Shown here piece by piece: positions 1-64,000 of a stretch of 64,000 nt of DNA. Position numbers and translations under genes: made by a program. The DNA is from Rickettsiales bacterium (GTDB lineage Bacteria > Pseudomonadota > Alphaproteobacteria > Rickettsiales > JABCZZ01). The notes below the pieces were generated by a model, which was not told the DNA's origin, ran no database searches, and saw nothing but the letters and a program-made list of their open reading frames with translations. Numbering within the stretch: the stretch's first letter is position 1; every line of letters starts with the position of its first letter. The DNA lies in the NCBI GenBank assembly GCA_035765535.1, contig DASTXE010000001.1, positions 1-64,000 on the forward strand, given 5' to 3'.

Positions 1-1
1 C

Positions 2-1318
2 GGGGGCAATACCATCACGATCAATGGTGGTGGCAATACGGTCAGCGCTGCGAACGGAGATACTATTAATCTTTCCGGCAATGGCACCACCGGCGCGAAT
101 GGCGGCATTGATACGGTCAATATGTATTACGGCACGATCAATGTATCTGCGAATACCGACGTACAAGGCAATTACTCAGGCAATACGATCAATGTAGCCA
201 ATAACGATACAGTGAGTGTTTCCGGTAATGCCAACACAGTGACTTCCACTGGCAGCAATACATCGATTTCCGTCACAGGTAACAATAATATCGTCAATGC
301 AATCGCATCCGATACGGTTACCATTGCCGGTAATGGTGACACGGTCAACACCACCGGTATTGCCTCAGTTTCTCTGTCCGGTTACAGCAATATCGTTAAC
401 GCTTATAGTGGCAGCAGCATTACGCTGGCAACGAACGCTACTACTACGGTCAATGGTACGAATCTTACTATTACGGGGACGGCGGGGAGTATCACAGTCA
501 CGGGCAACAATGATACGGTCAACACTACAGGCAGCAATGTCACTTATAATGCAAACAATACTGGAGAAATACTGGTTGGTAATAACAACACAGTAACAGG
601 CGGAAGTGGTGTAAGCCTGGTACTGGGGGCGGCAGGGGATACGGTAAATCTTTCCAATGCGGCCATGATTAATTTCGCAGAAAATTACGGCGGTAGCAAT
701 ACAATCAACGGTAATAATAATGCGGTATTCTTTGGTACCGGTGTGAGCGAAACCATCAATGGCAACAATAACACTATAACCTTTAATGGGGACCCTGATG
801 GTGGCGGTCATGCAAATATTACCGTCAATGGCACTGGTAATACAGTGATTGCTGCAAGTACTGATACCATTATACTGGCAACTGGGGCTACGGCGACCAT
901 CAGTGGTTCAAACCTGACGATTCAAGGTAACGGTAATACCTATCGGTTCGGGCGCGGAAATGGCCAGGATATTCTTATTAATGGTCTCTCTAGCAATACC
1001 GGCCCGAGCGGTGAACTTGATTTGGGGACAAATATTGCAAAAGACCAGATCTGGTTTGAGAAGGTCGGCAATAACCTGCAGGTGGATATTTTGGGCACAA
1101 CCGATCATATGACGATCAACAACTGGTATAGCAACAGCTATTCGCAGTTAAGCAGCATCTATACCGCTGCGGGCAATGTGATCGATACCCAGATAGCCCA
1201 GCTTGTGCAGGCGATGGCGACCTATAGCACCAACCACGCAGGCTTCAACCCCGCCACCGCCACAGCAATGCCGACCGACGCGACACTGCAAAGCACGCTC
1301 GTAGCAAGCTGGCATTGA
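2..1318 (+). CDS. C-terminal part of a repeat-rich, RTX-like type I-secreted protein (5' end outside window)
   Basis: The reading frame is open from base 2, so the ATG at 122 is internal and the N-terminus lies before the window. The visible 438 residues are mostly short Asn/Gly/Thr-rich repeats of the type G-N-N-N-T-V/I, as in beta-roll or beta-helix surface proteins. The last ~130 residues change character: an RFGRGNGQD segment, DQIWFEKVGNNLQV, INNWY and a LVQAMA motif followed by an Ala/Thr/Pro tail. That order is typical of the C-terminal haemolysin-type calcium-binding-related region and secretion signal of type I (ABC exporter) substrates. No transporter gene is visible here. The product is probably exported and bound to or released from the cell surface; adhesion is a guess. 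Confidence 0.75.
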   Translation, partial: GGNTITINGGGNTVSAANGDTINLSGNGTTGANGGIDTVNMYYGTINVSANTDVQGNYSGNTINVANNDTVSVSGNANTVTSTGSNTSISVTGNNNIVNAIASDTVTIAGNGDTVNTTGIASVSLSGYSNIVNAYSGSSITLATNATTTVNGTNLTITGTAGSITVTGNNDTVNTTGSNVTYNANNTGEILVGNNNTVTGGSGVSLVLGAAGDTVNLSNAAMINFAENYGGSNTINGNNNAVFFGTGVSETINGNNNTITFNGDPDGGGHANITVNGTGNTVIAASTDTIILATGATATISGSNLTIQGNGNTYRFGRGNGQDILINGLSSNTGPSGELDLGTNIAKDQIWFEKVGNNLQVDILGTTDHMTINNWYSNSYSQLSSIYTAAGNVIDTQIAQLVQAMATYSTNHAGFNPATATAMPTDATLQSTLVASWH

Positions 1319-1342
1319 GATTGAGTGATAGTGGTTAGAAGG

Positions 1343-1369
1343 AAGGGCAGAATATTGAATTCTGCCCTT
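1343..1369 (+). terminator. Hairpin terminator after the repeat protein
   Basis: Perfect 11-bp inverted repeat (AAGGGCAGAAT / ATTCTGCCCTT) with a 5-nt loop, 24 bases after the stop codon. The T-run is short. Confidence 0.7.
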
Positions 1370-1523
1370 TCTGCTATTGAGGATAAGCAAACTCTGTCAT
1401 TGCTTGCCGCGGAAACGGTTTTCGCTGTGAGTTCAAGAGAAAAAGCTTCTCTTGGGATTCGAATAATCCCCTGGCTGTCATTATAGGTTTAAAATAAGGA
1501 AAATGAATCAACATTAGTGTTGT

Positions 1524-1608
1524 TGGTGCCCGGAAGAGGACTCGAACCTCCACGACTCGCATCACTAGTACCTGAAACTAGCGCGTCTACCAATTCCGCC
1601 ATCCGGGC
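1524..1608 (-). tRNA. tRNA-Leu (anticodon CAG)
   Basis: Read on the minus strand it folds as a class II tRNA with a 7-bp acceptor GCCCGGA, anticodon stem CTAGT/ACTAG with loop TTCAGGT, a long variable arm, and GGTTCGAGTCC as T-arm. The 3' CCA is encoded in the DNA. It lies 8 bases from the initiator tRNA on the same strand, so the two are probably co-transcribed. Confidence 0.95.
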
Positions 1609-1616
1609 TAATTCCT

Positions 1617-1693
<77 letters not shown>

Positions 1694-1767
1694 GCAAGGA
1701 AGGTCTGGATATATAGCACCTTATAGTAAGAGCGCAAGCCTAAACCGCCGTGTTGCAAAAGATTTAT

Positions 1768-2343
1768 TTAACTCTTGGTAGCAAGGGCGACTTTATTCAT
1801 GAATCCGGCCTGATCGTCCTGCATCAGGAGCGGGAAATGGTCGGCGATGGCGTGCAAGGTTTTATCCTGTAGCTCACGTTCTTCGCGGGTGAAATCACTG
1901 AGGACGTAATCCGAGACCTGGGATTTATGCTCCGGGCGGCCGATGCCGATGCGCAGGCGGATATAAGGATTAGGAAGGAAGGAGTCGATACTCTTGAGGC
2001 CATTATGCCCGCCATTGCCGCCGCCTTGCTTCACGCGTATTTTGCCGGGCTGGAGGTCGAGATCGTCATAAATGACGATGATCTTTTCCACAGGGATTTT
2101 ATAGAACCCCGCAGCCGCGCCGACAGATTCGCCGGAAAGATTCATGAAGGTCTGAGGTTTGAGAAAGAATATGCGTGCTTCCGGGGAGGGAAGGCGGGCG
2201 TCGCATAATTCGCCGGAGAATTTCTTGGTCCAGGGGGAAACATCGAACTTCCTCACGATTTCATCAATCGCGAGGAAGCCGATATTGTGTCGGTTGTGCT
2301 CGTATTTCTGCCCTTTATTGCCTAATCCGACAACGAGCAGCAT
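1768..2343 (-). CDS. pth: Peptidyl-tRNA hydrolase
   Basis: 191 residues, the usual size for bacterial Pth. This cytosolic enzyme hydrolyses peptidyl-tRNA that drops off ribosomes and so recycles the tRNA. Visible signatures are GLGN (Asn9), the catalytic His19 in NRHNIGF, QTFMNLSG around residues 64-71, the DD pair at 93-94, and GGHNGLKS near 111-118. The common GNPG is GNKG here. It lies 4 bases downstream of rplY; the rplY-pth pairing is widespread, and the two are surely co-transcribed. Confidence 0.97.
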   Translation of the reverse strand: MLLVVGLGNKGQKYEHNRHNIGFLAIDEIVRKFDVSPWTKKFSGELCDARLPSPEARIFFLKPQTFMNLSGESVGAAAGFYKIPVEKIIVIYDDLDLQPGKIRVKQGGGNGGHNGLKSIDSFLPNPYIRLRIGIGRPEHKSQVSDYVLSDFTREERELQDKTLHAIADHFPLLMQDDQAGFMNKVALATKS

Positions 2344-2347
2344 TTAC

Positions 2348-3025
2348 TTACTTCTTTTTCGCAGCGGCAGCACCGGCAGCAGGAGCGGCACCTGCGGCAG
2401 GAGCAGCACCGGCAGCGGGAGCTGCGGCAGCAGCTGCAGGACGTTCTTCTTCATCCTTACCGCTGCGGCCTGCGATGGTGACAACCGTAAAATTACGGCC
2501 CCTGATCGCCGGGGTGACGTGTTCAGGCAGCTTCACATCATTGATATGCACTGAGTGAGCGATGTCCACTTCCAGAATATCCACTTCGATGAACGGCGGA
2601 ATGAAGTCCGGCTTGCACAGCAGTTCGATTTCGTGGCGAACGATGTTGAGTACGCCGCCGCGCTTGATACCTTTGGATTTTTCCTGGTTCAGGACCTTTA
2701 CCGGCACCATGACATGGATAATGCTGTCTTTGTCAACGCGCTGGAAGTCAGCGTGTTCGATAACATCCGTCACCGGATGGGACTGGACATCGCGCGGCAG
2801 GGTGTGAATGACCTTGCCGTCAAGCTTAAGGTCAACGATTTTGCTGAAGAATGCACCTTTGCGGTATTCCATGGTCAGTTCCTTCAGGGGTAGCGAGATC
2901 TTCACCGGCTCCTGCGAGTTGCCGTAAATAATGGCGGGAACCTGGGATTCACGGCGCAGGGCGCGGGCAGCACCTTTACCTGCGTTGTCGCGAGTCTTGG
3001 CTTCGAGTGTAGCATTGATTTTCAT
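2348..3025 (-). CDS. rplY: 50S ribosomal protein L25 (Ctc/TL5 form)
   Basis: 225 residues, the long two-domain form. An N-terminal 5S rRNA-binding L25 domain (about 1-95, with RRESQVPAIIYG and TLPRDVQSHPV) is followed by a TL5-type beta domain (about 100-190). The last ~28 residues are a low-complexity Ala/Pro/Gly tail with three PAAGAA units ending in lysines, probably disordered. Such tails occur in several alphaproteobacterial L25 proteins. It is the first gene of the rplY-pth pair, with prs just upstream on the same strand. Confidence 0.96.
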   Translation of the reverse strand: MKINATLEAKTRDNAGKGAARALRRESQVPAIIYGNSQEPVKISLPLKELTMEYRKGAFFSKIVDLKLDGKVIHTLPRDVQSHPVTDVIEHADFQRVDKDSIIHVMVPVKVLNQEKSKGIKRGGVLNIVRHEIELLCKPDFIPPFIEVDILEVDIAHSVHINDVKLPEHVTPAIRGRNFTVVTIAGRSGKDEEERPAAAAAAPAAGAAPAAGAAPAAGAAAAKKK

Positions 3026-3055
3026 GAGTGGTCTCCTAACAAAATAGTAATAAGT

Positions 3056-3988
3056 TTAATCGAAAAGACTGGATACGGATGTTTCCTCGCTGATGCGGCG
3101 GACGGCTTCGGCCAGCAGCGGAGCGATGGAAAGAACGCGTATGTTCGGGGTGGCCTTTACGGCTTCCGTGGTGGCGATGCTGTCGGTAACGACGAGTGAA
3201 GTAAGCGCCGAAGCGGCGACGCGTTCCACTGCCTTACCGGAAAGCACACCATGCGTGACGTAAGCTGCCACTGAGGCAGCGCCTTTTTTCATCAGCGCTT
3301 CCGCGGCATTGCACAATGTGCCTGCGGAATCAACGATATCGTCATACAGAATGCAGTGGCGGTCGCCGACATCGCCGATGATGTTCATGACTTCGGAAAC
3401 GCCTGCGCGTTCACGGCGCTTGTCGACAATAGCGAGTTCTGCGTCAATGCGCTTGGCAAGTGCACGTGCGCGTACCACGCCGCCGACGTCCGGCGATACG
3501 ATCACGACGTTTTTATCTTTATAATGTTTTTTGATATCGGCCACAACCACGGGCGATGCATAAAGATGATCGAGCGGGATATCAAAAAAGCCCTGGATCT
3601 GCCCTGCATGCAGGTCAACCGTCAGAACGCGGTCGGCACCGGCAGAGGTGATGATATTGGCCACCAACTTGGCCGAGATCGGAGTGCGGGGACCGGGTTT
3701 ACGGTCCTGCCTGGCATAACCGAAATACGGAATGACCGCCGTGATACGGCGCGCGGATGCACGGCGCAGCGCGTCGAGCGTGACGAGCAGTTCCATGATA
3801 TTGTCGTTGGCCGGGTAGGAGGTAGACTGTACCACGAACATATCTTCACCGCGGACATTTTCGTGGATTTCCACGAATACTTCCATGTCGGAGAAACGGC
3901 GCACAGTGGCTTTGGTAAGCGGGTTGCCCAGATAAGCGGCCATAGCTTCCGCAAGCGGAATATTGCTATTGCAGGAAAGAATCTTCAT
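3056..3988 (-). CDS. prs: Ribose-phosphate pyrophosphokinase (PRPP synthetase)
   Basis: 310 residues, full length. It transfers pyrophosphate from ATP to ribose 5-phosphate to give PRPP for purine, pyrimidine, histidine, tryptophan and NAD synthesis; several of its client genes (hisZ, trpAB, purA, nadD) are in this window. Visible are the flexible loop [14 protein letters not shown] (88-101), the metal-binding [11 protein letters not shown] (125-135), and the PRPP loop DDIVDSAGT (216-224). It ends 30 bases before rplY; prs-rplY-pth is a common arrangement and likely one operon. Confidence 0.97.
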
Positions 3989-4242
3989 AAGAACCGTTTT
4001 CTTTATTGGTTAAACACTTAATGGGGATCACCACACGGTCAATACATGGCCATCCACCTTAAAGCGCGGGTTCTGATAGCATGGATTGCCTTGGGCTGCA
4101 ACCAGATTATACGTATTTTTGCGCATTGCGTGCCCATGCATGGCTTGCAAGCACGGCGAATTCTGATTATACACATCCCTCCGCTGCGGCACGCAAGGCA
4201 AGTGGCTGATCAGCATAATATGCAGATAAGTAAGGAAAATCT

Positions 4243-5445
4243 ATGAAACAAGGGAATTTTTTGATTCTCTCGCTGCTAGGCGCGCTGTGTGTTATTACCC
4301 CATTTGCGATTGACCTGTACCTGCCTGCTTTTACGCAGATTGCAGCAGATCTCGGCACCAGCAGTGCGACCGTCTCACTCTCGCTTTCCAGCTACTTTAT
4401 TGGCCTGGCGTTTGGGCAGTTTTTTTACGGACCGCTGCTTGACCGTTACGGCCGTAAGAAACCTATTTATGCCGGTCTCGCATTATTTTGTGCTGCCTCG
4501 GCAGGCTGCATGCTGACGCATGATGTCCATATGCTGATCGGATTACGCCTGCTGCAGGGGCTTGGCGGGTGCGCTGCGCAGGTCGGCGCAATAGCGATGG
4601 TGCATGACTTTTTCCCTGTGGACCAGAGCGCGCGGATATTCTCACGCCTGTTTCTGTACATAGGAGCTTCGCCATTGCTGGCACCGACGATCGGCAGCAT
4701 GCTGACTGCTTATCTTGGTTGGCGCTGGGTATTCATTTTTATGCTGGTAATGGCGAGTGCCGTGTTGACCTGTATTGCGCTGTTTTTACCCGAAGGGCAT
4801 AAGCCCGACAAAAGTATTTCGCTAAAACCTCTGCACATTGCAGCGGCCTTTCTGATGATTTTCAGGAACAGGAGCTTTCACCGTTATGCATTCGTAAGCG
4901 CATTTTCTTTTGCAGGCCTGTTTTCTTATGTCGCCGGTGCGCCGATTATTTTCATGGAGCAGTTTGGCGTCAGCCAGAAAATGTTCGGGGTGTTGTTTGC
5001 AGTGCTTGCAGGGGGATTCATCGGCGCAAGCCAGATTAATGTGATGCTGTTGAAACGCTTCAGCAGTAAAATTATTCTGGCCTATGCATTATGGGCCCAG
5101 GTAGCCTGCAGTGCATTGCTGTTTGCTGGAACCTGGAGCGGCGCGTTTGGCCTGGTGCAAACTGTAGTTCTGTTATTCGGGCTGCTGGCGAGTGTCGGCG
5201 TTGCTAACCCTAACGCAAGCGCATTGGCACTGGCGCCGTTTACCAAAAATGCGGGCAGTGCTTCCGCTCTGATGGGAGTCATACAGCTTGGAACGGGGGC
5301 GCTGATTTCCACTTCGATAGCGATTGTCGGTGCGAAGACCAGCCTGCCGATTATTGCCATTTTATTTGTTACGGCATTGGCGGGGGTGGTGCTCCATGGA
5401 GTGCTACGCGAAGAGGCCGAAAGCGGTGCTTTAGAAGTCGCCTGA
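4243..5445 (+). CDS. Bcr/CflA-type MFS drug exporter
   Basis: 400 residues with about 12 hydrophobic segments. The N-terminal TPFAIDLYLPAF, followed by LDRYGRKK in the loop between helices 2 and 3 and LLQGLGGCAAQVG in helix 4, is characteristic of the Bcr/CflA subfamily of proton-driven exporters in the inner membrane (bicyclomycin, chloramphenicol and similar substrates). The exact substrate cannot be read from sequence. A GGAAAA Shine-Dalgarno precedes the ATG. It is convergent with the histidine kinase gene, with 7 bases between the stops. The ~250 bases upstream, back to prs, show no convincing gene. Confidence 0.88.
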   Translation: MKQGNFLILSLLGALCVITPFAIDLYLPAFTQIAADLGTSSATVSLSLSSYFIGLAFGQFFYGPLLDRYGRKKPIYAGLALFCAASAGCMLTHDVHMLIGLRLLQGLGGCAAQVGAIAMVHDFFPVDQSARIFSRLFLYIGASPLLAPTIGSMLTAYLGWRWVFIFMLVMASAVLTCIALFLPEGHKPDKSISLKPLHIAAAFLMIFRNRSFHRYAFVSAFSFAGLFSYVAGAPIIFMEQFGVSQKMFGVLFAVLAGGFIGASQINVMLLKRFSSKIILAYALWAQVACSALLFAGTWSGAFGLVQTVVLLFGLLASVGVANPNASALALAPFTKNAGSASALMGVIQLGTGALISTSIAIVGAKTSLPIIAILFVTALAGVVLHGVLREEAESGALEVA

Positions 5446-5452
5446 GAGTTTC

Positions 5453-7162
5453 TTAAACGTAGATATTGCGGGAGGCGGGGAAGGTGATCCGCACCGTCGT
5501 GCCTTCACCCAGCACACTGCCGAGTGCGAGCCTTCCGCCATGCAGTTCCGCGAACATCTTGCAAAGCGGCAGGCCAAGGCCCGTGCCTTCGTGGCTCTGG
5601 TTGCGGTGCACCTGTCCAAAGACGGAAAGAGCGACCGGAATGTCTTTTTCCGCAATGCCGATACCCGTGTCCGATACCGTCATGGAGATATTCTTATTGG
5701 CGTCCTGATTTACCGCAATCTTGACCGTGCCGTTTTCCGGTGTGAACTTGATCGCGTTAGAAGCAAGGTTTAGCAGGATCTGACGGATCTTACGCTTATC
5801 GCCCATAATATCTGGCAGCATATCATCGACTTCGACGATCATGTTCATCTGCTTTTCCTTGATCTTCTTGTTCATCATGCGCATGGTCTCATTGACGAGT
5901 TCCTTCATCACCACGCGCTCTTCCAAAAGCTCCAGTTTGCCTGCGTCGCCTTTAGAAAATTCAAGAATATCGGTAATCAGGTTCAGCAGGTGGCTGCCGC
6001 ACAGATTGATATCGTGGATGCGTTCCTTCTGCTTGGGATTAAGCTGGCCGAAATAGCCGGAATTCATCATTTCGGAAAAGCCGATAATCGCATTGAGCGG
6101 CGTTCTGAGTTCATGGCTCATATTGGCCAGGAATTCCGATTTGGCCTGGCTGGCAAGAACGGCTGCCGCTTCCGATTTTTCCACCTGCACAATCTGGCGC
6201 GCCATGGTGATAGCGAAGAAGGAGAGTAGCGATCCGAATACCATGAAGATGCCCAGTAGCACGAAATCTTTGAAACTATTCTCATGCCAGTTCTTGAGAT
6301 AGTCCTGCTCATCGAGCGAAATGGTCAGCAGCAGCGGCAGGAATTTAAGCTTAACGAAGCCATATACTTCAATGGCGCCTTTGGTGCGGAAGGTGCGGAT
6401 TGTGATGCGGGAGGGATCAGTAACTTTGCCAAATTCCTGACGGGCCAGGGCATTAAGCTCATTATAATAACTTTCCGTAGCCTGATTTTCCACTAACAGC
6501 GCGCCGGACTGGATGACCTGCAGCGACATATAGCTGCGGCTTCCCTGTTCGATGGTAGAAAAATATTTGATGAAAAATGCCGGATCAATGACGGCGATAA
6601 ACGCGCCGCCGAAGCCGCCATCCATGTGTTTGATCTTGCGCGCCATGACGATGAGGCTGCTATCATCCTTGGCGCCTGAAGGCAGGTTGCCGATGAAATA
6701 ATCCTTGTCCCCATTGTCGCGCAGCATCTGGAACTGGGAATTGTCCGCGAATGAAAAATGTTGGTAATCCATCAGCGTGACGGAATTAGGCCTGCTTGCG
6801 GCCATGAGCGGCTGGCCGTGCTCATCCACCATGATAATGGCTGCAAGGCGCGGTGATCCTTCCACGAGATCCTGCAGGTTCTGCAAGGTGAATTCGGGTG
6901 AACTTCCGCCGAAACGTTCATTGTAGTAACGGTTGTCCACCGCGCGGCGTAGCGCATTATCAATGCCGATAAAGGCCAGTTCGATCTGCTGCGACATGAT
7001 CGTCAGCACGCGCAGATCGTTATTAACGGCATCTTCACGGGCAGTCTTGGCGGATTCCAGCACCTGGTCTATGACGATCCAGGCGAATATCAGCATGATT
7101 AATATGCTGAACGTACTGATATTACGTATGCGCTTTGATGATTTCTTCTCTGCATCCACCAT
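5453..7162 (-). CDS. Membrane sensor histidine kinase with periplasmic sensor domain
   Basis: 569 residues. A first membrane helix (about 16-34) and a second (about 299-319) enclose a ~260-residue periplasmic region that looks like a double-Cache ligand sensor. The cytoplasmic HisKA domain carries SHELRTP with phospho-acceptor His350. The ATPase domain has LLNLASNAIKFTP (463-475), DTGIGI (498-503) and GTGLGL (526-531). The fold resembles alphaproteobacterial PleC/DivJ-like kinases in the HisKA region (NAIIGFSEMM), but no receiver or PAS domain is present. No response regulator gene is adjacent, so it is an orphan kinase whose partner cannot be inferred here. Confidence 0.93.
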   Translation of the reverse strand: MVDAEKKSSKRIRNISTFSILIMLIFAWIVIDQVLESAKTAREDAVNNDLRVLTIMSQQIELAFIGIDNALRRAVDNRYYNERFGGSSPEFTLQNLQDLVEGSPRLAAIIMVDEHGQPLMAASRPNSVTLMDYQHFSFADNSQFQMLRDNGDKDYFIGNLPSGAKDDSSLIVMARKIKHMDGGFGGAFIAVIDPAFFIKYFSTIEQGSRSYMSLQVIQSGALLVENQATESYYNELNALARQEFGKVTDPSRITIRTFRTKGAIEVYGFVKLKFLPLLLTISLDEQDYLKNWHENSFKDFVLLGIFMVFGSLLSFFAITMARQIVQVEKSEAAAVLASQAKSEFLANMSHELRTPLNAIIGFSEMMNSGYFGQLNPKQKERIHDINLCGSHLLNLITDILEFSKGDAGKLELLEERVVMKELVNETMRMMNKKIKEKQMNMIVEVDDMLPDIMGDKRKIRQILLNLASNAIKFTPENGTVKIAVNQDANKNISMTVSDTGIGIAEKDIPVALSVFGQVHRNQSHEGTGLGLPLCKMFAELHGGRLALGSVLGEGTTVRITFPASRNIYV

Positions 7163-7427
7163 GTTTTTTCCTGAACCTGTGCGGCATACGACCCTCGCTG
7201 CAAGGGAACACCGACTCCATATTTATATGGAATTGGTTAAAATATGGTTTACAAGGCCGAAGTTTAACAGGATTTCCGCGTATTATTTTAGGGGAGTGAC
7301 TCTTCTGCATCCCTTTGCGTGGCCGAAGGGATTTATTTGGGACAAGCCCCCAGATGTAGCTTGATAAATCGGTTTTGATTTGCTAAACAGGCCGCCTTGC
7401 GATACAAACCGTATCGCGGTTTTACGT

Positions 7428-7512
7428 GCGGTCGTGGCGGAATTGGTATACGCGCAACGTTGAGGTCGTTGTGGGGCAACCCATGGAAGTTCAAGTCTTC
7501 TCGACCGCACCA
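7428..7512 (+). tRNA. tRNA-Leu (anticodon GAG)
   Basis: 85 nt class II tRNA: acceptor GCGGTCG/CGACCGC, D-arm GGCGGAATTGGTATACGC, anticodon stem CAACG/CGTTG with loop TTGAGGT, long variable arm, encoded CCA at 7510-7512. It is a second leucine isoacceptor beside the CAG one at 1.5 kb. Confidence 0.95.
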
Positions 7513-7585
7513 TCTTGCTGAAACAGCAGTTTCAGGATTGTCATAAAAACTTCATTTTTCTAGATTCTTCCATAAGTTGTAAATG

Positions 7586-7594
7586 TGATACAAT
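7586..7594 (+). promoter_or_regulatory. Extended -10 promoter candidate
   Basis: TGA-TACAAT matches an extended -10 element (TGn plus a -10 one base off consensus) with no good -35. It would give a ~145-base leader for the small gene at 7745, and that leader contains short inverted repeats (AAGGAA/TTCCTT and GCGG/CCGC). Confidence 0.4.
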
Positions 7595-7744
7595 ACTAAC
7601 GTCTCGCATTCTATCTCGCATAAGGAAGCTTCGGTTTCCTTGGGATGGAATCTGCGGTCGGCATATCCGCTTTTGCCGGCTCTATAACGACTGTGGAGAG
7701 GCATGTCCTATCCATTGCTCTAACGGCGCTCAGGAAGGAGAATC

Positions 7745-7942
7745 ATGAGCGCAGACGAAACTCGGCCGGACCCGCCCGCTGTCGACGACCCTGTCGAGAG
7801 TGGAGCTGGTCAGTACACCGGCCCAGACGGTGCTCGCTTCGGCGGCAGCGATGTGGAAGGTACCGGCGGTTCCTCTCGCGGAAGCGCCAGTACCTACAGT
7901 GGTCCTGACGGGGAAGGTGATCTCGGCCCGCATGGTCCCTGA
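7745..7942 (+). CDS. Small glycine-rich acidic protein, unknown function
   Basis: 65 residues, with an excellent Shine-Dalgarno (AGGAAGGAG, 5 bases before ATG) and a strong hairpin right after the stop, which argues for a genuine translated gene. Composition is Gly, Asp, Pro, Ser and Glu; there are no Cys residues and no hydrophobic stretch, so it should be disordered and soluble. It contains a repeat, YTGPDG and YSGPDG, spaced about 27 residues apart. I do not recognise a family. A plasmid- or phage-type accessory origin is not indicated by the neighbours. Confidence 0.6.
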   Translation: MSADETRPDPPAVDDPVESGAGQYTGPDGARFGGSDVEGTGGSSRGSASTYSGPDGEGDLGPHGP

Positions 7943-7952
7943 GTGAACACCG

Positions 7953-8003
7953 CCCGGCGATCTGCTTCTCCTCCCCCTCATTACGGGGAGGAAGATCGCC
8001 GGG
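7953..8003 (+). terminator. Strong two-tier hairpin after the small gene
   Basis: Outer stem CCCGGCGATC/GATCGCCGGG (10 bp, perfect) encloses an inner stem CCTCCCC/GGGGAGG. The downstream T-content is low, so it may act as a 3'-end stabiliser as much as a terminator. Confidence 0.6.
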
Positions 8004-8149
8004 TTCGTTCAGATTCCATAATGTTCCCAAAGCGATTTTCTTCTGGCTTAACAAAATTTTAATAACTTCCCGCTAATCTGGACATTGACATCGCACAGTA
8101 CATATGGTGCGGTGTTTCTCTTCTCAATCATCCAGGATTACGTTAGCCC

Positions 8150-9592
8150 ATGCTAAAACTCATCGCTCCGTTTCGCGTGTACTTCAATCTCGACAGCTCC
8201 CGCATTGCAACGGAGCCGGAACAATTCACGCAGTTTTTGAAGCAGGTACGCGAGGAAGTGCAGAATCCGCAGGGAGCGTTGAAGGGAAGGATGCATTCTG
8301 CGCTCGCGGTGGAAATCAATATCCCACCGGAGCCGCAGCAGGATGAAATCGACGCGCGCTACACATCCCTTAACACCAATGGCAGCCTGTATCTTTCACA
8401 GCGCATTTTTACCCTGCGTTTCAAGCCGTCGGAAGCAGGGGATATCGAAAAAATCTACAATGAGGCGCTGGCTCACGCAGATGAGAAAACCGCGCCTTAT
8501 TCACGCAATTTCATCCCCGACATCAATGCTATCCGCATCGATTTCTATGATAATACGATAGCCATTCTTTCGCTTGAGCTGGTGATTGACGTAGCCCATA
8601 TGCGTAAAGGCGAGCATATCTGGGACCGGTTGGACAAATGGACGACCGTGCTCGTCTATCACCTGTTCCGTGGACTTTACCAAAGCCATATATTTCCGCT
8701 GTTGCTGGGGCTGAGCAAGTTTTCTGCAAAGCATGGCGGTTTTATCAGGGACATATCGCAGTACACGGTTTTTGCCGATCTCGCGCACAGTGCAACCGAG
8801 CCATACCGGAATCTGGATACACGTTTCAGGCTGATGTGGGTAAACCGCACGCTCTTTTACACAGGCCAGTTTTCCGTGAATAACTGGATCAAGCCGTTGA
8901 TGGAAAATAAAGCCACTGCGGTCAAAATACGCGAAGCGGAACTCTACCTGCATCAGGGAAATAATATCGCCATCATGCCCGCGGAGATGGAACAGAAGCA
9001 TCTGGACGTGCTGTGGGATGTCATGCTTTCCGCGCAGTACTATTATGCCGCGATGGATGTAGTCAACGTCAACCTCGTGCGTTACATCGGCACGACCTTT
9101 AACAGTAAGAGCAGTCGCTTCCTGAATAATATCGGTGGCGATATGGAAGACATCATCAATTCCATAACGCTGCTGCAGATGAATTACAACGACATGGTGA
9201 TGGATTTGCAGGGGGCGTCGCAGGAGTTGTTCCAGACTTTGGAAAAGGCCTGGAAGTTTGATAAGCTGGTGAGAAATGTCGAACGTAAAATGGCACTTTG
9301 CAAAGCCAATATTGCCGTGCTGACGCAGGAAACAGGAGAGCGCAGCCGCCTGCGCACGGAGAATATCCTCAAAGGCATTGCAGCGGTAAACCTGCTGTTC
9401 CTCATTGTAGCGCTGAGCGCCTACGCTGCTTTACTGCCCGAACAGAAGCAGCACATGCTGGGCCGTATTCCGGGACTGATGGATCTGGGGTTCATCATGT
9501 CTTCCAATGCGCTTGCGTGGCTCGGAATTATACTCATTGCGGTGTTTGCGGTGATGACACATTGCAGGCGTAACAAGAAGCACGAAGTGTAA
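8150..9592 (+). CDS. Unknown protein with large soluble domain and C-terminal TM pair
   Basis: 480 residues and not recognised. Residues 1-~330 are soluble and mixed alpha/beta, with no signal peptide. About 330-405 is amphipathic and probably coiled coil (NIGGDMEDIINSITLL and ELFQTLEKAWKFDKLVRNVE). Two hydrophobic helices follow, roughly 406-425 and 445-470, ending in a basic tail. Large cytosolic N-domain, long helix and two C-terminal TM segments recall CorA-type channels or the RMND1/DUF155 proteins, but the CorA GMN motif is absent. The Shine-Dalgarno (AGGA) is weak and distant. Same strand as anmK but 67 bases apart; no functional link is evident. Confidence 0.85.
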   Translation: MLKLIAPFRVYFNLDSSRIATEPEQFTQFLKQVREEVQNPQGALKGRMHSALAVEINIPPEPQQDEIDARYTSLNTNGSLYLSQRIFTLRFKPSEAGDIEKIYNEALAHADEKTAPYSRNFIPDINAIRIDFYDNTIAILSLELVIDVAHMRKGEHIWDRLDKWTTVLVYHLFRGLYQSHIFPLLLGLSKFSAKHGGFIRDISQYTVFADLAHSATEPYRNLDTRFRLMWVNRTLFYTGQFSVNNWIKPLMENKATAVKIREAELYLHQGNNIAIMPAEMEQKHLDVLWDVMLSAQYYYAAMDVVNVNLVRYIGTTFNSKSSRFLNNIGGDMEDIINSITLLQMNYNDMVMDLQGASQELFQTLEKAWKFDKLVRNVERKMALCKANIAVLTQETGERSRLRTENILKGIAAVNLLFLIVALSAYAALLPEQKQHMLGRIPGLMDLGFIMSSNALAWLGIILIAVFAVMTHCRRNKKHEV

Positions 9593-9659
9593 ACGACGGG
9601 AATCTGTTGACACTTGGTAAGCAGTTGCCTAATGCTGGAAAAGCAGACAGGGGAACGAT

Positions 9660-10751
9660 ATGGCAGAAAAATGGGCGCTGGGGCTGATGAGCGGTACGTC
9701 GCTGGACGGCGTGGACGCAGCGCTGATTCGCACTGACGGTAACGAAATATTTGAAATGGGCGCGTGGCTGACCCAACCCTTCGATGAAAAACTCCAGGTC
9801 AGAATACGCGACGCAGTATATATGCGCGGCGATATTGCCAAGATCGAGCAGGAGATTACGCTCGCGCATGCGGACGCCGTGAAGGCGCTGCTCAAGAAAG
9901 CAGGATTGAAACCCCATGACATCACAGTGATCGGGTTCCATGGTCAGACCATTGCACACCGCCCGTATGAGGGCATCACATGGCAGATCGGAAACGGCGG
10001 GCTGCTGGCGGAAAAAACAGGTATTAATGTAGTATGCGACTTCCGTCGCCGCGATATGGCGGCAGGCGGGCAGGGCGCACCGCTTGTGCCGCTCTACCAT
10101 GCGGCGCTGGTGCGACATATGGAATTGCCGATTGCGGTGCTCAATATCGGTGGAATTGCAAACGTGACCTGGGTCGGACGTTCGGAAGACACGGGGAACG
10201 ATATCCTCGCGCTCGATATTATTGCGTTTGACACCGGCCCCGGCAACGTATTGATCAACGAGTGGACGTTGCAGCGCACAGGCAGCGCAATGGATACGGG
10301 CGGCAAGCTGGCGCTTGCCGGTAAAGCGGATGCGGACATACTGAAACAATATTTGTCCGATCGTTTCTTCTCCATGACGCCGCCCAAATCGCTGGACCGC
10401 AATTACTTCACGATTGACGCGCTGGAAAAACTCTCTACGGAAGACGGTGCTGCGACGCTGACCGCATTCACGGCAGAATCCATCGTAATGGCGGAGCAGC
10501 ATTTCCCCGTACCGGCCAAGCGCTGGTATATCTCAGGCGGTGGCAGGCACAATACGGCATTAATGCAGGCGATCGGCCAGCGTTTTGCGAACGTCAAGCC
10601 GGTGGAAACACTCGGCTGGTATGGGGATGCGTTGGAAGCGCAGGCCTTTGCGTATCTGGCGGTGCGCTCATTGAAGAAACTGCCCCTGACCTTGCCCACG
10701 ACCACGGGCGCGCTCAGGCCGGTTACGGGCGGCGCTTTTTATTCGGCTTAA
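9660..10751 (+). CDS. anmK: Anhydro-N-acetylmuramic acid kinase
   Basis: 363 residues, family length. It phosphorylates and opens 1,6-anhydro-MurNAc to MurNAc-6-phosphate, a cytosolic step in peptidoglycan recycling. Diagnostic motifs: GLMSGTSLDGVDAAL at the N-terminus (ATP phosphate loop and catalytic Asp), GFHGQTIAHRP, GAPLVPLYHA, LNIGGIANVT and FDTGPGNVLIN. An AmpD-type amidase that would supply the upstream substrate is at 60.2 kb. It is convergent with rimM, with only 2 bases between the stops. Confidence 0.96.
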   Translation: MAEKWALGLMSGTSLDGVDAALIRTDGNEIFEMGAWLTQPFDEKLQVRIRDAVYMRGDIAKIEQEITLAHADAVKALLKKAGLKPHDITVIGFHGQTIAHRPYEGITWQIGNGGLLAEKTGINVVCDFRRRDMAAGGQGAPLVPLYHAALVRHMELPIAVLNIGGIANVTWVGRSEDTGNDILALDIIAFDTGPGNVLINEWTLQRTGSAMDTGGKLALAGKADADILKQYLSDRFFSMTPPKSLDRNYFTIDALEKLSTEDGAATLTAFTAESIVMAEQHFPVPAKRWYISGGGRHNTALMQAIGQRFANVKPVETLGWYGDALEAQAFAYLAVRSLKKLPLTLPTTTGALRPVTGGAFYSA

Positions 10752-10753
10752 AT

Positions 10754-11284
10754 TTATTCCTGTGAGTCCGCTTCGCCGGCAATTGTTTCAGGCGGAACAA
10801 TAACCATTCTGCCGCCTGCAATGTCGATGACCGGAAAAGTCTGCTGTGTAAAAGGGAAGAAGATTTCCTTGCCGGAAACCTGCCTGATCTCCACTACATC
10901 ACCTGCGCCGTAATTCTGCACGGAAAGTACATGACCATAGGGAGCGCCGCTTTCATCCTGCACGGCAAGCCCTGCCAAGTCTTCCAGGTAATATTCGTTT
11001 TCGTCTGTTTCGGGAAGGGCGCTGCGCGGAATACACAGCTCGATATTACGTAAGGCTTCGGCCGCATTGCGGTCACTGACGCCGTCTATATTAGCAATCA
11101 ATACGCCATTATGGTTGCCGGTCACACGGACACGATAAGAGCGTCCGGAGGTATCGCGTAATGCGCCGTAAGCGGTTAAATCTTCAGGGGAGGCCGTAAA
11201 GCTGCGGATCTTGACCTGACCACGTACGCCATGTGCGCCACTGATGACGCCAAGGCGGACAAGCCTGTCAGATGTGCCAGTCAC
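10754..11284 (-). CDS. rimM: 16S rRNA processing/30S maturation factor RimM
   Basis: 176 residues. The N-terminal RimM beta-barrel carries GVISGAHGVRGQVKIRSF; the C-terminal PRC-barrel carries EYYLEDLAGLAV, GDVVEI and FPFTQQTFPVID. It helps assemble the 30S head around S19. It lies 13 bases downstream of rpsP, the normal partner. The usual next genes (trmD, rplS) do not follow; anmK converges instead. Confidence 0.95.
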   Translation of the reverse strand: MTGTSDRLVRLGVISGAHGVRGQVKIRSFTASPEDLTAYGALRDTSGRSYRVRVTGNHNGVLIANIDGVSDRNAAEALRNIELCIPRSALPETDENEYYLEDLAGLAVQDESGAPYGHVLSVQNYGAGDVVEIRQVSGKEIFFPFTQQTFPVIDIAGGRMVIVPPETIAGEADSQE

Positions 11285-11297
11285 CGCAGATTAAAGA

Positions 11298-11612
11298 TTA
11301 AGCGGCTTTTTTGCCTTTGGAGCCGGTGCCTTTTTCTTTGGCAACGAAAGTCGGCTTCGTAGCAAGCAGGCCAGCTGCACGCAGGAAGCGGGCAACGGTT
11401 TCGGAAGGCTGCGCACCGGTGCCGAGCCAGTACTTCACGCGCTCAGCGTCCACAACGAAACGCTTCGCATCGGTCTTAGCCAAAAGCGGATTGTAAGTGC
11501 CCAGTTTTTCAATGAATTTGCTGTCGCGCGGGCTACGGGAGTCCGTCGCTACGAGACGATAATACGGGGCCTTTTTGGAGCCGCCACGGGCAAAACGCAA
11601 CGCAGTTGCCAT
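11298..11612 (-). CDS. rpsP: 30S ribosomal protein S16
   Basis: 104 residues. It starts with [39 protein letters not shown]-type S16 sequence ([19 protein letters not shown]) and carries [12 protein letters not shown] near residues 63-74. The C-terminal Lys-rich tail ([11 protein letters not shown]) is common in alphaproteobacterial S16. First gene of the rpsP-rimM unit. Confidence 0.97.
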
Positions 11613-11707
11613 AAGTCAAAATCCTTCCTGATTAAAATTCCAGACGCGCCTTATAGCATCAAACAATAGCAATTTGAAGCAAAAAATGCGTACGAGCCAT
11701 TATTTCG

Positions 11708-12601
11708 TTACCACAATACCTTAAATGCGCCACCGACTTGAATGCGGGTGTTGTTGGGCTCAATCCAGCCAATTCCATTGGGATCAAAGGTTGTCTCGGA
11801 TGTATTGATTTTCCAGTAACGTATGAACGGACCGGTTTCAAAATTTAAGTTGCCCATGCTCCAGCCAAGCATCAAGCTGCCACGGAGGCCAAAACCACTA
11901 CCAGCATCTTGTGTATTATCAATGTTATAGGCTTTATATGTTGTGGAGCCAATTCTGTAGAACCCGCCCCCGTTCGGTAGGCGAGTATTGACGTTACCAC
12001 GCATCAATGCGTCAAATTCGAAGTTAGGGGTAAGGCTCCAGCCACTATCTGAGATGTAGCTATAAGTAATACCAATCGGAGCATACCCTTGCGTAATGCG
12101 CCGATCATAACCAAAAGCCCCCGTATCGGTATGGGTTCCTTTTCCATTATCGACGAAATAACGCAACCCCAAACCTATGTAAGGTGTAAGGCTACCATGC
12201 AGAGTATTGTTATATTCAAGACCTGTCAGTAATCTGCCATCAAATTCTTGTTGGCGTGCACCAGAAGAACTGCCGCTGACAGAATGGTAGGAATCTTTGC
12301 CCTGAGAGTAACGGGCATCTACGCCGACCATAAACTGGTTGTTTTCGAGCATCGGCATATAATGCTTCCAACTGCCCGTGATAGAGCCATAGTTAGTAGT
12401 GTCAGTCACATCCAGATCAGGACCCGGCTCGCGATAAACATCATGAAAGCCTTCAACGCCCACGCTGTAGGTATTCGCTTTGTGAGGAGGCGTATAATCG
12501 CTCGCATCCTTAAAAGGGGAATCATCATCCTCAGCATAAGCACTGGCGGAGCCGAAAAAAGTAGCGACAGTAAGCAGGAGAAGCAGCTTCGTATAGCGCA
12601 T
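11708..12601 (-). CDS. Outer-membrane beta-barrel protein, porin-like
   Basis: 297 residues when started at the Met with a GAAGG Shine-Dalgarno (an upstream in-frame start would add 16 residues without one). Signal peptide of about 23 residues ending SASAYA. The mature chain alternates polar and hydrophobic residues in many short strands (YIGLGLRYF, GYAPIGITYSY, LRGSLMLGWSM, FETGPFIRYWKI) and ends with a C-terminal Trp, typical of barrels inserted by BamA. Aromatic girdles and Gly-rich turns fit an Omp of 12-16 strands. Substrate or role is unknown. It lies downstream of groEL, separated by a terminator. Confidence 0.85.
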   Translation of the reverse strand: MRYTKLLLLLTVATFFGSASAYAEDDDSPFKDASDYTPPHKANTYSVGVEGFHDVYREPGPDLDVTDTTNYGSITGSWKHYMPMLENNQFMVGVDARYSQGKDSYHSVSGSSSGARQQEFDGRLLTGLEYNNTLHGSLTPYIGLGLRYFVDNGKGTHTDTGAFGYDRRITQGYAPIGITYSYISDSGWSLTPNFEFDALMRGNVNTRLPNGGGFYRIGSTTYKAYNIDNTQDAGSGFGLRGSLMLGWSMGNLNFETGPFIRYWKINTSETTFDPNGIGWIEPNNTRIQVGGAFKVLW

Positions 12602-12665
12602 AGATTTACCTTCTAAAATGATACAACCAGAAGGTAGCAAATTAACCATAGAAAATCAATATGTA

Positions 12666-12696
12666 ACGAAAAAGGCCGGTTGTGAAACCGGCCTTT
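12666..12696 (-). terminator. Intrinsic terminator of groESL
   Basis: Perfect 11-bp inverted repeat AAAGGCCGGTT/AACCGGCCTTT with a 4-base loop. Read on the minus strand the stem ends in a T-run. It lies 37 bases beyond the groEL stop and separates it from the outer-membrane gene. Confidence 0.85.
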
Positions 12697-12732
12697 CCGT
12701 CTTGGCTATGGTTATTAAGCAACAGATGTGGA

Positions 12733-14406
<1,674 letters not shown>

Positions 14407-14416
14407 TTAGCTGATA

Positions 14417-14704
14417 TTATTTCTCGATGATCGCGATCAGGTCGGACTCTTTCATTACGAGCAGGTCCTTACCGTCGATTTTCACTTCCGTGCCGCCCCA
14501 TTTAGCGAAAAGAACAACGTCGCCTACCTTTACGTCCAGCGGAATGACTTTGCCGTCATGGTGCGCGCCGGTGCCTACAGCCAGTACCTTGCCCTGTTGC
14601 GGCTTTTCTTTTGCGGTATCCGGGATAATAATGCCGCCAGCGGTTTTTTCTTCCTGCTCGAGGCGTTCAACCAGTACGCGGTCATGCAATGGTTTAACTT
14701 TCAT
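14417..14704 (-). CDS. groES: Co-chaperonin GroES (10 kDa)
   Basis: 95 residues from the Met that has GGAG nine bases upstream. An ATG five codons earlier has no ribosome binding site and would add MEFTA, which GroES proteins lack. The mobile loop [18 protein letters not shown] and [26 protein letters not shown] are typical. Caps the GroEL ring. First gene of groES-groEL. Confidence 0.98.
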
Positions 14705-14783
14705 AGCTGTAAACTCCATTTATTTGTTAACTTTTAGGTCACTGTAAGATACCGTAAAACGGTAGAAATCTTTGAGTACGCAG

Positions 14784-14813
14784 CTATATAGGGTTTCTGG
14801 CCTGCGTTTCAAG
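14784..14813 (-). promoter_or_regulatory. RpoH (sigma-32) heat-shock promoter of groESL
   Basis: On the minus strand: CTTGAA, 14 bases, then CCCTATAT. This fits the sigma-32 consensus (CTTGAAA and CCCATNT-like, 11-15 bases apart). It lies about 80 bases upstream of the groES start. No CIRCE inverted repeat is visible, so control is probably by RpoH, whose gene is at 30.5 kb. Confidence 0.8.
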
Positions 14814-14915
14814 GGGTAATTACATTTATTTTTTGGGAGTAGGCGGGGACAGGGAGAAAAGGACGAAAAACGAGCTGCTTCAGCCCCGATTCGATGCATT
14901 CCCGCAAAAACAGGT

Positions 14916-14943
14916 TTGACATAACGGTTTTAAGCTATATAGT
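14916..14943 (+). promoter_or_regulatory. Sigma-70 promoter of rpsD
   Basis: TTGACA, 16-base spacer, TATAGT. The consensus -35 and near-consensus -10 would start transcription about 40 bases before the rpsD GTG. Confidence 0.75.
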
Positions 14944-14988
14944 GACGCCCCTAATTTAACCAGAATTAACTGAGTAAAGGTAACCTCT

Positions 14989-15606
14989 GTGAGCAAACGT
15001 GTTGCTGCTAAATATAAAATAAGTCGTCGTATTGGTGAAAATCTCTGGGGCCGTGCAAAGGACCCGGTAGGTAAGCGTAACTACGCTCCCGGCCAGCATG
15101 GCGCAACCCGCCGCCGCAAAGGCTCCGATTTCGGCACGCAGCTCATGGCGAAGCAGAAGCTGAAAGGCTACTATGGCAGCATCACCGAGCGCCAGTTCCG
15201 CCGCATTTACCAGGAAGCTGCCCGCCGCAAAGGTGATACCAGCGAAAACCTCATCGGCATTCTGGAAAGCCGCCTGGATACGGTTATCTACCGTATGGGC
15301 GTCGTAGCAACCGTATTTGCTGCACGTCAGTTCGTCAGCCATGGTCATATCAAAGTGAACGGCAAGCGCGTAAACATCGCCAGCTATTCCGTACAGGAAG
15401 GCGACGTGATCGAAGTGCGTGAGAAATCCCGCCAGATCACCCAGGTACTGGAAGCACTGCAGAATGCAGAACGCAGCGTTCCGGAATATATCGAATTCGA
15501 TCCGAAGGAATGCAAAGGCAAGTTCCTGCGTGCTCCGAAACTGGCGGATGTACCGTATCCGGTGCAGATGGAACCGAACCTGATCGTCGAATTCTATTCT
15601 CGCTAA
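14989..15606 (+). CDS. rpsD: 30S ribosomal protein S4
   Basis: 205 residues starting with GTG after an AAAGG Shine-Dalgarno. [20 protein letters not shown] at the N-terminus and the S4 RNA-binding domain around residues 95-155 ([33 protein letters not shown]) identify it. It binds 16S rRNA early in 30S assembly. It is monocistronic, with its own promoter and terminator, as in many alphaproteobacteria, and not in the alpha operon with rpoA. Confidence 0.98.
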
Positions 15607-15627
15607 TTGAATACTATGTCTTAATGC

Positions 15628-15670
15628 AAACGCCGGTTTTTCAAATCTTGGAAAGCCGGCGTTTTTGTTT
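15628..15670 (+). terminator. Terminator of rpsD
   Basis: Inverted repeat AACGCCGG/CCGGCGTT with a loop of about 15 bases that partly pairs, followed by TTTTTGTTT. Confidence 0.85.
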
Positions 15671-15699
15671 GATGGCATCTTTAACTATATAGGTAATCT

Positions 15700-17241
15700 A
15701 TGGTAGCTCGCGTTAAGACCGTTGCCTTCGCAGGAGTGGAGACGACGGAAGTTGACGTGCAGGTGCAGATTGCTCCCGGCCTTCCGGCCTTTACGGTAGT
15801 GGGATTGCCGGATAAAGCCGTGGCCGAGTCCAGGGAGCGCGTCCGTGCTGCGATTCACGCCCTCGGGCTTTCGCTTCCCCCCAAAAAAATCATCGTTAAT
15901 CTCGCTCCGGCCGATCTGATCAAGGAAGGCAGCCATTTTGATCTGCCGATCGCGCTGGCCGTGCTGGTGGCGATGCATGTGCTGACGCAGGAAGACGTGG
16001 AGCATTACGTTGCACTCGGCGAACTGGCCTTGGATGGCGCGCTGCTTCCGGTTTCCGGCATATTACCCGCTGCCATCGGTGCCAACGCTGCAGGCTGCGG
16101 CATTATCTGCCCGCATGTGTGCGGTTCGGAAGCGCTTTGGGCAGGCGATATTGATGTGCTGGCTCCAAAAACATTGCTGGCGCTGATCAATCATTTCAAA
16201 GGCACGCAGGTGCTCTCACCGCCGGAAAAAAGCCTGGATGAAGCGAAAAGACAGCTTCCCGACATGAAAGACATACGTGGACAGGAGACGGCACGCCGCG
16301 CGCTCGAAGTGGCAGCGGCAGGGGGGCATAATCTGCTGCTGATCGGCCCGCCGGGTGCGGGTAAGTCGCTGCTTGCATCCTGCATGCCCGGAATTCTACC
16401 GCCCATGTCGGCGGAGGAAATGCTGGAGGTCAGCACCATAGCCTCTGTCGCTGGTATGATTTCCGACGGCAGGCTGAGCCGCCACAGACCCTACCGCGAA
16501 CCTCATCATTCCACTTCATTGCCTGCAATGGTTGGCGGTGGGAAACGCGCCACGCCGGGAGAAATCTCGCTCGCGCATAACGGCGTGCTGTTCCTGGATG
16601 AATTGCCGGAATTTCCACGTGCTGTATTAGAATCGCTGCGTCAGCCACTGGAAAGCGGCAAGATCACCGTCGCTCGCGTAAATTCTCATGTGACCTATCC
16701 GGCCAATGTGCAGTTTATTGCTGCCATGAACCCATGCCGCTGCGGTTATCTCGACGATGCCGGACGCGCTTGCGGTAAGGCACCGCGTTGTGCAGTGGAT
16801 TACCAGTCCCGCATCTCCGGCCCGCTGCTGGATCGTATTGACTTAACACTCGAAGTCCCCGCGCTCGATACGCTGGATATGCTCGGGCGCGATCAGGGCG
16901 AACCGAGCGCTGCGATTGCACAGCGCGTTGCAAAAGCACGTGCCATACAGACAGAGCGTTTCAAAGCCCTAAATGTGCCATTCCGTACAAATGCCGATGT
17001 AACCGGCGAACTGCTCCAGCATTTTGCACCGCAAAAAGCTGACGCGAAAGCATTGCTCGAACAGGCAACGGAAAGCTTCCGCCTTTCCATGCGCGGCTAC
17101 ACCAGAACATTGCGCGTCGCCCGCACGATTGCCGATCTGGACGGCAGCGAACATATCGAGAAACAGCATATTGCCGAAGCGGTTTCCTACCGTCAGGCAC
17201 CTCTTAACCAGAAGGAGCGTTATGAACAACACAGCGCTTGA
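15700..17241 (+). CDS. comM: ComM/YifB-type AAA+ ATPase (Mg-chelatase-like)
   Basis: 513 residues. An N-terminal Lon-like domain (PGLPAFTVVGLPDKAVAESRERVRAA) is followed by an AAA+ module with Walker A GPPGAGKS (216-223) and Walker B FLDELPEF. The C-terminal helical part includes the RMGYTRTLRVARTIADL-like segment. ComM is a hexameric helicase that promotes branch migration during integration of transformed DNA; the gene is widespread and does not prove competence. The downstream membrane-protein gene starts inside its last 20 bases. Confidence 0.95.
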   Translation: MVARVKTVAFAGVETTEVDVQVQIAPGLPAFTVVGLPDKAVAESRERVRAAIHALGLSLPPKKIIVNLAPADLIKEGSHFDLPIALAVLVAMHVLTQEDVEHYVALGELALDGALLPVSGILPAAIGANAAGCGIICPHVCGSEALWAGDIDVLAPKTLLALINHFKGTQVLSPPEKSLDEAKRQLPDMKDIRGQETARRALEVAAAGGHNLLLIGPPGAGKSLLASCMPGILPPMSAEEMLEVSTIASVAGMISDGRLSRHRPYREPHHSTSLPAMVGGGKRATPGEISLAHNGVLFLDELPEFPRAVLESLRQPLESGKITVARVNSHVTYPANVQFIAAMNPCRCGYLDDAGRACGKAPRCAVDYQSRISGPLLDRIDLTLEVPALDTLDMLGRDQGEPSAAIAQRVAKARAIQTERFKALNVPFRTNADVTGELLQHFAPQKADAKALLEQATESFRLSMRGYTRTLRVARTIADLDGSEHIEKQHIAEAVSYRQAPLNQKERYEQHSA

Positions 17242-18064
17242 TGTCGCTATCGGCCTGATCATGATGTATCTTGTGCTCAGCCTGTTCTGCACTGTGATTA
17301 ACGAATATATTGCCGCATTTCTGCAGCTGCGTGCGAAAACGCTGAAGCAATCCATCGTGAAGCTGCTGGATGTTCCTTCACTGCTCGCGGATTTTTACGA
17401 TCATGGATTGATCGACGGCAGCAGGAGTGCGAGCCGGGATCGGCATATGTCTTATCTTTCGTCCCAGAATTTCGCGATGGCGCTGCTCGATAGTCTTGAT
17501 AGTAAAAAAGCCATGCCGCAATTCGCGGATATCGAGCATGCCGTGTGCCACCTGCCTGACAGTAACATTCGCGATGCATTATTGACGCAAATTATGCAGT
17601 CCAATCAGGATATGAAGAAGCTGCGCGATAACGTGGCCGCCTGGTACGATCATATGATGGATCACGTTACCGGTATCTATAAAAGCAAGCTGCGTCTGGT
17701 GTCTTTTATTGTGGCTGTCATCATCGCCGTCATAGTAAATGCGGATACGTTGAATGTCAGCAAATCGCTGTGGCATGATCGTGCCATACGCGAGCAGGTG
17801 GACGGATACGCACAGATCATCTCTGCTTCCGGTGAACCCGCTGCTGCCGCTGACGAGGTGAAGAAGTTGGAAGAAGAACTAAGGCCGCTGCCGCTCGGCT
17901 GGAATCCGGCACAGCTACAGCCCGTAAGCGATTATGGTTTCTGGCTCACAAAATGTGTGGGCCTGCTGCTGACGGCGCTGGCACTGTCGCTCGGTGCGCC
18001 GTTCTGGTTTGATATTCTGGTGAAATTTACTAATATACGCGCCGCCGGTAAGAAACCGGAATAA
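17222..18064 (+). CDS. Conserved inner-membrane protein, unknown function
   Basis: 280 residues from the ATG at 17222, which has AAGGAG six bases upstream and overlaps the comM stop, implying coupled translation. Three hydrophobic segments: about 8-34, 157-176 and 240-262. A long hydrophilic loop lies between the first two, and a Glu/Lys-rich stretch (205-222) before the third. The C-terminal LSLGAPFWFDILVKFTNIR followed by GAGKK-like residues is a pattern I associate with a widespread uncharacterised membrane family. An open frame extends 66 codons further upstream inside comM but lacks a start signal. No function is claimed. Confidence 0.85.
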   Translation: MNNTALDVAIGLIMMYLVLSLFCTVINEYIAAFLQLRAKTLKQSIVKLLDVPSLLADFYDHGLIDGSRSASRDRHMSYLSSQNFAMALLDSLDSKKAMPQFADIEHAVCHLPDSNIRDALLTQIMQSNQDMKKLRDNVAAWYDHMMDHVTGIYKSKLRLVSFIVAVIIAVIVNADTLNVSKSLWHDRAIREQVDGYAQIISASGEPAAAADEVKKLEEELRPLPLGWNPAQLQPVSDYGFWLTKCVGLLLTALALSLGAPFWFDILVKFTNIRAAGKKPE

Positions 18065-18079
18065 GTGTTGATGGGGAAT

Positions 18080-18742
18080 ATGCAGGTTTCGATTATTGAT
18101 TACGGTTCAGGTAACCTTCGTTCGGCCGCAAAAGCGTTCGAATGTGTGGCGCAAAGCGGGCAGAAAATTATTGTGACGAATGATCCGGCGCAGCTTGCCG
18201 CCTCCAGCCATATCGTGCTACCCGGGGTAGGGGCGTTTGCTGATTGCATGAACGGACTGAGAAATGCTGCCGGCATGCTGGAAGCGCTGGAGCAGGAAGT
18301 GATTGGGAAGAAAAAACCGTTCCTCGGCATCTGTGTAGGCATGCAAATGTTGTTTGAGAACGGCTTGGAGCATGGCGTACATAAGGGGCTTGGCTGGCTT
18401 GGCGGAGAGGTAATCAGAATAGATCCTAATGGGCACGCGGCTAATAGCGCAGAACAAGCACCGCTCAAAATCCCGCATATGGGATGGAATGATCTGATCA
18501 TAAAGACGCCGGAGCACCCGCTGATGGAAGGAATTGCGCCCGGCGATCACGCTTATTTCGTGCATAGTTACCATGCACAGTGCAGTAACCATAAGGACAT
18601 AGTTGCCACAACACAATATGGTGCGGAGCTGGTTGCCGTCGTTGCGAAAGGCAATATCATGGGCACGCAATTCCACCCGGAAAAAAGCCAGGAAACGGGC
18701 CTGCGGCTGATCGGAAATTTCCTGAAAATGGGAAGCGCATAG
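18080..18742 (+). CDS. hisH: Imidazole glycerol phosphate synthase, glutaminase subunit
   Basis: 220 residues from the Met at 18080; in-frame starts at 18065 (GTG) and 18071 are possible and the true one is uncertain. Class I amidotransferase: DYGSGNLRS at the N-terminus, nucleophile Cys85 in GICVGMQMLF, and His199/Glu201 in GTQFHPEKSQ. It supplies ammonia to HisF to form the imidazole ring. HisF, its obligatory partner, is not in the window. The gene begins just after the membrane protein and may be in the same transcript. Confidence 0.95.
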   Translation: MQVSIIDYGSGNLRSAAKAFECVAQSGQKIIVTNDPAQLAASSHIVLPGVGAFADCMNGLRNAAGMLEALEQEVIGKKKPFLGICVGMQMLFENGLEHGVHKGLGWLGGEVIRIDPNGHAANSAEQAPLKIPHMGWNDLIIKTPEHPLMEGIAPGDHAYFVHSYHAQCSNHKDIVATTQYGAELVAVVAKGNIMGTQFHPEKSQETGLRLIGNFLKMGSA

Positions 18743-18764
18743 AAACCTTGAGAAGGAGGCGGTG

Positions 18765-19259
18765 ATGAAACGCTTGGCAAGAATGAGTATGGCACTGCTT
18801 TGTATGCTCGCAGGGAATGCCTATGCCACAAAGCCTTGCACGCCGCCCAGCGACCAATGGTTTGCGGAACATGTTACACAGAAATCGGATGCGGTCATTT
18901 ACGCTAAAATTATCAGTTACAGCAACTTTACCGATAAGACGGACAAAGCGTGGACCAAAGTACAGGTGATGAAGTTGCTGCATAGCGAAATGATGATTCC
19001 TCCCAATCTGACTATCCATAGCTGGCAAGCGAATCTTGCCCCTTGGTATGACTACAGGAAAGGGGACTATGTAGTGCTCTGGCTAAAAGGGGATGCGCGC
19101 GCCTTCACGCCGACCGATCTGAGCTGGAATCAATGCGTTCCATCCGTCTGGCGCGTGCGCGAAGATGGGCAGGTCTATGACCTGCTGCAGAACAACCATT
19201 GGATGTCACTGGAAGAGGTTGAAGAAATGGTGACCTATACAGCAAATACAGCGCATTAA
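18765..19259 (+). CDS. Exported protein of unknown function
   Basis: 164 residues from the ATG at 18765, with a near-perfect AAGGAGG five bases upstream. A typical signal peptide of about 20 residues ends GNAYA. The mature part has two Cys (in KPCTPP near the start and WNQCVP near residue 130) that could form a disulfide, which suits the periplasm. The pattern of a Cys-rich start, a strand with SDAVIYAKII, and KGDYVVLWLKG loosely recalls small netrin/TIMP-like OB-fold modules, but this is only a resemblance. It lies between hisH and a GNAT gene with no obvious role in histidine synthesis. Confidence 0.8.
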   Translation: MKRLARMSMALLCMLAGNAYATKPCTPPSDQWFAEHVTQKSDAVIYAKIISYSNFTDKTDKAWTKVQVMKLLHSEMMIPPNLTIHSWQANLAPWYDYRKGDYVVLWLKGDARAFTPTDLSWNQCVPSVWRVREDGQVYDLLQNNHWMSLEEVEEMVTYTANTAH

Positions 19260-19313
19260 TCCGGCTTTCTTACTGCATCTTGACTTCCCGTTGCGCCTAT
19301 TTATATTCCATGC

Positions 19314-19850
19314 ATGACAAACATTAAAGTCGAACAGCTTTACGAACTGAATTCCGCCGATCTGGAAGATCTCTGCCAGGCAACGGATGACGCAATACGT
19401 GACGGAATCGGCTTCAACTGGGTTTCTCCTCCCGCGCGGGATGTGCTGGAAACTTTCTGGCGCGGCGTACTGGTCGTACCGGAGCGCATCCTGTTTGGCG
19501 GCAGGCTGGACGGAACACTCGCGGCTTCCATTCAATTGCTGAAACCGGGTCCCTCGAAACAGACGACTTCTTTTTCCGCGACTATCGGCTATCACTTTGT
19601 TGCTCCCTGGGCGCGCGGCCACGGACTCGCGAAAGGTTTGCTGCAGGCTGCCGAAGCGGAAGCGCGTTCCCAAGGCTTCTCCGTACTGGTGCTGAACGTG
19701 CGTGAGACACAGGAAGCGGCGTTAAAGCTCTATCAAGAGAATGGCTATACACGCTGGGGCGTCATGCCGTATTACGAAATGGTTGGCGACACGATGATTG
19801 CAGGCCATTATTTTTATAAAAACATCAAACCCATCATGAAAATTGTCTAA
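19314..19850 (+). CDS. GNAT-family N-acetyltransferase
   Basis: 178 residues. The acetyl-CoA-binding motif A is visible as VAPWARGHGLAKGLLQAAE (about 96-114), followed by SVLVLNVRETQEAALKLYQENGY, the usual beta5-alpha4 end of the fold. The acceptor substrate cannot be inferred. It ends 3 bases before hisA, so the two are co-transcribed; GNAT genes within his clusters occur in some alphaproteobacteria without a known histidine function. Confidence 0.88.
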   Translation: MTNIKVEQLYELNSADLEDLCQATDDAIRDGIGFNWVSPPARDVLETFWRGVLVVPERILFGGRLDGTLAASIQLLKPGPSKQTTSFSATIGYHFVAPWARGHGLAKGLLQAAEAEARSQGFSVLVLNVRETQEAALKLYQENGYTRWGVMPYYEMVGDTMIAGHYFYKNIKPIMKIV

Positions 19851-19853
19851 CCT

Positions 19854-20585
19854 ATGATTCTTTACCCTGCGATTGATCTCAAAGACGGAAAATGCGTGCG
19901 CCTGCTACGCGGTGAAATGGATAAAGCGACGGTATTTTCCGATAAACCGCACGAACAGGCTAAACGCTTTGAAGAAGCAGGATTTCATTGGCTACATCTG
20001 GTGGATCTCAACGGCGCATTTGAGGGAAAGCCGGTGAATGCCAAGGCCGTGAGCACCATCATCACGAACGTTAATATGCTGACGCAGCTTGGCGGTGGCA
20101 TCCGTGATATGGAAACGATTGAGAACTGGCTTTCCGTCGGCATCAACCGCGTTATCCTCGGTACGATTGCACTCAAGAATCCGGCGCTGGTTATCAATGC
20201 CTGCCGCGCTTTCCCGGACCAGATCGCTGTGGGTATCGACGCCAAAGGCGGCAAGGCCGCCACTGACGGCTGGGCGAAAGTGTCGGAAATGTCGGCGATT
20301 GACCTCGCGCTGAAATTCGAGGATGCAGGCGTGAGCGCGATCATCTACACCGATATCAATCGCGACGGCGCAATGCAGGGCCCCAATATCGAAGAAACGG
20401 CAAAGCTCGCTGAACGTCTCTCTACACCGGTGATCCTGTCTGGCGGTATCTCCAAATTGTCTGATATTGCAGATATTAAGAAGAAGCAGCATGCGGGCAT
20501 TGAAGGCGTGATTATTGGCCGGGCGCTCTATGACGGCGCAATCGATCCGCGCGAAGCACTGAAAACGGCTAATAGCAATACCTGA
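19854..20585 (+). CDS. hisA: ProFAR isomerase (HisA)
   Basis: 243 residues, a (beta/alpha)8 barrel. It isomerises the aminoaldose ProFAR to the aminoketose PRFAR, the substrate of HisH-HisF. Visible are AIDLKDGKCVRL with catalytic Asp8, the first phosphate loop QLGGGIRD, IYTDINRDGAMQGPNIE (second catalytic Asp) and ILSGGISKLSD. hisF normally follows but does not here; argB comes after ~150 bases containing its own promoter. Confidence 0.96.
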   Translation: MILYPAIDLKDGKCVRLLRGEMDKATVFSDKPHEQAKRFEEAGFHWLHLVDLNGAFEGKPVNAKAVSTIITNVNMLTQLGGGIRDMETIENWLSVGINRVILGTIALKNPALVINACRAFPDQIAVGIDAKGGKAATDGWAKVSEMSAIDLALKFEDAGVSAIIYTDINRDGAMQGPNIEETAKLAERLSTPVILSGGISKLSDIADIKKKQHAGIEGVIIGRALYDGAIDPREALKTANSNT

Positions 20586-20676
20586 TTAAATACAACTATA
20601 TCAATTGGTTGTAGCGTTGTTGCGCCTGCGAAGATTATTGCGCATCCAATAATTGCCTGCAGCGGGGTCAAATCTA

Positions 20677-20704
20677 TTGACATCAGCCAGTTCCATAGTA
20701 ATTA
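20677..20704 (+). promoter_or_regulatory. Sigma-70 promoter candidate for argB
   Basis: TTGACA, 16 bases, TAATTA, about 35 bases before the argB ATG. The -35 is consensus; the -10 is moderate. Confidence 0.55.
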
Positions 20705-20738
20705 AAGCGATAATTCAAATTTATTCCCCGGAACTGCT

Positions 20739-21641
20739 ATGAAACATATGAACGAAACCACGGAATCGTGGATCAGGACGGCTAAAACTCTGTCGGAAGC
20801 TTTGCCTTACATGCGCCAGTTCGCAGGGGAAACGTTCGTCATCAAATACGGCGGCCATGCAATGGGTGAGGAAGCGCTTTCGCATCAATTTGCACGCGAT
20901 GTGATCCTGATGAAGCAGGTCGGCATTAATCCGGTGATCGTTCATGGCGGCGGCCCGCAGATCGGCAAGATGCTGGATCGGTTGAAAATCCAGAGCTCAT
21001 TCGTGGACGGTCTGCGCGTGACGGATGCGGCGACAGTGGAAATCGTGGAAATGGTACTGTCTGGCTCTATCAACAAGCAGATCGTAACTGCAATTAACGC
21101 AGCAGGTGGTAAGGCAATCGGTCTCTCGGGCAAAGATGCTGGGTTGATTCAGGCGAAGCGCGTCACGCGTAAAATAAAAGATCCGGACTCCAACATCGAG
21201 CGTGCACTCGATCTGGGGTTTGTCGGGGAACCGTCAGTGATCGATCCCATGATCCTCGATACGCTTTACCAGTCCGATATCATTCCGGTCATCGCGCCGA
21301 TTGGCCTTGGCGAGCATGGCGAAACTTACAATATTAACGCCGATACAGTGGCCGGGGCGATTGCCGCTTCCATCGAAGCTCGCAAGCTGATTATTCTGAC
21401 TGACGTCAGCGGTGTGCTGGATAAGGAAGGCGCCATGATCAGTGAGCTGACCGCGAAAGAAGCCCGCAAGCTCATCAAAAACGGCACGATCACAGGCGGC
21501 ATGATACCGAAGATCGAAACCTGCATGCACGCGGTGGAGAATGGCTGCGGTGCTGCACATATCCTGAATGGCAGGGTAGAGCATGTCATGCTGATCGAGA
21601 CCTTCACCGCGCACGGTGCGGGCACGATGATAGCCGCTTAA
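20739..21641 (+). CDS. argB: Acetylglutamate kinase
   Basis: 300 residues. Phosphorylates N-acetyl-L-glutamate with ATP in arginine synthesis. Typical segments: [11 protein letters not shown] (ATP phosphate-binding Lys), [49 protein letters not shown] and [12 protein letters not shown]. An N-terminal helix ([25 protein letters not shown]) is of the kind found in hexameric, arginine-inhibited enzymes, so feedback control is likely. No other arg gene is nearby. Confidence 0.97.
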
Positions 21642-21645
21642 TATG

Positions 21646-22155
21646 CTAGCTGGGTTTTCCCGGTTGGCGCAGCCGTTCACCGAACCAGCCGATCACGCGC
21701 TGTAGATGCTCGGGATTGACCGTCTTTACATAATTACCGGCGAGCCCCGCAATGGTTTGCGCGCGTAACGCATCGCGCCACGCTTTATCGGCTTTCATCA
21801 TCGCGACATGAATACCGCAAGGAAGACGGTAGCCATCCGGATTACAGGAGGCAAGGGGGCCGCGCTGGCGAATTTCCGTACAGCGGAACGTGGGCTCTTT
21901 CCCGTCGATGGCTTCCACTATATCAAGCAGTGTAATATTCTCCGCTGCCCGCAACAGGCGATAGCCTCCTTTGGGGCCGGGAACCGATTCCACAATACCC
22001 GCATTGGCCAGCGCCTGAAGATGTTTGGCGAGATAGGTTTCCGACAGGCCATGATATTCCGCGAGCACTTTAGTTGGCAACGTCGCCCCGGTCGGCATGC
22101 CGGAAAGTACGCTGACGCAATGCACAGCCCACTCAATTCCTTCGTTTAATTTCAT
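21646..22155 (-). CDS. Rrf2-family transcriptional regulator with three cysteines
   Basis: 169 residues. A winged helix-turn-helix (about 10-70, with KVLAEYHGLSETYLAKHLQALANAGIVES and GPKGGYRL) is followed by Cys92, Cys104 and Cys113, the region that holds an Fe-S cluster or acts as a redox switch in IscR, NsrR and relatives. Spacing C-X11-C-X8-C. It is divergent from an AhpD-like gene, with 138 bases between starts containing a promoter and a dyad. It probably represses that gene in response to oxidative or nitrosative signals. Confidence 0.88.
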   Translation of the reverse strand: MKLNEGIEWAVHCVSVLSGMPTGATLPTKVLAEYHGLSETYLAKHLQALANAGIVESVPGPKGGYRLLRAAENITLLDIVEAIDGKEPTFRCTEIRQRGPLASCNPDGYRLPCGIHVAMMKADKAWRDALRAQTIAGLAGNYVKTVNPEHLQRVIGWFGERLRQPGKPS

Positions 22156-22192
22156 ATCTCATCCATAAGAATAATTTTATCGGATTTTATCA

Positions 22193-22244
22193 TGGACAAT
22201 TTATATCCACGATATTATATTCTGGTTAAATCCTATCCGGGATT
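22193..22244 (+). promoter_or_regulatory. Promoter and candidate operator for the AhpD-like gene
   Basis: TGGACA, 17 bases, TATATT gives a good sigma-70 promoter. At the expected transcription start lies the dyad AATCC-TATCCG-GGATT (22229-22244), well placed for a repressor such as the divergent Rrf2 protein. Confidence 0.5.
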
Positions 22245-22293
22245 ATAACGCGTTTAAGTGTATAGTGCAACTAACCGAAAAGGAGATAAGACC

Positions 22294-22761
22294 ATGAAGG
22301 AACGCCTGAATTTTATCAAAGCTGCGCCAAGTGCCTACAAGGCCATGAGCCAGCTTGAACAATATATCCGTAACTGTGGACTCGAAATGCCACTGATCGA
22401 ACTGGTCAAAATCCGTTCTTCGCAGATCAATGGCTGCGGCTATTGCCTCGATATGCATACGAAGGATGCGCGTGCGGCAGGGGAAACGGAACAGCGTATA
22501 TATGTTTTGCCAGCCTGGAGGGAGGCGCCGTTCTATACACCGCGTGAACGCGCTGCACTTGAATGGGCGGAGACGGTGACGCTGGTTTCGCAGACCCATG
22601 TACCGGATGAAGTGTATGAGCGCGTAAAGCAACAATTCACAGAAGAGGAACTGGTTAATTTGACGTTGGTCATTAACACAATCAATTCATGGAACCGCCT
22701 TGTCATCAGCTTCCGTCCTGAAGTCGGTGGCTACCATCCGGGACAGCATGCCGCGGCGTAA
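22294..22761 (+). CDS. Carboxymuconolactone decarboxylase/AhpD-family protein
   Basis: 155 residues from the ATG with AAAGGAG at a normal distance; an in-frame GTG 12 codons earlier lacks a site. The AhpD core SSQINGCGYCLDMHTKDARAAGE holds the CxxC-x(2)-H redox motif of alkylhydroperoxidases, here CGYCLDMH. The family reduces peroxides with thiol cofactors, or is of unknown substrate. The redox motif and the divergent three-Cys Rrf2 regulator fit a peroxide or nitrosative-stress response. Confidence 0.9.
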   Translation: MKERLNFIKAAPSAYKAMSQLEQYIRNCGLEMPLIELVKIRSSQINGCGYCLDMHTKDARAAGETEQRIYVLPAWREAPFYTPRERAALEWAETVTLVSQTHVPDEVYERVKQQFTEEELVNLTLVINTINSWNRLVISFRPEVGGYHPGQHAAA

Positions 22762-22770
22762 TAAGAGCGA

Positions 22771-22802
22771 TTCATGCCTCGCGTGAAAGCGCGGGGCATG
22801 AA
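22771..22802 (+). terminator. Hairpin after the AhpD-like gene
   Basis: 13-bp stem TTCATGCCTCGCG/CGCGGGGCATGAA (one T-G wobble) with a 6-base loop, 9 bases past the stop. There is no T-run. Confidence 0.55.
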
Positions 22803-22817
22803 CATGGCGATTACAGG

Positions 22818-22846
22818 TTGTTGTGAATCGCAGATTGTTATATATT
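22818..22846 (+). promoter_or_regulatory. Promoter candidate for a small RNA
   Basis: TTGTTG, 17 bases, TATATT. The -10 is good and the -35 weak. Transcription would start near 22853, just before a structured segment that ends in a terminator. Confidence 0.4.
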
Positions 22847-22852
22847 TCTATA

Positions 22853-22982
22853 GTCGACAAAGGACATGATCGGCAATGGTAAGCCCGATCCGTTTCTCGA
22901 AAGGAAGCGTCCTGTTCCACTCATTATAAGTGTGAACCCGCGGCAAGCTAGGCACAATGTGCCGAAGCTTGGGCGGGTTTTG
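22853..22982 (+). ncRNA. Candidate structured small RNA (about 130 nt)
   Basis: No credible ORF here. The sequence folds into a three-way junction: P1 AGGAC/GTCCT (22861-22865 with 22909-22913), P2 GATCGG/CCGATC (22868-22873 with 22885-22890), and P3 GTTTC/GGAAGC with a TCGAAA loop (about 22892-22908). A three-tier hairpin follows and ends in TTTTG. It has its own promoter candidate, and the downstream gene appears to have a separate promoter (CTGACA, 17 bases, TATTTA at 23001-23029). This favours an independent RNA over a riboswitch. It matches no family I can name. Confidence 0.5.
22935..22981 (+). terminator. Three-tier terminator hairpin
   Basis: Nested stems AACCCGC/GCGGGTT, CAAGCT/AGCTTG and GGCAC/GTGCC, with small internal loops, followed by TTTG. 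Confidence 0.75.
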
Positions 22983-23048
22983 TCATATTAAAGGTATTAT
23001 CTGACAAATTTCTCCCAGGCTATTATTTAACCTTAAGGAGGATTAGTC

Positions 23049-23366
23049 ATGCCTGTAATTGATGTTAGTGAGCGTCTTATAACGCAGATCAATGTATTTA
23101 CTGTTCAACCTGAAAATCAGGAAAGACTCATAGAGTTGCTTAAAGAAGCTGCGCATTATGTCAGCGATGTACCAGGCTGGGTTTCCGCTTCTTTGCATCG
23201 CAGTCTTGATGGAAGGCAGGTGGTTAATTACGCGCAATGCCGGAATTATACAGCGCAGGAAGCGGTCATGGATAAACTTAGAAAGGGTGGCTTCTTTGAA
23301 AGGAACAGCCGATTAGGAGTTGCCCATCCATGCCTATATGAAGTGGCATATACTTTAGATAAATAA
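23049..23366 (+). CDS. Antibiotic-biosynthesis-monooxygenase-like (ABM) domain protein
   Basis: 105 residues after a strong AAGGAGG. A single ferredoxin-like ABM domain: INVFTVQPENQERLIELLKEA, then VPGWVSASLHRSLDGRQVVNYAQC and a C-terminal VAYTLDK strand. Members are small cytosolic dimers: quinol monooxygenases, haem-degrading enzymes or proteins of unknown activity. No catalytic assignment is possible. It stands alone downstream of the candidate small RNA. A 10-bp inverted repeat (23376-23385 with 23434-23443) follows and could terminate both convergent genes. Confidence 0.85.
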   Translation: MPVIDVSERLITQINVFTVQPENQERLIELLKEAAHYVSDVPGWVSASLHRSLDGRQVVNYAQCRNYTAQEAVMDKLRKGGFFERNSRLGVAHPCLYEVAYTLDK

Positions 23367-23418
23367 AGAGCCGAAAAGACCGGAAGATTCGGTTTCAGCA
23401 GGTCACATTAAAGTGTTC

Positions 23419-24045
23419 CTAGTGCACTAGATTTTCCGGTCTTGTCACCGGATTGCGGAAGGATGTTTTCGGCATGAACAGACGCAGCTTTTCCGTGAAG
23501 CTTTGAAATTCCTCAGCATCAATAACGCCTATCTGTTTGAGCCAGGCAAATTTCTGCATTTCTTTTTCACGGTCATTGGCAAAATTTACAAACCCGTGCA
23601 ATTCTCGCATACGCGCGCGCCAGCGCGTCTTAATCATTTCCATGATGCGATCATGGTGCGTACCATCCATGATACGGATTTTTCCATCGGCAACATTCAG
23701 TAAGGTATATCTAACTTCTACTCTCCACAGGCAAAGTGCGATACCGGAAAGAATAAGAACGCTTGAGATAACATCGATTGCCGTACCCGCAACTTCCGTC
23801 AGGTGCGGAAAGAAGCTCGGATGCAGCAACGCTACAGCCAGCGAGAACATATAGAGGAACATACCGGTGCGGTAAAAATAGCTGTAGCGCATAGTGGCGC
23901 TGGTGGGCTTGGCGACATCTACATCTTCATAACGAAACCTGCTGCTGAGGGCTCCGCTGCGATCATTATAGCTGAAAAGCGCATCCTCATCGCCAAACTC
24001 GAATTTCAGCGTAACGCCGTGTTTTTTCTGCGTGATGGTTTCCAT
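23419..24045 (-). CDS. Membrane protein of unknown function, downstream of secF
   Basis: 208 residues. A hydrophilic N-terminus of about 55 residues is followed by two hydrophobic helices (about 57-75 and 85-108), then a cytosolic-looking basic/aromatic C-terminal half (WRARMRELHGFVNFANDREKEMQKFAWLKQIGVIDAEEF). I do not recognise a family. It starts 3 bases after the secF stop, so it is translated from the same message, but a role in secretion is only guilt by position. Confidence 0.82.
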   Translation of the reverse strand: METITQKKHGVTLKFEFGDEDALFSYNDRSGALSSRFRYEDVDVAKPTSATMRYSYFYRTGMFLYMFSLAVALLHPSFFPHLTEVAGTAIDVISSVLILSGIALCLWRVEVRYTLLNVADGKIRIMDGTHHDRIMEMIKTRWRARMRELHGFVNFANDREKEMQKFAWLKQIGVIDAEEFQSFTEKLRLFMPKTSFRNPVTRPENLVH

Positions 24046-24048
24046 GGG

Positions 24049-24972
24049 TTATGCAGCCTTGGCTTCTTTAGCTTCGCGGATTTTGAGATAAATGAGCGTC
24101 GGTGCGGAAATGTAAATGGAAGAGTAGGTGCCCACAACGATGCCGAACACGAGCGACCAGCTGAAACCACGGATTACTTCGCCGCCAAACAGCGCAAGTG
24201 CGAGTGCGGCAAGCAAGGTGGTGGAAGAGGTGAGCACCGTACGTGCAAGCGTCTCGTTCATGCTGAGATTCAGCAGATCGTCAAACGGCATTTTCTTATA
24301 GCGGCGCATATTCTCACGGATACGGTCATAGATCACCACCGAGTCGTTCATCGAATAACCGATGATCGTAAGAACAGCGGCGACCGCATTTAATCCAAAA
24401 TCGAAATGCGAGATCGCATAGAATCCAATGACCATGACCGTGTCATGCACAAGCGCCAGCAGCGTACCCACGCCGAACTGCCATTCGAAGCGGAACCAGA
24501 CATAGCCCATAATGGCAAGGCAGGCAAAAACAGTAGCCAGAACGCCGCTGCGGATCAATTCCTGCCCAACGGTAGGACCGACAAATTCCATATTGCGGTA
24601 ATCGATCTTGCCCGGCACAGCGTCCGCCAGCAGCGTCTTCACTTTCTGCACGAGCGTGTTTTGTTCCTGATTTTTCGGCGACTGAATGCGGATCATCACA
24701 TCGCGCGGATCGCCGAAACTCTGCAGCGAAACTTCACCGAGCCCTTTACCGTCCAGCGTGTCGCGCATCTTGGCGAGATCGGCCGGCTGTTCGGTGCGCA
24801 GTTCCACCAGCACACCGCCGGTGAAGTCAATGCCCCAGTTCAGACCGTGCGTTGCCAGCACGAAAAAAGAGATGAGCGTGAACAGGATCGATATGCCGAA
24901 GCCGAACCAACGTGTGCCTATGAAATCGATCTTCGTCTTGTTGGAGAAAATATGCAGCGGGATGAGTTTCAT
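24049..24972 (-). CDS. secF: Protein translocase subunit SecF
   Basis: 307 residues from the first ATG; a TTG 13 codons upstream is less likely. Six-helix RND-like subunit that with SecD uses the proton gradient to pull exported proteins through SecYEG. Visible are IDFIGTRWFGFGISILFT (TM1), LNWGIDFTGGVLVEL, the periplasmic domain, VGPTVGQELIRSGV, GYSMNDSVVIYDRIRENMR and TLARTVLTSSTTLLAALALALFGG. secD, usually directly upstream, is absent; an MFS gene diverges there instead. Confidence 0.97.
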   Translation of the reverse strand: MKLIPLHIFSNKTKIDFIGTRWFGFGISILFTLISFFVLATHGLNWGIDFTGGVLVELRTEQPADLAKMRDTLDGKGLGEVSLQSFGDPRDVMIRIQSPKNQEQNTLVQKVKTLLADAVPGKIDYRNMEFVGPTVGQELIRSGVLATVFACLAIMGYVWFRFEWQFGVGTLLALVHDTVMVIGFYAISHFDFGLNAVAAVLTIIGYSMNDSVVIYDRIRENMRRYKKMPFDDLLNLSMNETLARTVLTSSTTLLAALALALFGGEVIRGFSWSLVFGIVVGTYSSIYISAPTLIYLKIREAKEAKAA

Positions 24973-25045
24973 GGCGATTGCGAAATGTTTGTATATATGC
25001 GATATAGCCAAATAAAACAGTTTTCCGTTCGCCGCAATATAAAAG

Positions 25046-26260
25046 ATGTCTTCTTCACTTTATCCGCATATTCCCGAGCGTTCCATATTGTGGATCATCG
25101 GTGCGATTCAGTTTGTGAATATTCTGGATTTCATGATGGTTATGCCGCTGGGGCCGGACTTTGCCAAAGCGCTTGGAATGTATGAGAGCGATCTCGGCTG
25201 GATCGGTGGCAGCTATACGGCGGCCGCAGCAGTGTCGGGTATTGTGTGTTCATTGTTCATCGATGGGTTTGACCGTAAGAAAGCCATACTCACTGCATTC
25301 GGTGGGTTGATGATTGCCACGGCGCTCGGCGGTTGCGCGTGGAGTTTTTCGTCGCTTCTGATATGCCGTATTCTGGCCGGAATATTTGGCGGTCCGGCAA
25401 CTTCATTGGCATGGGCAATTGTGGCGGATGTCGTGGAACCAGCGCGCCGCGGTCATGCAATGGGCAAGATCATGTCGGCTTTCTCTCTGGCGGCGATATT
25501 CGGTGTGCCGTTCGGTTTGGAAGTGGCGCATCTGGGAAATTGGGCTACACCATTTTTTACCACAGCCGCTCTCGGGGTGATCGTCATACTGGCTGCTACA
25601 AAACTGATGCCGGAAATGAAAGCGCATCTCGCACATGTGCATACGAAAACATCGCTTTCCTATCTGCTGAAACTTCTGGCCAAGCCGATCAACCGTCTCA
25701 CCTATCTGTACGTCTTCATCGCCATGATCGCGAGTTTTACCTTGATTCCGAATCTCTCCGCCTATGTGCAGTACAACATGCATTATCCGCGCGCCGATCT
25801 GGGCTGGCTGTATAGCGTCGGCGGAGTGGTGAGTTTTATCACGGTGCAGATGACGGGCAAGATTGTGGATCGTTTCAACTCATTCATCACGAGCTTTATC
25901 AGCATGACCGTATTTATAATCATGCTGTTTGTGTCGTTCATAATGCCGATTAAGGCAATGTCCGCGACAGCTTTCTTCATGCTGACAATGTTTGCCATGG
26001 GAATGCGCAATGTAAGCTCTACGACACTGGCTACTAAGATTCCACCCCCACAGGAAAGGGCGGGCTTTATGTCGCTCTTTTCTTGTGTACAGGGGATAGG
26101 AATGGCGTGTGGTGCTTTTTTATCCACGCGTCTGCTGAGTGAAAATAGCGATAAAAGCCTCAATGGCATGGATCATATCGCCATGCTCTCTATCGTTACA
26201 TCGCTTATGGTGCCGTTGCTGATCAGGGTCGTAGAGCAGCGCTTGCGCAGGCCGCAATAA
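25046..26260 (+). CDS. MFS transporter (DHA1/AraJ-like)
   Basis: 404 residues and about 12 hydrophobic helices. It starts SILWIIGAIQFVNILDFMMVMPLGPDFAKALG, the pattern of AraJ/YdhP-type exporters. The TM2-TM3 loop has IDGFDRKKAI, a variant of the MFS signature. TM4-TM5 contains GGPATSLAWAIVADVVEPARRGHAMG. Substrate unknown; probably a small-molecule efflux pump. It is divergent from secF. The next gene downstream converges immediately, with no bases between the stops. Confidence 0.88.
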   Translation: MSSSLYPHIPERSILWIIGAIQFVNILDFMMVMPLGPDFAKALGMYESDLGWIGGSYTAAAAVSGIVCSLFIDGFDRKKAILTAFGGLMIATALGGCAWSFSSLLICRILAGIFGGPATSLAWAIVADVVEPARRGHAMGKIMSAFSLAAIFGVPFGLEVAHLGNWATPFFTTAALGVIVILAATKLMPEMKAHLAHVHTKTSLSYLLKLLAKPINRLTYLYVFIAMIASFTLIPNLSAYVQYNMHYPRADLGWLYSVGGVVSFITVQMTGKIVDRFNSFITSFISMTVFIIMLFVSFIMPIKAMSATAFFMLTMFAMGMRNVSSTTLATKIPPPQERAGFMSLFSCVQGIGMACGAFLSTRLLSENSDKSLNGMDHIAMLSIVTSLMVPLLIRVVEQRLRRPQ

Positions 26261-26464
26261 TCAGTGTCTTGATTCGGAAGAAGAGTGAAGAATCACTCTG
26301 ACATGGTCGCCTTGGATAACGCCTGCGCGCTGCAGCATATGAATTGTATCGACCGTGCGCGGAAACTGTGATGAGGTAATAGTATGGCCTGGAACAGTAG
26401 CCGCAACAGGCTTTAATTCGGTTGCCAGTTGTTCCAATGATATTTCCTGAATGAACTCAGCCAT
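26261..26464 (-). CDS. Small protein of unknown function (67 aa)
   Basis: 67 residues, with GAGAGGA before the ATG. Mixed composition with no signal peptide or TM helix. The N-terminal MAEFIQEISLEQLATEL is amphipathic, the middle is TITSSQFPRTVDTIHMLQRAGV, and the C-terminus is Ser/His-rich. The good ribosome site and its own intergenic space support it being real. No family recognised. Confidence 0.55.
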   Translation of the reverse strand: MAEFIQEISLEQLATELKPVAATVPGHTITSSQFPRTVDTIHMLQRAGVIQGDHVRVILHSSSESRH

Positions 26465-26638
26465 GATAATTCCTCTCTTGTTAGAGAGATAATAGCACCG
26501 AATGGTTAAGGTTTTATGACGGGAAGGCGTTTTTCTTCAGTGAAAATGCAAAAACAGAAAATGATGTGCTGCTATCTAACAGATAGAAAACCGTAAAAGC
26601 TACGAATGCAGTAGATTCAAATGAGCCGCGCCGAAATA

Positions 26639-27649
26639 TTAGCGTTCGCTCTCGTCACCTTCGCCATTGGTCACAGGTTGCTGCTGTTGCTGTTCTTCAG
26701 CAAAAGCAGGCTGAGCCTGATGGTTTCGAATGGCAGAAGAGAGGCGCACGCGGTTGCTGCCGGGAAGCATGGCGAGGTGATTGAAGGTTCTATCCAGCAG
26801 CGCGATCATCCTGTCGTCACGTGAGCGCCAAGTGCTGCCCCCCAGTACCACGGCAACCAGATGATGTCCGTCACGATTGACAGAGGTCACAAGGTTGAAG
26901 CCGGAAGCGCGGATAAAGCCGGTCTTGATGCCGTCTACACCGGCATAACGCATCATGACATGGTTATGCGTGACGTAGGTGTTGCCGCGGAACGTAAAAG
27001 ATTCCGTTTTGAAGAACGGAAAATACTGCGGGAAGTCGCGCTTCAGAGCGAGACCGAGCATTGCCATATCGCGTGCCGTGGTATGCTGGCGGGGATTGGG
27101 AAGGCCGGAAGCGTTCTGGAATACGGTGTTTTTCATGCCCAGTTCAGCCGCCTTGCGGGTCATTTTCTGAGCGAAGTCGCTTTCCGTTCCGCCGATCGTT
27201 TCACCCAGCGCGGTCGCGGAGTCGTTAGCCGAATTGACGACGATGCTCAGAATGGCATCTTTCACTTTCAGGTGTTCGCCGGGGGAAAGAGCGATATTGG
27301 TAGCGGGCATGCCAGCGGCATGGCGCGAGACGATGATGTCCTGATCCAGCGAAAGCTTATTATGCTTGAGCGCATCAAAGGTCAGGTACAGCGTCATCAT
27401 TTTGGTGAGTGAAGCGGGGTAGTGCAAAGCGTCGGCGCTTTCGGATTCCAGCACCTGGTTGCTATCTGCATCCACTACGATCGTAGCAACATGCGGAGCT
27501 TTGTAGACCGCATGGTATGCTTTTTTGTGGTGATGGTGGTGGTGATGCTTGCTGGAAGCATATGCAGATTGAGGAGCGGCAAAGGAAATACTCAGCGCAG
27601 CGAGGAACGATGCCACAACAAAAACATGGTTCTTCGCAAATCTTGCCAT
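26639..27649 (-). CDS. D-alanyl-D-alanine carboxypeptidase (PBP5/DacF type, S11)
   Basis: 336 residues. A signal peptide of about 31 residues is followed by the serine peptidase domain with SLTK (80-83, nucleophile Ser80), SAN (140-142) and KTG (242-244). It trims the terminal D-Ala of peptidoglycan stem peptides in the periplasm. The mature N-terminus starts with SSK followed by seven consecutive histidines (35-41). The C-terminal beta domain typical of PBP5 is missing, and the protein ends in a Gln-rich, acidic tail. No C-terminal amphipathic anchor is evident. Confidence 0.94.
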   Translation of the reverse strand: MARFAKNHVFVVASFLAALSISFAAPQSAYASSKHHHHHHHKKAYHAVYKAPHVATIVVDADSNQVLESESADALHYPASLTKMMTLYLTFDALKHNKLSLDQDIIVSRHAAGMPATNIALSPGEHLKVKDAILSIVVNSANDSATALGETIGGTESDFAQKMTRKAAELGMKNTVFQNASGLPNPRQHTTARDMAMLGLALKRDFPQYFPFFKTESFTFRGNTYVTHNHVMMRYAGVDGIKTGFIRASGFNLVTSVNRDGHHLVAVVLGGSTWRSRDDRMIALLDRTFNHLAMLPGSNRVRLSSAIRNHQAQPAFAEEQQQQQPVTNGEGDESER

Positions 27650-27764
27650 TTCCTGCCCACCTTCTGCTTTATTTTCCCGACAAATTCGATTATCGCAAAA
27701 ACTGGGAGAATAATCAAGAGGCGGTATGAAAAAATACGTGAAAATTATGCGTTGATTTAATGGT

Positions 27765-28094
27765 TTAATAAGTGTTAACTGAACTGCTGGCTGTTAATAG
27801 ATCCCCGGAACGCCTTGTAACCAGCGCATATTGCATCCTCCGCATCGTTCCGAGCAGTAAAATACTTGTATTTCCAAACGTTCCTATTGCACTGCAAAAA
27901 ATGAAATGATGATCGCCGTTATGGGTGCAGGCATAGATAAAGGTGACAAGGCTGCAGGCTGAGAACAGCGACCAGGTCGCTAGGTTCATGGTCAGCGCAC
28001 CGGACTTGTCTTTTATAAGCGTGACTATCTGCGGGAGGAAAGCGGCACCGAATATGAGACCATTTGCGCTGTAAAGTGTTGTAATAGCGTCCAT
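27765..28094 (-). CDS. Small PQ-loop/SemiSWEET-like membrane protein
   Basis: 109 residues. Three hydrophobic helices with FLPQI in the first (the PQ-loop signature), then KDKSGALTMNLATWSLFSACSLVTFIY and a third segment around FIFCSAIGTFGNTSILLL. The size and a single three-helix repeat match SemiSWEET-type transporters, which dimerise to make a sugar pore; the substrate here is unknown. AAAGGAAG precedes the ATG. Stand-alone gene. Confidence 0.75.
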   Translation of the reverse strand: MDAITTLYSANGLIFGAAFLPQIVTLIKDKSGALTMNLATWSLFSACSLVTFIYACTHNGDHHFIFCSAIGTFGNTSILLLGTMRRMQYALVTRRSGDLLTASSSVNTY

Positions 28095-28184
28095 AAACTC
28101 TTCCTTTCCCGTGAGCTTTTATTCCTGTAGAGAAAAAAGAATAGCAAACTATTGTTACGGGTTTATGACGAGCTTGTGAAAGAT

Positions 28185-28781
28185 TTATGACGTGGTTTTG
28201 GCCTTGCGGCGGGCACGGATTGCTGTGGAAGAAGCGGGGTGACGGCGAGCAAGGATATACATATAGGCCCAGTGCCCCGCTTTATCGGCAATGGCAGAAA
28301 TGCCTCGTCCCGGCAGGCGCAGGCGCTGCATGGCGAGCGCGGCTTTGGAACGCAGCGCGATATGGGAAAACGGCGCACGATCAAAAATAACAATCGGCAT
28401 CATTTCAATAATGGAGCGCCAACGTTGCCAGCGGTGAAAACTCGCGAGGTTGTCTGCCCCCATGATCCAGACGAATTTAGTGCCAGGATAATGCTTCTTC
28501 AGCGCTGCAAGCGTGGCATAAGTATATTGCAGGCCATGTTTTTGCTCGAAGTCGCTGACGGTAATATGCGGGTCGTTGCGGGTCATGGAGCGGGCAGAAG
28601 CAAGCCGAACCTCATAACTGGACATGTCCGTCCTGGATTTAAGGGGATTCTGGGGTGAAACCAGCCACCACACCTGATCCAGCTTCAGCTGTTTAAGGGC
28701 TTCGCGACTGATATGCAGATGGCCTTCATGCGCCGGATTGAATGAGCCTCCGAGCAAGCCGATACGTAAGCGGGAGGTCAT
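28185..28781 (-). CDS. nadD: Nicotinate-nucleotide adenylyltransferase
   Basis: 198 residues. Adds AMP to NaMN to give deamido-NAD. GLLGGSFNPAHEGHLHIS contains the nucleotidyltransferase HxGH motif (18-21), WLVSPQNPLK is the substrate loop, and SSTAIR near the C-terminus is the second ATP motif. The start codon overlaps the proA stop by 4 bases (ATGA), so translation is coupled. proA-nadD is a standard alphaproteobacterial pairing. Confidence 0.96.
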   Translation of the reverse strand: MTSRLRIGLLGGSFNPAHEGHLHISREALKQLKLDQVWWLVSPQNPLKSRTDMSSYEVRLASARSMTRNDPHITVSDFEQKHGLQYTYATLAALKKHYPGTKFVWIMGADNLASFHRWQRWRSIIEMMPIVIFDRAPFSHIALRSKAALAMQRLRLPGRGISAIADKAGHWAYMYILARRHPASSTAIRARRKAKTTS

Positions 28782-30040
28782 TTTGGCCTTGTCTGTCCGT
28801 TACCTCTGACGACGTATTTGAACGTGGTGAGCTGCTCCACGCCGACGGGGCCGCGTGCATGCAGCCTGCCGGTGGCAATGCCGATTTCCGCGCCGAATCC
28901 GAATTCGCCGCCATCGGCGAACTGGGTGGATGCGTTATGCAGCACAATGGCCGAATCCACGTTTTTCAGGAATTTTGCCGCGGCGGTAGCGTTTTTCGTA
29001 ATAATGGCATCCGTATGGTGCGAACCGTAAGTATTGATATGGCGAATGGCTTCATCAATGCCGCCAACGGTTTTAATGGACAGGATCGCATCCAGATATT
29101 CCGTACTCCAGTCGCTGGCCTTGGCGGGTTTGATACGCGCATCCACCTTGCGGGCTTCCGCATCGCCGCGTAATTCGCAGCCTGCCTTAATAAGTGCATC
29201 CGCCAGTTTGGGCAGCAAGGGCAGCATCTCCTTGTCGATCACAAGTGATTCGGTCGCACCGCAGATGCCCGTGCGCCGCATTTTAGCGTTCAGCAGCACT
29301 TCCTGCGCCATGGCGGGATCGGCGTTCTTGTGAATATAGGTATGACAGTTACCGTCCAGATGAAGCAGGGTAGGGACGCGGCTGTCTTTCATCACGCGCG
29401 ACGTAAGCGACTTGCCGCCACGGGGAATGATGACATCCAGATATTGTGTCATGCGTAGCATCATGCCGACAGCTTCGCGATCCGTTGTGGGGACAAGCTG
29501 TACAGCATGTTCAGGCAGGCTCGCCGCTTTCAGGCCCTGTTTGAGGCAGTTGGCGATAGCGGTTGAGGAATGAAAACTGTCGGAACCGCCGCGCAGGATA
29601 ACAGCGTTCCCGGATTTCAGGCACAGCGCCCCTGCATCCGCCGTCACATTTGGGCGCGATTCATAGATGATGCCGATGACACCAAGGGGAACGGAGATTC
29701 GGTCAATCACGAGGCCATTGGGGCGTTTGAACGTGGCCAGCGTTTTACCAAGTGCGTCCGGTAATTTAGCAATGTCCTCAAGCGATTTCGCCATTGCTTC
29801 AATACGTGCGGGCGTAAGTTCCAGCCGGTCGAGCATGGCTTTTCCCATACCGGCCTTGCGCGCAGCCGCCATATCTTTGGCATTCGCAGTTTGAATCTTC
29901 TTGCTGTCTGCGCGTAAAACGGCGGCGGCTTCCGTCAAAGCCTGATTGCGCTGTTTGGCGGAGGACTCTGCAAGCAGCCCATAAGCTTCACGTGCATCTG
30001 CACCCAGTTTCAGCATTATTTTTTTTGTATCGGTAGCCAT
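28778..30040 (-). CDS. proA: Gamma-glutamyl phosphate reductase
   Basis: 420 residues. Reduces glutamyl-5-phosphate to the semialdehyde with NADPH, the second step to proline. PLGVIGIIYESRPNVTADAGALCLKSGNAVILRGG (shown in part) covers the cofactor region, DVIIPRGGKSL follows, and the catalytic Cys is in RRTGICGATESLV. proB, normally upstream with obgE, is missing; upstream lie 228 bases without a convincing gene and then tRNA-Trp on the same strand. Confidence 0.97.
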   Translation of the reverse strand: MATDTKKIMLKLGADAREAYGLLAESSAKQRNQALTEAAAVLRADSKKIQTANAKDMAAARKAGMGKAMLDRLELTPARIEAMAKSLEDIAKLPDALGKTLATFKRPNGLVIDRISVPLGVIGIIYESRPNVTADAGALCLKSGNAVILRGGSDSFHSSTAIANCLKQGLKAASLPEHAVQLVPTTDREAVGMMLRMTQYLDVIIPRGGKSLTSRVMKDSRVPTLLHLDGNCHTYIHKNADPAMAQEVLLNAKMRRTGICGATESLVIDKEMLPLLPKLADALIKAGCELRGDAEARKVDARIKPAKASDWSTEYLDAILSIKTVGGIDEAIRHINTYGSHHTDAIITKNATAAAKFLKNVDSAIVLHNASTQFADGGEFGFGAEIGIATGRLHARGPVGVEQLTTFKYVVRGNGQTRPK

Positions 30041-30268
30041 TTGATTCTCACTAAGCTCAGTTCGGCACCGACAAAGTGCAAGGAAAAGCTTGCTTTGCGT
30101 AAGGTTCCGAGGGTGTAATCACCAATGAAGCTAATATAAGACGAAGCGCGCTTATTACAAGAGGATAATTCTTTGTAAGTATCAGGAATAGAAAGGGCTA
30201 AGGAGGAGAAACGACCTAGGGGTAAAGGAGAAAATATTCCAGCCATACTATTGATGGTGCCATATAAA

Positions 30269-30344
30269 TGGCAGGGGCGACAGGAATCGAACCTGCAACC
30301 CCCGGTTTTGGAGACCGGTGCTCTACCAATTGAGCTACACCCCT
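30269..30344 (-). tRNA. tRNA-Trp (anticodon CCA)
   Basis: 76 nt: acceptor AGGGGTG/CGCCCCT (one wobble pair), anticodon stem CCGGT/ACCGG with loop CTCCAAA, T-arm GGTTCGATTCC, discriminator G, encoded CCA. In many alphaproteobacteria tRNA-Trp precedes secE-nusG; here it precedes proA. Confidence 0.95.
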
Positions 30345-30522
30345 TTATTGCATCGTTCGCCATGCTTATAGTAACAGTCTTGCGGAATGTAAATCCCCAA
30401 ATCGCTGAGTTTGCGCTTAAATTGAATAAAATACGGTTGGACTTGAAAAATCCTGGGCAGGGGATTATATTAACAAAAGATTAATTCCATGTGCAGTTCG
30501 CACGATTTCATAAGGTAACAGC

Positions 30523-31410
30523 ATGACGAATCAGCTTCCTGTCGTTTCGGCGGAAGGCGGGCTCCGCCGGTATCTGGCCGAAATACGGAAAATACCTCTC
30601 CTGACCGAGGCGGAAGAATATATGCTCGCCAAGCGGTTTCAGGAACATAATGATATTGCGGCCGCGCACCGGCTTGTCACAAGCCATCTGCGTCTGGTCG
30701 CCAAGATTGCCGGGCAGTATCGCGGTTACGGCCTGCCTTCAAGCGAGCTCGTGGCGGAAGGCAATATCGGCCTCATGCAGGCCGTGCGCCGCTTCGACCC
30801 TGACCGCGGCTTTCGTCTGGCCACTTACGCCATGTGGTGGATCAAGGCGGCGATTCAGGAATATATCCTGCGCTCCTGGTCATTGGTGAAGCTTGGCTCA
30901 AGCGCTGCCCAGAAGAAGCTCTTTTTCGGTTTGCGCAAAGTCAAGAACAGCATGCGTCAGGCTGCGAATGAGCTCACGCACGGTGTGCTGACTCCGGAAG
31001 AAGTGACGGAGATTGCGGCGAAGATGGGTGTCAGCGAAGAAGACGTGATCGACATGGATACGCGCATGTCTGCGCATGACCAGCATCTGAACAGCAAAGT
31101 TGGGGGCGACAGTGACGATGAATGGCAGGATATGCTGGCGGAACCGTCGGACAATCAGGAAACATTGCTTGCGGAAAGCCAGGAGCGCAAGTTGAATAGC
31201 CGTATGCTGGAAAGTGCGATTGCCAAGCTCAGTGAACGTGAGCAGGATATCATTCGCGAACGGCACCTGAAAGAACAGCCGGCTACACTGGAAGACCTGA
31301 GCAAGACCTATAATATTTCACGCGAACGCGTCCGCCAGATTGAAAGCCGGGCGATCGAGAAGCTGCAGAAAGAGATGCTGCTCTTGACGCAGGAAAAGAC
31401 GGCCGCCTAA
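30523..31410 (+). CDS. rpoH: RNA polymerase heat-shock sigma factor RpoH (sigma-32)
   Basis: 295 residues. Group 3 sigma-70 member: region 2 has SSELVAEGNIGLMQAVRRFDPDRGFRLATYAMWWIKAAIQEYI (shown in part), the RpoH box reads QKKLFFGLRK (130-139), and region 4 ends ISRERVRQIESRAIEKLQ. It directs transcription of chaperone and protease genes; a fitting promoter lies before groESL at 14.8 kb. It converges with thiE, with a 4-base overlap of the 3' ends. Confidence 0.97.
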   Translation: MTNQLPVVSAEGGLRRYLAEIRKIPLLTEAEEYMLAKRFQEHNDIAAAHRLVTSHLRLVAKIAGQYRGYGLPSSELVAEGNIGLMQAVRRFDPDRGFRLATYAMWWIKAAIQEYILRSWSLVKLGSSAAQKKLFFGLRKVKNSMRQAANELTHGVLTPEEVTEIAAKMGVSEEDVIDMDTRMSAHDQHLNSKVGGDSDDEWQDMLAEPSDNQETLLAESQERKLNSRMLESAIAKLSEREQDIIRERHLKEQPATLEDLSKTYNISRERVRQIESRAIEKLQKEMLLLTQEKTAA

Positions 31411-32054
31411 GCTTTTGCCTTGGCAATAGCCTGCTCAAATTCCCTGACAGCTTCGGCGGCTCCCTGCGGATGTTCCCAGACGGAAGTAATCGCGGCGATG
31501 AAATCCGCGCCTGCAGTGACAAGTGGGCCGCAATTTTCCGGCTTCATGCCGCCGATTGCAACGCAGGGTATGGTCGTATAGGTGGACCACCATTCGATGA
31601 TTTCCGGCGTCGGGATACCCCATTTTTCCACTTTTTCCTGCGGTTTGGACTTTGTCGGAAAGAAAGCGCCGAACGCAACGTAATCTGCGCCTTCTTCGGC
31701 TGCGCGTATTCCCATGTCTTTTGAAGCGTGGCAGCTCACCCCGATCACTCCCTCATCGCCAAGAATCTTTCTGGCATCCGCTACGGTCATGTCTTCCTGT
31801 CCCAGATGCACGCCATCCGCGCCGCACTGCACGGCGAGGTCAGCCCGGTCGTTCAGAATGAACGCGATGTCATATTCACGGCATAAAGGTACTATCTCTC
31901 TGGCCGCATTTAAGATTTCCTGATCGTCTGCTTCTTTCAGGCGCAATTGGAAAGCCTTTACCGCTTCCGTAGCCAATGCGGCTTCAAGCTGCGGGAGGAA
32001 CCCCTCCAATTGCAGGCGGGGAGGGGAAACAAGATACAAATGGCAGTCCGACAT
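31407..32054 (-). CDS. thiE: Thiamine-phosphate synthase
   Basis: 215 residues, TIM barrel. Joins HMP-PP and the thiazole phosphate to make thiamine phosphate. AFQLRLKEADDQEI (usual LRxK), FILNDRADLAVQCGADGVHLGQEDM, VIGVSCHASKDMGIRAAEEGADYVAFGAFFPT and CVAIGGMKPENC are family motifs. The normal stretch GPIFPTxTK reads GAFFPTKSK. No other thi gene and no TPP riboswitch are seen here. It diverges from metE, with 72 bases between the starts. Confidence 0.94.
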   Translation of the reverse strand: MSDCHLYLVSPPRLQLEGFLPQLEAALATEAVKAFQLRLKEADDQEILNAAREIVPLCREYDIAFILNDRADLAVQCGADGVHLGQEDMTVADARKILGDEGVIGVSCHASKDMGIRAAEEGADYVAFGAFFPTKSKPQEKVEKWGIPTPEIIEWWSTYTTIPCVAIGGMKPENCGPLVTAGADFIAAITSVWEHPQGAAEAVREFEQAIAKAKA

Positions 32055-32126
32055 AAGAAAACCGTTGATTTAATGATGGAATATTACGATAAATATCGTC
32101 CCCCTCATTTAGTCAAGGAGAGAGTA

Positions 32127-34469
32127 ATGGTGATTGCTGCAAATTTGGGTTTCCCGCGTATCGGGGCAAACCGCGAACTGAAAAAAGCCTTGGAAAGCTA
32201 CTGGAAAGGTGAATTGACCGAACAGGCGCTGAAGGATGTTGCCAAGGAAATGCGCAAGACCCATTGGACGATGCAGCACCGTGCCGGAATCAAGCACGTG
32301 CCGTCGAACGATTTCTCCTACTATGATCAGGTGCTGGACACGATCGCGATGGTCGGTGCTGTTCCGGAGCGTTACGGCTTCACCGGTGAGAAGGTGGATT
32401 TCGCCACCTATTTCGCAATGGCGCGCGGCGTGCAGCATAAGCACGAACACAAAGCGGGGGAAACATGTGCGCATGCGCATGACGCATCGGCGATGGAAAT
32501 GACCAAGTGGTTCGACACGAACTATCATTATATCGTGCCGGAACTGCATGAAGGCCAGAAATTCCGCCTGGCATCCGACAAGATTTTCGACGAATTCAAG
32601 GAAGCCAAACTGCAGGGCCTGCATACGCGCCCTGTGCTGCTGGGGCCGGTTTCGTTCCTGTTGCTGGCTAAAATGAAGAGCGGCAGCAAATCTGCTATCT
32701 CACTGTTGCCGGAACTTCTGCCGGTTTACGAGCGCGTATTGAAGCAGCTTGCTGCGCTGGGCGCTGACTGGGTACAGGTGGATGAACCCTGTCTCGTGCT
32801 CGATCTGAACGACGAAACGCGTGCAGCCTACAAAACCGCTTACGAAAAACTGGCTGCTGCTGCACCGGAATTGCACATCATGCTGACCACCTATTTCGGC
32901 GATCTGCGCGACAATCTCGACACGGCTGTTTCACTGCCGGTGGACGGTCTGCATATCGACCTCGTACGGGCGCCGGAACAGCTGGATGCAGTGCTGGCAA
33001 AACTGCCCGCCAAGAAGAGCCTGTCGGTTGGCGTGGTGAATGGCCGCAACATCTGGCGTACGGATCTCGACGCGGCGATCAAGCTGGTTGAAAAGGCCGT
33101 ATCCAAAGTAGGTTCGGAACGGGTACAGGTTGCGGCATCCTGTTCGCTGCAATTCTCGCCGGTGGATCTCGATATTGAAGACAAGCTCGATGCAGAGCTG
33201 AAAAGCTGGCTGGCATTTGCCAAGCAGAAGCTGGCCGAAATCGCCATCATCACCAAAGCGGTGAGCGAAGGCCATGCGGCAGTGAAAGCGGAGTTGGAAT
33301 CCAGCCGCAAGGCGCAGGAAGCGCGTCGCACTTCGACCCGCATTCATAACTTGCAGGTGAAAGACCGCGCAGCGAAGGTAGATGCTTCCATGCGCAGCCG
33401 TAAGAGTGCGTTTGCAGCGCGTATCAAGAAACAGCAGGAATCATTGAACCTGCCGCTGCTGCCGACGACGACCATCGGTTCCTATCCGCAGACCGCGGAA
33501 GTGCGTGCTAAGCGTGCTGACTTCAAGGCAGGCAAAATCACAGCGGAAGCCTATGATACCTTCCTGAAGGAAGAAACGGCGCGCTGCGTGAAGTACCAGG
33601 AAGAGATCGGGATCGACGTGCTCGTTCACGGTGAATTCGAACGTAACGACATGGTCGAATATTTCGGCGAACAGCTTGACGGTTTCACCTTCACCAAGAA
33701 TGGCTGGGTACAGAGCTATGGCGCACGTTGCGTGAAGCCGCCGGTAATTTTCGGTGATGTAGCGCGTCCCAAGCAGATGACGGTTGAATGGGCAAAGTAT
33801 GCGCAGTCACTGACGAAGAAAGAAATGAAGGGCATGTTGACCGGACCGGTGACGATCCTGCAATGGTCCTTTGTGCGTGACGATCAGCCGCGCAGCGAAA
33901 CCTGCCGCCAGATCGCTCTGGCGATCCGTGACGAAGTGGCGGATCTGGAAGCCGCAGGCATTAAGATCATTCAGATCGACGAAGCTGCAATCCGTGAAGG
34001 GCTGCCGCTGCGCCGTGACGATTGGAAAGCGTATCTGGATTGGGCAGTCGATTGCTTCCGTATTTCGGCAAGCGTTGCCAAAGACGAAACGCAGATCCAC
34101 ACGCATATGTGCTACTCGGAGTTCAACGATATCATCGCTGCCATCGCCGATATGGATGCGGATGTGATCTCGATTGAAACCTCGCGCTCCCAGATGGAAC
34201 TGTTGGATGCATTCGTGAACTTCAAATACCCCAACCAGATCGGGCCGGGCGTATATGACATTCACAGCCCGCGCGTTCCGTCGCAGGAAGAAATGGAAGC
34301 ACTGCTGCGCAAGGCGCTCAGCGTACTCTCCGCTGAACAGATCTGGGTCAATCCGGATTGCGGTCTGAAGACTCGCGGCTGGGCGGAAGTGAAGCCTGCG
34401 CTGGAAGCAATGGTCGCAGCAGCCGAAAAGCTGCGCGGCGAACTGCAGCAGAAGAAAATGGCAAGCTAA
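32127..34469 (+). CDS. metE: Cobalamin-independent methionine synthase
   Basis: 780 residues from the ATG with AAGGAGAG upstream (the frame stays open 60 codons further but lacks a site and runs into thiE). Transfers methyl from methyl-THF-polyglutamate to homocysteine. Zinc ligands of the C-terminal barrel are all present: His660 and Cys662 (HTHMCYSEF), Glu684 (SIETSRSQ) and Cys745 (NPDCGLKTR). MetE is normally about 755 residues. Part of the extra length is a His/Cys-rich insert at about 102-120 (H104, H106, H108, C114, H116, H118) just before EMTKWFDTNYHY. Ends in a strong terminator. Confidence 0.97.
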   Translation: MVIAANLGFPRIGANRELKKALESYWKGELTEQALKDVAKEMRKTHWTMQHRAGIKHVPSNDFSYYDQVLDTIAMVGAVPERYGFTGEKVDFATYFAMARGVQHKHEHKAGETCAHAHDASAMEMTKWFDTNYHYIVPELHEGQKFRLASDKIFDEFKEAKLQGLHTRPVLLGPVSFLLLAKMKSGSKSAISLLPELLPVYERVLKQLAALGADWVQVDEPCLVLDLNDETRAAYKTAYEKLAAAAPELHIMLTTYFGDLRDNLDTAVSLPVDGLHIDLVRAPEQLDAVLAKLPAKKSLSVGVVNGRNIWRTDLDAAIKLVEKAVSKVGSERVQVAASCSLQFSPVDLDIEDKLDAELKSWLAFAKQKLAEIAIITKAVSEGHAAVKAELESSRKAQEARRTSTRIHNLQVKDRAAKVDASMRSRKSAFAARIKKQQESLNLPLLPTTTIGSYPQTAEVRAKRADFKAGKITAEAYDTFLKEETARCVKYQEEIGIDVLVHGEFERNDMVEYFGEQLDGFTFTKNGWVQSYGARCVKPPVIFGDVARPKQMTVEWAKYAQSLTKKEMKGMLTGPVTILQWSFVRDDQPRSETCRQIALAIRDEVADLEAAGIKIIQIDEAAIREGLPLRRDDWKAYLDWAVDCFRISASVAKDETQIHTHMCYSEFNDIIAAIADMDADVISIETSRSQMELLDAFVNFKYPNQIGPGVYDIHSPRVPSQEEMEALLRKALSVLSAEQIWVNPDCGLKTRGWAEVKPALEAMVAAAEKLRGELQQKKMAS

Positions 34470-34488
34470 GCTACTACGTTTTAAGAAA

Positions 34489-34518
34489 AAGGCGGTGGGA
34501 ATACCACCGCCTTTTTTT
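34489..34518 (+). terminator. Intrinsic terminator of metE
   Basis: 10-bp perfect stem AAGGCGGTGG/CCACCGCCTT, 5-base loop, followed by a run of Ts. Confidence 0.93.
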
Positions 34519-34537
34519 GTGGCTGAATCCTCTTATC

Positions 34538-34611
34538 GTCATCCCGCTGCTTGACAGCGGGATCTTATGCAATGGACAAAGAGATACCGCGATCAAGTCG
34601 CGATATGGCGG
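34538..34611. repeat. Two-hairpin palindromic intergenic element
   Basis: Hairpin one is CCCGCTG-CTTGA-CAGCGGG within GTCATCCC...GGGATC. Hairpin two is CCGCGA-TCAAG-TCGCG within ATACC...GATATGG. The form GTCATCCC-palindrome-GGGATC is familiar from dispersed repeats in Rickettsiales and other alphaproteobacteria. Only one copy was found in this window. Confidence 0.6.
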
Positions 34612-34621
34612 CGTAGAAAAG

Positions 34622-34657
34622 AGCACAAATAAAAAGGGCGCGAAATAATCGCGCCCT
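34622..34657 (-). terminator. Intrinsic terminator of fabF
   Basis: 9-bp stem AGGGCGCGA/TCGCGCCCT with a 5-base loop. On the minus strand it is followed by TTTTTATTT, 25 bases beyond the fabF stop. Confidence 0.9.
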
Positions 34658-34681
34658 CATATTTTAATATACCAATGAACC

Positions 34682-35941
34682 TTATATCTTCTTAAAGATA
34701 ACCGAAGCGTTCGTGCCGCCAAATCCGAAAGAGTTCGAGAGCGCGACATTAATCGTGCGCGGCTTGGCTTTATTCGGCACCAGATCGATATCGCAGCCCT
34801 CGGAAGGGTCGTTCAGGTTCAGTGTCGGCGGAGCGATCTGGTCACGGATGGCAAGAATGGAGAATATTGCTTCCACGCTACCAGCTGCGCCGAGAAGATG
34901 GCCGATAGCCGACTTGGTGGAGGACATGGAAAGCTTCTTGGAATGTTCACCGAACATGCGCTTTACCGCAGCCAGTTCGATCTCGTCACCCAGCGGTGTT
35001 GAGGTGCCGTGTGCGTTGATATAGTCGACATCTTCCGGCTTCAGGCCTGCACGGTTCAGCGCGGCCTTCATGGCGCGGTAACCGCCATTGCCATCGCTGG
35101 CCGGAGCGGTAATGTGGTTTGCATCGCCGGAGAGGCCATAACCGACCACTTCAGCATAAATCTTTGCGCCACGCTTCTTGGCGTGTTCATATTCTTCCAG
35201 TACCACGATACCGGCGCCTTCACCCATGACGAAACCGTCACGGCCTTTATCCCATGGGCGGGATGCCTGCTGCGGCGTGTCGTTGTACGAAGTGGAAAGC
35301 GCACGTGCAGCCGCGAATCCTGCAATGCCTATACGGCATGCGGCAGCTTCCGCCCCGCCTGCAACCATAACATCTGCATCGCCGAACTGGATCAGGCGGG
35401 CAGCGTCGCCAATGGCGTGAGCGCCCGTCGCGCAGGCGGTAACCACGGAATGGTTCGGGCCTTTGAAGCCGTACATAATGGAAACATGACCCGAGGCCAG
35501 ATTGATAAGGCTTGCGGGAATGAAGAACGGGCTGACGCGGCGCGGACCTTTTTCGCGCATTTCGAGTACAGTGCGTTCGATTTCGGCAAGACCGCCTATG
35601 CCGGAGCCAATCATGACGCCGGTCATTTCTTTTTCTTCGTCCGTTTCAGGCTTCCAGCCAGAATCTTCAATAGCCTGAGTTGCAGCCGCAATAGCAAAGA
35701 TGATGAAATCATCCATCTTCTTCTGCTCTTTCGGCGCAACCCATTTATCGGCATTGAATTCAGGCTCGTCTTCGCCGCGGGGAACCATGCCTGCAATACG
35801 GGCAGGGAGGTCAGAAACATCGAACTGGGTAATCGGTCCGATGCCGGACTGACCGGCAATGAGCTTTTTCCAGCTTGCTTCAACTCCGCAAGCCAGCGGA
35901 GTAACCAGGCCTAACCCCGTAACTACAACGCGACGAGTCAT
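34682..35941 (-). CDS. fabF: Beta-ketoacyl-ACP synthase II
   Basis: 419 residues. Condenses malonyl-ACP with acyl-ACP to elongate fatty acids. Starts TRRVVVTGLGLVTPLACGVE; nucleophile Cys170 in VVTACATGAHAIGDA; the two catalytic His are in NAHGTSTPLGD and SAIGHLLGAAG; the C-terminal SFGFGGTNAS is intact. It follows acpP by 33 bases, the standard acpP-fabF order, so substrate carrier and enzyme are co-expressed. Confidence 0.98.
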   Translation of the reverse strand: MTRRVVVTGLGLVTPLACGVEASWKKLIAGQSGIGPITQFDVSDLPARIAGMVPRGEDEPEFNADKWVAPKEQKKMDDFIIFAIAAATQAIEDSGWKPETDEEKEMTGVMIGSGIGGLAEIERTVLEMREKGPRRVSPFFIPASLINLASGHVSIMYGFKGPNHSVVTACATGAHAIGDAARLIQFGDADVMVAGGAEAAACRIGIAGFAAARALSTSYNDTPQQASRPWDKGRDGFVMGEGAGIVVLEEYEHAKKRGAKIYAEVVGYGLSGDANHITAPASDGNGGYRAMKAALNRAGLKPEDVDYINAHGTSTPLGDEIELAAVKRMFGEHSKKLSMSSTKSAIGHLLGAAGSVEAIFSILAIRDQIAPPTLNLNDPSEGCDIDLVPNKAKPRTINVALSNSFGFGGTNASVIFKKI

Positions 35942-35974
35942 CTGAATATAAACGTACTAATTAATAACTAAATA

Positions 35975-36220
35975 TTAAGCGGCAGCGGAGCTGTGCTGCT
36001 GGATGTAGTTGATGGCATCCTGGATCGTCAGGATTTTTTCAGCAGCTTCATCCGGGATTTCGCAGTTGAATTCTTCTTCGAACGCCATAACCAATTCTAC
36101 CGTGTCAAGGCTGTCGGCTCCGAGATCATCGATAAAGCTGGCTTCGGGGACTGCTTTCGCTTCGTCAACACCAAGATGTTCTACTACGATCTTTTTTACA
36201 CGTGCAGCGATATCGGTCAT
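35975..36220 (-). CDS. acpP: Acyl carrier protein
   Basis: 81 residues from the Met with AAGGA upstream (an in-frame extension of 16 residues is not supported). Four-helix ACP; the phosphopantetheine-bearing Ser37 is in [18 protein letters not shown]. Carries growing acyl chains in fatty-acid synthesis. The activating holo-ACP synthase AcpS is encoded at 48.5 kb. Confidence 0.97.
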
Positions 36221-36307
36221 AAGTCTAAAATCCTTAGTTGTTTGCAAATTACAGATGCTAAGTAGCATAGTGAAAATGGTTTGTCTAATATAATTGTTGC
36301 ACCAGTC

Positions 36308-36799
36308 TTAGTTGTTGAATTTCATAGCTGTTCCAAGTGAAATAAGAGCGTTTCGCAGCGCCTCGTCAGCGCAGGATGACGTGATCTCGCAGATCGTTTC
36401 CGACGGCACACATGGCTTGGAACGCGAAGCGGGCGGCTGCTTGCGTAGTAATGCGGAGCTGGTTTGCATGCATGTGATCTTCTGCACGACGCTGCTGCCG
36501 AAATACACCGCAATCCGTTTCAGAATCAGCGGCTGCATATGCTGAAGCTCAAGTGCACGGCCGCTTGCGACCAGCACGTGCAATGTGCCGCCGGTCTTGC
36601 GATTGCCCAGTGTAAGCTTCTGAGGAATGCAGCAGGCGGCAAGTTCAGCACCGACAATCTCTGCCCACTTTGTCAGTATGCGGTGTTCGGCGAATCCGTA
36701 TTTTTTATAAATTGGTTTCAGCACAGGTTCGGCAGAAGCTGCAAATGGCTTCGGGAAAAGTGAATAGCGCTTGATGGCGGGATTTTTATCTTTATCCAT
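36308..36799 (-). CDS. dciA: DciA-like DUF721 protein (replicative helicase operator)
   Basis: 163 residues. The DUF721 pattern is clear in the first 100 residues: basic start, HRILTKWAEIVGAELAACCIPQKLT, a short Gly-rich turn, TLHVLVASGRALELQHMQPLILKRI. DciA is thought to load DnaB helicase in bacteria without DnaC. The C-terminal ~60 residues are Ser/Pro/Cys-rich and look unstructured. It starts inside the end of the genes reading the same way; the protease gene start is downstream and overlaps its first bases, so the two are coupled. Confidence 0.75.
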   Translation of the reverse strand: MDKDKNPAIKRYSLFPKPFAASAEPVLKPIYKKYGFAEHRILTKWAEIVGAELAACCIPQKLTLGNRKTGGTLHVLVASGRALELQHMQPLILKRIAVYFGSSVVQKITCMQTSSALLRKQPPASRSKPCVPSETICEITSSCADEALRNALISLGTAMKFNN

Positions 36800-38183
36800 G
36801 TCCCGCGCTCAAATGAAATTGTGAACCATCTTCCTTATGCTCCTGTCTTTCCTTTTCAGCATAAAGGCGAAGATCGTTTGCCCGCAGTTTTGCAGTCCGG
36901 TCATTGCCGAGGTTCTTCAGCGCAAGATTGACATTGCGTATAACTTCGCCTGGATTGTCCTCCAGTGAAGATTCTTCGGCGGAGGCCAGATAAAATTTCC
37001 CCATATTACCAGCTTGTGCATATGCCTGTGCGAGCTGATGCCAGGTGTTAGGATCGGCGCTGTCCAGGATGTTGGCATGTTCAAGTACATGGATAGCTTT
37101 AGCAAGATTGTCTTTGCTTTGATTGGCGAGCAGCACTTTGCCGTAATCGGTCAGGATCAGAGGCGAATTAGGCAGAAGAGTGGCTGCTCTTGCATAAGAT
37201 TGCAGTGCCTCGGCGACGCGGCCGTTTTCAAACAGTATCTGTCCGCGCAGTTCATGGAAGAAAGGATCTTTAGGCGACTCCTTGATAAGGCTGTCGATTT
37301 CCGCAAGCGCCTGCGGCAAATCCGGAAGGCGGTAATAAGCAATGGCGCGCGCATAGCGGGCAGGGACGGAGTGGTCCGTCTTAGGATAGGTATTGAGTGT
37401 TTGCTCTGGCGGATCGATAAAGCCGCTGAGCTTGGCGATCATGCGGGCGTGGCGTTCATTAAAACCTGCAGGCTCGAAGTCTTCCCTGATAGTGGAATGC
37501 ATGACGTGATCGCGAATATGGGTGATACGGTCGATGTTAAGCGGATGGGTGCGCGTATAGGGATCGGGGCTGCCATAGCTGCGGTTCTCATCCTGGCGGA
37601 GTATTTCCATCATTCGCAGCATGCCGGAAGCGGAAATACCGAGCTGGTCGAGATAGTCAAGTGCCGCCTGATCTGCGGCGCTTTCATTTCCACGGCTGAA
37701 ATGCAGGTAATTGCGCATAGCCACTTGCTGGCCCGCGCTCATGACGGCCATGCCTTCTTCGCCGCCGCCGCCAGCCACCATCGCTGCACCCAGAACCGCG
37801 GAAATAATGGCTCCCATCTGCGCGTTCTTAAGCTGTTCCGTGCCCTGCGCAAGATGGCCGCCCGCCATATGGCCGGTTTCATGCGCCATAACGCCGATAA
37901 GCATGTTCGGTGTATCGGTCTTCAGAATCAGGCCCGTATGAATGAACATATTCTGTCCGCCTGCTACATAGGCATTGATGCTGGAATCGTTGACGATGAA
38001 GAGATGCACAGCCTTGGGGTTAAGCCCTGCTTCTTTGAAAATGGGATTGCCATACGCACGCAACGTGTCTTCAATTTCCGCATCGCGTATCAGTGAAATG
38101 GCATGAGCGGAGGACGAGAAAAAACATACTGCCGCGTATAGCAGCAGATAGAAGAGATGAAAAAACGAACGGGTAGGATTCAT
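36792..38183 (-). CDS. Periplasmic M48 metalloprotease with TPR domain (BepA/YfgC-like)
   Basis: 463 residues from the first ATG (a TTG lies 10 codons upstream). Signal peptide about 28 residues ending SSAHA. Protease domain with zinc motif HETGH (101-105), third ligand Glu in RGNESAADQAALDYL, and the latch-like FIHTGLI before it. From about 290 on, helical TPR repeats (ARAIAYYRLPDLPQALAEID; LRGQILFENGRVAEALQSYA). BepA-type proteases check and degrade misassembled outer-membrane proteins such as LptD and BamA. Its end overlaps the start of dciA by 8 bases on the same strand. Confidence 0.9.
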   Translation of the reverse strand: MNPTRSFFHLFYLLLYAAVCFFSSSAHAISLIRDAEIEDTLRAYGNPIFKEAGLNPKAVHLFIVNDSSINAYVAGGQNMFIHTGLILKTDTPNMLIGVMAHETGHMAGGHLAQGTEQLKNAQMGAIISAVLGAAMVAGGGGEEGMAVMSAGQQVAMRNYLHFSRGNESAADQAALDYLDQLGISASGMLRMMEILRQDENRSYGSPDPYTRTHPLNIDRITHIRDHVMHSTIREDFEPAGFNERHARMIAKLSGFIDPPEQTLNTYPKTDHSVPARYARAIAYYRLPDLPQALAEIDSLIKESPKDPFFHELRGQILFENGRVAEALQSYARAATLLPNSPLILTDYGKVLLANQSKDNLAKAIHVLEHANILDSADPNTWHQLAQAYAQAGNMGKFYLASAEESSLEDNPGEVIRNVNLALKNLGNDRTAKLRANDLRLYAEKERQEHKEDGSQFHLSAGHG

Positions 38184-38371
38184 AGGGGGATTATATTTGT
38201 TGTAATTATGCAACTATGCGTGCAAAATAGTCTCATATCCACTAGGAAAAGCTCTGTATTGTATAGAATATAAATCGATAATTAGCAATTATCATGTACT
38301 CTCAATATTGCCAAAATAGTGCGGCATGTATAAAAGCTGGGCATAAAAACAAGAACAACGACGGAAAAGCC

Positions 38372-39184
38372 ATGAACGGAAATGAAAACGGGCGGAATTT
38401 TGCCAGCAAAGTTGCTATCGCTGGTCTTCTGCTTTTAGCTACAACGGTATTGTCGGCCTGTGCAGAAAAGAAAGCGGGAGAACCTCTCAAGGTAGACCTT
38501 GCGGATAATAATAAGGCTGCAGCTCAGCAGGATCGCGAAGAACCCACTCCGCAGGATCGGGACGCGCTGGAACCCCTGAACCGTGGCATCTTCAAGTTTA
38601 ACGAAGTGCTGGACGGCGTGCTGTTAAAGCCGCTTGCGCATATTTATCTCGGCGTCATGCCGGAATACGGCCAGAAGATGGTCAGGAACGTGCTGACCAA
38701 CCTGACTTCGCCGGTCGTATTCCTGAACTCGGCGCTGCAGGGTGACGTCAATAACGCTGAGCGCACATTCGGTCGCTTTGTCGTGAACTCCACACTCGGC
38801 GTGGCCGGTGCGTTCGACGTGGCTACGGAATTCGGCATCAAGAAAGAGCGCCGCAAGGATTTTGGCCAGACGATGGGCGTCTATGGCGCCGGTACGGGAA
38901 CCTATATCGTATTGCCGGTACTCGGTCCGTCCGATGCGCGTGATACGCTCGGTCTGCTGGTCGACATCGCATCCGATCCGTTCACCTATATCCTGACGAC
39001 GAACGAGTCGCTCGCGCGCGGCGCGGTGGACGGTCTCGTGAAGCGTGCGGATTACCTGCCGGTCACGGATCGCGTTTACCGCGACTCCTTCGATCCGTAT
39101 GCGACATTCCGCAGCATGTATCTGCAGAACCGTGGCAGCTTCGTGAAGAACTATCTCGGGGATGATGCGCGGGAGCAAAAATAG
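38372..39184 (+). CDS. mlaA: MlaA (VacJ) outer-membrane lipoprotein
   Basis: 270 residues from the ATG at 38372. Lipoprotein signal with lipobox VLSAC (Cys30). After an Ala/Gln/Glu linker comes the MlaA domain: DALEPLNRGIFKFNEVLD, RNVLTNLTSPVVFLNSALQGD, RFVVNSTLGVAGAFDVATEFG and a GPSDARDTLGLLVD segment. MlaA takes mislocalised phospholipids from the outer leaflet of the outer membrane and passes them to MlaC. mlaC follows 85 bases downstream; the ABC part (mlaFED) is not in the window. Confidence 0.95.
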   Translation: MNGNENGRNFASKVAIAGLLLLATTVLSACAEKKAGEPLKVDLADNNKAAAQQDREEPTPQDRDALEPLNRGIFKFNEVLDGVLLKPLAHIYLGVMPEYGQKMVRNVLTNLTSPVVFLNSALQGDVNNAERTFGRFVVNSTLGVAGAFDVATEFGIKKERRKDFGQTMGVYGAGTGTYIVLPVLGPSDARDTLGLLVDIASDPFTYILTTNESLARGAVDGLVKRADYLPVTDRVYRDSFDPYATFRSMYLQNRGSFVKNYLGDDAREQK

Positions 39185-39269
39185 GTTTTCTTCATAGAAT
39201 GTTCTGGGAAACAGGCTTTCTGCCTGTTAAAAGAGGACCTGATTGGAATTCCAAGAAAGAGAGGGCGAT

Positions 39270-39872
39270 ATGCGTGCAAAGCGTTGGCTTGCGGTTTTAG
39301 TGGTAGTGTTTGCGGGAATGTTTTCCGCATCTGTTTATGCAGATGACAAGGCGGACGCAAGCGCGTTCGTCAATAACCTGGGCAAGCAGGCATTGTCTGT
39401 TGTGAAAGGATCGCAGAGCGATCAGGAAAAGGAATCGGCACTGGAAAAAATGTTCCAGGAAAATGTCGATATCGACTGGATTGCAAAATTCGTAGTCGGC
39501 CGTAACTGGAAGGCGGCAACCCCGGAACAGCAGCAGAAATATCTTGCGAACTATAAAGCGTTTCTGATTGCGCATTACACGTCGGATTTTGCGAAGTTTA
39601 CGAATGCGAATTTTGAAGTTACGCGCGTAGTGCCGGACAACAGAGGCGGGCAGACAGTGACGATGCGTATTAAGCGTCCGCAGCAGGAAGATGTAATTGC
39701 AGAATATACCGTGAAGAAAAACGATGCGGGACAGTTCAAGGTGTATGACATCATTGTTGAAGGTGTCAGCATGATTACGACCCAGCGTTCGGACTTTTCT
39801 TCCGCCATTGCACAGAACGGGTTCGATTACCTGATCAATCAGCTGGGTGAACGCAGCAAGACCAAGCAATAA
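39270..39872 (+). CDS. mlaC: MlaC/Ttg2D periplasmic phospholipid carrier
   Basis: 200 residues from ATG 39270. Signal peptide ending SASVYA. Family pattern: FVNNLGKQALSVV, a middle segment FQENVDIDWIAKFVVGRNWKAATPEQQQKYLANYKAFL (shown in part), and a C-terminal VYDIIVEGVSMITTQRSDFSSAI. The protein shuttles phospholipids across the periplasm between MlaA and the inner-membrane MlaFEDB complex. Same strand and order as mlaA. Confidence 0.95.
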   Translation: MRAKRWLAVLVVVFAGMFSASVYADDKADASAFVNNLGKQALSVVKGSQSDQEKESALEKMFQENVDIDWIAKFVVGRNWKAATPEQQQKYLANYKAFLIAHYTSDFAKFTNANFEVTRVVPDNRGGQTVTMRIKRPQQEDVIAEYTVKKNDAGQFKVYDIIVEGVSMITTQRSDFSSAIAQNGFDYLINQLGERSKTKQ

Positions 39873-39940
39873 CTAAGGATGATCCAGGCCCGTATGAGAA
39901 GATCATGCGGGCCTGTGATACATGACGGCTGGGGTAGCGG

Positions 39941-40372
39941 ATGGACGTTTATACACTGATCCTCATAAACAGTTTTAAATCCGCCATTGCCTTTTCTACG
40001 GTGTCGGAAAATGCATGGTTTGCAGCCGTGCAGTTCGGCAGCCATAATCTCTGGTTTGCCACATTTGCAGCGGTGATCGGATCAGCATGTGGCGCACTGC
40101 TGAATTTTACTCTGGGTTATTATGTCGGCGGCAAACGTGGCGACTGGTTTGCGTTTAGCGAGCAATGGTATCAGCGCATAACACGCTATAACAATTATAC
40201 CATGTTCGTATTGATGGTTCCGTTCTCCGCTATTCCGGTCATTGGGACGTTTTTCAATCTTTATATATTGATTGCCGGATTCCTGCGCATAGCGCCGCGA
40301 AGAGCAATTGCGCTGATTGTAACAGGAAGAATATTATACTATCTGCTGTGCCTGGCGGGCGTTAACGTATAA
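39941..40372 (+). CDS. YqaA-like small membrane protein (DedA-related)
   Basis: 143 residues, four hydrophobic segments. The stretch AAVIGSACGALLNFTLGYYVG followed by a Tyr-rich loop and VPFSAIPVIGTFFNLYILIAGFLRI parallels YqaA/DedA proteins, which carry a glycine-rich re-entrant segment before a basic-residue helix (here RIAPRRAIALIVTGRILYY). DedA relatives are linked to lipid scramblase-like or proton-dependent transport; for this protein the role is not known. It lies next to the mla genes on the same strand but 68 bases apart. Confidence 0.7.
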   Translation: MDVYTLILINSFKSAIAFSTVSENAWFAAVQFGSHNLWFATFAAVIGSACGALLNFTLGYYVGGKRGDWFAFSEQWYQRITRYNNYTMFVLMVPFSAIPVIGTFFNLYILIAGFLRIAPRRAIALIVTGRILYYLLCLAGVNV

Positions 40373-40375
40373 AAT

Positions 40376-40996
40376 TTACGTCTTGATAAAGACGATTTTT
40401 GCAGCCCAGGCGACTTCCACATTCGTAATGTCGCTCGCATTATAAGCGATAAGATTATAGCGCCCCGGTTCGCTGCCAGCTTTCAGTGTACGCAGAAAAA
40501 CCCGTCCATCCGTCAGCTTCACCACACAGGGTTTGCCGAGAAACTCTGAATACGGTCCGGTACCGGTTTTGTTATAGGGGACCTGCCAGCCCTCAACCGG
40601 TTCAGTCGTGCTTGAGCCAGCCTTGCTGCTGTAATAAATAATCCAGCCTTCATGGAAGACGGGAAGCATGGCATCGGAAGTTACGCGCACTGCTGCAACG
40701 TCGGAAGGAGAGAATCCCGGCGGGCATTCAAGTGCGCCAGATGCGCTCGGTGAGATGGGAAAAATTTCTGCGTCGCGTCCGGCTTCGCCAGAGATATGAA
40801 TTTTTTCTTCCGGCTGCAGGACGCGCATGATCTTCTGCAATTTGTCCGCACGCAATACCTGAGTTTTCCCGCGCAGAAAATCCCGCACCGTGTCCTTGGG
40901 AACACCGGCCTGGCGTTCAAGTGCGGAGATGCTCAGCTTGTTCTGCGCAAGTCCGTTCTTGATGAGTGCTAACAAATTTTCACGAGTAATTTCCAT
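40376..40996 (-). CDS. S24/LexA-like repressor with degenerate catalytic dyad
   Basis: 206 residues. N-terminal helix-turn-helix (about 1-60; ISALERQAGVPKDTVRDFLRGK). C-terminal S24-type domain: VRVTSDAMLPVFHEGWIIYY, where the usual GDSM reads SDAM, placing Ala109 at the nucleophile Ser, and GKPCVVKLTDGRVFLRTLK, where Arg169 stands at the general-base Lys. Both changes predict a repressor that dimerises but cannot cleave itself. It is divergent from the gene at 41136; the 139 bases between hold paired operator-like dyads. Phage- or element-derived regulator is likely. Confidence 0.82.
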   Translation of the reverse strand: MEITRENLLALIKNGLAQNKLSISALERQAGVPKDTVRDFLRGKTQVLRADKLQKIMRVLQPEEKIHISGEAGRDAEIFPISPSASGALECPPGFSPSDVAAVRVTSDAMLPVFHEGWIIYYSSKAGSSTTEPVEGWQVPYNKTGTGPYSEFLGKPCVVKLTDGRVFLRTLKAGSEPGRYNLIAYNASDITNVEVAWAAKIVFIKT

Positions 40997-40999
40997 AAC

Positions 41000-41077
41000 G
41001 GTAATTTTCCTTCATTCTGCCCTTCAAGTCACTGGGGAAGATTCCCGTTGACAGTTGTGGGATATTTCCCGTAAATT
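41000..41077. promoter_or_regulatory. Repressor-operator region with two matching dyads and a promoter
   Basis: Two 12-bp dyads of form GGGA-N4-TCCC (41035-41046 and 41059-41070, both followed by G) have centres 24 bases apart. They flank and fill a promoter TTGACA (41048-41053), 18 bases, TAAATT (41072-41077) reading toward 41136. A weaker relative, GGTAATTTTCC (41000-41010), lies 3 bases before the repressor start codon. The layout suits repression of the rightward gene plus autoregulation. Confidence 0.6.
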
Positions 41078-41135
41078 TAAGGGTGTCTTGAAGACAATAA
41101 CCTTTTTCAATCATTTTCAATCAATGGAGCACAGG

Positions 41136-41678
41136 ATGGCGCGCAGGAAAAAGCATAATAAAGCACTTCTGAAACAATTGGATGGCTACCCGAACCTGCC
41201 GACACAGGAACGAATCGTCAAAGGAGGGGTGCTAATCAGGAATAATATAGGGATTGTGGATGAGCCGCTGCGAATCGATAAATTGCTCCGTAATGGCATT
41301 ATAGATGAAATGCAGCATCTGTATGGTCTGCAGATCATCACTTACTGGACGATTGCGAACCGTCCTTTCCTGCGCGGACCGTCTTATGAACCGCGTATCG
41401 GCAAGACTCATTCAAGTCTGGAGTTTATCAATCTTAGCCGCATGAGCGCCGAGGATAAGTTATATAAGACAATGGATGCATTGAACGCGCGCGAGCGAAA
41501 CCTGATCAGCAAAATATGTTTTGAGGAAATAGCGGCTATCGATGCGGGAAGAAGCATGGGGCTGCCGGTCAACGGTATCACTGTGTATGTGCGTGCCGCA
41601 TTTGATGCACTGGGAAATGCGTTATCCAGCATGCGTACTTTCTGCCGCGAGCAGGAAAAAAAGGAGGTGGCGCAATAG
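41136..41678 (+). CDS. Unknown protein divergent from the S24 repressor (DUF6456-like?)
   Basis: 180 residues from the ATG with GGAG six bases before it. Very basic N-terminus (MARRKKHNKALLKQLDGYP), then a predominantly helical domain (LRIDKLLRNGIIDEMQHLYGLQIITYW; LYKTMDALNARERNLISKICFEEIAAID; MGLPVNGITVYVRAAFDALGNAL, shown in part). The order of these helices, with a GLPVNG turn before the last, loosely resembles DUF6456 proteins of alphaproteobacteria, which often carry DNA-binding ends. I do not assign a function. It is controlled by the operator region upstream and followed by trxA after 72 bases. Confidence 0.78.
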   Translation: MARRKKHNKALLKQLDGYPNLPTQERIVKGGVLIRNNIGIVDEPLRIDKLLRNGIIDEMQHLYGLQIITYWTIANRPFLRGPSYEPRIGKTHSSLEFINLSRMSAEDKLYKTMDALNARERNLISKICFEEIAAIDAGRSMGLPVNGITVYVRAAFDALGNALSSMRTFCREQEKKEVAQ

Positions 41679-41750
41679 CGGTGGATAGCACTTGCGGCAC
41701 CCGTTTTCCTGACCTATATATAAAAGGACAACTGCATAAAGGATGTGTTT

Positions 41751-42068
41751 ATGACTGTACATATAAATGATGCCGATTTTGAAAAAGACGTATTGAAAGC
41801 TAACGGCCCAGTGCTGGTGGATTTCTGGGCGGAATGGTGCGGCCCCTGCAAGCAGATCGCTCCGATTCTCGACGAGATCGCTGGCGAGATGAAAGGCAAG
41901 GTCACTGTTGCCAAAGTGAACATCGACAAGAACCCCGAAACACCGCAAAAATATGGCGTGCGTGGTATTCCCACCCTGATCCTGTTTAAGGACGGCAAAG
42001 CTGTTTCGACCAAGGTGGGCTCCATGCCCAAGAGCAAGCTGGTCGAGTGGCTTGAATCGGTTGCTTAA
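41751..42068 (+). CDS. trxA: Thioredoxin
   Basis: 105 residues from the ATG preceded by AAAGGA (a GTG two codons upstream is less likely). Single thioredoxin fold with WCGPC (29-33), the buried Asp24, and the cis-Pro loop RGIPTLILF. Reduces disulfides in the cytosol, for example in ribonucleotide reductase, PAPS reductase and peroxiredoxins. Usually next to addA or folC in alphaproteobacteria; here it has unrelated neighbours. Confidence 0.97.
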
Positions 42069-42085
42069 TTAATTATCAGTATGGG

Positions 42086-42169
42086 CTCTTCCGCGTGGGT
42101 ACGCGGAGGAGTTCTATACGACGACCCCACGGGGAATCCCGGCGGAGCCGGGATGGGGAAGCGTTCCCC
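42086..42169. repeat. Cluster of three consecutive hairpins
   Basis: (1) CTCTTCCGCGT-GGGT-ACGCGGAGGAG, 11 bp with one wobble, 42086-42111. (2) ATCCCGGC-GGA-GCCGGGAT, 8 bp, 42136-42154. (3) GGGGAA-GCG-TTCCCC, 6 bp, 42155-42169. They fill most of the 119 bases between trxA and the next gene. It may be a REP-like element or the trxA 3' end. Confidence 0.65.
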
Positions 42170-42187
42170 CATATATAAAAACCAAAT

Positions 42188-42982
42188 ATGTTTACGCCGG
42201 TCATAGCGACGGAAATAGAATTTTACCTGCATGGCGCAGATGAAAAATTCACGCCGGAACAAATCATAACATTGGTAAAAGAAGGCTGTGATAAAGCCTG
42301 TATCTGGCTTGCTTCCGCCGAGCAGGAGCGCGGGCGCAATCAATACGAAATAGCGCTGAATCCTTCCCCTGATTATAAGTCAGTTGCAACTGCGACAGAA
42401 TATTTCAAAACCGTGCTTGCGGATACATTCCTGCCCCACGGAATCAAGGATGATTTCTCCGCGAAGCCGCTACCGGATCAGCCGGGCAGCGGATTGCATA
42501 TCCACCTGCATTTGGAAGATACACAGGGAGTGAATATTTTCACTCGCGAGAACGATGTTTTCAGCGCGCCGCTTTTGCATGCTATGGGTGGACTGTTGGC
42601 AGGAATGAATCCGAATATGATGGTGTTTGCACCTTACCCTGAATCTTATTTGCGTTTCACGGGAAAATCCAATGCGCCTACAACAGTAAGCTGGGGTACG
42701 AACAATCGTACCACCGCTTTGCGTCTTCCCAATAAACCGCTTAACAACAAACATATTGAGCATCGTGTGGCCGGAAGCGATGCGAATATACTGCAGGTCA
42801 TAGAAGTCATTCTGGCTGGCGCTTTCTATGGAATTGAGAAGCGCTGCAATCCTGGCGAGCCGATCTATGGCGACGCTTCGCTGCCGCAATATAACCTGCC
42901 GTTGCTGGCCAGAAACATCGAGGAAGCTGCAAAATACCGGGAAGAGGCTGCCAACAATGTGAAAGCCTCAACAGATTATTGA
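42188..42982 (+). CDS. Truncated glutamine-synthetase-family protein (catalytic domain only)
   Basis: 264 residues against about 440 for the family. The N-terminal beta-grasp domain is missing: the protein begins almost at the first metal motif (Glu9-x-Glu11, TEIEFYL). The rest is recognisable: NQYEIAL, GSGLHIHLHL (metal His), MVFAPYPESYLRF, GTNNRTTALRLP and NKHIEHRVAGSDANILQVIEVILAGAFYGI (shown in part), closest to gamma-glutamyl-polyamine synthetase (PuuA)-like members. No Shine-Dalgarno is evident before the ATG. Because the active site of GS lies between subunits and uses the N-domain, activity is doubtful. It may be a decayed gene or a minimal ligase. Confidence 0.82.
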   Translation: MFTPVIATEIEFYLHGADEKFTPEQIITLVKEGCDKACIWLASAEQERGRNQYEIALNPSPDYKSVATATEYFKTVLADTFLPHGIKDDFSAKPLPDQPGSGLHIHLHLEDTQGVNIFTRENDVFSAPLLHAMGGLLAGMNPNMMVFAPYPESYLRFTGKSNAPTTVSWGTNNRTTALRLPNKPLNNKHIEHRVAGSDANILQVIEVILAGAFYGIEKRCNPGEPIYGDASLPQYNLPLLARNIEEAAKYREEAANNVKASTDY

Positions 42983-43022
42983 GATAATTCAATATATTTC
43001 TTGATTGTAACGAAACCTTCAC

Positions 43023-43051
43023 TTGGACTTGCAGGGGATTCCACCTATAAT
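43023..43051 (+). promoter_or_regulatory. Sigma-70 promoter for the 43.1 kb gene
   Basis: TTGGAC, 17 bases, TATAAT; one mismatch to the full consensus in the -35 plus one swap. The start point would be about 25 bases before the ATG. Confidence 0.7.
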
Positions 43052-43083
43052 TCAAGCTATGGCAATCTATCTAAAAGAATAAT

Positions 43084-43713
43084 ATGGGCTTTTGGCGTAA
43101 AGCAGCAGTAGTCGGATCGGTAGGCACAGTAGGCATCGGCGCAGTCGGGGGCTTTGACGCGATGAATGCTGTAGCTGCCAGCAATCCCGGCTGGGGTACG
43201 TTCTGGGCAGGAGCAGGGCATGCTATCAGCGGTGTGGCCACGGCAATCGGCCATGTGGTCGCGGATATACCCGGAGTGGCATCGACTATATTAACAGGCG
43301 CAAGTCATTTGGGAACCCAGGTGATGGGCGGCGCATTTGTGACGCATCTCATGGGGGCAACAGCAGCCGCAACGCTTGGCGCGTTTGGCGCGGTGGCCTT
43401 TCCGGTGGCGGCAGTAGGTATCGGGCTTTGGGCGGCTAAGAAAGTATGGGATCATTTCCGCCATAAAAATGATCATGTCGAACCGGCTCCATCACCGGAG
43501 CAGCAAATGCAACCGGAACGCGGACGTGGACGCGAGCGTGAGCGGGAAGGTCCTTCGGTCGATCAGCAGCAAGCCATGACAAGAGCCAGAGGGCAGGTGG
43601 ATAACATGAGCCTTCCCCAGAACGGATATAACGTAAATAGTGGCCAGACCGTGGTGGCGCCGCAAGGTGGTTATCCACCTCAGGCAAGGCAGCCCGTTAA
43701 CGTCCGGGGCTGA
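43084..43713 (+). CDS. Glycine-zipper-like hydrophobic protein with polar tail, unknown
   Basis: 209 residues. The first ~120 residues are Gly/Ala/Val-rich with many GxxxG spacings (VGSVGTVGIGAVGG; GAGHAISGVATAIGHVVAD; LMGATAAATLGAFGAVAFPVAAVGIGLW, in part), suggesting membrane-inserted helices. From about 122 the chain is charged (KKVWDHFRHKNDHVEP), then an Arg/Glu repeat (GRGREREREG) and a Gln/Pro/Gly tail. No cleavable signal peptide is clear. Similar architecture occurs in the genes at 57040 and 57691. Not recognised; pore- or membrane-remodelling proteins have such zippers, but that is speculation. Confidence 0.75.
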   Translation: MGFWRKAAVVGSVGTVGIGAVGGFDAMNAVAASNPGWGTFWAGAGHAISGVATAIGHVVADIPGVASTILTGASHLGTQVMGGAFVTHLMGATAAATLGAFGAVAFPVAAVGIGLWAAKKVWDHFRHKNDHVEPAPSPEQQMQPERGRGREREREGPSVDQQQAMTRARGQVDNMSLPQNGYNVNSGQTVVAPQGGYPPQARQPVNVRG

Positions 43714-43971
43714 TTAGGCTTTCGCATCCCACTCGTAAATTTTAATGTCGGAAGAATTGGTCGTGTAGACCGGATCGCGAAACGCGATGGACTTCGCTTC
43801 TTCCATATCTTTCACTTTCAGCAGGTACGCACCGCCGGTTTTATCCGTGAACGGCCCGGCATATTCCAGCTTGCCCTGCTTACGCAATTCATCCAGGAAT
43901 GCATAGTGCGGTTCAATGGCGGATTGCTGGAAGGTCGGTTTGCGCGTGGTCATGACGAGATATTTGATCAT
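43714..43971 (-). CDS. YciI-family protein
   Basis: 85 residues, one YciI domain. Family residues: His22 in EPHYAFLDEL, the GP..DK.GG turn (YAGPFTDKTGGAYLLKV), and Asp in FRDPVYT. YciI proteins are small cytosolic dimers with a His-Asp pocket; some are dehalogenase- or lyase-like, most unknown. Its stop abuts the stop of the preceding convergent gene and it follows trpA by 5 bases on the same strand, so it probably belongs to the trpBA transcript. Confidence 0.88.
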   Translation of the reverse strand: MIKYLVMTTRKPTFQQSAIEPHYAFLDELRKQGKLEYAGPFTDKTGGAYLLKVKDMEEAKSIAFRDPVYTTNSSDIKIYEWDAKA

Positions 43972-43976
43972 AAAAA

Positions 43977-44765
43977 TTACGGCTCCATGGCTTTCTTAAG
44001 TGAGCTGACAAATCCAAGTGCTTCTGCTGGGTTGCCTTTAGCGATATAATCCACAAGCACCGAGCCGACGACGACGGCATCGCTGAACGCAGCGACCTGC
44101 GCAGCCTGCTGCGGTGTCTTAATCCCAAATCCGACGGCAACGGGAAGCGTTGTCTTTGACTTCAAATGATGCACACGAGTCTTAAGCGACTCCATATCGG
44201 CGGACTTGCCGCCCGTGATACCGGTCACGGAAATATAATAAAGAAATCCGCCTGCATTCTGGCCGATGGCCGCAAGACGGTTATCATCCGTTGTCGGAGC
44301 AATCAAACGAATGAGACGAATGCCATGCTGGTTTGCCGTGTCGATAAACTCGTTTTCTTCTTCCGGGGGCAGGTCGACCAGAATCACGCCGTCGGCACCT
44401 GCTTTTTGCGCATCCTGGCAGAAGCGCTCCACGCCGTAAGCATAAACCGGATTGTAATAGCCCATAAGAATAATGGGAGTGGTGGTATCCTGCTTGCGGA
44501 ATGTTTCTACCTGCGCCAGCACTTTCTTAAGCGTCATGCCTGCAGCAAGTGCACGCAGGCCTGCAGCCTCAATCGTTGGACCATCTGCCATCGGGTCAGA
44601 AAACGGCATGCCGACTTCAATAATATCAGCACCTGCTCCAGGCAAGCCTGCAAGTATGGCAGAAGATGCTTCCGGTGTAGGATCGCCGCCCATAATAAAC
44701 GTTATCAGCGCTTTACGTTTTGCAGCAGCAAGCGAAGCGAATTTTTGTTCAATGCGCCCGCTCAT
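43977..44765 (-). CDS. trpA: Tryptophan synthase alpha chain
   Basis: 262 residues. Cleaves indole-3-glycerol phosphate to indole and glyceraldehyde-3-phosphate. Catalytic Glu50 ([11 protein letters not shown]) and Asp61 (ADGPTIE), plus VDLPPEE and SVTGITGGK, mark the active site; phosphate contacts are in [11 protein letters not shown]. It overlaps trpB by 4 bases, consistent with coupled synthesis of the alpha-beta channel complex. Confidence 0.97.
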
Positions 44766-45976
44766 ATCTTCACTCCCAAAGCGTTCGCTACGGTAAAAAT
44801 GTCTTTGTCGCCGCGTCCCGAAAGGTTCACCACGATCAGGTGGTCGCGCGGCAGCGTGGGGGCGATTTTCAAAACATGCGCAATCGCGTGGCTTGATTCC
44901 AGCGCGGGAATGATACCTTCCAGCTTCGCACAGAGCTGGAACGCCTGCAGCGCTTCGTCATCCGTGATGGAAACATATTGCACACGTCCTGTGTCATTGA
45001 GCCAGGAATGCTCGGGTCCGACGCCGGGATAATCAAGCCCTGCAGAAATGGAATGTGCTTCCAGAATCTGGCCGTCTTCATCCTGCAGCAGGTAAGTGCG
45101 GCTGCCATGCAGCACACCGGCGCGTCCGCGTGCAATGGAGGCAGCATGCTTATCCGTGTCAATTCCATGACCCGCCGCTTCAACGCCGATCATTTTAACA
45201 TCTTTGTCTTCGATGAACGGGTGGAACAGCCCGATCGCATTGGAGCCGCCGCCGATGCAGGCAACCAGCGTATCAGGCAGGCGCTTTTCCACTGCCATGA
45301 TCTGTTCGCGCGTTTCACGGCCTATCACAGCCTGGAAATCACGCACCATGGCGGGGTAAGGGTGGGGGCCTGCGGCGGTGCCGATCAGATAGAATGTATC
45401 ATGTACATTGCTGACCCAGTCGCGCAGCGCTTCGTTCATCGCATCCTTCAACGTGCGCGATCCGCTTTCCACCGGTACGACTTTCGCACCGAGCAGTTTC
45501 ATGCGGAACACGTTGGGCATCTGTCGTTCAATGTCGCGCGCGCCCATATAGATAATACACTCAAGGCCGAACAGTGCGCAGACGGTCGCCGTTGCAACGC
45601 CATGCTGGCCCGCGCCGGTTTCCGCGATGATGCGCTTCTTGCCCATGCGCTTGGCAATCAGCGCCTGACCGATACAGTTATTGACCTTGTGCGCGCCGGT
45701 ATGGTTCAGTTCCTCACGCTTAAGATAAATTTTCGCTCCGCCGCAATGTTCACTCAGGCGCGGTGCATAATAAAGTGGGCTCGGGCGGCCGATATAATGT
45801 GTAAAATAATAATCGAGTTCCTGCTGGAACGTAGGATCGCTCTTGGCTTGCTCGTACGCCTTTTCCACTTCAAGAATGAGCGGCATAAGTGTCTCGGCGA
45901 CGAAGCGTCCGCCGTAAATTCCGAAGTGGCCGGAAGCATCCGGCACGGTCAAGTCATTTTTTAACACATTGGGCAT
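44762..45976 (-). CDS. trpB: Tryptophan synthase beta chain
   Basis: 404 residues, PLP enzyme joining indole and serine. The PLP lysine is Lys97 in [23 protein letters not shown] and [12 protein letters not shown] (cofactor phosphate loop) are intact. It starts the trpB-trpA-yciI unit. trpF, usually before trpB, is missing; a divergent GST gene lies there with ~100 bases of regulatory space. No leader peptide or attenuator was seen. Confidence 0.98.
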
Positions 45977-46080
45977 GGGTATGTATTTATTTGCGGTTGT
46001 TTTTCCTCAGACTGTTGTATAGTGCTAGTGCCGAATTATGCAAGGTACTTTGCAGTTTTTCCTAAGTAGACAGAGAGACG

Positions 46081-46755
46081 ATGCGGACACTTTACCATAC
46101 TCCATTATCGCCGTATTGCCGCAAGGTACGCATTTTGCTGCGCGAGAAGGAACTGGAATTCGACCTCGTACAGGAAAATTTCTGGGAACGCCGGCAGGAG
46201 TTGTTCGCGCTGAATCCCGCAGGGGAAGTGCCTGTATTGCAGGAAGAAGACGGCGAACTTGTCTGCGGCAGTTACGCGATCATGGAGTATCTGGAAGAAG
46301 CTTATCGCGACAATAACAAGCGTTATATCGGCAGCTCCATCAGCGAGCGTGCTGAGATAAGGCGTATCATCGACTGGTTCGACCGTAAGTTCGATAATGA
46401 AGTCACACAGAATATCCTGTTCGAGAAACTGTTCAAGCGCCTGATGAGCTATGGCGAGCCGCAATCCGAGGCTATTCGCGCCGGTAAAAAGAATATATTA
46501 TATCATCTGGACTATATTGCATATCTGACGGCGGAACAGCAATATCTGGCTGGTGACACAATCACATTGGCGGACATTACGGCTGCAGCGCATTTTTCGG
46601 CCCTGGATTATCTGGGGGATGTTCCGTGGGAACATAACCCGAAAGCGAAGGAATGGTATGCGATCATGAAATCGCGCCCTTCCATGCGTGCCGTGCTGGC
46701 CGACCGCATACCGAGCGTTCGCCCGCCCGCGCATTATGAAAACCCGGACTTCTAG
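46081..46755 (+). CDS. Glutathione S-transferase-family protein
   Basis: 224 residues. Thioredoxin-like N-domain with SPYCRKVRILLREKELEF (CxxR-like start instead of an active Ser/Tyr in the usual site), NPAGEVPVL containing the conserved cis-Pro, and GSYAIMEYLEE (glutathione gamma-Glu contact). The all-helical C-domain has LAGDTITLADITAAAHF. The overall look is of beta- or SspA-like GSTs. Substrate unknown. First of a forward run: GST, two DUF192-type genes, pdxJ, acpS, with short gaps. Confidence 0.88.
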   Translation: MRTLYHTPLSPYCRKVRILLREKELEFDLVQENFWERRQELFALNPAGEVPVLQEEDGELVCGSYAIMEYLEEAYRDNNKRYIGSSISERAEIRRIIDWFDRKFDNEVTQNILFEKLFKRLMSYGEPQSEAIRAGKKNILYHLDYIAYLTAEQQYLAGDTITLADITAAAHFSALDYLGDVPWEHNPKAKEWYAIMKSRPSMRAVLADRIPSVRPPAHYENPDF

Positions 46756-46764
46756 GAACGGCTT

Positions 46765-47208
46765 ATGAAGAAGATATACAAGACTTTGCTGCTTGCGGTT
46801 TTTTTGCTGGAATGCACAAGCGCTGTAGCCGCGCCATTATTTCCCGCGGGACATGTGACGATTATCACAAGTCGCGCGCATATACCATTGACGGTGGAAG
46901 TGGCCACGAATGAAGAACAAATGAGGCAAGGGCTGATGTTTCGTGAAAGCCTGCCCAAGGGGCATGGCATGCTCTTTAAATTCCCTGAAGCACAAGCCAC
47001 TGCCATGTGGATGAAGAACACCTTAATTCCGCTGGATATGCTGTTCATTAACGACAAGCAGGTCGTAAGCCATATTGTAAAAAATGCGACGCCGGGATCG
47101 ATCGCGCCGATTCCTTCCGGCGGACCGGTGCAATATATACTGGAAATAAATGGCGGCGCTGTGGATGAATACCATATCGCTGAAGGCGACCGCATAATAT
47201 TGAAATGA
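46765..47208 (+). CDS. DUF192-family exported protein
   Basis: 147 residues. Signal peptide of about 22 residues ending SAVAA. The DUF192 signatures follow: VEVATNEEQMRQGLMFRESL, GMLFKFPEAQATAMWMKNTLIPLDMLFI, and PIPSGGPVQYILEINGG (shown in part). The family is widespread, periplasmic or cytosolic, and of unknown activity. Short gap (9 bases) after the GST gene, and it overlaps the next gene's ribosome site. Confidence 0.9.
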   Translation: MKKIYKTLLLAVFLLECTSAVAAPLFPAGHVTIITSRAHIPLTVEVATNEEQMRQGLMFRESLPKGHGMLFKFPEAQATAMWMKNTLIPLDMLFINDKQVVSHIVKNATPGSIAPIPSGGPVQYILEINGGAVDEYHIAEGDRIILK

Positions 47209-47216
47209 GGAAGACA

Positions 47217-47801
47217 ATGAGGCTTTTTGCTGCTCTGACATTAAGTGCGTTGCTTCCATTCTCCTCTGCATATGCCGATACGCCTATTATTTACAGCCAG
47301 GCCGTGATCAAGATCGTTCCGTCTCCAGCATCTCTCAAAGAGGAGAGCCTGAAGGAAGCTGAAAAAAGTAAGACGGATACGAATAAAAAAGCAGGCGACA
47401 GCAGTGCAGCCGATTTCATGCCGATACTGCACCGCGTGGTAAAGGAATTCACGGTGGAAATACGCCCTCTGAGCTTTCTGCAGCAGCATGATTTTATTGC
47501 TCACCAGCCGTTTAATGATCGTGAAGGTATGATGACCCTGATTGATCCTCCGGCGAAAGCGCAGTTGAAATCCTCTAACCTGCTGGGTAAAGTAGATGTG
47601 CTGTTCGTCAAGGAAGACGGTATTATCGACAAAATCGCGCCCGAGCTTTCCCTGCCGGATTTGAGCGAACCGATCGACAGCGATAAGCCTATCCGCGCAT
47701 TCATTTTTTTGAAAGACGGTGCTGCACAGGCCAGCGACATCCGTCCGGGCGATAGCGTCGAGGGCTCGGTATTCAAAGCGCCTCCGGTTATATTAAAGTA
47801 G
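47217..47801 (+). CDS. Exported protein with a divergent DUF192-like C-terminal half
   Basis: 194 residues from the ATG whose Shine-Dalgarno (GAGGAAG) overlaps the previous stop; an ATG at 47205 (ATGA overlap) is an alternative. Signal peptide ending SSAYA. The N-terminal mature part is Lys/Glu/Ser-rich. From about 120 the order VDVLFVKEDGIIDKIAPEL, LSEPIDSDKPIRAFIFLKDGAA and IRPGDSVEG parallels the second half of DUF192 in the preceding gene, but the MWMKN Trp segment is lost. Looks like a duplicated and diverged partner. Confidence 0.72.
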   Translation: MRLFAALTLSALLPFSSAYADTPIIYSQAVIKIVPSPASLKEESLKEAEKSKTDTNKKAGDSSAADFMPILHRVVKEFTVEIRPLSFLQQHDFIAHQPFNDREGMMTLIDPPAKAQLKSSNLLGKVDVLFVKEDGIIDKIAPELSLPDLSEPIDSDKPIRAFIFLKDGAAQASDIRPGDSVEGSVFKAPPVILK

Positions 47802-47808
47802 GACAGCA

Positions 47809-48549
47809 ATGGAACACTTACGTCTTGGAATCAATATTGACCATGTAGCAACTGTGCGTAATGCGCGTGGTGGACTGCATCCCGATCCGGTGCGGGCTGC
47901 GCATCTTGCAGCCGAAGCGGGGGCGGATGGCATTACAGCGCATTTGCGCGAGGACAGGCGGCATATACGCGATGCGGATATTGAACGACTGATGCGTGAG
48001 ATCAAACTGCCGCTGAATTTTGAAATGGCGGCGACGCAGGAAATGCAGGCGATTGCGCTGAAAGCAAAACCGCATGCGGCTTGTATTGTTCCGGAAAAGC
48101 GTCAGGAAGTGACAACGGAAGGCGGCCTGGATGTTATTGGCGGGCTGAAGCACCTGAAAGAATATATCAAGCCGCTGCGTGATGCGGGAATCAGAGTTTC
48201 GCTGTTTGTCGATCCTGTCGAAACACAGATCATGGCTGCAGCGGAAGCAGGTGCGCAGGTGGTGGAATTGCACACGGGCAAATACTGTGAAGTATACGAA
48301 GAAAACGGTAGCGAAGCAGCGCAGCAATATTTAACGCAGATACAGCAAGCTGCGCGAGCTGCATCGCAAGCGGGTCTAGAGTGCCATGCAGGTCACGGAC
48401 TTTCTTTTGCAAGCGTTGGCCCTGTCGCCGCGATCCCGCAGGTCATGGAGCTCAATATCGGGCATTTCATTGTCGGGGAAGCGATATTCATTGGGCTGAA
48501 GGAATGTATTGGCAAGATGAGACGCCTCATGCAGGACGCCAGGAAATGA
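47809..48549 (+). CDS. pdxJ: Pyridoxine 5'-phosphate synthase
   Basis: 246 residues, TIM barrel. Condenses 3-amino-2-oxopropyl phosphate with DXP to give PNP in the DXP-dependent vitamin B6 route. LGINIDHVATVRNARGGLHPDPVRAA, ITAHLREDRRHI, NFEMAATQEM, VSLFVDP, ELHTGKY and GHGLSFASVGPVA (parts) are the usual motifs. Its stop overlaps the acpS start (ATGA), the classical pdxJ-acpS coupling. Confidence 0.97.
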   Translation: MEHLRLGINIDHVATVRNARGGLHPDPVRAAHLAAEAGADGITAHLREDRRHIRDADIERLMREIKLPLNFEMAATQEMQAIALKAKPHAACIVPEKRQEVTTEGGLDVIGGLKHLKEYIKPLRDAGIRVSLFVDPVETQIMAAAEAGAQVVELHTGKYCEVYEENGSEAAQQYLTQIQQAARAASQAGLECHAGHGLSFASVGPVAAIPQVMELNIGHFIVGEAIFIGLKECIGKMRRLMQDARK

Positions 48550-48959
48550 TCATTGGCATCGGTAATGATCTTGTAGATGTACGCAGGATCGAGAGATCGC
48601 TGGCGCGTTTCGGAATGCGTTTTGAACAGCGCATCTTTACCCCCACTGAAATTGCCATCGCCGAACAGCGCGGCCGTTCAGGATTAAAAGGCAAGGCCGC
48701 GACGTTGGCCAAGCGTTTCGCGGCGAAAGAGGCTTGTGCGAAAGCGCTTTCCACCGGCATAGGGCAGGGCATTCAATGGCATGAAATCGCTGTCGAGAAT
48801 TTGCCGGGCGGTGCACCGCAACTTGTGCTTACCGGAAAGGCACGTGAAATATTGCAGGCGATGATCCCTCAAGGGATGCAACCGCGACTTCATTTGAGTC
48901 TGGCTGACGAGTATCCGATGGCACAGGCTTTTGTAGTAATTTCAGCGGTTTCGCTCTAG
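48546..48959 (+). CDS. acpS: Holo-ACP synthase
   Basis: 137 residues. Transfers phosphopantetheine from CoA to the Ser of AcpP (encoded at 36 kb). IGIGNDLVDVRRIER carries Mg ligand Asp8, and RFAAKEACAKAL carries Glu62. The start codon overlaps the pdxJ stop by 4 bases. The usual followers lepB-rnc-era do not appear; a 328-base intergenic stretch follows. Confidence 0.96.
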   Translation: MIIGIGNDLVDVRRIERSLARFGMRFEQRIFTPTEIAIAEQRGRSGLKGKAATLAKRFAAKEACAKALSTGIGQGIQWHEIAVENLPGGAPQLVLTGKAREILQAMIPQGMQPRLHLSLADEYPMAQAFVVISAVSL

Positions 48960-49048
48960 GGTTTTCCGACGGTTCTTGCACAGGCATAAAGAAAAGATCA
49001 AGCAAACCCGTAGTTTTATGACAGAAATGTGACAGGAACCGCAGAAAA

Positions 49049-49172
49049 CCGATAAAATATATAAATAACAATGTGTTATTTTATGCCTAAAAAATAGGCA
49101 AAAGCGGTGAGAACCCTTATTTTGCTTGGTTAATATATTATTAACCTATGGTTTTCAACAGAGTTATCCACA
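49049..49172. other. Origin-like or cell-cycle regulatory intergenic region
   Basis: The 328 bases between acpS and hisZ contain an AT-rich stretch with an 8-bp hairpin (AAATAACA/TGTTATTT, 49063-49081), a small hairpin GCCTA/TAGGC (49085-49099), a perfect TTAA-N7-TTAA CtrA-type box inside the palindrome GGTTAATA-TAT-TATTAACC (49128-49146), and a perfect DnaA box TTATCCACA (49164-49172). CtrA sites beside DnaA boxes in AT-rich DNA mark the Caulobacter origin; one DnaA box alone could also be a DnaA/CtrA-controlled promoter for hisZ. Confidence 0.4.
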
Positions 49173-49287
49173 GGGTTCGTGGATGGAATTTTAAGCAGGG
49201 GAATATGCCCTGAAAAACCGCTTTTTTTCCTCCCCGATTCACAGAAGTTCCTTGTGAAAAAAACAAGAGTGACTATAAAGGCACCTT

Positions 49288-50400
49288 ATGAGTAAAACAG
49301 CGCCTTTATTGCCCGCAGGCTTTTACGACCTGCTGCCGGACGATGCGGCTCTGGAGTCCGGTTGCGTCTCCAGACTGCTCGGTGCATTTTCTGCATTCGG
49401 CTATGAGCAGGTATCGCCGCCGCTGATGGAGTTCGAAACAAGCCTGTTTGAAGGTCGCGGTGAAGAACTCGCCAGGCAGACATTCCGCGTGCTGGATCCG
49501 GTTTCCAAAAACATGATGGGAGTGCGCGCGGATATGACGCTGCAGGTCGCGCGTATTGCGGCCTCTCGTCTGGCTTCTGTGCCGAGGCCATTACGTTTGT
49601 GCTATGCGGGGCAGATACTTCAGACCGTGCCGGAAGCGCTCAGGAATGAACGCCAGTTGACACAGGCAGGCATGGAGCTGATCGGTTCGGACGCGTTACA
49701 GGCCGATATCGAAGTTATTACGATTGCTGCATGGTCGCTTGAAGCGCTTGGCATTACCGATATCACGATTGACATCAACCTGCCGGGGCTGGTGGCTGAA
49801 TTATGCCCTGAAGCAAAAAACGATCCGGCGCTGCAAGCCCGGATTAAAGATGCGGTGACACGCAAAGATGCGGAGATGATCGCGAAGCTGCCCGTAAAAG
49901 CAAGTAGCACGCTGGCTGCGCTGGTTGGAGCGGCAGGCCCTGCGGCTAAAGCGCTTACGGTGCTGGACTCTCTGAACATCCCGCAGGTAAGTGCATTACG
50001 TGAGCTGACGCAGCGTGTTGCACGTCACTGCCCATCGCTTGCACTCACCATCGACCCGATCGAATATCGCGGCTTCGATTACCATAACGGCATCAGCTTC
50101 TCGATCTTTGCGCGTGGTTTGCGTTATGAACTGGGGCGCGGCGGACGTTATACGGTGGAAGGCGAACCGGCGACGGGATTTACGATTTATGTGACGCCGC
50201 TGCTCGGCATTTTGCCGCGCCCGGCAAAGCCTAAAAAACTGCTCGTGGGTAAACAGGCCGCAATGGCGAAAGTAAAAGAACTACAGTCGCAGGGATGGGT
50301 AACATTATATGCGCTGACAGATGATCTTTCAGCGGAAGCAAAAAAACTCGGCGTCAGGTTTTACCTTTCGGCGGATGGAAAACAGATTTCGGAAATTTAG
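49288..50400 (+). CDS. hisZ: ATP phosphoribosyltransferase regulatory subunit
   Basis: 370 residues, a HisRS-like domain without the anticodon-binding part. PAGFYDLLPDDAALE, the class II motif 2-like RPLRLCYAGQILQT, and IEYRGFDYHNGISFSIFARG (part) fit HisZ. It activates the short-form HisG, which is not in the window. The C-terminal ~55 residues have an anticodon-domain-like look (KLLVGKQAAMAKVKELQSQGW). It is followed by purA after 20 bases; both use PRPP-derived intermediates, and co-transcription is likely. Confidence 0.92.
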   Translation: MSKTAPLLPAGFYDLLPDDAALESGCVSRLLGAFSAFGYEQVSPPLMEFETSLFEGRGEELARQTFRVLDPVSKNMMGVRADMTLQVARIAASRLASVPRPLRLCYAGQILQTVPEALRNERQLTQAGMELIGSDALQADIEVITIAAWSLEALGITDITIDINLPGLVAELCPEAKNDPALQARIKDAVTRKDAEMIAKLPVKASSTLAALVGAAGPAAKALTVLDSLNIPQVSALRELTQRVARHCPSLALTIDPIEYRGFDYHNGISFSIFARGLRYELGRGGRYTVEGEPATGFTIYVTPLLGILPRPAKPKKLLVGKQAAMAKVKELQSQGWVTLYALTDDLSAEAKKLGVRFYLSADGKQISEI

Positions 50401-50420
50401 ACTAGGGATAGAGCTCAATT

Positions 50421-51713
50421 ATGACAAATGTTGCAGTAGTAGGTTCGCAGTGGGGTGATGAAGGCAAGGGCAAGATCGTGGACTGGCTGTCCGAACGCGC
50501 GGATGTGGTAGTGCGTTTTCAGGGCGGGCATAACGCAGGTCACACGCTCGTAATCGACGGCGTCACTTATAAACTTAGCCTGCTGCCTTCCGGCGTAGTG
50601 CGACAGGATAAACTCAGCATCATCGGCAACGGTGTCGTGATCGATCCATTCGAGCTGCTCAAAGAAATTGAAACCATTCGCAAGCTTGGTGTGAATATCA
50701 ACTCCGATAATCTCAAGATTGCGGAAAATGCGACGCTCATTCTGCCCGTGCACCGCAAGCTCGACCAGGCAACGGAAGCATTGCGCGGCGCTGCGAAGAT
50801 CGGCACCACGGGACGCGGTATTGGTCCTGCTTACGAAGACAAAGCCGGCCGCCGTGCAATCCGCGTATGCGATCTGGCGGATAAGGACATCCTGAGCAGC
50901 AAGCTCGATATGGTCCTCGCACACCACAATCCGCTGCTCAAGGAATGCGGCGTTGAACTGATCAGCAAGCAGGAAATCCTTGATGGACTGCTGGAAATCG
51001 CTCCGAAGATTCTGCCGTTCGCGGTTCCGGCCTGGAGACTGCTGGATAATCTGCGCAAGAGCGGCAAACGTATTTTGTTCGAAGGCGCACAAGGTGCAAT
51101 GCTCGACGTGGATCACGGTACGTATCCGTTCGTAACGTCTTCAAACACGATGAGCGGTGCGGCAACATTTGGCTCCGGCGTCGGCATGAGCGCCATCGGT
51201 TTCGTGTTAGGCATCACCAAAGCCTACACGACGCGCGTGGGCAGCGGCCCGTTCCCGACGGAACTTAACGACGAAATCGGCCAGACGATCGGCAAGATCG
51301 GCCATGAATTTGGTACGGTCACAGGTCGTCCGCGCCGTTGCGGCTGGTTCGATGCTGTGCTCGTGCGCCAGACCGTGAAAGTATGCGGCATCAAAGGTAT
51401 CGCGCTCACGAAGCTCGACGTGCTGGACGGGTTCAAGGAAATCAAGGTCTGCGTCGGTTATAAATACAAGGGTGAAACCTACGACTATCTGCCTGCAAGC
51501 CAGACGATTCAGGCGGGCATCGAGCCTGTATATGAAACCATTCCGGGCTGGAGCGAAAGCACGAAAGGCGCACGCAGCTGGGCGGAACTTCCGGCAGCGG
51601 CGATCAAATACATCCGCCGCGTGGAAGAACTGATCGAATGCCAGATCACGCTGCTTTCCACAAGTCCGAAACGTGAAGACACGATCCTCGTCAACGATCC
51701 GTTTGTCGAGTAA
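50421..51713 (+). CDS. purA: Adenylosuccinate synthetase
   Basis: 430 residues. GTP-dependent joining of IMP and aspartate, first step from IMP to [22 protein letters not shown] (P-loop and catalytic Asp), [33 protein letters not shown] and the GTP-binding TKLDVLDG are intact. Ends in a strong terminator. Confidence 0.98.
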
Positions 51714-51755
51714 TACGATAATCTCGTACACAGGAGCGGGAGGATAAACATAAGC

Positions 51756-51786
51756 AAGGGGGGAATTTTCATTCCCCCCTTTTTTA
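51756..51786 (+). terminator. Intrinsic terminator of purA
   Basis: 11-bp perfect stem AAGGGGGGAAT/ATTCCCCCCTT with loop TTTC, followed by TTTTT. Confidence 0.93.
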
Positions 51787-52749
51787 TATCCCGCGATTAA
51801 TGCCGCCGCATACCCACAGGCACATCGTCTTGGATAATTTCCTGATGAGCAGGTAGAGACTCAGCGGCACAAACTTCCATCCCCGGCAGGCGATGCCTTG
51901 CGTCACGAAGGTTTCCGCTTTATCGAGCCTTATGACCAGCAGTGCCTGCCAGAATCCGATAGCAAGCTGGCGGCATTGCCAGCTCACAATCACATCTTTC
52001 TGGCGTGCGGTAAGGTCGCTGCGTGCGAGCAGGCTCTGGGCGATCTGCGTATGTTCTTCCATGAGGGCAGCAGAGTTCTCCAGTGTCTCATGCGGGCTCT
52101 TGCAGCGATAGGTAAGACCATATAGCGCATGCGGAATAATGACATTCTTGCATCCGCGCAACGCCAGCCGCGCCATCCATTCACGGTCGCTGGAGTAGTA
52201 CCATAATTTACGGTCGAGATTGAAGGCACCTACATCCTGAAACAGCGACTTACGGATAAAGCGCGGCAGAAGAGAAATCGGATTTTCCGACAGCACGCTT
52301 TCCAGGCTGATATCGAGTTGCCGTTCATCGGCAAAATATCCCTGCACCTTGCTCTGGCCGCGCCGGTTCTGTACGCGGCAGATCATACCGAAGCTGAACA
52401 ATTCGGCATCGGGATACTTAACAATATTATCTGCAACGGCCCATAATGTGCCGGGCTCGTAGACATCATCGGCATTCAGGCGGCCGATATATTCACCAGT
52501 AGCCAGTGCAATGCCTTTGCGGTATCCATCGGTCGGGCCGTTATCGCGCTCGCTTTTCAGCACGGTGATGACATGCGCATAATGTTCCAGCACTTTGACG
52601 GTACCGTCGTCCGACAGCCCGTCATATACAATGATCTCAAGATTCGGATAATGCTGCGCGATAAGCGAATCAAGCGCGCGCGAAATAGTGGAGACAGCAT
52701 TACGCACGGCTATGATGACGGTGAGTCTGGGAGGCTGCATCTCTGTCAT
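51784..52749 (-). CDS. Family 2 glycosyltransferase
   Basis: 321 residues. GT-A fold: LTVIIAVRNAVSTISRALDSL, EIIVYDGLSDDGT, SERDNGPTDGYRKGIALATGEYIGRLNADDVYEPG (parts), with NADD (92-95) as metal/nucleotide-sugar motif and a later DREWMARLAL. It probably adds one sugar to a surface glycan or lipid-linked intermediate. The C-terminal ~35 residues are hydrophobic and basic (LSLYLLIRKLSKTMCLWVCGG), suggesting membrane association. An SDR gene lies upstream on the same strand. Confidence 0.9.
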   Translation of the reverse strand: MTEMQPPRLTVIIAVRNAVSTISRALDSLIAQHYPNLEIIVYDGLSDDGTVKVLEHYAHVITVLKSERDNGPTDGYRKGIALATGEYIGRLNADDVYEPGTLWAVADNIVKYPDAELFSFGMICRVQNRRGQSKVQGYFADERQLDISLESVLSENPISLLPRFIRKSLFQDVGAFNLDRKLWYYSSDREWMARLALRGCKNVIIPHALYGLTYRCKSPHETLENSAALMEEHTQIAQSLLARSDLTARQKDVIVSWQCRQLAIGFWQALLVIRLDKAETFVTQGIACRGWKFVPLSLYLLIRKLSKTMCLWVCGGINRGI

Positions 52750-52785
52750 AGTACCGTATGTTTCCTCAAACTTATGAGCTTAAAG

Positions 52786-53646
52786 TCAATGCGTGAAGAC
52801 GGGATGGAAAGAGCGTGGTGCGTAGGCGAAATCCCGTACCGCGTCATCGCTGGAAAATGCCTGATCCTTCTGCATGCGCACGGCGATACCCGGTGTCAGG
52901 TGTCGGAAGCGTGACAGGAGCCGCAGGCACCGTATGGCGCATGTCAGTCCGGCTTCAGGCAGGTGCACGATACGCGGTTTCTTGCCAAGGGCCTCAAATA
53001 TTCTCACAACCATCTCGCGATAAGTTATGCTATCCTTACCCGATAAATTGTAATAATTCAAGGGTAAATCAGAATGTTGCAATATCTGGAGGACGGCGGT
53101 GGCCAGGTCTTCCGCATAGACGGGCATTCTGAGTCCGCTGCCTTTGCCGACGATAGGAAAGAAGCCGAATTTACGAATAAAATTGGCGACTGCGGTGACA
53201 TTTTTGTCCTTGCCCTCGTCGTAGATCATCGTGGGGCGTAATATGACCCAGGGAATGCCGCGCGCTTTGGCCCAGGCAGCCACTTTTTCTTCTGCGTCCG
53301 CAAGCATGGCGGCAAGCTTCCGTTCCTGCGGATCGGGCGAGTCGCTTTTGGCGAGACGGCTGGTGGAAGAAAAGGAAATCAGGCGCTTGACGCTTTCCGG
53401 ACATTGCGCAAGGTAGTTCGGCAGTTCCCATAAAGGCATCATGGAAACCAGTATATCGCTTTGCGGAAGTGGCATAGGCGGGCGCACTGTGTGCCAGACG
53501 AGGCCTGGCAGGCTTTCCATGTCGGCGGGAGCAGAATCGGCGCGCGTAACGGCGTCAACGCGAAATTGGGCTTTTATGAGCATAGCTGCAAGGCGTTTAC
53601 CCAGCATGCTGCGTGCTCCCAGAAGACAAACAGAGGCTTCAGTCAT
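52786..53646 (-). CDS. NAD(P)-dependent epimerase/SDR-family protein (atypical)
   Basis: 286 residues. Rossmann start VCLLGARSMLGKRLAAMLI, ISFSSTSRLAKS at strand 4, EEKVAAWAKARGIPWVILRPTMIYDEGKDKN where the usual YxxxK is replaced (Glu/Lys present, no Tyr), and YAEDLATAVLQIL. This pattern fits atypical extended SDRs such as the NDUFA9-like or sugar-epimerase-like group. Reaction unknown. Possibly co-transcribed with the glycosyltransferase 36 bases downstream, hinting at surface-sugar work. Confidence 0.82.
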   Translation of the reverse strand: MTEASVCLLGARSMLGKRLAAMLIKAQFRVDAVTRADSAPADMESLPGLVWHTVRPPMPLPQSDILVSMMPLWELPNYLAQCPESVKRLISFSSTSRLAKSDSPDPQERKLAAMLADAEEKVAAWAKARGIPWVILRPTMIYDEGKDKNVTAVANFIRKFGFFPIVGKGSGLRMPVYAEDLATAVLQILQHSDLPLNYYNLSGKDSITYREMVVRIFEALGKKPRIVHLPEAGLTCAIRCLRLLSRFRHLTPGIAVRMQKDQAFSSDDAVRDFAYAPRSFHPVFTH

Positions 53647-53784
53647 TAATATCCTTGTACTTACAGGTAGATTTTTTATAGGTAAGAGGCGTTAGTTAGG
53701 GGTACTGAAAGCGTCCTGTCAACCAGCAATCTGATAAGAGTGGCGCGGCAAGAGCGGCATGAGGGCAACACTGTGAAAATCAAC

Positions 53785-53799
53785 AGGTAAATTTTACCT
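53785..53799. promoter_or_regulatory. 15-bp palindrome upstream of the decarboxylase promoter
   Basis: AGGTAAA-T-TTTACCT is perfect. It lies about 40 bases before a consensus -10 (TATAAT, 53838-53843), where an activator or repressor would sit. Confidence 0.4.
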
Positions 53800-53837
53800 T
53801 CAGTGCCAAAAAAATACTTTAACTTAAAAAATTTTAA

Positions 53838-53979
53838 TATAATATTCTTCATAGTTCCTTGTCCCTACTATATGTAGTCGTGAGGAGCTACTTTTTTAAC
53901 AACTAATAGGGTTTTTATGTTTTTCCGTGCCAAAATTCCGTAGCGATTTTAACCTCCAATCGAAGGACACAAGCCAGAA
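53838..53979 (+). promoter_or_regulatory. Promoter and long leader of the ornithine decarboxylase gene
   Basis: TATAAT at 53838-53843 (weak -35) would give a ~130-base leader. The leader holds CTAC (53865-53868), GTAG (53874-53877) and CTAC (53888-53891) followed by six Ts, so the central GTAG can pair either backward or forward to form a terminator-like hairpin. Next come an 8-codon ORF (53917-53943) and the decarboxylase site AAGGA. A conserved speF RNA motif is known upstream of alphaproteobacterial ornithine decarboxylases; membership here needs a covariance search. The rest of the 53647-53979 gap is AT-rich and shows no gene. Confidence 0.45.
53917..53943 (+). CDS. Candidate 8-residue leader peptide MFFRAKIP
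   Basis: ATG with AGGG five bases upstream, eight codons, TAG, ending 36 bases before the decarboxylase start. Its FF-x-A core is reminiscent of the FFNAR end of the gammaproteobacterial ornithine-sensing leader SpeFL, which is a suggestive but unproven likeness. Too short for statistics. Confidence 0.35.
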   Translation: MFFRAKIP

Positions 53980-55221
53980 ATGAAAAAAACAACATCCGCC
54001 AAGACCGCGCGCACAAGCCGCAACAAGTTCTCCGTTATAAATAACCCGCTGCCGCAGAAGCAGCCAGAACTGCCGAAATTCGATTCGGCGCACCATCTCG
54101 TAAAACGTATGAAACCATCTATGCCAGTACACTGCATGCGCACGCATGTTGTGGAAACTGCTGCCAAGTGGTTTGTCTCTGCGTTTCCGGGCGAGGTGAT
54201 GTACGCCGTAAAAACCAATCCAGATCCGCTTGCACTGAAAACCGTTCACGAAGCAGGTGTCAGGCACTTTGACGTGGCGTCTCTGGCAGAGATTGAGCTT
54301 GTCGCCAGGGAATGCCCCGGCGCGACCATGCATTACATGCACCCGGTCAAAAGCCGCGACTCGATCATGTTCGCCTACAATAAATTCTCGATTCGCAGCT
54401 TCTCGCTGGATTCGCTGGCGGAGCTTGCCAAAATCGAGGCCATGACGAACAACGCGCGCGATCTGACGCTGTATGTAAGGCTTGCTGTGTCCAACGAACA
54501 TGCGGCTCTTAGCTTGAGCGGTAAATTCGGCTGTAAAGGCGCCGAAGCCGTTGAATTGTTGCGGGCAGCAAGAGGTGTCGCCGGGAAGCTTGGCATTTGT
54601 TTCCATGTCGGATCGCAATGCATGGATCCGGAAGACTACCGCAAGGCCATTGCCGCTGCGCGCGCTGTGATCGATGAAGCAGGCGTGAAAGTGGATATGA
54701 TCGATGTTGGCGGCGGTTTCCCGTCCATCTATCCTGATCTCGCTCCGGTATCGCTGCAAAGCTACATGGACGTTATCTCGGCTTCGCTGAATGAATATGG
54801 TTTTGCAGAAGATTATGGAGTGTTCTGTGAACCCGGCCGTGCGATTGTCGCAGAGAATGGTTCTGTGGTCGTGAAGGTGGAAATGCGCAAGGGCAACATG
54901 CTGTACATTAACGACGGCGTGTATGGCAGCCTGTTCGATGCAGGTTACCCCGGCTTTGTGTATCCTGCACGTGCGCTACGCATCTCCAGCGGTTTCTCCG
55001 GCCAGATGGAAGCATTCGGCTTCTTTGGGCCGACCTGCGACTCGCTGGATATGATGAAAGGGCCGTTCATGTTGCCGGCGGATATTTGCGAAGGCGACTG
55101 GATCGAAATCGGCGGGCTGGGTGCGTACAGCAAAACCATGCAGACCAATTTCAACGGCTTCTATTCGGACAAGCAGGCGCAATTGACCGATTCGCCGATG
55201 CTGAGCATGTTTGGATTGTAA
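53980..55221 (+). CDS. Ornithine (or lysine/ornithine) decarboxylase, fold type III
   Basis: 413 residues. Alanine-racemase-fold PLP enzyme making putrescine (or cadaverine). PLP lysine Lys78 in MYAVKTNPDP, FDVASLAEIEL, the substrate-site CFHVGSQ, DVGGGFPS, CEPGRAIVAENG and the catalytic Cys353 in FGPTCDSLDMM are present. Alphaproteobacterial members are often about 380 residues; here an extra Lys/Thr-rich N-terminal stretch of about 35 residues comes first, so a later start is conceivable. AAGGA lies 12 bases before the chosen ATG, somewhat far. A short inverted repeat follows the gene. Confidence 0.93.
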   Translation: MKKTTSAKTARTSRNKFSVINNPLPQKQPELPKFDSAHHLVKRMKPSMPVHCMRTHVVETAAKWFVSAFPGEVMYAVKTNPDPLALKTVHEAGVRHFDVASLAEIELVARECPGATMHYMHPVKSRDSIMFAYNKFSIRSFSLDSLAELAKIEAMTNNARDLTLYVRLAVSNEHAALSLSGKFGCKGAEAVELLRAARGVAGKLGICFHVGSQCMDPEDYRKAIAAARAVIDEAGVKVDMIDVGGGFPSIYPDLAPVSLQSYMDVISASLNEYGFAEDYGVFCEPGRAIVAENGSVVVKVEMRKGNMLYINDGVYGSLFDAGYPGFVYPARALRISSGFSGQMEAFGFFGPTCDSLDMMKGPFMLPADICEGDWIEIGGLGAYSKTMQTNFNGFYSDKQAQLTDSPMLSMFGL

Positions 55222-55230
55222 GAGTGTAAA

Positions 55231-55258
55231 GGGCGAGGAGGGGAAACCCTCTTCGCCC
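55231..55258 (+). terminator. Hairpin after ornithine decarboxylase
   Basis: 12-bp stem GGGCGAGGAGGG/CCCTCTTCGCCC (one wobble) with a GAAA tetraloop, 10 bases past the stop; T-run lacking. Confidence 0.7.
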
Positions 55259-55396
55259 GAATCTTGTTCCCGGGCTCATTTTCATAGGTTGCAACTTTTT
55301 AATCTTTTGCCCAAGGGCCTGCAATGTTGCTTTTGCTATGTTAAGACCATCAGCTATGACTCATAGTTGAGGAAAACATAACAAGAGGGCAATTTT

Positions 55397-55792
55397 ATGA
55401 AAATCCGTTTCTTGAGTGCTGTAGTATTCTCCCTTGCCGCCAGCACGGCATTGTCTCTTCCCGCCATGGCTCAGGTCGATCCCGGCCACCCCCGTATCAA
55501 CCAGGTGGAAGAAAGGGTAGAACATCAGGAAAATAATACGCTTAATGCTGCCGATCACGGTAAGCTCACGCCGGGACAGGCTGAACGCGACGAAAAGCGC
55601 GACCAGCACATCCAGAACCAGCTTCAGCGTGATGAATCCAAGCATGACGGACACATTACCAAGCGCGAACAGCGCAAGCTGAACCATGAAATGAACAGGG
55701 AAAGAATGGAAAAGCGCCGCCAGGAGCGCCGTGACCGCCACGCCAAGCATGAACGCCGCGAACATGATGAAATGACGCATCACGACCAATAA
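55397..55792 (+). CDS. Small periplasmic charged protein with repeat, unknown
   Basis: 131 residues. Clear signal peptide (about 25 residues, LSLPAMA). The mature protein is very rich in Arg, Glu, Asp, His and Gln. Two imperfect repeats, NAADHGKLTPGQAERDEKR and SKHDGHITKREQRKLNHEM, follow a G-x-LT/IT-x-x-E/Q pattern known from small periplasmic proteins of Burkholderia and alphaproteobacteria of unknown role. No Cys. Own intrinsic terminator. A metal- or polyanion-binding role is possible from composition but unproven. Confidence 0.82.
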   Translation: MKIRFLSAVVFSLAASTALSLPAMAQVDPGHPRINQVEERVEHQENNTLNAADHGKLTPGQAERDEKRDQHIQNQLQRDESKHDGHITKREQRKLNHEMNRERMEKRRQERRDRHAKHERREHDEMTHHDQ

Positions 55793-55815
55793 TACCCTGC
55801 AAAAGCGGGAACTGA

Positions 55816-55860
55816 AAAAATACCCCAGTCGATTGAATTCGCTGGGGTATTTTTGTTTTT
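55816..55860 (+). terminator. Intrinsic terminator after the charged protein
   Basis: Stem AAATACCCCAG/CTGGGGTATTT with a 13-base loop, then a T-run. Confidence 0.9.
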
Positions 55861-56006
55861 AAATGGGGCGGGTGTCACAAATATGTCATAAAACTGTCAT
55901 AAGATGTTAACTTGTTCTTATCACTTATCAAATATAATATGAAGAAGATGTTACAGGTCTATAAACAGGGTGGCATGAATCCACTTGGATAGATGAGGGC
56001 GATTCA

Positions 56007-56945
56007 ATGGGCAAAAAAATAGATAATCGTACGGTAGGTCATATTGACTATATGAATAGTCAATATGAAGCCGCGCCTGTCACCGGGCATCTGGAAAGAG
56101 TAAATGCGGCTGATTTGAAACATTTGCGTAAAATGGAATGGCGCGACGAAGGAACCGGCGAACGTCATAGTTTATACGATTTATGTGTCTATTCTGGCAT
56201 GCTGGAAGCGGCGGGCGATAAGGAGGGGGCAGCGTATTTTAAAGAAATCGCCATGAAAGACGCCAAGGAAAAACATGGCGTAGGCGCACTCGGGCGGACG
56301 GCACATGCCGGTACTGGTTTTTTTAAGGGTAAATTGCTGGCTGGTGTATTGGGAATGTTTGGTGCGGATACCGCAGCAGCAGGCTTAGGAGTAGGCAATC
56401 CGCTGGGATTCCTTCCACTGATTTTTGCAGGTAAAAACGCTTTGAAGAATGATTACGGTCAGGATGCGATAAATAGCGTCATATCGATTACCAAAAAGAA
56501 TACCGAGCAAATGATGGAAGAAAAAGGGTATGTGATCCCGCCAATCGAAGTGGCGGGTGTAACTTATCTGTCAGAAGAGAAATCAAAGGCTGCAACAGCC
56601 AGAGTGCTTGGAAAACCGGTAGAGGCTGGTGAAACAACGGCGGAGAATAAAGCGGCTGCACCGGCTGGCACTTCAGAGAAATCTGGACCGCAGGATAAAG
56701 AGCTCGCAGAAATAATAGCTGCAGGGCGGGCATTGGGACTGCAGGGCAACACAACATGGGATGATGTAGTCGTCACAGGTGATAGAGAGAAGATATCACA
56801 GATGGTTCAGGATAAATTGCAGGAGAGAATACAGGCTTCTCAATCTGCGCCTGCGAATGGGAATGGCGCAATAGCACCGTTACCCACGCCAACCACTGCT
56901 GCTTCGCAGGGGCAGGGAGCGTATGCAGGGGTAGGCGGTAAGTAG
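56007..56945 (+). CDS. Unknown protein, first gene of a glycine-zipper operon
   Basis: 312 residues. The N-terminal ~95 residues are soluble and charged (HIDYMNSQYEAAPVTGHLERVNAADLKHLRKMEWRDE in parts; YDLCVYSGMLEAAGDKEGAAYFKEIAM). A Gly/Ala hydrophobic hairpin comes next (FFKGKLLAGVLGMFGADTAAAGLGVGNPLGFLPLIFAG, in parts), then a second soluble domain (IISVITKKNTEQMMEEKGYVIPPIEVAGVTYL-like) and a low-complexity Ala/Pro/Gln tail. No signal peptide. A TATAAT at 55933-55938 may be its promoter. I do not recognise a family; it precedes two small hydrophobic proteins. Confidence 0.78.
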   Translation: MGKKIDNRTVGHIDYMNSQYEAAPVTGHLERVNAADLKHLRKMEWRDEGTGERHSLYDLCVYSGMLEAAGDKEGAAYFKEIAMKDAKEKHGVGALGRTAHAGTGFFKGKLLAGVLGMFGADTAAAGLGVGNPLGFLPLIFAGKNALKNDYGQDAINSVISITKKNTEQMMEEKGYVIPPIEVAGVTYLSEEKSKAATARVLGKPVEAGETTAENKAAAPAGTSEKSGPQDKELAEIIAAGRALGLQGNTTWDDVVVTGDREKISQMVQDKLQERIQASQSAPANGNGAIAPLPTPTTAASQGQGAYAGVGGK

Positions 56946-57039
56946 GCCGGGAAATTGTAACAAAAGCTTAATTTGTTGCAGGAGCAGGATGTGGTAAGAT
57001 GAGATAGGATAAGCAGGGAATCTGCTTGATAGGTAAGAA

Positions 57040-57672
57040 ATGGCGATACTCGATACAACATTGCAGGCAGCAGGTGGGGCAGCCAAAGGGGGCCTGAAAG
57101 GCTTCGGCTGGGCTACCTTGGGGCCTGCCGCCTTAACAGGGTTGGGATTGGCTGCAGCTGCTTTTGCAGGTCCTTTAGCTGTTGGGCTGGCCGCAGGTGC
57201 TGTAATCGGCGGACTGACGGGAATGTTAGGCGGGACCAGAGGCGGCCTTTTGGGCTTCGCTATCGGGGTAGCCGCCGCCGCTGCGGCAACAACAGTTGCA
57301 CTGCTGACGGGACCGGTTGGCCTTGGGTTGCTGGCATTAGGTGCGGTAGGTGCAACGGCTGCTCTGGGAGCAACGATATTAGGGCCGACATTTTCTTTCT
57401 TTGGCGGGCTGTTCGGGATGGGGAAAGGCGCAAAGAATGCGCAACAGCAGCAGCAAGAAATAACGATGGATAATAAGCGTGCGCAACTGGCCGAACTGAC
57501 AGCTCAGAACCAGATGCGCTCCGATTATATGGAAGCAATGGCAATGGGCGCCGCTGCAGGAGCTCAACAACAGGATGCAGGGCGTGTAGCATACGGCCCG
57601 CATAGCGCCAGGGTATTACAGCAAGAACAGCAACAGCAGCAGGGAATGCGCGCTCCAAGCTTTATTCCTTAA
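57040..57672 (+). CDS. Glycine/alanine-rich hydrophobic protein with Gln-rich tail
   Basis: 210 residues. Residues ~15-135 are almost wholly Gly, Ala, Leu, Val and Thr, with dense GxxxG spacing (LGPAALTGLGLAAAAFAG; VGLAAGAVIGGLTGMLGG; LGLLALGAVGATAALG), enough for three to four membrane helices. From ~140 on it is polar with Gln runs (AQQQQQEIT; LQQEQQQQQGM) and ends in a Pro-rich PSFIP. Its organisation matches the 43.1 kb protein. No signal peptide; unknown function. Confidence 0.8.
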   Translation: MAILDTTLQAAGGAAKGGLKGFGWATLGPAALTGLGLAAAAFAGPLAVGLAAGAVIGGLTGMLGGTRGGLLGFAIGVAAAAAATTVALLTGPVGLGLLALGAVGATAALGATILGPTFSFFGGLFGMGKGAKNAQQQQQEITMDNKRAQLAELTAQNQMRSDYMEAMAMGAAAGAQQQDAGRVAYGPHSARVLQQEQQQQQGMRAPSFIP

Positions 57673-57690
57673 GGAAGTGACAGGTAACGT

Positions 57691-58110
57691 ATGGCATGGC
57701 AGGCAGGATCTAATTTACTCGACTCGGTAAAAAACCTTGGCAGTGGTGTGCGTGATGGCGTTACCGGCGCAGGCAATGCTGGTCGAAGAGTAGGGGTAGA
57801 TCCGGCCGTAAATGGAATTGCCAGCACGCTGAACCGTGGCGGTGAAATGTTCCGTAATCACGGCATCATTATGTCAGTCGTCGCGGCCTTCGCAATTGGT
57901 CCTGCTTTGATTAAAGGAATAAAAAACCTGTTCGGCGTAAAAGAAAAAGAAGTGCAGAATATTGATAACATGATTGAAGCAAAGCGCAGAGAAGCTATCG
58001 CTCAGATGCAGGTTATCGGCGCCGGAAACGGTGGTGTAAAACCGGATGGTTATTTCCAGGCCCAATATGGTGGCCGTGGCGGAAATATGGGCCCGACACC
58101 GCGCGTATAA
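57691..58110 (+). CDS. Small one-helix protein, third gene of the operon
   Basis: 139 residues, 18 bases after the previous stop with AAGGAAG upstream. Starts with a Gly-rich soluble part (NLGSGVRDGVTGAGNAGRRVG), then one hydrophobic helix (IIMSVVAAFAIGPALIKGI), a charged helix (KEKEVQNIDNMIEAKRREAIAQMQ) and a Gly/Pro tail ending PTPRV. Tight spacing argues that 57040 and 57691 are translated together. No family recognised. Confidence 0.78.
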   Translation: MAWQAGSNLLDSVKNLGSGVRDGVTGAGNAGRRVGVDPAVNGIASTLNRGGEMFRNHGIIMSVVAAFAIGPALIKGIKNLFGVKEKEVQNIDNMIEAKRREAIAQMQVIGAGNGGVKPDGYFQAQYGGRGGNMGPTPRV

Positions 58111-58112
58111 AA

Positions 58113-60107
58113 TTATACATCCAATTGCTCTGAAATTTCCTTGCCGCGCCGTGCGGTCTCTTCCTGAATGAATTGAAAACGGAATTCCGGCTTTTTACCC
58201 ATTAACTGATCTACACGCGCGCGCGTATCATCTGCTTCATCCTCGGCAATGCCTACACGAAGCAATACGCGCTTACCGGATTGCATTGTCGTTTCCTTAA
58301 GCTGCGCTGCAGTCATTTCACCCAAACCTTTAAAACGACCGATTTCCAGCTTGCCGGGCTTTTTACTCAGCGTAGCAACGAGCGCATCTTTTTCTTTGTC
58401 ATCGCGTGCGTAATGCGTGGTCGTACCATGCGTAATGCGGTAAAGCGGCGGCAATGCGAGGAACAAATGTCCGTGCCGGATGAGGCCCGGCATTTCCTGG
58501 TAGAAAAACGTCATCAACAGCGAAGCGATATGCGCACCGTCCACGTCAGCGTCGGTCATGATGATAATGCGTTCATAACGCAAATCCGCATCGTTATAAT
58601 GTTTGCCCGTGCCGCAGCCCAAGGCAAGAATCATATCGGCGATTTCCTGATTCGCACGGATCTTCTCGGATGTTGCACTGGCAACGTTCAGAATTTTGCC
58701 GCGCAACGGCAATACGGCTTGTGTCTCACGGCTACGCGCCTGCTTGGCGGAACCACCTGCCGAATCGCCTTCCACGAGGAATATTTCCGTATCCTTACCA
58801 TGACTGCGTGTACAGTCGGCGAGTTTGCCAGGGAGTCGCAGACGGCCCGTAACGGATTTACGGCTGACATCTTTCTCGGCTTTGCGCTTGAGGCGGTCTT
58901 CGGCATTATTGATGACGTAATTGATCAATGCGCTTGCGCTTTCATTGTCACCGGCAAGCCAATGGTCGAAATGGTCGCGCACGACATTCTCCACCCATTT
59001 GGCGGCTTCTGCGCTTACAAGTTTATCTTTGGTCTGTCCCTGGAACTGTGGATCGCGAATGAAAAGGGAAAGAATCAGCGATGAGCCGGAGAAGACGTCA
59101 TCGCCGGTAATGATTCCTGCCTTTTTATTGCCTAAACGTTCGCCATAAGCCTTGATGGATTTGGTGACGGCGCTCTTGAAGCCGGACTCGTGCGTACCGC
59201 CCTCTGGCGTATGAATGGTGTTGCAATAAGAACGTGTGCTGCCTTCATCGTCATCGGAAGTCCAGGCCAGCGCCCATTCAATGCGTCCCTGGCGGTCGCT
59301 GAGTTCAGCCTCGCCCACAAAATGCTGGGGAGTAATGGTGGTCCGCCCCACGATGGTCAGTTCCAGAAAGTCTTTCAGGCCGCCCGGAAAGTGGATCGTA
59401 TCTTCCGTGGGAATCTCGCTGCCTTCGGTAAGCAGGCCTGCTGCGCATTTCCAGCGTATTTCCACGCCGCGAAACAGATAGGCTTTGGAACGCGCAAGTT
59501 TATATAATTTTTCCGGCCTGAATTTATTTTTATCGCCGAATATTTGAGGATCGGGGTGAAACGTGATACTCGTGCCTTTGCGGTTCTGCACGGTACCTTC
59601 CTGGCGCAGCTTGCTCTGCGGTTCGCCGCGTGAGTAGCTTTGTTTATAAACCGTGCGGTCGCGCACAACTTCCACTTCCAGCACATCCGAAAGCGCGTTG
59701 ACGACGGAAACACCTACGCCGTGCAATCCGCCGGAGGTTTCATAGGCTTTGCCGCTGAACTTGCCGCCTGAATGCAGCATGGTGAAAATCACTTCAAGGG
59801 CTGATTTCTTTGGGTATTTGGGGTGTGGGTCAATAGGAATACCACGTCCGTTATCGCGGATGGTGATGACATTATCTTCCTCGAGTTCCATTTCAATGCG
59901 GCTGGCATGCCCTGCCACGGCTTCGTCCATGGAGTTGTCGAACACCTCGCTCACAAGATGGTGCATGGCGTGCTCGTCCGTACCGCCGATATACATGCCG
60001 GGGCGGCGGCGTACCGGCTCAAGCCCTTCAAGAACTTCAATATCTTCGGCGGTATAGGTTTCGGATTTGACTGGTCTGGCTTTGTTTGAATTGAATAAAT
60101 CGCTCAT
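58113..60107 (-). CDS. parE: DNA topoisomerase IV subunit B
   Basis: 664 residues. GHKL ATPase with DNSMDEAVAGHA, DNGRGIPIDPHP and GGLHGVGVSVVNAL, then the transducer, and a TOPRIM domain with EGDSAGGSAKQARSR and DADVDGAHI. The extra GyrB insert is absent and the length fits ParE. With ParC it decatenates daughter chromosomes. It converges with the glycine-zipper operon, 2 bases between the stops. Confidence 0.96.
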   Translation of the reverse strand: MSDLFNSNKARPVKSETYTAEDIEVLEGLEPVRRRPGMYIGGTDEHAMHHLVSEVFDNSMDEAVAGHASRIEMELEEDNVITIRDNGRGIPIDPHPKYPKKSALEVIFTMLHSGGKFSGKAYETSGGLHGVGVSVVNALSDVLEVEVVRDRTVYKQSYSRGEPQSKLRQEGTVQNRKGTSITFHPDPQIFGDKNKFRPEKLYKLARSKAYLFRGVEIRWKCAAGLLTEGSEIPTEDTIHFPGGLKDFLELTIVGRTTITPQHFVGEAELSDRQGRIEWALAWTSDDDEGSTRSYCNTIHTPEGGTHESGFKSAVTKSIKAYGERLGNKKAGIITGDDVFSGSSLILSLFIRDPQFQGQTKDKLVSAEAAKWVENVVRDHFDHWLAGDNESASALINYVINNAEDRLKRKAEKDVSRKSVTGRLRLPGKLADCTRSHGKDTEIFLVEGDSAGGSAKQARSRETQAVLPLRGKILNVASATSEKIRANQEIADMILALGCGTGKHYNDADLRYERIIIMTDADVDGAHIASLLMTFFYQEMPGLIRHGHLFLALPPLYRITHGTTTHYARDDKEKDALVATLSKKPGKLEIGRFKGLGEMTAAQLKETTMQSGKRVLLRVGIAEDEADDTRARVDQLMGKKPEFRFQFIQEETARRGKEISEQLDV

Positions 60108-60228
60108 AATGCCCGGATTCCTTACTTCTCAAGGGCAATATATAACCATAAATCCGGGTTTGGCAAACGCGGATTTTTAGGATATTTCTCTAAAAATGCG
60201 TGCAAACGTCAGCGATAGAAGGTTTGAG

Positions 60229-60903
60229 ATGGCGATTATAGAAAAACCGTCCCCGAATTTCGGCAGCCGCAACGGGGCTGAAATATCCATGCTGGTGCTG
60301 CATTACACGGGTATGCGCACGGCTGAAGAGGCGCTCCAGCGCTTATGCGACCCGCAGGCACAGGTGAGTGCGCATTATGTGGTGGAAGAAGACGGAACGA
60401 TCTACAGGCTGGTAAAAGAGCAGGACTGCGCCTGGCATGCAGGCTTAAGCTATTGGCGCGGGCATAAAAACGTCAATAACATCTCGATTGGGATTGAGAT
60501 TGTTAACCCCGGCCACGAATTCGGCTACCGGCCGTTCCCGGAAATCCAGATGCAGGCAGTAACGCTTCTGTGCAAAGATATTCTTGCGCGTCACGCTATT
60601 TCGGACGGGAATGTTGTAGGACACTCAGACGTCGCGCCGCAACGCAAACAGGACCCGGGTGAGTTATTCAACTGGAAGGGGCTGGCAGAGCAGGGAATTG
60701 GCCTGTGGCCGCAAGAGGCACAAGCTACAGAGGCGTCTTATGCGGAAGCTTTAATGGCCTATGGCTACGCAGCGCCGCAAACGCCGGAAGAGACGATCCA
60801 GCTGGTAAAAGCTTTCCAGCGTCATTTCCGTCCGGATATGGTGAATGGGCAATGGGACGGCGAATGCGATCGCCTACTTGCCGGATTGCTGAAAATGCTG
60901 TAA
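60229..60903 (+). CDS. N-acetylmuramoyl-L-alanine amidase (AmpD/AmiD type)
   Basis: 224 residues from the ATG with AGAAGG upstream (an ATG 11 codons earlier lacks a site). Amidase_2 zinc ligands His25 (LVLHYTG), His132 (VVGHSDVAPQRKQDPG) and Asp142 are intact. The C-terminal ~50 residues resemble a peptidoglycan-binding repeat (YAEALMAYGYAAPQTPEETIQLVKAFQRHF in parts). Without a signal peptide it is probably cytosolic and cleaves anhydro-muropeptides during recycling, giving AnmK (9.7 kb) its substrate. The rnpB promoter is inside its last codons. Confidence 0.92.
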   Translation: MAIIEKPSPNFGSRNGAEISMLVLHYTGMRTAEEALQRLCDPQAQVSAHYVVEEDGTIYRLVKEQDCAWHAGLSYWRGHKNVNNISIGIEIVNPGHEFGYRPFPEIQMQAVTLLCKDILARHAISDGNVVGHSDVAPQRKQDPGELFNWKGLAEQGIGLWPQEAQATEASYAEALMAYGYAAPQTPEETIQLVKAFQRHFRPDMVNGQWDGECDRLLAGLLKML

Positions 60904-60906
60904 TAC
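60878..60906 (+). promoter_or_regulatory. Promoter of rnpB
   Basis: TTGCCG, 17 bases, TAATAC, lying across the amidase stop codon. The -10 ends 6 bases before the RNase P RNA 5' end, as expected for its start point. Confidence 0.75.
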
Positions 60907-60912
60907 GGCTCT

Positions 60913-61284
60913 GCCAGACGGTCGGACGGTCGCGTGCATGCAAATGTACGAGGAAAGTCCGGGCTTCACGGAAAACAGCGGCGGGTAACGCCCGCCTGGG
61001 GTAACCCAAGGGAAAGTGCCACAGAAAATATACCGCCTTTTATGAAGGTAAGGGTGAAATGGTGCGGTAAGAGCGCACCGCGCTTGCGGTAACGTAAGCG
61101 GCAGGGAAAACCCCGCTGGAAGCAAAACCAAATAGGGACTGCGCGCTGGCTCTGCCGGCAGTTGATTCCGCAGCAGCAGTCCGGGTAGGTTGCTCGAGGT
61201 AATCGGCGACGATTATCCTAGATGAATGGCCGTCTCCGCCTCGTCAGAGGTGAAAGACAGAACCCGGCTTACAGACCGTCTGGC
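60913..61284 (+). ncRNA. rnpB: RNase P RNA (type A)
   Basis: 372 nt. The ends pair as P1: GCCAGACGGTC (60913-60923) with GACCGTCTGGC (61274-61284). Diagnostic conserved blocks GAGGAAAGTCCGGGC near the 5' end and ACAGAACCCGGCTTACAG at the 3' end are present, plus the central GGTAAGAGCGCACC. It is the catalytic RNA that trims tRNA 5' leaders, including the four tRNAs here. The protein gene rnpA is not in the window. Confidence 0.97.
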
Positions 61285-61287
61285 AAA

Positions 61288-61995
61288 TTATTGATTCAAG
61301 AAGAAGTGATTCAGCAATCCCGCCAGTGCCTGCGGCGCCTCCAGCGTGATCATATGGCCGGTATCCTCAAGCATATGGAGTTCGCAATCCGGAATCAGCT
61401 GCTGCATACGTTCCATATCGCCTTTGGCAACGATGTTATCATGCTGCGAGCCAACAAGCAGAACCGGACAACGCAATTGCGTAAGCTGGTTTTCAAGGCA
61501 AGGGCGTGTGGTGGTTTCCTGCAATTGTGCAAGCAGCACGTCGCGTCCCAACGCTTGATCCATGCTGTATAGGACTTCACGTATAGTCTCATCTGCCTGA
61601 TGGGAAGGTAAAAGCAACTGCTGAATGCGATGCTCGGAAAGTCCTTTGTAAGGGTGACGGGCCAGTGCATCCATAACCTTCTGCCGGTCGCGCTTCTCAT
61701 TTTCCTGCAGGCCGAAAGCCGAAGCGCCCACAATGGCTAGTGATTGTATATCGTGCGGGTGCATCAGCGCATATTCAATGGCAATATATCCGCCCATGGA
61801 AAAGGCGGCGACATTCAACGGCCCTTGCCGGACTGCCGCCTCCCGTATGGCCTGAAGCATAGCCTGCCTGTACGGGCAGCGTTCCAGTGCGATATAGGAT
61901 TTTTCTAAGCGGCTGTCGAGGTGCGGATAGACAAGTTCCCAGATACGCTCATTACACATCGTCCCCGGAAGAAAATGAATAGGGTGAGTTAGCAT
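61288..61995 (-). CDS. Alpha/beta hydrolase
   Basis: 235 residues. Nucleophile Ser66 in AAFSMGGYIAIEYAL, acid in VLLVGSQHDNIV, and His in EDTGHMITLEAPQ complete the triad. HFLPGTMCNERIW near the N-terminus is the oxyanion loop, slightly unlike the common HGxxG. Esterase, thioesterase or BioH-like roles are all possible. It is coupled to the HIT gene by a TGATG overlap and ends 3 bases from the rnpB 3' end. Confidence 0.88.
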   Translation of the reverse strand: MLTHPIHFLPGTMCNERIWELVYPHLDSRLEKSYIALERCPYRQAMLQAIREAAVRQGPLNVAAFSMGGYIAIEYALMHPHDIQSLAIVGASAFGLQENEKRDRQKVMDALARHPYKGLSEHRIQQLLLPSHQADETIREVLYSMDQALGRDVLLAQLQETTTRPCLENQLTQLRCPVLLVGSQHDNIVAKGDMERMQQLIPDCELHMLEDTGHMITLEAPQALAGLLNHFFLNQ

Positions 61996-62390
61996 CAGCT
62001 CTTAAACGACCAGTGCAGTTTTTCCACAAGCGGTTTGGGATCGTCATAAGGTTGGCTGCCTTTGCCCCAGACAGGTTCCGGCCATGCGCTGTCGGTAGTG
62101 AAACGCGCAATGATATGGACATGCAACTGCTTTGTCTGATTGCCCAGTGCCGCTACGTTGATTTTATGCGGATTGAAAACATTTCGGACAACGACGGAAG
62201 CAAACGAGATTTCATCCATCAGCAAATGCTGGTCCATGTCCGAAAGGTCGATTAACTCGACGGCCTTTTCCACGCGCGGCACTAGTATCAGCCACGGGAA
62301 AAGCGCGTTGTTCATCAGTATCACACGGGAAAGTTCAAGGTCCGCTACAAAGAACGTCTCATGTTCAAGCCTGTGATCCAATGCGAACAT
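61995..62390 (-). CDS. HIT-domain protein
   Basis: 131 residues. The histidine-triad motif is QLHVHIIARF near residues 87-96; NNALFPWLILVPRV and NVAALGNQTKQLHVHII are typical. HIT proteins are nucleotide phosphohydrolases or transferases with substrates such as dinucleoside polyphosphates or adenylylated compounds. The third histidine of the canonical HxHxHxx is replaced (HVHII), as in several bacterial members. Translation-coupled to the hydrolase downstream. Confidence 0.88.
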   Translation of the reverse strand: MFALDHRLEHETFFVADLELSRVILMNNALFPWLILVPRVEKAVELIDLSDMDQHLLMDEISFASVVVRNVFNPHKINVAALGNQTKQLHVHIIARFTTDSAWPEPVWGKGSQPYDDPKPLVEKLHWSFKS

Positions 62391-62425
62391 AAAGCACCTG
62401 GTTCAAATAAAATAAGGCAAGCGGC

Positions 62426-62944
62426 TTAGTCGTTATGCATGCTGACGATGCGCTTGATTTCTTTTTCCACGATCTTCTGGACGATGACGGGCAGATTTGT
62501 ATCCAGCCAATCCTTGAGCATGGGGCGGAGGGCTTCGATCACGAGATCTTCCACCGTATTACCGCTGCGCAGAGCAGGAGAGGGAATTGTGGGAATGGAA
62601 TAATCTTTCTGCGTGCTGTCTACGATCTGCTTGAAAGCAGTGGCTGCGGCATTGACGCTCGTTTCCGACATCAGCCCATCATCAATTTGCGGAGCTGCTC
62701 TCTTTGGAGCGGGGGCAGGCTTAGGCGGAGCGGAAAACACGGCTTCAACGGCCTGCAATGTATCAACCGTATTTGCAGGCTGGGCAGGCGCAGCATCGCC
62801 TTCCTTCACAACGTCCGTAAGGTCGAAGACATCTTCGGCGGGTTTCTGTTCGCCAACGGTATTATCGTCCATAATACGCTTTATGGATTGGAGGATTTCC
62901 TCCATGGATTCCGTTTGTTCAGCATTCTTCGAAGGTTCGGCCAT
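62426..62944 (-). CDS. popZ: PopZ-like cell-pole organiser (DUF2497)
   Basis: 172 residues. N-terminal SMEEILQSIKRIMDD amphipathic helix, acidic/Pro-rich disordered middle (DVFDLTDVVKE; Ala/Pro stretch), and C-terminal VEDLVIEALRPMLKDWLDTNLPVIVQKIVEKEIKRI (in parts), the oligomerisation helices. This triad defines alphaproteobacterial PopZ, a polar scaffold that captures ParB and chromosome origins. Located next to genes of general metabolism with no polar function in view. Confidence 0.93.
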   Translation of the reverse strand: MAEPSKNAEQTESMEEILQSIKRIMDDNTVGEQKPAEDVFDLTDVVKEGDAAPAQPANTVDTLQAVEAVFSAPPKPAPAPKRAAPQIDDGLMSETSVNAAATAFKQIVDSTQKDYSIPTIPSPALRSGNTVEDLVIEALRPMLKDWLDTNLPVIVQKIVEKEIKRIVSMHND

Positions 62945-63239
62945 AGTTCACCTGTGTATATCCTATCCTGACCTATTTATAATACGGCACAAAAATTAAA
63001 AACCAATAAATTTGTGTCTTCTGGCAGGCATATAGGAAGAAATAGTTGCTTTATAGTGTCCAAATAAGCGCAGGGGAGAATAATTACCCGGTGGCAGGCT
63101 CTTAAAGAAAGGAAAATAACAGATGCGTGTCTTTATAGATGAAACAGCAGTATTTCTGCATAACGACACAAAAGTTAGCTGTATTTTTACCATTTTCTTA
63201 TAGAATTGGTCATGTTTAAAATAGAGGTAACCTATTTTT

Positions 63240-64000
63240 ATGTCTATTAAAGTTCAATTCCGATGTGGCATACAAAATCCGGATACCATTAATTATATAA
63301 GTGGCATCAATCGTGGTGGAGATGAACTTCCGAGACCTGGGATTTTTTATCCTGATCCATCCAGCATCAACGGCAACGAACTCATTAGCGAAGATCCTGA
63401 AGGCGATGTTCGTCTTGTCCCTCCGAGTAATCCCAAACCCGATGATTTTATTGCCCTGACCATTAGCATTCCCGCACCAGAGGTTGTCCCGGGAATCACG
63501 CGTGCCAACCTCTCGCAAATCCTAACGAACGCAGGCATCACTCATGAAAAAAGCGCGTTCAGGTATTTCCAGGGAGGCAGCTATATGGATCTGAGGGAAG
63601 AAGCCTTGGATATTGCAAACACGGACCCGGATGCCCACCTGCCAGCAGAAAGCGTGCCTGCTTTGACCCATGCTCTTCTAGGCCCACAGGAGACAGATAC
63701 AGCAACCCTCACATTCTACGACATTCCTATTTCACAATGGGATAAGTTGCAGGAAGTCGTGGATCAGATCCGGGCAGACGAAATAAAGCAGCCCACCGGC
63801 GGATGGCGGAGGGGCTTCGATAATCAAGGCAACCGGACATTCCCGACCTTTGTCGAGCCTGTCAATCCGCCACTTGCTCCGGATTTAAGGGGAACCCCGG
63901 ATCTGAGCGACGTCCTCTCCCGTATCCAGAGTGCCGGCAGCGATGAGGAACTGCAGGAGGTCCTTTTTGATATTGCAAGGGTTTACACACGCTTCATGGG
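63240..64000 (+). CDS. Unknown protein, 3' end beyond the window
   Basis: An ATG at 63240 opens a frame with no stop to the window end (253 codons visible). GAGG lies 12 bases upstream, a weak site. The N-terminus is MSIKVQFRCGIQNPDTINYI; the product is hydrophilic with no signal peptide or TM helix. It is rich in Pro and Asp, with a possible helical region near the visible end (DLSDVLSRIQSAGSDEELQEVLFDIARVYTRF in parts). Codon use resembles neighbours. Before it, 62945-63239 is AT-rich without a recognised element. I do not recognise the family; a large multi-domain protein is likely but unproven. Confidence 0.65.
   Translation, partial: MSIKVQFRCGIQNPDTINYISGINRGGDELPRPGIFYPDPSSINGNELISEDPEGDVRLVPPSNPKPDDFIALTISIPAPEVVPGITRANLSQILTNAGITHEKSAFRYFQGGSYMDLREEALDIANTDPDAHLPAESVPALTHALLGPQETDTATLTFYDIPISQWDKLQEVVDQIRADEIKQPTGGWRRGFDNQGNRTFPTFVEPVNPPLAPDLRGTPDLSDVLSRIQSAGSDEELQEVLFDIARVYTRFM

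Follow-up and report, generated by a model that had tools for sequence, protein, structure and literature searches.

Structured 3' end or small RNA? A folded intergenic segment between ahpD and an ABM gene in a Rickettsiales bacterium

The 64,000 nucleotides of Rickettsiales DNA analyzed here (the window) contain a folded segment between the stop codon of an ahpD gene, at 22761, and the start codon of an ABM gene, at 23049, both on the + strand, which raises the question of which transcript the segment belongs to and whether it is an RNA in its own right. The first-pass annotation had described it as a free-standing small RNA in a redox-stress context. The genes surrounding the segment are as follows:

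22294-22761, + strand: AhpD-core/carboxymuconolactone decarboxylase family protein, upstream neighbor (PF02627, E 8e-23; TIGR00778)
23049-23366, + strand: ABM (antibiotic biosynthesis monooxygenase fold) protein, downstream neighbor (PF03992, E 1e-7)
21646-22155, - strand: Rrf2-family regulator, divergent from ahpD (PF02082, E 4e-29)
23419-24045, convergent with the ABM gene: protein of 208 amino acids with a hydrophobic middle, with no match in Pfam or NCBIfam

The domain identities of Rrf2 and of the AhpD core agree with the proposed context; the redox role itself would follow only from the identity of these neighbors, and both appear to be part of the same lineage-specific block as the segment. 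Along the gap, we found a hairpin without T-tract, an AT-rich stretch (22838-22853) that precedes the structure and then the terminator, a three-way junction, a weak hairpin, a terminator-like hairpin and a hairpin over the Shine-Dalgarno sequence of the ABM gene. The first structured elements are:

22770-22802, + strand: post-ahpD hairpin, TTCATGCCTCGCG...GCGGGGCATGAA, near-perfect and directly 3' of the ahpD stop codon (-25 kcal/mol, z -6.1), no T-tract
22861-22913, + strand: three-way junction (22858-22917: -18.0 kcal/mol, z -2.3)
22918-22932, + strand: small hairpin CACT/AGTG that lies between the junction and the terminator (-3.1 kcal/mol, z -1.5)
22935-22981, + strand: intrinsic-terminator-like hairpin of three tiers with a TTTT tract (22934-22984: -29.6 kcal/mol, z -5.2)

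RNA folding recovers each of the three stems previously proposed for the junction, all of them at the positions claimed: P1 (AGGAC/GTCCT, 22861-22865 and 22909-22913), P2 (GATCGG/CCGATC, 22868-22873 and 22885-22890) and P3 (GTTTC/GAAGC, 22892-22896 and 22904-22908), which contains one G-U pair. The three-tier terminator is likewise present and recovered. The 132 nucleotides between 22853 and 22984 show a predicted energy of -51.7 kcal/mol, compared to -36.9 ± 3.8 in shuffled copies (z -3.9), with none of the 200 shuffles equally stable, and this z value is matched by about 1% of the 512 stretches of the same length across the window. In the fold of this stretch, GACAA (22856-22860) can pair with TTGTC (22980-22984). 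The terminator hairpin accounts for most of this excess, and the junction alone is modestly above chance, two of 200 shuffles being equally good. This result, together with the lack of detectable relatives of the segment, is what would be expected if only the terminator were functional and the junction had arisen by chance in intergenic DNA free of constraint. We consider this unlikely, as the junction lies near the terminator and keeps its stability in all the longer stretches folded. With a z of -5.5, the reverse complement of these 132 nucleotides is no less stable against its shuffles, so the strand does not follow from folding potential; the T-tract and the G-U pair of P3 favor the + strand.

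The geometry of P1, P2 and P3 is tRNA-like, with a linker of two nucleotides after P1, none between P3 and P1, and GTTCCA after P1, whereas an anticodon arm and a T-loop consensus are missing. A tRNA-like fold was rejected, since ARAGORN at default thresholds and the Rfam tRNA model were both negative; an ARAGORN match appears only at the halved threshold, a setting without control.

The tiers of the terminator-like hairpin (CCCGC-AAGCT-GGCAC, 22937-22977) are followed by TTTTGTCA, and its energy is the lowest among the 388 T-tract sites of the window. Judged from these sequence features, the intrinsic terminator is probably real, and a transcript 3' end at this position is well supported by prediction. 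In addition, a 7-base inverted repeat, TTTGTCA/TGACAAA, is found at 22980-23009, with its arms about 16 bases apart, and overlaps the terminator tail; its GACAAA recurs at 22856.

The position at which such a transcript would start is linked to the promoter, for which a candidate had been proposed:

22818-22846, + strand: promoter-like TTGTTG-17-TATATT (3/6 and 5/6 matches, 8/12 in all)

This sequence exists but is at chance level, as at least one site of 8/12 is found in 97% of the base-shuffled copies of the intergenic region, and it fails a standard scan. Scanning of the gap between ahpD and the ABM gene for other promoters gave none above chance, the best also being 8/12, so the promoter of a free-standing unit would be putative. 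Upstream of ahpD there is a site of 10/12, TGGACA-17-TATATT, at 22193, although the number of sites in the region scanned is about that of the shuffles.

On this basis, we tentatively prefer to read the segment as the folded 3' untranslated region and terminator of the ahpD transcript, a lineage-specific non-coding 3' module on the + strand. Transcription from the ahpD side would end at the intrinsic terminator near 22978-22981, which would insulate the ABM gene downstream. As the post-ahpD hairpin shows no T-tract, the first terminator-like site downstream of ahpD is that at 22935-22981, and we infer that ahpD transcription reaches it, with no separate promoter for the RNA. The junction, as part of the 3' untranslated region, may shield the end from nucleases, and could also be excised as a small RNA. 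The stability of the terminator hairpin within the window, its position as the first such site after ahpD and the contrast between the chance-level promoters of the gap and the 10/12 site upstream of ahpD all argue for this interpretation. So does the non-coding score of the open reading frame of 41 codons (22866-22991) that runs through the entire structure: its codon score is -0.25, with a wrong-frame median of -0.29 and an in-frame 5th percentile of -0.003. A short protein gene was rejected accordingly, the score resembling wrong frames and lying below the in-frame 5th percentile; the segment is taken here to be non-coding, although a low score needs some care, since even the ABM gene, despite its family match, reaches just -0.12.

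A bacterial mRNA 3' untranslated region with intrinsic terminator shares with the segment the stable GC-rich hairpin with T-tract and the location at the first terminator-like site after the gene; compared to a typical one, the segment adds a three-way junction and lies about 220 nucleotides past the stop codon, which is long for a 3' untranslated region. Also at odds with the preferred interpretation, several other candidate terminators of the window have T-tracts longer than TTTTGTCA, and the AT-rich 22838-22853, the structure, the terminator and the GACAA/TTGTC pairing would fit a stand-alone small RNA as well.

An independent small RNA is possible, its simplest rival being a structured 3' terminus on the ahpD mRNA. 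It would be a free-standing RNA of about 130 nucleotides, starting near 22853, ending near 22981 and possibly acting in trans, which we regard as doubtful. A compact fold that beats 200 of 200 shuffles, a strong terminator, a suitably spaced promoter-like element and the absence of a coding signal are all consistent with it, but the promoter is at chance level, and the ABM leader does not exceed random targets in predicted pairing with the RNA. Furthermore, no Rfam family matches the segment, either at the gathering threshold or at E≤5, and no homolog was found in genomes of the order or the class, so that there is no covariation to draw on.

The covariance-model search of alphaproteobacterial genomes that the first-pass annotation had suggested gave no homolog above the chance level, whether in 263 genomes of the order or in 385 drawn from the class. 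With a whole-RNA model built from the single copy, only the window itself matched among the former; the latter gave two matches (per-genome E 0.02-0.03), a number below that expected by chance from so many genomes, and one of them omits the junction. A junction-only model in 37 relatives gave nothing convincing: there were two weak matches lacking all or much of P3, and the stronger sits within a coding frame. A DNA search of 55 relatives returned the window as sole match, and no second copy was found in the same genome. None of the 25 matches of a viral 15-mer scan shows the RNA by model; nor do the Sinorhizobium meliloti plasmid neighbors of an ahpD relative, where the next gene encodes a sigma factor. 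A literature search on the gene combination found no paper. Since models of a single sequence miss relatives beyond moderate divergence, and stricter filters applied in the larger scans, remote homologs are possible, and a single sequence without relatives leaves comparative analysis silent on selection for the fold. From these searches, the segment may be single-copy and lineage-specific.

Small RNAs of narrow distribution are well documented in Alphaproteobacteria, and in S. meliloti eleven transcripts are restricted to strains of this species (PMC3927594); an orphan RNA at this locus would thus be nothing unusual within a known kind, and no feature in the data distinguishes it from such RNAs. 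The lineage-restricted trans-encoded small RNAs of the Sinorhizobium-only families are likewise intergenic and folded, with a terminator-like 3' hairpin and a narrow lineage, but they were observed as transcripts, while the segment is known from sequence alone and its promoter is at chance level. That it is a newly arisen, lineage-specific small RNA, a trans-acting regulator that arrived or evolved with the redox block of Rrf2, AhpD and ABM, seems quite unlikely. Should the transcript prove real, it would add another case of an orphan small RNA that originated next to redox genes in a recently acquired block.

The region next to the ABM gene raises another alternative, in which the segment is a 5' leader of this gene, attenuator or riboswitch-like, whose structured domain decides terminator formation. 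The element that bears on it is:

22998-23052, + strand: hairpin over the ABM Shine-Dalgarno sequence (TCTCC/GGAGG) and start codon (-12.8 kcal/mol, z -2.1)

In the fold of 22818-23110, the Shine-Dalgarno sequence and the AUG of the ABM gene are predicted to be paired. The sequence AAGGAGG and the start codon would be masked by TCTCC and GAC, respectively, and this hairpin could reflect translational control or chance. Such masking, and an aptamer-like junction followed by a terminator 67 bases upstream of the ABM gene, agree with a leader. Nevertheless, we find a leader very unlikely: folding shows no competing, mutually exclusive antiterminator of the kind that defines a riboswitch or attenuator, blocking the 3' arm of the terminator is unfavorable by 12 kcal/mol, and the same junction forms whether the terminator is present or blocked. 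Searches with the ABM protein covered order, class and phylum samples and a genome collection; the nearest relative found (L069, 48% identical) lacks such an RNA and has an upstream region of just 87 bases, and the RNA model (R1) gives no match close to the other tested relatives of ABM. The weights given to the four explanations are judgements and were not computed. The ahpD 3' untranslated region, the small RNA and the leader agree on a + strand transcript ending near 22981, which is well supported, and differ in its start and role.

Finally, the distribution of the surrounding genes was compared among relatives:

21643-24048: block of rrf2, ahpD, RNA, ABM gene and the gene of the 208-residue protein, about 2.4 kb, between argB and secF; missing in congener G002

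In G002, argB adjoins secF, with about 115 bases between them. AhpD is absent in the seven relatives tested (7/7), and ABM in all 262 other genomes of the order. The direct argB-secF junction of G002 is clear; absence elsewhere in genomes G001-G003 counts for little, as these are only 53-66% complete. The simplest reading of these comparisons is that the block was gained in this lineage, with loss in the others as the alternative. The ABM gene is lower than its neighbors in both GC content (43%) and codon score. Downstream of it, towards the convergent gene, a 16-base inverted repeat, GAAAAGACCGGAAGAT/ATTTTCCGGTCTTGTC, with a spacing of 42 bases, is located at 23373-23446.
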